A DNA stretch of 20,201 nucleotides, taken from a virus. The translations under genes and the position numbers were made by a program. The stretch spans positions 1 through 20,201 of the IMG/VR virus record IMGVR_UViG_3300020428_000125, one strand, 5' to 3'. How positions within the stretch are numbered: position 1 is the stretch's first letter; the number at the start of each line of letters is the position of its first letter. Under the pieces are notes generated by a model, which was not told the DNA's origin, made no database searches, and saw only the letters and a program-made list of their open reading frames with translations. This document shows, in pieces, positions 1 through 20,201 of this stretch.

Positions 1-596
1 ACTCACATGGCATGACAGGCGTACAGAGTATGACTCGTACTGCTTCAGGGATGTCGATGCTGTTAGGTGCAGCATCATTAAATATTAAAACTGTTATCAA
101 GAATCTTGATGACTTTTTATTAAAGCCTTTAGGAGAGGCATACTTTCAATGGAACATGCAGTTCTTAGAAAGTAAATTAAATGTCGAAGGTGATTTGGAG
201 GTTAGAGCTACAGGCACAAATAGTCTGATGCAGAAAGAAGTTCGTAGTCAAAGATTAACAATGTTCTTACAGACTGCACAGAATCCTGCTATAGCTCCGT
301 TTATTAAGATTAATAAACTTATTAGTGAACTTGCTTATTCTTTGGATTTAGATCCAGATGAGTTAATAAATGATCCAGAAGAAGCTGCTTTAATGGCACA
401 AATCATAGGACTACAAAATAATGTTGGACAAGCAACTGGCGAAGAGGCTGGCCCCGATAACCAAGAACAAGGAGCTATGGGAGGCCCTCAAGCTGCACCT
501 GAACAAGCTCAAGAACTTGGAGTTACAGGTACTGGTGGCGGCAACATCGGAACTGGAGATGTACCGCAGCCAGGGGAAGATGAATTTGCTGGCTAA
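1..596 (+). CDS. Portal protein, C-terminal part (5' end outside window)
   Basis: The reading frame is open from the first base (about 197 codons present), so the gene starts upstream and the internal ATG at 12 is not its start. The portal is the dodecameric ring at the capsid vertex through which DNA is packaged and ejected. The visible part starts with a Thr/Ala/Ser/Met-rich segment followed by 'NIKTVIKNLDDFLLKPLGEA' and 'WNMQF', which I recognise as the C-terminal stem/wing region of podovirus-type portal proteins. The tail from about residue 135 of the visible part is a low-complexity Gln/Gly/Ala/Pro stretch ending in an acidic 'GEDEFAG', probably disordered. Its position before scaffold and capsid genes fits a portal. 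The last 17 bases overlap the next small gene. The assignment rests on motif memory and gene order; no search was run. Confidence 0.82.
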   Translation, partial: SHGMTGVQSMTRTASGMSMLLGAASLNIKTVIKNLDDFLLKPLGEAYFQWNMQFLESKLNVEGDLEVRATGTNSLMQKEVRSQRLTMFLQTAQNPAIAPFIKINKLISELAYSLDLDPDELINDPEEAALMAQIIGLQNNVGQATGEEAGPDNQEQGAMGGPQAAPEQAQELGVTGTGGGNIGTGDVPQPGEDEFAG

Positions 597-666
597 GTTA
601 GAAAGCTTACCAGAACAAGTTGAAGAGGCTTTGACTAGAAAAGAACAAGACGAGTTCTCTACTTAA
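580..666 (+). CDS. Very small protein (28 aa), unknown function
   Basis: A 28-codon gene (MNLLAKLESLPEQVEEAL...) starts inside the 3' end of the portal gene, directly after a purine-rich AGGGGAAG, and ends before the 732-residue gene. The frame stays open back to an ATG at 421, giving 81 residues, but codons upstream of 580 end mostly in G or C, unlike every neighbour, because that stretch is the portal gene read one base out of phase. From 580 on the codons return to the A/T-ending style of the genome. I therefore choose the ATG at 580, though the spacing from the purine-rich run is unusually short. The peptide is amphipathic and acidic ('ESLPEQVEEAL'), probably one helix. No function is recognised; it may be a small head or connector accessory. 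Confidence 0.5.
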   Translation: MNLLAKLESLPEQVEEALTRKEQDEFST

Positions 667-696
667 ATATAAAGGCAATGGAGCATACAGAATAAT

Positions 697-2895
697 ATGA
701 TAAGTTTATTATCTAAGGCAGCAAAGGGAGGAATAAAACTTTTCAAAAAATATGATGGAAAGTTTGAAGAATTCTTAGATGAAGCTCAAGGTATTGATAA
801 TAGAGTAATAGGAGAAACTCCATCAGGAAAGCCTAAATATGTTACTTCAGGAGCTACTGCGATAAATAGAGGTGCTGTAGTTGGTACAGATAGAACAAAA
901 GCTTTTGGAAATACTAAAGCTGTTAAAGGAGGCGTATATACTTTAGGAGGTTTAGGGCTTGTACAGACTATATCATCTTTACTGGCAGATGATGAAGGGG
1001 AAGAAGAAGAATTTACTTTTGAGTTTAAAGGACGTGCGCCTAGTTCCTTTACTAAAGGAAAGAACCTTTATAGCATAAAACAACTTCCTGAAGAAGGTGC
1101 TTCTGTTATTGAAGGTAATGATTTTACAATGTACAGTAACTCTCAACTAAAGCGAGAAGCAATAAACGCTAAAGGAAAAACTTTTAAGTTTTCTGGAAAT
1201 GGTAAAAGATATAATGCAAGTAAAGTTTTAAATACTTTTGAAAGTATGGAAGGTCAAGAGTTCGAGTATTTTAACGAAGAAAGAGAAGGTTATCCTGTAG
1301 GAGGCGAAGCGAAAGAACCTACAAAAAACACATTTTGGCGTCAGGCAAAAAAGGTAGAACCTATAGACAGGGACAGCGAAGAGTGGAAAAATATGTCACC
1401 TGAAGCAAAAATGATACAACAAGCACGAGAAAATAATAAGAAGCCCAATCTCAATCAAGGAATCATTAATAAAATATTAGAAAGTAAAAGAGCAGAACCT
1501 GTAGACAAGGACAGCGAAGAGTGGAAAAATATGTCACCTGAAGCAAAAATGATACAGCAAGTACGAGAACTTGATGATCCCGACCCAGGATTTGTAATGG
1601 AATCGAATCGTTCTCAGAATGATTGGGTTATAGGACAGTTAAGAAAAAATGATGTTTTAACAAAAATTTTTAACAATGCGACTCAACGAAAATCTTATAG
1701 TGTAGGTAGTAAGATTGTACATCTTGCAGGTAGACTTGCAGAAAAGGCAACGAGTCGTGGTAAGGACACCTTTTTAAGACGAGAGTTTCTTCGTGAAATG
1801 TCTGAAGATCCTGAATTTGATCAGGCAATAAATGATCTTCCTGAAGAAGATTATAATAAACTTATGGATGAAATAGGTTTTGATTATGACATGGGTACAG
1901 GAGCTTTGTCTTCTAATTTAGGAAGAGCGCAGAATCTTGATCCTGAAATGGCTGCAAAAAACTATATGGATTTTGGAAGCTTTGAAAATATTAAAGAATA
2001 TTTAACTACCCGAAATCCTAGTGAAATAAGAATATTTATAAAAACTTTAGAAGATAATGCAGCTACTGAAACAGATAAACGCATTATTACGGCAGCAGAA
2101 AGAATACTGACCGATATGACTGAATTAAGAGTTAGGGCATCCCAAGGTGCTAGAGGTGAAACTAGATCAGAAGAACTTAAAAGAGAGCTGACTAAAGAAG
2201 ATTTAGATATGCCTTATACAGGTAGATTAACTCCTGAAGAAGAAGAAGTTGTAGGAGTCTTTCCTACACAAGGACAAGTTCTTCAGCTTAGAGCACAACA
2301 AGAAATGCTTGAGGAAAAAAGACAGCGGGAAAGTGTTAGAAGATATAATGCAGAAAGAGGAAACTCACTTGCTGAAGGTGGAATGCCAGTAGATACTTAT
2401 CCAAATATTCCACCGGAAGAAATGGATGAGGCAATGGCTTCACAACTTCCAGATCAAGAAATGGAAGATAGCTATATAGATTTCATTATGGATAACTCTC
2501 TTACAGATGAAGATAAAGAATATTTAGCAGTAAAACTAGACGAAGATCCAAGATTATCAGAAATCTTAGATAATATAGTTTTAACCGCAGGAGAATTTTC
2601 AGGTGCTGGCGAAGTAGACGGCCCTGGAACTGGTGTGTCAGACTCAATACCAGCCCGATTATCGGATGGCGAGTTTGTAATTACCAAAAAGGCGACCGAC
2701 CAAATAGGTGCAGACAACCTCCAAACAATGATGGATGATGCTGAACGTGCCTACGATGGTGGTTATCAAATGAAGGCAGTGGGAGGATATATGTTTGACG
2801 ATCAAGAGCAGTCTGAAGTTGCTTCGCCAAGTATCATTGACGAAGAAATTAAGAAAGCTATGATCAGATCTAATAAAATTCCAAGTCTTCAATAA
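697..2895 (+). CDS. Large protein of unknown function between portal and scaffold, 'SDSIPA' motif
   Basis: This 732-residue protein sits between portal and scaffold, where phages keep head-associated or minor virion genes. It begins with a Lys-rich stretch (MISLLSKAAKGGIKLFKKY), then a Gly/hydrophobic segment near residues 75-95, then an acidic run 'DDEGEEEEF'. Residues 221-245 and 267-291 are two near-identical copies of a segment containing 'DSEEWKNMSPEAKMIQQ'. The middle is charged and helical. Near the C terminus lies 'VDGPGTGVSDSIPARLSDGE' (motif around residues 640-658), followed by 'FVITKKA'; such G-x-G-x-SDSIPA-x-L-S-x-GEF-V motifs recur, from memory, at the ends of unrelated marine phage virion proteins. 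A GGAG lies 13 bases before the ATG, rather far, so the start is the first possible in frame rather than well marked. Virion role is inferred from position only. Confidence 0.72.
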   Translation: MISLLSKAAKGGIKLFKKYDGKFEEFLDEAQGIDNRVIGETPSGKPKYVTSGATAINRGAVVGTDRTKAFGNTKAVKGGVYTLGGLGLVQTISSLLADDEGEEEEFTFEFKGRAPSSFTKGKNLYSIKQLPEEGASVIEGNDFTMYSNSQLKREAINAKGKTFKFSGNGKRYNASKVLNTFESMEGQEFEYFNEEREGYPVGGEAKEPTKNTFWRQAKKVEPIDRDSEEWKNMSPEAKMIQQARENNKKPNLNQGIINKILESKRAEPVDKDSEEWKNMSPEAKMIQQVRELDDPDPGFVMESNRSQNDWVIGQLRKNDVLTKIFNNATQRKSYSVGSKIVHLAGRLAEKATSRGKDTFLRREFLREMSEDPEFDQAINDLPEEDYNKLMDEIGFDYDMGTGALSSNLGRAQNLDPEMAAKNYMDFGSFENIKEYLTTRNPSEIRIFIKTLEDNAATETDKRIITAAERILTDMTELRVRASQGARGETRSEELKRELTKEDLDMPYTGRLTPEEEEVVGVFPTQGQVLQLRAQQEMLEEKRQRESVRRYNAERGNSLAEGGMPVDTYPNIPPEEMDEAMASQLPDQEMEDSYIDFIMDNSLTDEDKEYLAVKLDEDPRLSEILDNIVLTAGEFSGAGEVDGPGTGVSDSIPARLSDGEFVITKKATDQIGADNLQTMMDDAERAYDGGYQMKAVGGYMFDDQEQSEVASPSIIDEEIKKAMIRSNKIPSLQ
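1357..1431 (+). repeat. Intragenic direct repeat, copy 1
   Basis: A 75-base segment repeated in frame 138 bases downstream. By eye the two copies match at 71 of 75 positions, with an uninterrupted run of 48 identical bases, and encode 'EP(I/V)D(R/K)DSEEWKNMSPEAKM...'. The near-identity at DNA level indicates a recent duplication or active gene conversion. Confidence 0.9.
1495..1569 (+). repeat. Intragenic direct repeat, copy 2
   Basis: Second copy of the 75-base in-frame repeat; four differences from copy 1, two of which change a residue conservatively (Ile/Val, Arg/Lys), one is silent and one changes Ala to Val. The 63-base spacer between copies is unrelated and rich in Lys/Asn/Ile codons. 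Confidence 0.9.
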
Positions 2896-2898
2896 TTC

Positions 2899-2947
2899 GG
2901 CTACCTTGGTAAGACAAGCCCCATATAACTTGACGGAGTTAAAAATG
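2899..2947 (+). promoter_or_regulatory. Leader unit 1: hairpin, Shine-Dalgarno, ATG
   Basis: GGC(2899) TACC TTG GTAAGA CAA GCC(2920)CC can fold as a small RNA hairpin: GGC/GCC closing pairs, a one-sided TACC bulge, TTG/CAA inner pairs and a 6-base loop. An alternative fold pairs TACC with GGTA. It is followed by GACGGAG and, 6 bases after the GGAG, an ATG at 2945. The same arrangement is repeated immediately downstream. Folding was judged by eye; both stems are short, so the repeat is firmer than the structure. Confidence 0.5.
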
Positions 2948-3031
2948 GCTACCTTGCTAAAACACAAGCCCCGAAGGAGAAACGAGAATGTCCGAAGTAC
3001 AAGTAGAGGAGCAAGAATCAAATCCATATAA
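2945..3031 (+). CDS. Possible basic leader peptide (28 aa) overlapping the scaffold start
   Basis: An ATG with a well-placed GGAG (2935-2938) opens a 28-codon frame, MATLLKHKPRRRNENVRSTS..., that runs through the second hairpin and ends 44 bases inside the scaffold gene in another frame. It is strikingly basic (ten Lys/Arg/His in 28 residues). The frame upstream repeats the idea: unit 1 read in the same frame gives 'ATLVRQAP', unit 2 gives 'ATLLKHKP'. It may be a translated regulatory leader for the scaffold gene, a vestige of a duplicated gene start, or untranslated. The initiation signal is convincing; the function and even the existence of the product are not. Confidence 0.35.
   Translation: MATLLKHKPRRRNENVRSTSRGARIKSI
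2947..2990 (+). promoter_or_regulatory. Leader unit 2: hairpin and Shine-Dalgarno of the scaffold gene
   Basis: GGC(2947) TACC TTG CTAAAACA CAA GCC(2970)CC has the same stems and the same TACC bulge as unit 1, exactly 48 bases downstream, with a different 8-base loop. AAGGAG at 2974-2979 directly follows and serves the scaffold ATG at 2988. The hairpin abuts the ribosome binding site, so it could influence initiation; alternatively it only marks a duplicated 5' end. Confidence 0.5.
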
Positions 3032-3815
3032 CGCCAAGAAAGCTTGGCATCAACCAGATCCTCCTAGTAGAGGAGATGCAGATGGATTATTTTTTCAAGA
3101 ACAACAGGCTACCCCCGATGAAGAGGCCCCTGATGAAGCTCCTAAAAAACAAACCAACTATAAGAAAAGGTATGACGATCTAAAGAAACATTACGATCAA
3201 AGATTGGGAGAATTTAAACAAAGGGAAGAGGAGTTAGTAGCACAAGCTCAAACTGCTCAACCTGCTTATCAACCTCCAAAAACAGAGGAAGATATAGAAG
3301 CGTTTAAACAAGAGTATCCTGATTTGTATAATACTGTTGAGACTGTAGCTCATATACGAAGTCAACAAGAAGTAGCAAATCTTCAATCGCAACTTCAATC
3401 GTTACAACAACGTGAGTCTGAAGTAATGCGTAAAGAAGCTGAAACTACTTTGCGTGACAGACATCCTGATTTCGATGATATTAGGACATCTGATGGCTTC
3501 CATGATTGGGCAAAAGAACAGCCTGAACAAATACAAGATTGGGTATATAACAATCCTGATAATGTTGCTTTAGCATCAAAAGCTATTGATCTTTATAAGT
3601 TGGAAACAGGTACAGGACAAGCTCGATCTAAAAAACAGCCCAGAGCTAATAGCGGATCGGCAGCAGATATTGTTTCAACTAAAACAACTAATGTTGATCC
3701 TCAACAAGCTAAAATATGGACTGAACGGGAAATTGCCGCTATGTCTTTAGACCAGTTTGATAGACATCAAGAGGAAATCGAACAGGCCATGCAAGAAGGC
3801 AGAGTGGTTAAATAA
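2988..3815 (+). CDS. Capsid assembly scaffolding protein
   Basis: This 275-residue protein directly precedes the capsid gene, the usual place for the scaffold that templates procapsid assembly and is then removed. It is highly charged and almost all helical: an acidic/proline-rich N terminus with 'DEEAPDEAPKK', a predicted coiled coil near residues 55-85, a second Gln/Glu-rich coil near 119-150 ('QQEVANLQSQLQSLQQRE'), a conserved-looking 'RHPDFDDIRTSDGFHDWA' segment, a Ser/Gly/Lys-rich linker and a final helix 'IWTEREIAAMSLDQF' onward. A short C-terminal helix is the coat-binding part in known scaffolds. AAGGAG sits 8 bases before the ATG. No cysteine or membrane segment is seen. No protease domain is visible, so maturation must use another enzyme or none. 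Confidence 0.82.
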   Translation: MSEVQVEEQESNPYNAKKAWHQPDPPSRGDADGLFFQEQQATPDEEAPDEAPKKQTNYKKRYDDLKKHYDQRLGEFKQREEELVAQAQTAQPAYQPPKTEEDIEAFKQEYPDLYNTVETVAHIRSQQEVANLQSQLQSLQQRESEVMRKEAETTLRDRHPDFDDIRTSDGFHDWAKEQPEQIQDWVYNNPDNVALASKAIDLYKLETGTGQARSKKQPRANSGSAADIVSTKTTNVDPQQAKIWTEREIAAMSLDQFDRHQEEIEQAMQEGRVVK

Positions 3816-3844
3816 CAACTTTGTGTTTATGGGAGTAAACAACT

Positions 3845-4834
3845 ATGGCTTATAATCAAAGCGACCAGTTTTTTGAACCGAGTACAGATACCAATGCTAA
3901 CTTTGGTAACTCTGTTGCGGGTCAAACAAACTCATTCTTTTTACCGAAAGTATATTCTAAACAGGTTCTCAACTTTTTCCGTAAAGCGTCAGTAGCAGAA
4001 GCTATTACGAATACGGATTATGCTGGTGAGATCTCTGGTTTTGGTGACACGGTAAGAGTAATTAAAGAACCTGAAATTACTGTTTATCAGTATGAAAGGG
4101 GACAAGATGTAACAGCAACTAAATTGACTGACCAAGAGGTTAGTCTGATTGTTGATACTGCAAACGCATTCAAGTTTATTGTAGACGATATTGAAACAAA
4201 TATGTCTCATGTTAACTTCCGTGACGTTGCAACTTCTTCAGCCGCTTACGCTTTGCGTGATGCTTTTGATGAAGGTGTAATTGCCACTATGTTTGCAGGT
4301 GTATCTGCTGCATCTCCGAACCATATTCTTGGTTCTGACAGTGCCACTGACTTGGCTGCTGGTACTTTTGACGGTACTGGTAATCTTGACGTTGGTTTCG
4401 GAACTAGTGAACACGATCCTATTGATGTTCTTTCTCACATGGCTCGTCTGCTTGATGAGTCTAATGTGCCGGAAGAAGGACGTTGGTTCCTAGCCAATCC
4501 TGAGTTCTATGAGCAGCTTGTACAAAGCAACTCTAAGCTCCTCAGTGTTGACTATAATGCTGGACAGGGTTCCATCCGTAATGGATTGGTAAGCTCTGGT
4601 AAGTTGCGTGGATTTGATATGTACAAGACTAATAACATTGCCTCTACTACTAATGCAGCAGGTAAATGTATAGCTGGTCATATTTCTTCAACGTGTACTG
4701 CACAAACTATCACTAGCACAGAGGTCATTCGTGATCCTGATAGCTTTGGTGATATTGTTCGTGGTCTTCATGTCTATGGCGCGAAAGTGCTGCGAGGTGA
4801 AGCATTGGTTTCTGCCTTCTATGGCATCGACTAA
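3845..4834 (+). CDS. Major capsid protein
   Basis: The 329-residue product follows the scaffold and carries motifs I recognise from podovirus capsid proteins: 'KVYSKQVLNFFRKASVAEAI' (residues about 35-54), 'YAGEISGFGDTVRV', 'FKFIVDDIE' with VDDIE at 113-117, and 'DIVRGLHVYGAKVLRGEALV' close to the C terminus. An HK97-type fold is expected from family knowledge, not shown. GGGAG at 3831 precedes the ATG. Codon use differs from neighbours: nine of twelve Arg codons are CGT, where neighbours favour AGA, and C-ending codons for Phe and Asn are common, as in a very highly expressed gene. A strong terminator-like hairpin follows 15 bases after the stop. No extra N-terminal propeptide is evident. 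Confidence 0.9.
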   Translation: MAYNQSDQFFEPSTDTNANFGNSVAGQTNSFFLPKVYSKQVLNFFRKASVAEAITNTDYAGEISGFGDTVRVIKEPEITVYQYERGQDVTATKLTDQEVSLIVDTANAFKFIVDDIETNMSHVNFRDVATSSAAYALRDAFDEGVIATMFAGVSAASPNHILGSDSATDLAAGTFDGTGNLDVGFGTSEHDPIDVLSHMARLLDESNVPEEGRWFLANPEFYEQLVQSNSKLLSVDYNAGQGSIRNGLVSSGKLRGFDMYKTNNIASTTNAAGKCIAGHISSTCTAQTITSTEVIRDPDSFGDIVRGLHVYGAKVLRGEALVSAFYGID

Positions 4835-4849
4835 ACCACAATCTTGGTT

Positions 4850-4878
4850 GGGGGCTGAAATATGCCCCCTTTCCTTTT
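4850..4878 (+). terminator. Intrinsic terminator after the capsid gene
   Basis: GGGGGC (4850-4855), an 8-base loop TGAAATAT, and GCCCCC (4864-4869) form a perfect six-pair GC stem, followed by TTTCCTTTT. It is the only GC-rich hairpin with a T-rich tail I found here. It sits between the capsid stop and the ribosome binding site of the next gene, so it would lower transcription of everything downstream relative to capsid mRNA, or protect the 3' end of a capsid transcript. Confidence 0.85.
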
Positions 4879-4888
4879 AGGAGTTTTT

Positions 4889-5089
4889 ATGGCTACAGTA
4901 GGTTCTGAAGAAAGTCCCTTAATGATTAAAGGACAGCGTAAAGGTAAGGTTCTTGGCATGACAGGAAGTTTTTATAAACCTGAAAATAAAGAAAAGTATG
5001 ACGAAAATTATGATAGAATTTTTGCAAATAAATCAGAATTTGATATAGCTAGATTAAAATCTAAAACATTTTCAATGGAGCAAGATTAA
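4889..5089 (+). CDS. Small protein (66 aa), unknown function
   Basis: MATVGSEESPLMIKGQRKGK... is 66 residues, rich in Lys, Glu and Tyr, soluble, with no membrane segment. The frame is open to an ATG at 4862, but that codon lies inside the terminator hairpin with no ribosome binding site, while the ATG at 4889 has AGGAG (4879-4883) at proper distance, so 4889 is chosen. The placement just after the capsid gene could fit a head decoration or head completion protein, but nothing in the sequence proves it. The N-terminal third is Gly/Ser/Lys-rich, and the rest is likely helical ('NKEKYDENYDRIFANKSEFD'). Confidence 0.68.
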   Translation: MATVGSEESPLMIKGQRKGKVLGMTGSFYKPENKEKYDENYDRIFANKSEFDIARLKSKTFSMEQD

Positions 5090-5094
5090 ATAAA

Positions 5095-5304
5095 ATGGAA
5101 ATTAGTTCTATTTCTAATACACCTTTAGTTTCTTGGCAAAAAATAGCTTTTCAGAAACAAGAAAGTCTTCGTACAGGCGGGGAAGGTAAAGTTATTAAAG
5201 AAATTGTTGAATCAATAGAACCTCTTCTTTACTTACAAAAGGATGGTAAGGTAGAAGTACAAAAACTTCCTAGCTCACATAGAATAATAAATCTTCTTGT
5301 TTAA
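5095..5304 (+). CDS. Small protein (69 aa), unknown function
   Basis: A 69-residue frame, MEISSISNTPLVSWQKIAFQ..., starts 5 bases after the previous stop and ends just before the AAGGAG of the next small gene. The codons end mainly in A or T as in the surroundings, and the frame fills its gap exactly, which supports it being real. The ribosome binding site is poor (GGAG 14 bases upstream), so it may be translated by re-initiation. There is no membrane segment or recognisable motif; the second half alternates helix-like and strand-like segments ('KEIVESIEPLLYLQKDGKVE'). Function unknown. Confidence 0.58.
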   Translation: MEISSISNTPLVSWQKIAFQKQESLRTGGEGKVIKEIVESIEPLLYLQKDGKVEVQKLPSSHRIINLLV

Positions 5305-5314
5305 GGAGAAGAAC

Positions 5315-5473
5315 ATGGTTTATAAAGAAACTGAAAAAAATCAAGATAAAGTGTCTTCTAATAACTCATTAGAAAGTAACACAACAACAAACTTTAATAA
5401 AAGTGAATATACTTCTATTAGACAAATGGAAGAACATTGTGGAAGTAAACTAACTAACAATAGTTTAACATAA
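5315..5473 (+). CDS. Small protein (52 aa), unknown function, Asn/Ser/Thr-rich
   Basis: AAGGAG at 5303-5308 and an ATG at 5315 open a 52-codon frame (MVYKETEKNQDKVSSNNSLE...) ending in TAA at 5471-5473, one base before the adaptor gene. It is polar and low-complexity, with Asn/Ser/Thr making up nearly half of the central part, then 'YTSIRQMEEHCGSKL' with the only Cys. The next gene lacks a clear ribosome binding site, so ribosomes ending here probably re-initiate on it; that coupling is the best evidence that this frame is translated. No function recognised. Confidence 0.6.
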   Translation: MVYKETEKNQDKVSSNNSLESNTTTNFNKSEYTSIRQMEEHCGSKLTNNSLT

Positions 5474-5474
5474 T

Positions 5475-6242
5475 ATGGCAACTTATCTTGAATTAACAAA
5501 TGAACTTCTACGGGAAATGAATGAAGTTGAATTAACTTCAGGAAGTTTTACTAGTGCTACAGGTATTCAAGCACACGTTAAAGATGCAATTAATAGATCT
5601 TATTTAGACATTGTTAATGAAGAACCTCAATGGCCTTTCTTGGCTTCAAATCTTAGTGGAACTACAGATCCTTTATATGGTAATGTATCTGTTGAAACAG
5701 TTGCAGGTACTCGTTGGTATTTATTAAAAACAGGAAGTTCTTCTTTTACTACAGATTTTGGATATATTGATTGGGATAATTTCTATTTAACTACGGTAGG
5801 TGTCAGTGGTGAGTCTGCACCTTACGAAGCTCGAAACTTACGATTTACAACTATTGAAGAATGGAAAGATTATTTTCGTGTTTCTGAAAATTTAGATGAT
5901 GCAGATACTCAAAATTACGGAGTACCAAAAAGAGTTATTAAAAGTCCTGATAACAGGAAGTTTGGTTTAAGTCCTATACCTGATCAAGTATATAAAATTT
6001 ATTTTTACGCTTATGTTCTTCCTACTGAACTTTCTTTATTTGGAGATGAAACAGTTTTTCCAAACATATATAATCCGGTACTTTTAAATAGAGCAAGATA
6101 TTATATTTATCAATTTAAAGAAAGCCCACAATTTTCTGCATTTTCTTTAGAAGATTATAAAAAAGGTTTAAGGTTAATGAAATATAATTTAATGACTCCT
6201 GAACCTACTATTATAAAAGATGACAGGATGAGGTTTGTTTAG
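5475..6242 (+). CDS. Head-tail adaptor / tail tubular protein A-like
   Basis: The 255-residue product opens with 'MATYLELTNELLREMNEVEL' and a helix ending in 'AINRSYLDIVNEEPQWPF' (NEEPQWPF at 48-55). The N-terminal helical pair plus this position after the capsid gene match the adaptor ring below the portal (T7 gp11 or P22 gp4-type role), which links portal to nozzle. The C terminus 'LLNRARYYIYQFKESPQFSA' is another helix typical of such adaptors. There is no obvious Shine-Dalgarno: the ATG is one base after the upstream stop, implying translational coupling. The stop overlaps the next start by one base (TAGTG). The family is recalled from related phages, and the exact equivalence to gp11 or gp4 is uncertain. 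Confidence 0.68.
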   Translation: MATYLELTNELLREMNEVELTSGSFTSATGIQAHVKDAINRSYLDIVNEEPQWPFLASNLSGTTDPLYGNVSVETVAGTRWYLLKTGSSSFTTDFGYIDWDNFYLTTVGVSGESAPYEARNLRFTTIEEWKDYFRVSENLDDADTQNYGVPKRVIKSPDNRKFGLSPIPDQVYKIYFYAYVLPTELSLFGDETVFPNIYNPVLLNRARYYIYQFKESPQFSAFSLEDYKKGLRLMKYNLMTPEPTIIKDDRMRFV

Positions 6243-7849
6243 TGTCGCAGCCTTATGGATTAGCTTGTGCTGGAGGGCTTCATACAAGTATAAATGAAAT
6301 AGAAGCCTTAAAGCAACCAGGAATAGCAACTAAGTTAACAAACTTTGAAGTTGATACAGATGGTGGTTATAGAAGACTTAGTGGGTACACTGCTTTTGGA
6401 GGAGGCTCTGCTGCTAGACCTAACTCTACTAATAAAATATTAGGACTTCAAGTTTATGCTGACGGTGTAATTGCTTGTTCAGGAACTAATATTTATTTTA
6501 GTCAAGATGGAACAAGTTGGTTGCAATTAAATAGAGCAAGTGTTTCGGCAAGTGGCGATAACTATACTGCATTTACAGGTAGATCTGTAGCTGCTAGAAC
6601 TAGTCAAGGACAACCTACTTTTGCACTCTTTGAAGGTATCCATGATTACGGCTTAGTTTTAATCTGTGATGGTGCGAATAAGCCTTTCTTTTTTCGAATG
6701 GAAGGTACAGGAGATTTAAATACCAGAACATTTTTTGCAGGTGAAGTCACTGTTTCTAGTACACTAGCTCCTTCTGTAGGTGTTGTACATGATAAGCATT
6801 TTGTTGTTGGTGGAGCAGACACAGCCGATAATGTAATTTATTATAGCGGAACTAACGATCCTGATGACTTTACAAGTACAGGATCAGGCAGTATAACTTT
6901 AACAGATAAAGTTATAGGTCTTGCAAGTTTTCGTGATGATTTAATTATATTTTGTAATAATAGTATATTTAAATTAATTAATATAAATAATTCAAGTACA
7001 ATTGCTATTGTTCCTATTACTGAAAATGTTGGATGCATGAATGGGAATACTATTCAAGAAATAGGTGGCGATCTAGTATTTTTAAGTCCTGATGGACTTC
7101 GTACTGTAGCAGGTACAGCAAGAATTGGTGATACAGAACTTGGAGTTATTAGTAATCCAATACAGTCTGTAATTAAAGATATAGCTCCTAATATAGATAA
7201 CTTTACTATATGCACAGCTATTTTAAGAAATAAGTCACAGTATCGTCTTTTTTATAATGTAGATGCTACTTTAAATAATAGTGCAAAGGGACTTATAGGT
7301 ACATTAACTAGGCAAGGATTTCAGTATAGTCAGACTGAAGGTATAAAAGCAACAGCTATTACTTCTGATTTTGATAAAGATGGAGTAGAGCAAACATACC
7401 ACGGAGATTCTGATGGGTATGTTTATAACCATGATGTAGGAAATCATTTTACTCCTGGCGGAACTGCGGCTAATATTAGAACATCTTATAAAACACCTAA
7501 TTTAGACTTTGGAGATTTTGGAACTAGAAAAACATTACGTTATGTAAAAATTTCTATAACTCCTGAAGGAACTGTACAACCTACATTAAGAGTTAGATAT
7601 GATTATGAAGATCCTAATTTAGCTCAGCCATTAGACTATGTGTTTGATGTAGAAATACCTCCACCTAGTATATTTGGATCAGCTTTATTTAATGGAAATG
7701 TTTTTGGTGCTACACCAGATCCTTTAGTAAGAAAAGCAGTCCAAGGAAGTGGTAATACTGTAAGTTTTATTATAACAAGCGATGATCAATTATCGCCATA
7801 CACGTTAAATGGATTATATGTAGATTATAGTCCTACAGGAAGGAGATAA
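6242..7849 (+). CDS. Tail nozzle / DNA-stabilisation protein (T7 gp12 or P22 gp10-like role)
   Basis: A 535-residue, almost entirely beta-stranded protein with an early signature 'NFEVDTDGGYRRLSGY' (34-49) after 'QPGIATKLT', which I associate with podovirus nozzle or packaged-DNA stabilisation proteins. Later segments read like beta-propeller blades ('DDLIIFCNNSIFKLI', 'GGDLVFLSPDGLRTVAG'). The start is GTG at 6242, overlapping the previous stop by one base, with GAGG about 9 bases upstream; no ATG in frame gives the conserved N terminus. Known relatives form the tube below the adaptor and seal it until infection. The adaptor-nozzle pairing in two adjacent, overlapping genes supports the call. 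Which of the two classical families it belongs to cannot be settled by eye. Confidence 0.68.
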   Translation: MSQPYGLACAGGLHTSINEIEALKQPGIATKLTNFEVDTDGGYRRLSGYTAFGGGSAARPNSTNKILGLQVYADGVIACSGTNIYFSQDGTSWLQLNRASVSASGDNYTAFTGRSVAARTSQGQPTFALFEGIHDYGLVLICDGANKPFFFRMEGTGDLNTRTFFAGEVTVSSTLAPSVGVVHDKHFVVGGADTADNVIYYSGTNDPDDFTSTGSGSITLTDKVIGLASFRDDLIIFCNNSIFKLININNSSTIAIVPITENVGCMNGNTIQEIGGDLVFLSPDGLRTVAGTARIGDTELGVISNPIQSVIKDIAPNIDNFTICTAILRNKSQYRLFYNVDATLNNSAKGLIGTLTRQGFQYSQTEGIKATAITSDFDKDGVEQTYHGDSDGYVYNHDVGNHFTPGGTAANIRTSYKTPNLDFGDFGTRKTLRYVKISITPEGTVQPTLRVRYDYEDPNLAQPLDYVFDVEIPPPSIFGSALFNGNVFGATPDPLVRKAVQGSGNTVSFIITSDDQLSPYTLNGLYVDYSPTGRR

Positions 7850-7852
7850 AGT

Positions 7853-9826
7853 ATGGCTCTTGGCTATACCAGACAAAGTACATTTTCAGACGGCGATACA
7901 ATAACAGCAGCGTTATTTAATAATGAATATAATCAATTAGTCAATGTTTTTGCATACAGTACATCTGATGGAAGTTCTGGTCACAGACATGATGGTACTG
8001 CTGCTCAAGGTGGTGCAATACCTTTAATAGGTGATTTAGATTTTCTTAATAAAGTTGCAATAGACTCTTCAAATAATAGAGTTGGAGTTTTTGTAGAAGT
8101 TTCTGCGGCTGCTGTAGAGCAAATAAGAGTACAAGATGGATCTGTTATTCCTGTTACAGATAATGATATTGATCTCGGTACTAGCTCTTTAGAATTTAAA
8201 GATTTATATATAGATGGCACAGCTAATATAGATAGCCTTACTTTAACGTCAGGTGCAACTGCTACATCTATTGCTGATGAAGATGATATGTCATCTAATA
8301 GTGCAACTGCTTTAGCTACACAACAATCAATAAAGGCTTATGTAGACGCGCAATTAACAGCATCAGATCTTGATTTTCAAGGAGATTCAGGTGGAGCATT
8401 AAGTATTGACTTAGACTCTGAAACTCTTGATATTGCTGGTGGCACTGGTATAGATACTTCAGGGTCTAGTAACACTCTTACAGTTGCTATTGACTCTACT
8501 GTAGCAACTCTTACAGGTTCTCAAACATTAACAAATAAAACTTTAACTTCTCCTGTTTTAAATACAGGTGTGTCTGGTACAGCAGTTCTTGATGAAGATG
8601 ATATGTCATCTGACTCAGCTACAAAACTTGCTACACAACAATCTATTAAAACTTATGTAGATACACAAGTAGGAGCAAGTTCAAGTAGTACGGCAAGTTT
8701 TGCAAACATGGATGTTACTACAAGTTTGCAAATACCTGACGGTACAACAGCTACAAGACCCTCTAGTCCTACGGTAGGTAATTTTAGATATAATACTACA
8801 ACTGGAGGCTTTGAAGGTTATGGGGCTTCTGGTTGGGGTGTAATAGGTGGTGTTGATGATGGCTCTATTACTTCAGCAAAGTTAGATACAAATTTAGATT
8901 TAACTGGTGTAATGACAGCCGCTACATTTGAACCAGATGGAGATACGGCAGCAAGTGATACTGCTGCAATAGGATACACTGCTGCTGAAGGTTTGATACT
9001 TACAGGACAAGGCTCTACCTCAGACGTTACTTTTAAAAATGACGCTGATGGCGAAGTTTTAACAATTCCAACGGGCACAACGAACATTGATATTGTTGGA
9101 GATGTTACAGCAGCAACGGTCAATGCAGACGGGGACACTTCTTCTGGCGACAATGCTGCGATGGGATATACCGCTGCCGAAGGTTTGATCCTTACAGGTC
9201 AAGGTTCTACTAATGATGTAACAATAAAAAATGATGCAGATGCAGATGTTCTTGAAATTCCAACAGGAACAACAAATGTAACTATTGCTGGTACGCTTGG
9301 AGTAGCTGGTGGCTCAACTAATGGAGTTGAGTTATCTCAAGGTGCAATTTCACTTAAAAATGGTGGGGCACAATCAAAAATAGATTTTTATTGTGAAAGC
9401 TCTAATGCTCATTATACAAGAGTACAGGCAGCACCTCACTCTAGCTATTCAGGAAATATTACACTTACGTTGCCAGCTAGTGATGGAGATGCAGACCAGT
9501 TCTTACAAACAGACGGCTCTGGTGTAATGAGTTGGGCAACTGCTGGTGGAGCCTATACTGCATGGGCGCAAAAAACTTCAGACTTTACAGCTTCTGCGGG
9601 GGATCAATTACTTTGTATTCATGCAAGTACAGCGTTTACTATAACATTGCCAGCAAGTCCATCAGCAAATGACACAGTGGTTATTTCAAATGCTGGTGCA
9701 GCTACAGTCACCGTGGCTCGTAATAGCAGTAACATTAATTCAACCGCCTCCGACTTCACGCTAGTGCAGGGTACTTCAACTCAGCTAGTTTATGTGGACG
9801 GTACTATCGGCTGGTTTGAGATTTAA
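7853..9826 (+). CDS. Tail fibre-like protein with internal repeats
   Basis: A 657-residue low-complexity, Ser/Thr/Asp/Gly-rich protein. The N terminus (GYTRQSTFSDGDTITAALFN, then 'GHRHDGTAAQGG') resembles virion-attachment domains of marine phage fibres. 'DIDLGTSSLEFKDLYIDG' follows near residues 103-120, then two 'DEDDMSS.SAT.LATQQSIK' copies, a 'SLQIPDGTTATRPSSPTVGN' collar, and two 64-residue copies around 'GYTAAEGLILTGQGST'. The end ('FTITLPASPSANDTVVISNA' ... 'QLVYVDGTIGWFEI') is the beta-structured cap common to trimeric fibres. There is no tail-spike enzyme motif. AAGGAG (7840-7845) precedes the ATG. It lies upstream of two propeller proteins and a fibre chaperone-like gene, so it probably forms the shaft or connector of the adhesion apparatus. 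Confidence 0.75.
   Translation: MALGYTRQSTFSDGDTITAALFNNEYNQLVNVFAYSTSDGSSGHRHDGTAAQGGAIPLIGDLDFLNKVAIDSSNNRVGVFVEVSAAAVEQIRVQDGSVIPVTDNDIDLGTSSLEFKDLYIDGTANIDSLTLTSGATATSIADEDDMSSNSATALATQQSIKAYVDAQLTASDLDFQGDSGGALSIDLDSETLDIAGGTGIDTSGSSNTLTVAIDSTVATLTGSQTLTNKTLTSPVLNTGVSGTAVLDEDDMSSDSATKLATQQSIKTYVDTQVGASSSSTASFANMDVTTSLQIPDGTTATRPSSPTVGNFRYNTTTGGFEGYGASGWGVIGGVDDGSITSAKLDTNLDLTGVMTAATFEPDGDTAASDTAAIGYTAAEGLILTGQGSTSDVTFKNDADGEVLTIPTGTTNIDIVGDVTAATVNADGDTSSGDNAAMGYTAAEGLILTGQGSTNDVTIKNDADADVLEIPTGTTNVTIAGTLGVAGGSTNGVELSQGAISLKNGGAQSKIDFYCESSNAHYTRVQAAPHSSYSGNITLTLPASDGDADQFLQTDGSGVMSWATAGGAYTAWAQKTSDFTASAGDQLLCIHASTAFTITLPASPSANDTVVISNAGAATVTVARNSSNINSTASDFTLVQGTSTQLVYVDGTIGWFEI
8276..8347 (+). 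repeat. Fibre repeat type A, copy 1
   Basis: Encodes 24 residues starting DEDDMSSNSATALATQQSIK. It is repeated 315 bases downstream with three residue changes; the first 21 bases are identical in both copies. Confidence 0.85.
8591..8662 (+). repeat. Fibre repeat type A, copy 2
   Basis: Second copy, DEDDMSSDSATKLATQQSIK and onward. 'ATQQSIK.YVD' segments of this kind are common before coiled or beta-helical shafts in fibres. Confidence 0.85.
8936..9127 (+). repeat. Fibre repeat type B, copy 1 (64 codons)
   Basis: First of two directly adjacent 64-residue units beginning DGDT and sharing 'GYTAAEGLILTGQGST', 'KNDAD' and 'IPTGTTN'. The tandem arrangement suggests stacked structural modules. Confidence 0.85.
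9128..9319 (+). repeat. Fibre repeat type B, copy 2 (64 codons)
   Basis: Second unit, starting exactly where the first ends (offset 192 bases). Similarity is strong over the first 50 residues and fades over the last 14. Confidence 0.85.
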
Positions 9827-9835
9827 GGAAAAAAT

Positions 9836-11041
9836 ATGGCGTCATTAGGTAAGTCTACTTCCCCGATTGGTGGGGTTTTAAAAGCTACGGCAAGTGGGTC
9901 AATTGCCAATGGTAAAGCTTGTATTTTGAATTCTGACGGAACGGTATCACAAGCGGCTTTAACTGAGGGAATGGCAATAAACTTTTGTACAAACTCTGAT
10001 TTGTATACATATTTCTTAGCATCTCCATACGATGCGTCTACCACAGTAGATGGAAGTTATTATGCTTCTGCTCAAAATGGTAATTATCGTTCGACTACTG
10101 GTTCACAGCTCAGCGCAAATACAGACTCATGTCAAGACATTAGCTTTAAGTCCGACGGCACAAAGTTTTTTGTTTCAGATTATGGTGCTGACCACACTGA
10201 AGGGTGGATAGGTGAGTACACACTCAGCACAGCTTGGGATATTAGAACTCTATCGTTTGTTGATAGGTACGACATTTCGAGCAAAAATGTTTATCCGTAT
10301 GGACTATTCGTTAAGCCAGATGGAACAGAGGCTTACATAGCTGGTTATGGGGCTGGCGATGATTTAGATCAGTGGACTTTGAGTACAGCTTGGGACATCT
10401 CTACGGCAAGTTTTACGAGAACTCACGCTGTTACAGAAACTGATGAGTATAGAGGGGGCATAGCTTTTAAACCTGATGGCACAAAAATGTATATTGCAGG
10501 AGGCATCTATGGTAATCCCGACACTCACGACAAGGTATACGTGTATAGCTTGAGCACTGCATGGGATATTTCTTCGGAAACTTATGACAGTGTTGCATTA
10601 GATTTCTCGTCGTATGGAGATATGATACACGCCATACTTTTTAATAATGACGGAACTAAGCTGTATCTGTGGGACCACAGTGGACAGAACATGATTATTT
10701 ATTCGATGAGCACTGCATACGACTTATCAACAGCTAGTTTTGTCTCAGAAGTAAATACCTACACTAACCAAATTTTGGGAATGGCTTGGGGTGCTGCCGG
10801 AAGTGCAAATAACACAAACTTTATAGGCATATCTGACGGGGCATACACCAATGGTCAAACAGCAAAAATTAAAGTCATCGGGGCAATAGACACTAACCAG
10901 TCTGGGCTGACACCCAACGCCTTGTGTTATACAAATGATGCAGGAACTATTGTGTCGAGTGCAGGTGGGGCCACAGTAGGACTAGCTTTATCTCCGACTA
11001 GTGTATTAATCAAAGGCCCCTACGACATGTTGTTTGATTAG
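9836..11041 (+). CDS. Beta-propeller virion protein 1, probable receptor-binding protein
   Basis: A 401-residue protein made of three parts. Residues 1-40 ('LKATASGSIANGKACILNSD', then GTVSQAA) and 351-401 ('IDTNQSGLTPNALCYTN', ending 'SVLIKGPYDMLFD') match the next protein closely. Between them are four to five propeller-blade repeats of about 50 residues, with pattern F-K-x-DGTK-x-Y, then Y-x-LSTAWDIS-x-x-SF. Such blades form beta-propellers of the NHL/YVTN type, which often bind sugars or proteins. The conserved ends may be one beta domain split by the propeller, acting as a virion anchor. AAGGA precedes the ATG. It contains no enzyme motif or signal peptide. Codons end in G/C more often than in the ejection genes, hinting at transfer. 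The receptor-binding role is inferred from position before a fibre-assembly chaperone-like gene. Confidence 0.62.
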   Translation: MASLGKSTSPIGGVLKATASGSIANGKACILNSDGTVSQAALTEGMAINFCTNSDLYTYFLASPYDASTTVDGSYYASAQNGNYRSTTGSQLSANTDSCQDISFKSDGTKFFVSDYGADHTEGWIGEYTLSTAWDIRTLSFVDRYDISSKNVYPYGLFVKPDGTEAYIAGYGAGDDLDQWTLSTAWDISTASFTRTHAVTETDEYRGGIAFKPDGTKMYIAGGIYGNPDTHDKVYVYSLSTAWDISSETYDSVALDFSSYGDMIHAILFNNDGTKLYLWDHSGQNMIIYSMSTAYDLSTASFVSEVNTYTNQILGMAWGAAGSANNTNFIGISDGAYTNGQTAKIKVIGAIDTNQSGLTPNALCYTNDAGTIVSSAGGATVGLALSPTSVLIKGPYDMLFD

Positions 11042-11053
11042 AGGAGATAAAAT

Positions 11054-12226
11054 ATGCCAGTCTTAGGAGTAGGAAGTGGAGTTGTTGGGGGGATTTACCA
11101 AGCGACAGCTAGTGGTGCGATAGCTCACGGCAAAGCTTGTATTATTAATTCTGACGGGACAGTAACACAGGCTGCGGCAGTGGCTGGTGGAACTCTTCAT
11201 ATTCAGCATTATTATTATATATACTCGTATTCTTTAGCAACTCCTTTTAATACGTCTGCCACAACAGAGGGTACTTTTTACGACTCAAATAGTTCTTCTA
11301 GTTATGATTTCTATAATAATCACAGTGCCTCATCCTCAAATTTTAATGGTGCTCATAGCTGGAGCAGTGACGGTACAAAGTTTTTTACTGCTGACAGTAA
11401 TGCGGCAAATTCAAAAATACACGAATTTACAGCAACCACTGGTTTTGACGTTACAACGCTGAGTTATGTTGATGCGTATACTATTGGAGGTAAACACACA
11501 TACCCAAGAGCAATGGATTTTAAACCTGACGGAACAGAAGTTTACGTATCCGGTAGGTTCGATTCAAACGTACATCAATGGACTTTGAGTACAGCATGGG
11601 ATATTTCTACTGCGAGTTTTACAAGAACATTTGATACAACAAGAGATGATAATCAACAGGGGCTTCGGTTTAAACCTGATGGTACTAAAATGTACGTTAC
11701 TGACCGTACTAATGACCAAGTAGACCAGTACACATTAAGCACAGCATGGGACATTTCAACTGCAAGTTTTGATAGCGTTAGCTTAGATGTTTCCTCGTAT
11801 GATGCACTTCTAAGAGATGTTGTTTTTAATGATGATGGTACTGAAGTGTTTATTGCGGGTGGGAGTAGTCCATCTATAATTGATTACACGTTAAGTACTG
11901 CATACAACCTATCAACAGCTAGTTTTAGAAGTGAAACTAACCCTGGTGGTACTATCCCTTACGGCATTTCTTTTAGTGACGGTGGAAACTGCAACAATGA
12001 CAATTTTATAGGAATCTCTCAGGGTGCGGTATCAAATGGTGAAGTAGCCTCAATTAAAGTAATCGGAGGAATTGATACAAACCAGTCAGGATTAACCCCA
12101 AATGCTCTTTGCTACACAAACAATTCAGGAACTATTGTTTCAGCATCGGGTGGTGCAACAGTAGGGTTGGCTTTGTCACCAACCTCAGTGTTGATAAAGG
12201 GCCCATACGATATGTTATTCGACTAA
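11054..12226 (+). CDS. Beta-propeller virion protein 2, paralogue of the preceding protein
   Basis: A 390-residue paralogue with the same plan: conserved N terminus ('YQATASGAIAHGKACIINSD', GTVTQAA), blades with 'FKPDGTKMYV' and 'YTLSTAWDISTASF', and a C-terminal segment (340-390) identical to protein 1 at 47 of 51 residues. The segment between residues 45 and 95 is Tyr/Ser/Asn-rich and differs strongly from protein 1, and loops between blades differ in length, as expected if the two bind different ligands. AGGAG lies before the ATG, 12 bases after the previous stop. The 51-codon C-terminal match is almost saturated with silent changes, so the pair is not a recent tandem copy. Alternative role: head-surface decoration rather than tail adhesion. 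Confidence 0.62.
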   Translation: MPVLGVGSGVVGGIYQATASGAIAHGKACIINSDGTVTQAAAVAGGTLHIQHYYYIYSYSLATPFNTSATTEGTFYDSNSSSSYDFYNNHSASSSNFNGAHSWSSDGTKFFTADSNAANSKIHEFTATTGFDVTTLSYVDAYTIGGKHTYPRAMDFKPDGTEVYVSGRFDSNVHQWTLSTAWDISTASFTRTFDTTRDDNQQGLRFKPDGTKMYVTDRTNDQVDQYTLSTAWDISTASFDSVSLDVSSYDALLRDVVFNDDGTEVFIAGGSSPSIIDYTLSTAYNLSTASFRSETNPGGTIPYGISFSDGGNCNNDNFIGISQGAVSNGEVASIKVIGGIDTNQSGLTPNALCYTNNSGTIVSASGGATVGLALSPTSVLIKGPYDMLFD

Positions 12227-12238
12227 AGGAAATAAAAA

Positions 12239-12547
12239 ATGACTAATTTAATACGGGTGATGGTCGATGGTGCTGCCAAAGATTTTAACTCATTAGAAGC
12301 TGCTAAAACTGCATATCCAGATGGTGAATATCTTGTTGTCACTGACCAATCACCAGCCGCTAAAGCAGCTATAGCCGCTAAAATTGTAAGGCAACGAGAG
12401 TGGCGGGACAGTGAATTAACTAGAACAGATGTGTTGTCGCTGTTAACGGATCATCCGCAAAAAACTGAGATTGCAGCGTACAGGGTTAAACTTAGAGACT
12501 GGCCTAGCACCAGTGATTTTCCTCTTACGCGACCTACATTAACTTAG
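12239..12547 (+). CDS. Tail fibre assembly chaperone-like protein (phage tail APC domain)
   Basis: A 102-residue protein. The C-terminal half, 'RQREWRDSELTRTD' (51-64), 'YRVKLRDWP' (81-89) and 'FPLTRP' (94-99), matches the layout of the phage tail assembly chaperone domain: R-x-x-R, a T-x-x-D element, YR-x-x-LRD-x-P and F-P-x-x-x-P. These occur at the end of fibre-chaperone proteins that help trimerise tail fibres. The N-terminal half is a small beta domain ('IRVMVDGAAKDFNSLEAA', 'GEYLVV'). AAGGA precedes the ATG by 8 bases. It follows the propeller genes directly, so these or the fibre upstream are its likely clients. It may instead be a small virion component sharing the motif. Confidence 0.7.
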   Translation: MTNLIRVMVDGAAKDFNSLEAAKTAYPDGEYLVVTDQSPAAKAAIAAKIVRQREWRDSELTRTDVLSLLTDHPQKTEIAAYRVKLRDWPSTSDFPLTRPTLT

Positions 12548-12571
12548 TAATAGTTGAGACTTAAATATTCT

Positions 12572-12781
12572 ATGAAGACAGAAATGGAAGTAGCCTTAGA
12601 AGCTCTGGATAGAATAGAGCGTCACGAAAAAGAATGTGGAGAGCGTTGGGCAGAAGCAATTGTAGAATTACGATCTCTCAAAGTAACAACAGAGAAACAT
12701 GCTGCTAGGTGGGAAAAACTTGCTTGGCTTGTTATAGGGGTAATGGTTACATCATGTGCAGGAATAATATTCACAGGTTAA
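12572..12781 (+). CDS. Small membrane protein, XhlA/holin-accessory-like
   Basis: A 69-residue protein from the ATG at 12572; an in-frame TTG at 12554 would add six residues but neither start has a good ribosome binding site. Residues 1-49 form a charged amphipathic helix ('ALDRIERHEKECGERWAEAI', 'SLKVTTEKHAARWEKL') and residues 50-67 a single hydrophobic segment ('AWLVIGVMVTSCAGIIF'). Coiled coil followed by one C-terminal membrane anchor is the plan of XhlA-type holin-associated proteins, so a lysis role at the inner membrane is plausible. There is no endolysin gene next to it, and no second membrane segment, so a lone holin is unlikely. It could equally be an ejection or superinfection-related membrane protein. 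Confidence 0.55.
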   Translation: MKTEMEVALEALDRIERHEKECGERWAEAIVELRSLKVTTEKHAARWEKLAWLVIGVMVTSCAGIIFTG

Positions 12782-12784
12782 AAT

Positions 12785-15145
12785 ATGAATAAAGTAAAAA
12801 GATCTTTGCGAAAAAAACGCCATGCTGGAGGTATAGGTGGTTCAGGAAGTGGTCAAGCACATGAAGTAACGTATGACCAAAACAACCCAAGCGGCGGGAC
12901 AACATTTACTCCTCACAATCCTAATGACCCAGGACATGACGGTGGTAATGACGATGGTGGTGATGACGGTGGTAATGACAATGGTGGTGGTGATGACGGT
13001 GGAGGAGGTCCTCCTGTTTCAATACCTAAAGATCCTAGAGTAGGATATGTAACTTCTACTCAAGAAAAAGGAAAGCCTCCTAAAGTAGATATACAACGCG
13101 GAGTTCCTTTTACGGTTCAAAAATCTCCGGTAGAAAAAGTAGGAACGACAACAGATTTACCAGCAGTTAATATGGCTGCTCCTGAAGACGCTACAGAAAA
13201 AAATATAACAGCACAAGAATTTACAGGAGAAGGGTATACTGCTAAAACGGCTCCAACTCCTAAAGAATATACAACTGCAACATATAACGCTTTTAAAGCT
13301 GAGGAAATAGGGCCAACTAAAGCTGCTCAAGGTAAAGTTACTAGAGTAGCTGAAGCAGATGGTCCTGAATTAACTGAACGAGCAAAGGCTGCTGAAAGAG
13401 TCAGACCTGACGAACGGGAAGCACTTGCTAAGGACGAAGTGTTTGATGAAGATTTAAGATCTCAAGTAGATAAGGTAACTGGTCAAACAGTAAAAGTATC
13501 ACCTACTCGGGAAGCTGAACTTAAACAAAGAAGGATAATAACTGGGGAACCTGCTCCTGATGGAGAACCTGCTGAAATTTTATCTTTATATAATTTCGAT
13601 AAAGCTCAACAAAGAGAAATAAGAGGTGCAGAAGCAAAGGCTAAAGTTCTCAGCGATTTAAAAGAACAAGGAATTCCTGATGATGTTGCTGCTGATTTAG
13701 CTGATGATCCAGAAAAACTTGCTGCTGCTGCTGATAGTTTAGATGATGGAATTAAAACTAGACTTTCAGGACTTCCTAAAGAAGCTTTAGTTAGCACTCA
13801 GATGGAATCCTTACTTGCTGGAATGGAGGAAGGTAAAACTCCTTCGTGGGCTAAACCTGCTTTGGCTGCGGTAGAGGCTAATTTAGCTCAGAGAGGTTTA
13901 GATGTTTCTACTGTAGGTAGAGATGCACTTTTTAATTCTATTATTCAAAGTGCTATACCTTTAGCTCAAAGTAATGCTCAAGCAATTCAAGCTGCAACTT
14001 CACAAGATAAGACTATAGCAGGACAGTTCTTAATAAAGAATGCTGAATTTAAACAGCAAATGGAACTTGCTAATCTTTCTAATGATCAGCAAATGCGACT
14101 TGCTAATCTTACTGCTGAAAATCAAGCAGAGTCTGAAAATTTAAATGCTGCTCAACAAACAGAGTTAGCTAATCTTCAAACAAGGCTTCAGACTAATTTA
14201 AAACAAGCTGAACTTGCTGGTGCAATGAATCAATCACAGCTTAGTGTTGATCAGCAAAGAGCCGTAACTAATGCAATGACTGTTGCTAAAATAGATATGT
14301 CTAAATTTTCTACAGCACAGCAAGTAGAACTGTCTAATAGTAAATTTCTTCAGTCTGCTACTTTAACAGATTTTAATGCTAGACAACAAGAAGCTATGCA
14401 AAATGCTACAATGTTAGCTCAAATGGATTTAGCAACTGCTGATCAAAATACAAAATTAGCAATAGAAAATGCTAGAAACTTTTTACAGATGGATTTAAGT
14501 AATCTTTCTAATCGGCAGCAAGTTAATATTTTTGATCAGCAAATGAGACAACAAACAATGCTTACTAATGCTGCTGCTACTAATGCATCTAGGCAGTTTA
14601 ATGCTACTAGTGAGAATCAAAAAAATCAATTTATGAAAAATATGGAAGCGCAGATGAATCAGTTTAATGCTACTTCTGTAAATCAAGCTAAACAGTTTAG
14701 TGCGGCAGAACAGAATAAAGCAAAAGCAGTAAATGCTGGTAATGTTTTAGCTGCTAGGACTGCACAAGCACAACTTAATACTCAAGTAGAGCAGTTTAAC
14801 AGTCAAATGGATTTTAATAGAGATCAATGGAATGCTGCAAATAAACAAGCAGTTTTACAGTCTAATGTAGAATGGCGAAGAAAAGCTAATTTAATTGATA
14901 CTGCTGCTCAAAATGCATCTAATCAAATGGCTGCACAAATGCAATTTAATTTGGATTCGGCTGAACAATCTTTTCTATGGCAAAACCTTAGAGATGAAGC
15001 TTCTTATATTAGACAGTCTTATGAGAACGAAGAACAAAGGAAAACTAGTTTATATGCAACTGCCCTCGGTAATGAAACATCTGCTGAGAAAGGTCATATG
15101 AGCACTAATAACTTAACAACTTGGATTGCTAAAATATTCGGTTAG
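12785..15145 (+). CDS. Large Asn/Gln-rich helical virion protein, probable internal (ejection) protein
   Basis: A 786-residue protein. Residues 1-15 are strongly basic (MNKVKRSLRKKRHAG). Residues 45-80 are an almost pure Asp/Gly/Asn tract with DNA microrepeats, a flexible spacer. Up to about residue 400 it is charged, with Pro-rich spacing and many 'T-A-x-T-x' segments. From about 400 to 760 it is a long helical Asn/Gln/Ala-rich region with recurring phrases: 'QMELANLSNDQQ', 'LQMDLSNLSNRQQ', 'QFNATSENQKNQF', 'QFNATSVNQAKQF'. I recall this style from marine phage virion proteins of unknown role. Followed by an amphipathic membrane-active-looking protein and a lysozyme-domain protein, it fits the set of proteins ejected with DNA. 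It contains no Cys and no membrane segment. Confidence 0.65.
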   Translation: MNKVKRSLRKKRHAGGIGGSGSGQAHEVTYDQNNPSGGTTFTPHNPNDPGHDGGNDDGGDDGGNDNGGGDDGGGGPPVSIPKDPRVGYVTSTQEKGKPPKVDIQRGVPFTVQKSPVEKVGTTTDLPAVNMAAPEDATEKNITAQEFTGEGYTAKTAPTPKEYTTATYNAFKAEEIGPTKAAQGKVTRVAEADGPELTERAKAAERVRPDEREALAKDEVFDEDLRSQVDKVTGQTVKVSPTREAELKQRRIITGEPAPDGEPAEILSLYNFDKAQQREIRGAEAKAKVLSDLKEQGIPDDVAADLADDPEKLAAAADSLDDGIKTRLSGLPKEALVSTQMESLLAGMEEGKTPSWAKPALAAVEANLAQRGLDVSTVGRDALFNSIIQSAIPLAQSNAQAIQAATSQDKTIAGQFLIKNAEFKQQMELANLSNDQQMRLANLTAENQAESENLNAAQQTELANLQTRLQTNLKQAELAGAMNQSQLSVDQQRAVTNAMTVAKIDMSKFSTAQQVELSNSKFLQSATLTDFNARQQEAMQNATMLAQMDLATADQNTKLAIENARNFLQMDLSNLSNRQQVNIFDQQMRQQTMLTNAAATNASRQFNATSENQKNQFMKNMEAQMNQFNATSVNQAKQFSAAEQNKAKAVNAGNVLAARTAQAQLNTQVEQFNSQMDFNRDQWNAANKQAVLQSNVEWRRKANLIDTAAQNASNQMAAQMQFNLDSAEQSFLWQNLRDEASYIRQSYENEEQRKTSLYATALGNETSAEKGHMSTNNLTTWIAKIFG
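12936..13009 (+). repeat. Asp/Gly-coding microrepeats
   Basis: ATGACGGTGGTAATGAC occurs at 12936 and again, exactly, at 12963 (27-base offset), followed by a degenerate third unit; GGTGGT and GATGAC alternate throughout. It encodes a flexible acidic Gly/Asp linker. Slippage or recombination between units could change its length. Confidence 0.8.
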
Positions 15146-15160
15146 TAATGAGGAATAAAC

Positions 15161-16438
15161 ATGGGGTTTTTTAAAAAATTATTTAAAGGCATTAAAAAGG
15201 TCTTTAAAAAAATTGGTAAAGGTATTAAAAAAATTGCTGGGAAAGTAGGTAAAGTTTTTGGCAAGTTAGGAATTGTAGGAACTATTGCTCTTGCATTCCT
15301 TGCTCCCTATGCGTTAGGAGCTATATCGACGTGGGCAGGAGGACTAGCAGCGTCGAGTAATGCCTTTGTCGCAGGATTTGGTAAGATGGTAGGTGCTGCA
15401 ACAAAATTTATAGGTGGTGTAGGTAATGCTATAAAAGGTGTATCAGAAGCTGTTACTAGTACAGTTAGTAATATTGTAGGTAAAGTAGGTGGAGAGTTTT
15501 TACAGAAAATGGGAATTGACACCTTTATGGGAAAAGATCTTACTAATCTTGCTAGTTGGGGAGATATTTGGTCACAGACTCAAAGCTCATTTGCTGGAAT
15601 TAAAACAGCGTTCACAGAGGGTGTTGCAAAACAAGCATCACTTTTTGAAACAGGAAGACTGGGTGATGTATTAAAAGCTCCTACTGATAAGTTTGTTAAA
15701 TTAGGAGAAACTGGCGGTACTATTAATGTAGATGCAGGAAAAGTTCAACTAGATTCTCCTATAAATCCTAATGTAGATATAGGAAAATTACCATCTTCAT
15801 TTGATACTTCTAATTTATCATCTTCATTTGATATTTCTAATGTAGGAGGATCTAAATTTAAAGTACCTACTGGAGCAGACTTATTTAGTCAGTCTAGTGA
15901 ACAGATGTTTAAATTTCCTTCCCCTATAGATCCTAATTTAAATATAGGAGAATATGCTTCTAATTTACCAGACGCAGTAAATGTAGACTTACCTTCTCCG
16001 TTTGAAACTCCTGCCGAAAGGTTTTCTAGATTAGGAGAAACTGGTGGTACTATTGACGTAGACGCAACAAAAAATGTTTCTTTGTTAACTGTTCCTGAAC
16101 AAACTTTACAAGGAAAAGGTTTTGCGCCACAAGCAAAGAAAGGGGGTATTGCTAGTGATATTGGAGGCAGGATAAAAGATAGGGCTATAGCTGGTATTGG
16201 TGATTGGGCTTATGATGCAATTACTGGTTCAACAGGAGATAATACTTCTGGATTTGGAGGAAATAGTATGCAACTCTTTGCAGAAGATCGGATTACTGGC
16301 GCGGAGCAGTTACCAGCATTTGGTATAGCTATGTCTAACCCTGTAAGTGATTGGGCGCAAATGATAGCAGAGGCACAAAGAATACCAACTGCATTTAGAG
16401 TAAACTATGGTCAAAATCAAATTCCAGCAGTAAGTTAA
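15161..16438 (+). CDS. Virion protein with Lys-rich amphipathic, membrane-active-like N terminus
   Basis: A 425-residue protein. Thirteen of the first 36 residues are Lys, spaced with Phe/Ile/Val every three to four positions (GFFKKLFKGIKKVFKKIGKG and onward), forming an amphipathic helix like that of cationic membrane-active peptides. There is no acidic residue before Glu96. Residues about 37-56 ('LGIVGTIALAFLAPYALGAI') are hydrophobic, followed by a Gly/Ala-rich segment to about 95. The rest is repeat-rich: 'LGETGGTI.VDA' at 181-192 and 291-302, 'SPI.PN..IG' twice, 'SSFDTSN/SSFDISN' in tandem. GAGG precedes the ATG. The family is, from memory, common in marine phages. I infer insertion into the host inner membrane during DNA delivery. 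A toxin or lysis role is less likely because of its size and neighbours. Confidence 0.65.
   Translation: MGFFKKLFKGIKKVFKKIGKGIKKIAGKVGKVFGKLGIVGTIALAFLAPYALGAISTWAGGLAASSNAFVAGFGKMVGAATKFIGGVGNAIKGVSEAVTSTVSNIVGKVGGEFLQKMGIDTFMGKDLTNLASWGDIWSQTQSSFAGIKTAFTEGVAKQASLFETGRLGDVLKAPTDKFVKLGETGGTINVDAGKVQLDSPINPNVDIGKLPSSFDTSNLSSSFDISNVGGSKFKVPTGADLFSQSSEQMFKFPSPIDPNLNIGEYASNLPDAVNVDLPSPFETPAERFSRLGETGGTIDVDATKNVSLLTVPEQTLQGKGFAPQAKKGGIASDIGGRIKDRAIAGIGDWAYDAITGSTGDNTSGFGGNSMQLFAEDRITGAEQLPAFGIAMSNPVSDWAQMIAEAQRIPTAFRVNYGQNQIPAVS
15701..15736 (+). repeat. LGETGGTI repeat, copy 1
   Basis: Encodes LGETGGTINVDA. It is repeated 330 bases downstream as LGETGGTIDVDA with few silent changes, part of a larger diverged duplication with SPI.PN..IG segments. 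Confidence 0.8.
16031..16066 (+). repeat. LGETGGTI repeat, copy 2
   Basis: Encodes LGETGGTIDVDA; copy of the element at 15701. Confidence 0.8.
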
Positions 16439-16453
16439 TTAGGATTTTAAACT

Positions 16454-16951
16454 ATGAGTGAATTATTAGACACTACTCCAGAACTACAAGAACATTTTTC
16501 AAGAATGGATGGTCCTATTCCTGGAGAAGGACTAACTAGTGATCCTGATGATCCTTATCCTTGGGAACAGCCTCCTGAATTTACTGTTCTTCAAGAAGCT
16601 ATAGATTATTTATTTGTTACTTTAACAGAAGAAGCTAGTTATGAAGGTCTTGTAGAATCTGCTTTAGGCGGTGGAACTATTATGGAATTAACAAGGCTTG
16701 TTCTGTTTAAAGGATTTACAGAAGGAAAATGGAATGCAGATTTATTTCTATTGTTAGTAGAACCTACCGCTTATATGATCATGGGTATCCTTGAGAGAGC
16801 AGGAGTTAATGATTATATTGTAATGAATGATGATGATGAAGATTTATTTGGAGCAGAACTTTCTGGAGAAGTTAAAGAAAATTTAAATAATAAAGAAGCT
16901 CCTGATGACATAGTAGAACCAACTTCCCCTAGTTTAATGGCGAGACAATAA
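16454..16951 (+). CDS. Acidic virion-associated protein of unknown function (165 aa)
   Basis: A 165-residue, strongly acidic protein. The N terminus is Pro/Asp-rich ('TSDPDDPYPWEQPPEF'), then helical: 'FTVLQEAIDYLFVTLTEEAS' (43-62), 'GTIMELTRLVLFKGFTEGKW' and a hydrophobic helix 'LFLLLVEPTAYMIMGILERA' (97-116), then the acidic run 'NDDDEDLF' and a disordered-looking C terminus. The helix at 97-116 carries charged and proline residues and is more likely a buried helix than a membrane anchor. I recall this core from marine phage structural operons but know of no assigned function. It lies between two ejection-type genes; its stop directly abuts the next ATG, suggesting coupled translation and a joint role. 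Confidence 0.6.
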   Translation: MSELLDTTPELQEHFSRMDGPIPGEGLTSDPDDPYPWEQPPEFTVLQEAIDYLFVTLTEEASYEGLVESALGGGTIMELTRLVLFKGFTEGKWNADLFLLLVEPTAYMIMGILERAGVNDYIVMNDDDEDLFGAELSGEVKENLNNKEAPDDIVEPTSPSLMARQ

Positions 16952-19780
16952 ATGAGTGCTATAGAAGATACATATAGTGAGTTATCTGCTGCCGCACAAA
17001 ATACAGCAGAAAAAAATAGAGACAGAAGAAATAGAAACCAACTAATAGGTTTAGCGGGAAATATTGCTATTGACTATTATAAACTTGGCATGGAAGAAAA
17101 AGTAGATGATTTCTTTAAAAATGCTGAAGTAGTTAAAGGACGTAATGTTTATAGCAAAGCTCAGAATTTAAATAAAGTTTATGGGGAACATGAAGCTAAA
17201 GCTGTCAGTTACGTTGGTGGAGAAGAACAGTATGTATATGATACTTTTGTTATGCCTTATGCTCAAAGAATAGCAGAGCAGGAATACGAAGGATGGGCTG
17301 AAGGGTATACTGATGAAAGTAAAGCTGAAGTATTAAAAGATTTTGCTAATAAATTTAAAGATGATATTTATAATCAATACAAAAATATTCAAGAATTAAG
17401 AAGTAAAGTAGATCTTTCTAAAAACTATGAAGACTTTATAGGAGATGCTAACGTATTTCCAGATAGTATGGGACAAGAATTAATTGGAAAAATATTTGGA
17501 AATAAAAAGAATAAAGCAGAAGTTCTTCTTGAATCAACAGAAAATGTTTTAAAGCAAATAAGTCCTGACATTTATGCATTGGGAGGCCAAGAAATCTTTC
17601 AACAAGATAGCTTTGATAATGCTAAAGATTATATGGAAAACTTTAAATCTGGTCTAACAGAAAAGTTTGAAAGAACAGGCACTGCGGTTGATATGCCTTT
17701 ACAAACAGTAGATGGCAAAGCTGAAGTTACTAGGAAAGTAAATGTTTTAGTAAGTAAACTTGATCCTCATAAAGTTAAATTTAAAGATTTTTTTACTAAT
17801 CGGGATATAGATCCTGGTGAATTAACAAATACTTTTTTACGAAGTAAGAAAATTAAAGAAACGAGTTATGATGGAAAAACGACAGAAACGATTGTCTACC
17901 AAACTCTCGTAAAAGATGTAGATGGTAACGAATATGTTATTAGTAGTAATCTTAACGATGCTGGTAATAGTAATCTATTAAATAAGGTTACAGCTACTGA
18001 TAATTTTAGTAAAGTAACAAGAGATAAAACAATTCCTCATATTGTTGATAATCAAGATTATGATGTAAGTGGAACTGTAGAAGATTCTTGGTTCGGTTAT
18101 TCAAATGATCCAAAGAGTGTTAAACAAGTAATAGAAAGCCAAGCTCAAGCGTATGGACAAAATGATCAAAGCTATATGGAAAATATAGGTAATCAAATGT
18201 CTGCGGAAATACACAAATTAGATACGATATTTACAACAACTGGTGAGACTTCTAATACGGACGGAAAGAATATAGCACTAAGAATTGTTTTAAATAGGCA
18301 AGAAAGAAAAATAATAGATGATAATATAAATGTAGACGCTACTTTTTTTCGTAATAAGAAAACTGGAATAACAGGAATAGTAAATGGATTAGAAGCTTTA
18401 GAATCTTATGCTGATTTAGTTTATGAAGGAAGCATTCCTATAACTAAAGAATCACTAGGAAATATTGCTAAAATACTTCAATATAGTGATGCTTCAGAGC
18501 AATATAGGCTACTTCGTGAAAGTGAAAAGCCAGTTAAAATTAATGTTTTAAATGATTTATTTAATAAACCAAGTGTTAAAACTTTATTTAGCAGAGACTT
18601 TTTAGAGAACAGACTACAATCTGTTGAGCCAGAAGCAAGAGAAAGATTAATAAACTCATTTCAAAAAGCTTGGGAAGAAGATTTTGGTCAGACAAATTTT
18701 AATCCAGACGCTCCTACAGGATTAGGTGCTGATATATCTAAGGCAACGAATACTAATAATGGGGGGAAAACTGGGGGCGAAGTAATTAAATCTCCTATAG
18801 GTGGTGAACAAGAAAGAGAAAAAGTTGCAGCCGCAAATAATAGAATTAATATTCTTAAAAAGGACGGTCTAAGCCATCTTGAAATAGTTAAAGCTGCCGC
18901 AGCAGATGATAATATAAGTAAAGCTCAAGCTGCTGCAATAACAGTAGGAGCACTTCTAGACTCAGGAGGTAGAGCAGTTGGTCAAGATATAATAAATATT
19001 GCACAAGATAGTATAATAGCAGATGCATATAGAAATAAACAAAAAATTTGGGATATAGCTAAAGCTAAATTTGCTCCTTATAGAGCTATTTATGAGTCTG
19101 TTTTTATACCTCCTAATGAACGACAAGAACGTAGTAGTCTTCTTGCATCTTCCTCTACACAAAGTCCTATAGATCAAGGAAAACTAGAAGATTTATATTC
19201 TGGACTAGATCCAAGATCTATAAAAGAAATAACAGATGAAGTTAATATAATAGCACAAGAAGAAGAAGATAAAAAAAATACTACAGTAATACCTAATTCT
19301 GTCGAGGGTAAAATTGAGTATATTGGAAAATTACTAGGAGATAATGAAAGACAAATTCAGTTTATGAAACGAGTAGTTAATCAAGAATCTCGTATGGGTA
19401 AGGCACCAGGAACGTATGACTTCTCAGGCTCTGAAGGAAGACGCGGTAGTTTTGGTGTTGCTCAAGTAGATGAGGTTGCTTTTAATCAAGTACAGAAAAA
19501 ACTTAAAGACAGAAAAAATAGACTTAGTAAATATGTAGAACCTTTTAAAGATGCAACAGGTATAGATTTAACAACAGTTACATACGAAGATTTAGAAGAT
19601 GATATACTATCTATTGCTTTTGCAAGAATGTATTTACGCCAAAGAACTAATGCGCCTATTCCTCAATCAATAGAAAAACAAGGTAACTACTGGAAAAAGT
19701 ATTATAACACTTTTAAAGGCAGAGGAACAGCCAAAGAGTTTGTTGCAAATAATGAAAACTTATTTTCCCCAGAAGCATAA
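16952..19780 (+). CDS. Large ejection/internal virion protein with C-terminal lysozyme-like (transglycosylase) domain
   Basis: A 942-residue protein. The first 780 residues are mixed helical with no recognised domain, starting 'MSAIEDTYSELSAAAQNTAE' followed by a basic 'KNRDRRNRNQ' and a hydrophobic helix. A Gly/Asn-rich linker ('NTNNGGKTGGE') lies near residue 610. The final 150 residues look like a lysozyme-fold lytic transglycosylase: 'FMKRVVNQESRMG' with candidate catalytic Glu812, 'GSFGVAQVDEVAF' (GSFGVAQ at 832-838, the usual G-x-x-G-x-x-Q substrate-cleft motif), and later 'DILSIAFARMYL' and 'GNYWKKYYNTFKGRGTA'. Such virion enzymes cut peptidoglycan locally during DNA entry, as T7 gp16 does, though there the domain is N-terminal. 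The start abuts the preceding stop. A lysis endolysin role is less likely given the size. Confidence 0.72.
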   Translation: MSAIEDTYSELSAAAQNTAEKNRDRRNRNQLIGLAGNIAIDYYKLGMEEKVDDFFKNAEVVKGRNVYSKAQNLNKVYGEHEAKAVSYVGGEEQYVYDTFVMPYAQRIAEQEYEGWAEGYTDESKAEVLKDFANKFKDDIYNQYKNIQELRSKVDLSKNYEDFIGDANVFPDSMGQELIGKIFGNKKNKAEVLLESTENVLKQISPDIYALGGQEIFQQDSFDNAKDYMENFKSGLTEKFERTGTAVDMPLQTVDGKAEVTRKVNVLVSKLDPHKVKFKDFFTNRDIDPGELTNTFLRSKKIKETSYDGKTTETIVYQTLVKDVDGNEYVISSNLNDAGNSNLLNKVTATDNFSKVTRDKTIPHIVDNQDYDVSGTVEDSWFGYSNDPKSVKQVIESQAQAYGQNDQSYMENIGNQMSAEIHKLDTIFTTTGETSNTDGKNIALRIVLNRQERKIIDDNINVDATFFRNKKTGITGIVNGLEALESYADLVYEGSIPITKESLGNIAKILQYSDASEQYRLLRESEKPVKINVLNDLFNKPSVKTLFSRDFLENRLQSVEPEARERLINSFQKAWEEDFGQTNFNPDAPTGLGADISKATNTNNGGKTGGEVIKSPIGGEQEREKVAAANNRINILKKDGLSHLEIVKAAAADDNISKAQAAAITVGALLDSGGRAVGQDIINIAQDSIIADAYRNKQKIWDIAKAKFAPYRAIYESVFIPPNERQERSSLLASSSTQSPIDQGKLEDLYSGLDPRSIKEITDEVNIIAQEEEDKKNTTVIPNSVEGKIEYIGKLLGDNERQIQFMKRVVNQESRMGKAPGTYDFSGSEGRRGSFGVAQVDEVAFNQVQKKLKDRKNRLSKYVEPFKDATGIDLTTVTYEDLEDDILSIAFARMYLRQRTNAPIPQSIEKQGNYWKKYYNTFKGRGTAKEFVANNENLFSPEA

Positions 19781-19784
19781 CTAA

Positions 19785-20201
19785 ATGAAAGCATTTAACG
19801 AACAGTTTTATGAAGACCTAGAAGGGCTTACTGAAAATACAAAGCCTTATAAAGGTGGTCCTTATTCTCAATCTTCATACGGATATACAGAAACCTTAAC
19901 TGATTTAGAAAATGATCCTCAATATCAAGAGGATGCAGAAACGTATTTAACTTTTCTAGCTAAAAATACTACTGGCTGGCGTAAATTTATAGATCAAGGA
20001 TCTTGGGATTCTAATGAGGATATTTTTGAAACTCTTAGAGATGAAGATTATCGTTTGGGTACAATAGTTACTCGGGCAGATCAATTAAAAGAAGCCCCTA
20101 AAAATGTTAAACAGGCTTATGCAAGACTTCGTAGTAGATTTGATGAAGCTGATATTGGCGAAGGAAATAGATTAAAAGCTTTTTATGATATATCAACAGA
20201 T
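19785..20201 (+). CDS. Start of a further large virion/ejection-type protein (3' end outside window)
   Basis: An ATG four bases after the previous stop opens a frame that stays open to the window end (139 codons). The product begins MKAFNEQFYEDLEGLTENTK, then 'GGPYSQSSYGYTETLTDLEN', 'AETYLTFLAKNT' and 'AYARLRSRFDEADIGEGNRL'. This opening resembles, from memory, the N terminus of a very large internal virion protein found at this place in marine phages. It is acidic and helical with no membrane segment in the visible part. The ribosome binding site is weak, suggesting coupling with the preceding gene. Function is inferred from neighbours only. Confidence 0.65.
   Translation, partial: MKAFNEQFYEDLEGLTENTKPYKGGPYSQSSYGYTETLTDLENDPQYQEDAETYLTFLAKNTTGWRKFIDQGSWDSNEDIFETLRDEDYRLGTIVTRADQLKEAPKNVKQAYARLRSRFDEADIGEGNRLKAFYDISTD

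Follow-up and report, generated by a model that had tools for sequence, protein, structure and literature searches.

The window, that is the whole stretch of DNA that was analysed (20,201 nt, positions 1 to 20,201 of the IMG/VR virus record IMGVR_UViG_3300020428_000125), carries on its plus strand a gene for a 275-aa protein (2988..3815; PHROG 13678, an entry without function) directly 5' of the major capsid protein gene (3845..4834, plus strand; PHROG 267 major head protein, E 1.2e-69). The 275-aa gene is homologous to the gene preceding the coat gene in 22 isolate phages, and from this homology and its position its product is regarded as a putative scaffold protein. The AF2 model of the protein (pLDDT 77.7, pTM 0.40) is mostly helical, and this model as well as the position before a P22-type coat gene fit a P22-type scaffold. 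Fold and profile searches with the scaffold revealed no solved relative, and no recognisable RNA-binding domain was found in it. The true start of the gene consists of the Shine-Dalgarno (SD) sequence GAAGGAG (2973..2979, plus strand) and the ATG at 2988.

The two leader units and their pairing

The leader of the putative scaffold gene contains two units on the plus strand, unit 1 (2899-2922) and unit 2 (2947-2972), which start 48 nt apart. The segments GGCTACCTTG and CAAGCCCC are the same in both units and the loops differ (GTAAGA in unit 1, CTAAAACA in unit 2), which bears out the description given in an earlier note on this DNA of two units with common flanks and differing loops. The unit pattern occurs twice in the whole window, both times on the plus strand, and the reversed-pattern control gave no occurrence across the window. 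In the leader, no sense-strand terminator (GC-rich stem plus T run) was found and promoter-like sites (sigma-70 hexamers) were at shuffle level.

Comparison with related phages, together with the covariance model R1 described below, placed both units as modules U1 and U2 in a single domain (2896..2975, plus strand, as are all its parts) held by the cross-pairing stems P1 and P3. The 5' strand of P1, UUCGG (2896..2900), pairs with CCGAA (2971-2975), and this pairing covaries in relatives. The internal-loop strand CUAC of unit 1 (2901..2904) faces CC at 2969-2970, which forms one segment with the 3' strand of P1 (2969..2975). Stem P2a (2905..2918) is formed by CUUG (2905-2908) and CAAG (2915-2918) around the loop GUAAGA, with P2 covariation across families; alternatively, its strands pair with those of unit 2 in a nested form. 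The next segment (2919..2924) contains the internal-loop CC (2919-2920) and the 5' strand of P3, CCAU (2921-2924), which covaries with AUGG (2945-2948). In unit 2, the strand CUAC (2949..2952) faces CC 2919-2920 and is followed by P2b (2953..2968), composed of CUUG (2953-2956) and CAAG (2965-2968) with the loop CUAAAACA. Between the units lies a hairpin (2926..2941; stem 2926-2931:2936-2941, loop GACG 2932-2935) whose stem has a pair probability of 1.0 (ViennaRNA). In relatives this hairpin reads ACTC-GACG-GAGT, TTTAAA-GACG-TTTAAA or TCT-GACG-AGA, the loop being constant and the stem varied.

This architecture corrects several points of the earlier note. An SD and an ATG had been assigned to each unit, which holds for the second unit only. 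The GACGGAG at 2932-2938, taken as an SD, is actually the GACG loop and the 3' arm of the hairpin, in which the loop is constant and the stem varies; the ATG at 2945-2947 belongs to stem P3 (CCAU/AUGG). The suggested remnant of a gene start left by deletion is not supported, since its SD and ATG are part of a conserved hairpin. The proposed stem register, GGC/GCC plus TTG/CAA, was slightly off; comparison gives GG/CC between the units, CUUG/CAAG, and CUAC facing CC. The pairing of unit 1 with unit 2 was absent from that note, as was the third copy described below.

In the window family, P1 changes from UUCGG/CCGAA (window) to UACGG/CCGUA, UAAGG/CCUUA and AUGG/CCAU in relatives. Among 28 non-redundant leaders, 73% of the P1 flank cells and 67% of those of P3 were paired, values reached in 0 of 2000 shuffles, and 88.2% of the cells were paired in the pair table of alignment A1 (slid controls, at most 48%). 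Two self-closed hairpins were rejected for this family, self-closure of U1 and U2 being 31% and 52%, at or below shuffles. The CUUG/CAAG stems are constant within the window family and are therefore uninformative on pairing there. Compensatory changes of the kind that would support an RNA element were seen in P1 and P3 within this family and in P2 across families. A four-way junction and a nested long hairpin have similar calculated energies for the window leader (-15.4 vs -16.1); a single double change in locus L197 (CUUG1:CAAG2, AAAG1:CUUU2) is compatible with the nested form alone, and this one change favours the nested form.

Thermodynamic folding by itself fails to predict the conserved fold. 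For the naked leader, ViennaRNA preferred another fold by about 10 kcal/mol, and the window leader folded only slightly better than shuffles (z -1.43). As the energy model prefers other pairs, the conserved fold must gain its stability elsewhere, for example from a bound protein or a tertiary loop structure.

The module in related phages

The general module emerged when leaders of the homologous gene were compared among 22 isolate phages and IMG/VR families that had been recruited by three different scaffold proteins. It consists of P1 ending in G-C, a 4x2 internal loop CUAC/CC, and P2, which opens with a C-G or U-A (pyrimidine-purine) pair. One loop strand is CUAC in 21 of 26 diverse modules, the others having AUAC, CCAC or ACAC, and the opposite strand is CC, rarely CA or AC. 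Modules of this kind lie upstream of the gene in a large, mostly marine group of phages, which includes three large IMG/VR families as well as phages infecting SAR11, SAR116, Roseobacter, Rhizobium, Vibrio and Aeromonas. Examples are ACAAG-CUAC-CUUC...GAAG-CC-CUUGU in HTVC103P, UUGGG-CUAC-CCGUAUACGG-CC-CCCAA in CRP-235 and UUAG-AUAC-CGUAC...GUACG-AC-CUAA in CHOED; in CRP-9, P2 is CCAGGG/CCCUGG. In HMO-2011, CRP-345, CRP-1, CRP-212, phiM6 and RHph_N3_13, P2 instead joins the two units (nested form), as in UCACU:GGUGG, CUAACU:GGUUAG, CCAUC:GGUGG and CCACGA:UUGUGG; pairs of this HMO class were counted from exact segments. Slicky01 is a doubtful case among the 22 isolates, with at best a reduced version (UAC facing A). 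The earlier note's view of a maintained RNA element is supported by covarying partners, by recurrence at the same gene across many phages and by the location at the SD.

In the 26 modules of the single-module and window-type classes, which were picked by eye so that the paired fraction is inflated, 89.8% of positions were paired vs 62.9% in shuffles, with 57 vs 18.4 double changes and a covariation of 0.582 vs 0.175 (all 0 of 500 shuffles); none of the slid registers exceeded 49% paired. Because of this inflation, the independent controls (descriptor, codons, model) weigh more. A strict descriptor applied to 378 loci (1.97 Mb) detected 306 modules on the sense strand, 264 of them in the 200 nt upstream of the gene and 42 at other places, as against 0 on the antisense strand and 3 in shuffled sequence. 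The model R1, which was built from alignment A5 without any window sequence, found exactly three modules in the window, all sense, at 3104-3133 (E 1.9e-6), 2944-2975 (E 5.8e-6) and 2896-2925 (E 1.2e-4); the next match (E 0.29) lay on the opposite strand.

The unit pattern is present in at least 120 IMG/VR contigs, nearly all of those listed having two tandem copies followed by an SD and an ATG. In 16 complete isolate genomes, the strong model matches all lay at this gene, with the sole exception of gp40 in HTVC115P. No model match was obtained at the scaffold leaders of HMO-2011, CRP-1 and Slicky01; the nested form of the first two is not covered by the model. The other, weaker model matches in IMG/VR genomes were situated in coding sequence or on the antisense strand and were disregarded. 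When 84,980 bacterial and archaeal genomes were scanned, single sites turned up at 66 loci, about the number expected by chance by our estimate. Two MAG contigs, L204 (Maricaulis) and L223 (Sphingobacteriales), showed the full phage arrangement with all three modules. Since the phage scaffold region is present on both, these contigs appear to be phage sequence that was binned with bacterial genomes. No relevant match among phage records was obtained by BLAST with the leader, the element being too short and variable.

The sequence (TAC)GGCTACCTTG is the reverse complement of the 16S 3' region, which we take to be the 1492R primer site. An antisense interaction with 16S rRNA was rejected, as outside the window family the 10-mer is lost (GCUACCUUC, GGCUACUCAC, GAUACCGUAC) and loop and pairing are kept.

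Several variations of the arrangement were observed. An extra self-closed module, GAUAAGG-CUAC-UUCGAAAGAA-CC-CCUUAU, lies 5' of the tandem pair in L025 (~4910-4945) and likewise in L011, L034, L075, L104, L116 and L176, so that up to four modules occur per mRNA in some relatives. In HTVC115P, a module UGGAG-AUAC-CCAU..AUGG-CA-CUCCA (24554-24584, minus strand; L454 2055-2085; E 1.3e-4) is located 16 nt before gp40, which encodes a very large protein, and adjoins its SD; the same control, and its binder, may thus reach a second gene. In phiM6 (L277 2250-2460) and RHph_N3_13 (L284 2310-2460), an apparent second nested element was seen by eye between the scaffold and capsid genes, in phiM6 with the sequence AAAGA-CUAC-CCAUACUAAUUAG-CC-CCCUC..GAGGG-AUAC-CUAAAUACUAUGG-CC-UCUUU. 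HMO-2011 and CRP phages possess a 230-260 nt leader before the coat gene (L273 2270-2506, L275 2230-2488, L278 2200-2461) that contains a promoter resembling sigma-70 sites, TTGACA..TATAACTAT, as well as repeats of GGCCC / GCACCC blocks with a structured appearance.

Module 3 within the coding sequence

Module 3 of the window, CAGG-CUAC-CC..GG-CC-CCUG (3105..3132, plus strand; R1 E 1.9e-6), is situated about 120 nt into the putative scaffold coding sequence, so that together with the two leader modules it flanks the gene start. The 42 sense modules found elsewhere by the descriptor are mostly such a third module, about 110-150 nt after the ATG. A coding-region module was present in 106 of 137 genes, as compared with 3.7 of 137 after synonymous codons had been redrawn from each gene's own usage. 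Within the module, the second Ala is encoded by GCC in 88% of cases vs 8% elsewhere in the same genes, Thr by ACC in 89% vs 11%, and Pro by CCT in 95% vs 53%. Moreover, the residues before and after the motif covary such that P1 tends to stay paired (E with Q, Q with D/E/V, K with S), the combination of K with E being an exception. Judged by this codon usage in the relatives, the coding-region copy is under selection as RNA. The module encodes scaffold residues 40-48, which lie within a predicted disordered stretch (28-53), and the RNA constraint would therefore be cheap for the protein. The coding-region copy is a clean case of RNA structure constraining protein sequence, in which flanking residues co-change and base pairs are kept.

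The modest folding of the window leader (z -1.43) might be taken to mean that the repeats arose by chance or at the DNA level and have no RNA function; this is contradicted by the covariation, by the strand asymmetry of 306 to 0 and by the synonymous-codon selection, and we consider it extremely improbable.

The ribosome-binding site and the candidate ligand

In the window, the first three bases of the SD (GAA) fall within P1. Among 76 distinct window-type leaders, P1 ends no more than 4 nt before the SD core or 4 nt into it in 75, the remaining one having a value of 8 nt. In the HTVC103P family, 76 of 80 loci have a second module whose P1 overlaps GGAG or directly adjoins it. A conserved, strand-specific, covarying RNA at the SD is thus well supported by the comparisons. 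Phage autogenous translational operators located at the ribosome-binding site are known, for instance those of T4 gp32 and gp43 (PMC3014915), and in having a conserved RNA structure at that site the element described here agrees with them. RNase cleavage or protection sites that set the lifetime of the scaffold mRNA would also account for multiple modules on a single transcript, in the leader as well as in the coding sequence, and action near SDs is known for RNases encoded by phages, T4 RegB for example (PMC3014915). In that case, the link between P1 and the SD would be a coincidence, and one would expect to see a nuclease site on a larger number of phage mRNAs; such a processing or stability element is in our opinion improbable.

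The reading we prefer, to which we give a roughly even chance, is that the modules together form a cis-acting operator of the putative scaffold gene, and that this RNA shuts over the SD once it is occupied by a trans factor, for which the scaffold is the most probable candidate. The two leader modules would pair into one domain with the closing stem P1 ending at or in the SD, and the conserved internal loops before and after the gene start would be what the factor recognises. The bound factor would hold P1 closed and block 30S access, so that scaffold translation would fall when the factor is in excess. The likeliest factor would be free scaffold protein, and such autogenous control would match the amount of scaffold to the progress of head assembly. 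That the effect is repression, that the ligand is a protein and that this protein is the scaffold are inferences. The earlier proposal that the element tunes the scaffold operon is supported as far as sequence can show, with an effect on expression that is presumed.

The scaffold is favoured as the binder since the module is nearly restricted to this gene, the hosts are very different and autogenous control of the scaffold is known from P22. The long helix 58-90 of the AF2 model starts with the invariant residues K60-R61 and D64, and K60-R61 provide a weak hint that the gene product may bind its own RNA. The homologue of RHph_TM3_14A, a single data point, has QHRY at the K60-R61 site and no model module at its leader. 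The scaffold sequences diverge to about 24-30% identity and the loop hardly changes, which would fit the same operator with another binder, namely the capsid protein, another phage regulator or a conserved host RNA-binding or ribosomal protein. The module at HTVC115P gp40 and the related element that seems to precede the capsid gene in the rhizobiophages phiM6 and RHph_N3_13 point in the same direction. However, the module is almost confined to scaffold mRNA, and a host partner would need to be strongly conserved from SAR11 to Rhizobium, Vibrio and Aeromonas; we consider another binder less likely. A riboswitch or ion sensor, in which tandem modules bind a small molecule and P1 closes over the SD, would account for the compact conserved loop core, the tandem arrangement and the SD-linked stem. 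However, the regulated gene is a virion assembly gene and not a metabolic or transport gene, as the context of a riboswitch would demand, a copy in the coding sequence and a freely changing copy number and topology are unusual for an aptamer, and no Rfam riboswitch was matched, which makes this explanation very improbable.

An operator bound by the scaffold would resemble the situation in P22, in which the scaffolding protein (gene 8) is under autogenous post-transcriptional control. We know of no comparable mapped RNA target in P22. In both systems the coat gene is of the P22 type and the genes follow one another in the order portal region, scaffold, coat; scaffold supply is tied to assembly after transcription in P22, and the same is proposed here. 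The likeness to P22 gp8 is one of gene position and order. The P22 scaffold is recycled (PMC9576892). In the T4/RB69 gene 43 and gene 32 operators, the product of the gene binds RNA structures located 5' of the start, with a contact that extends to the ribosome-binding site (PMC3014915). In contrast to the gp43 operator (one hairpin, UAAC loop) and the gp32 operator (pseudoknot), a repeated internal-loop module is used here, a copy of it lies inside the coding sequence, and there is no Rfam sequence or model match. The candidate RNAs manA, wcaG and PhotoRC-II are also structured cis RNAs in marine phage or metagenome DNA, but they are tied to cyanophage metabolic or photosynthesis genes (PMC2864571), unlike the module described here, which gave no Rfam match.

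At the gathering score, no Rfam 15 family matched the window or any of 15 isolate loci, in agreement with the earlier note, which knew of no such family, and relaxed Rfam searches of three leaders gave chance-level matches alone. The main text of PMC9038755, on HMO-2011-type phage genomes, does not mention intergenic elements, promoters, RNA motifs or hairpins, and no description of the element was found in searches of open-access literature. We regard the RNA element as new and its probable kind, a phage translational operator, as known, its modular build being unusual. As a tentative generalisation, which we rate somewhat short of an even chance, the scaffolds of a large marine and soil podovirus group may sense capsid assembly and repress their own translation through a CUAC/CC module present one to four times per mRNA in leader and reading frame. 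If true, one of the dominant ocean virus groups would gain a defined RNA family, and the long-standing question of how scaffold synthesis is coupled to head assembly in dsDNA phages would become directly testable with a 30-nt RNA.

Elsewhere in the window, a putative fibre or adhesin gene is duplicated in tandem: two neighbouring genes of about 400 aa (9836-11041 and 11054-12226) have common N-terminal and C-terminal blocks and both end in SVLIKGPYDMLFD.
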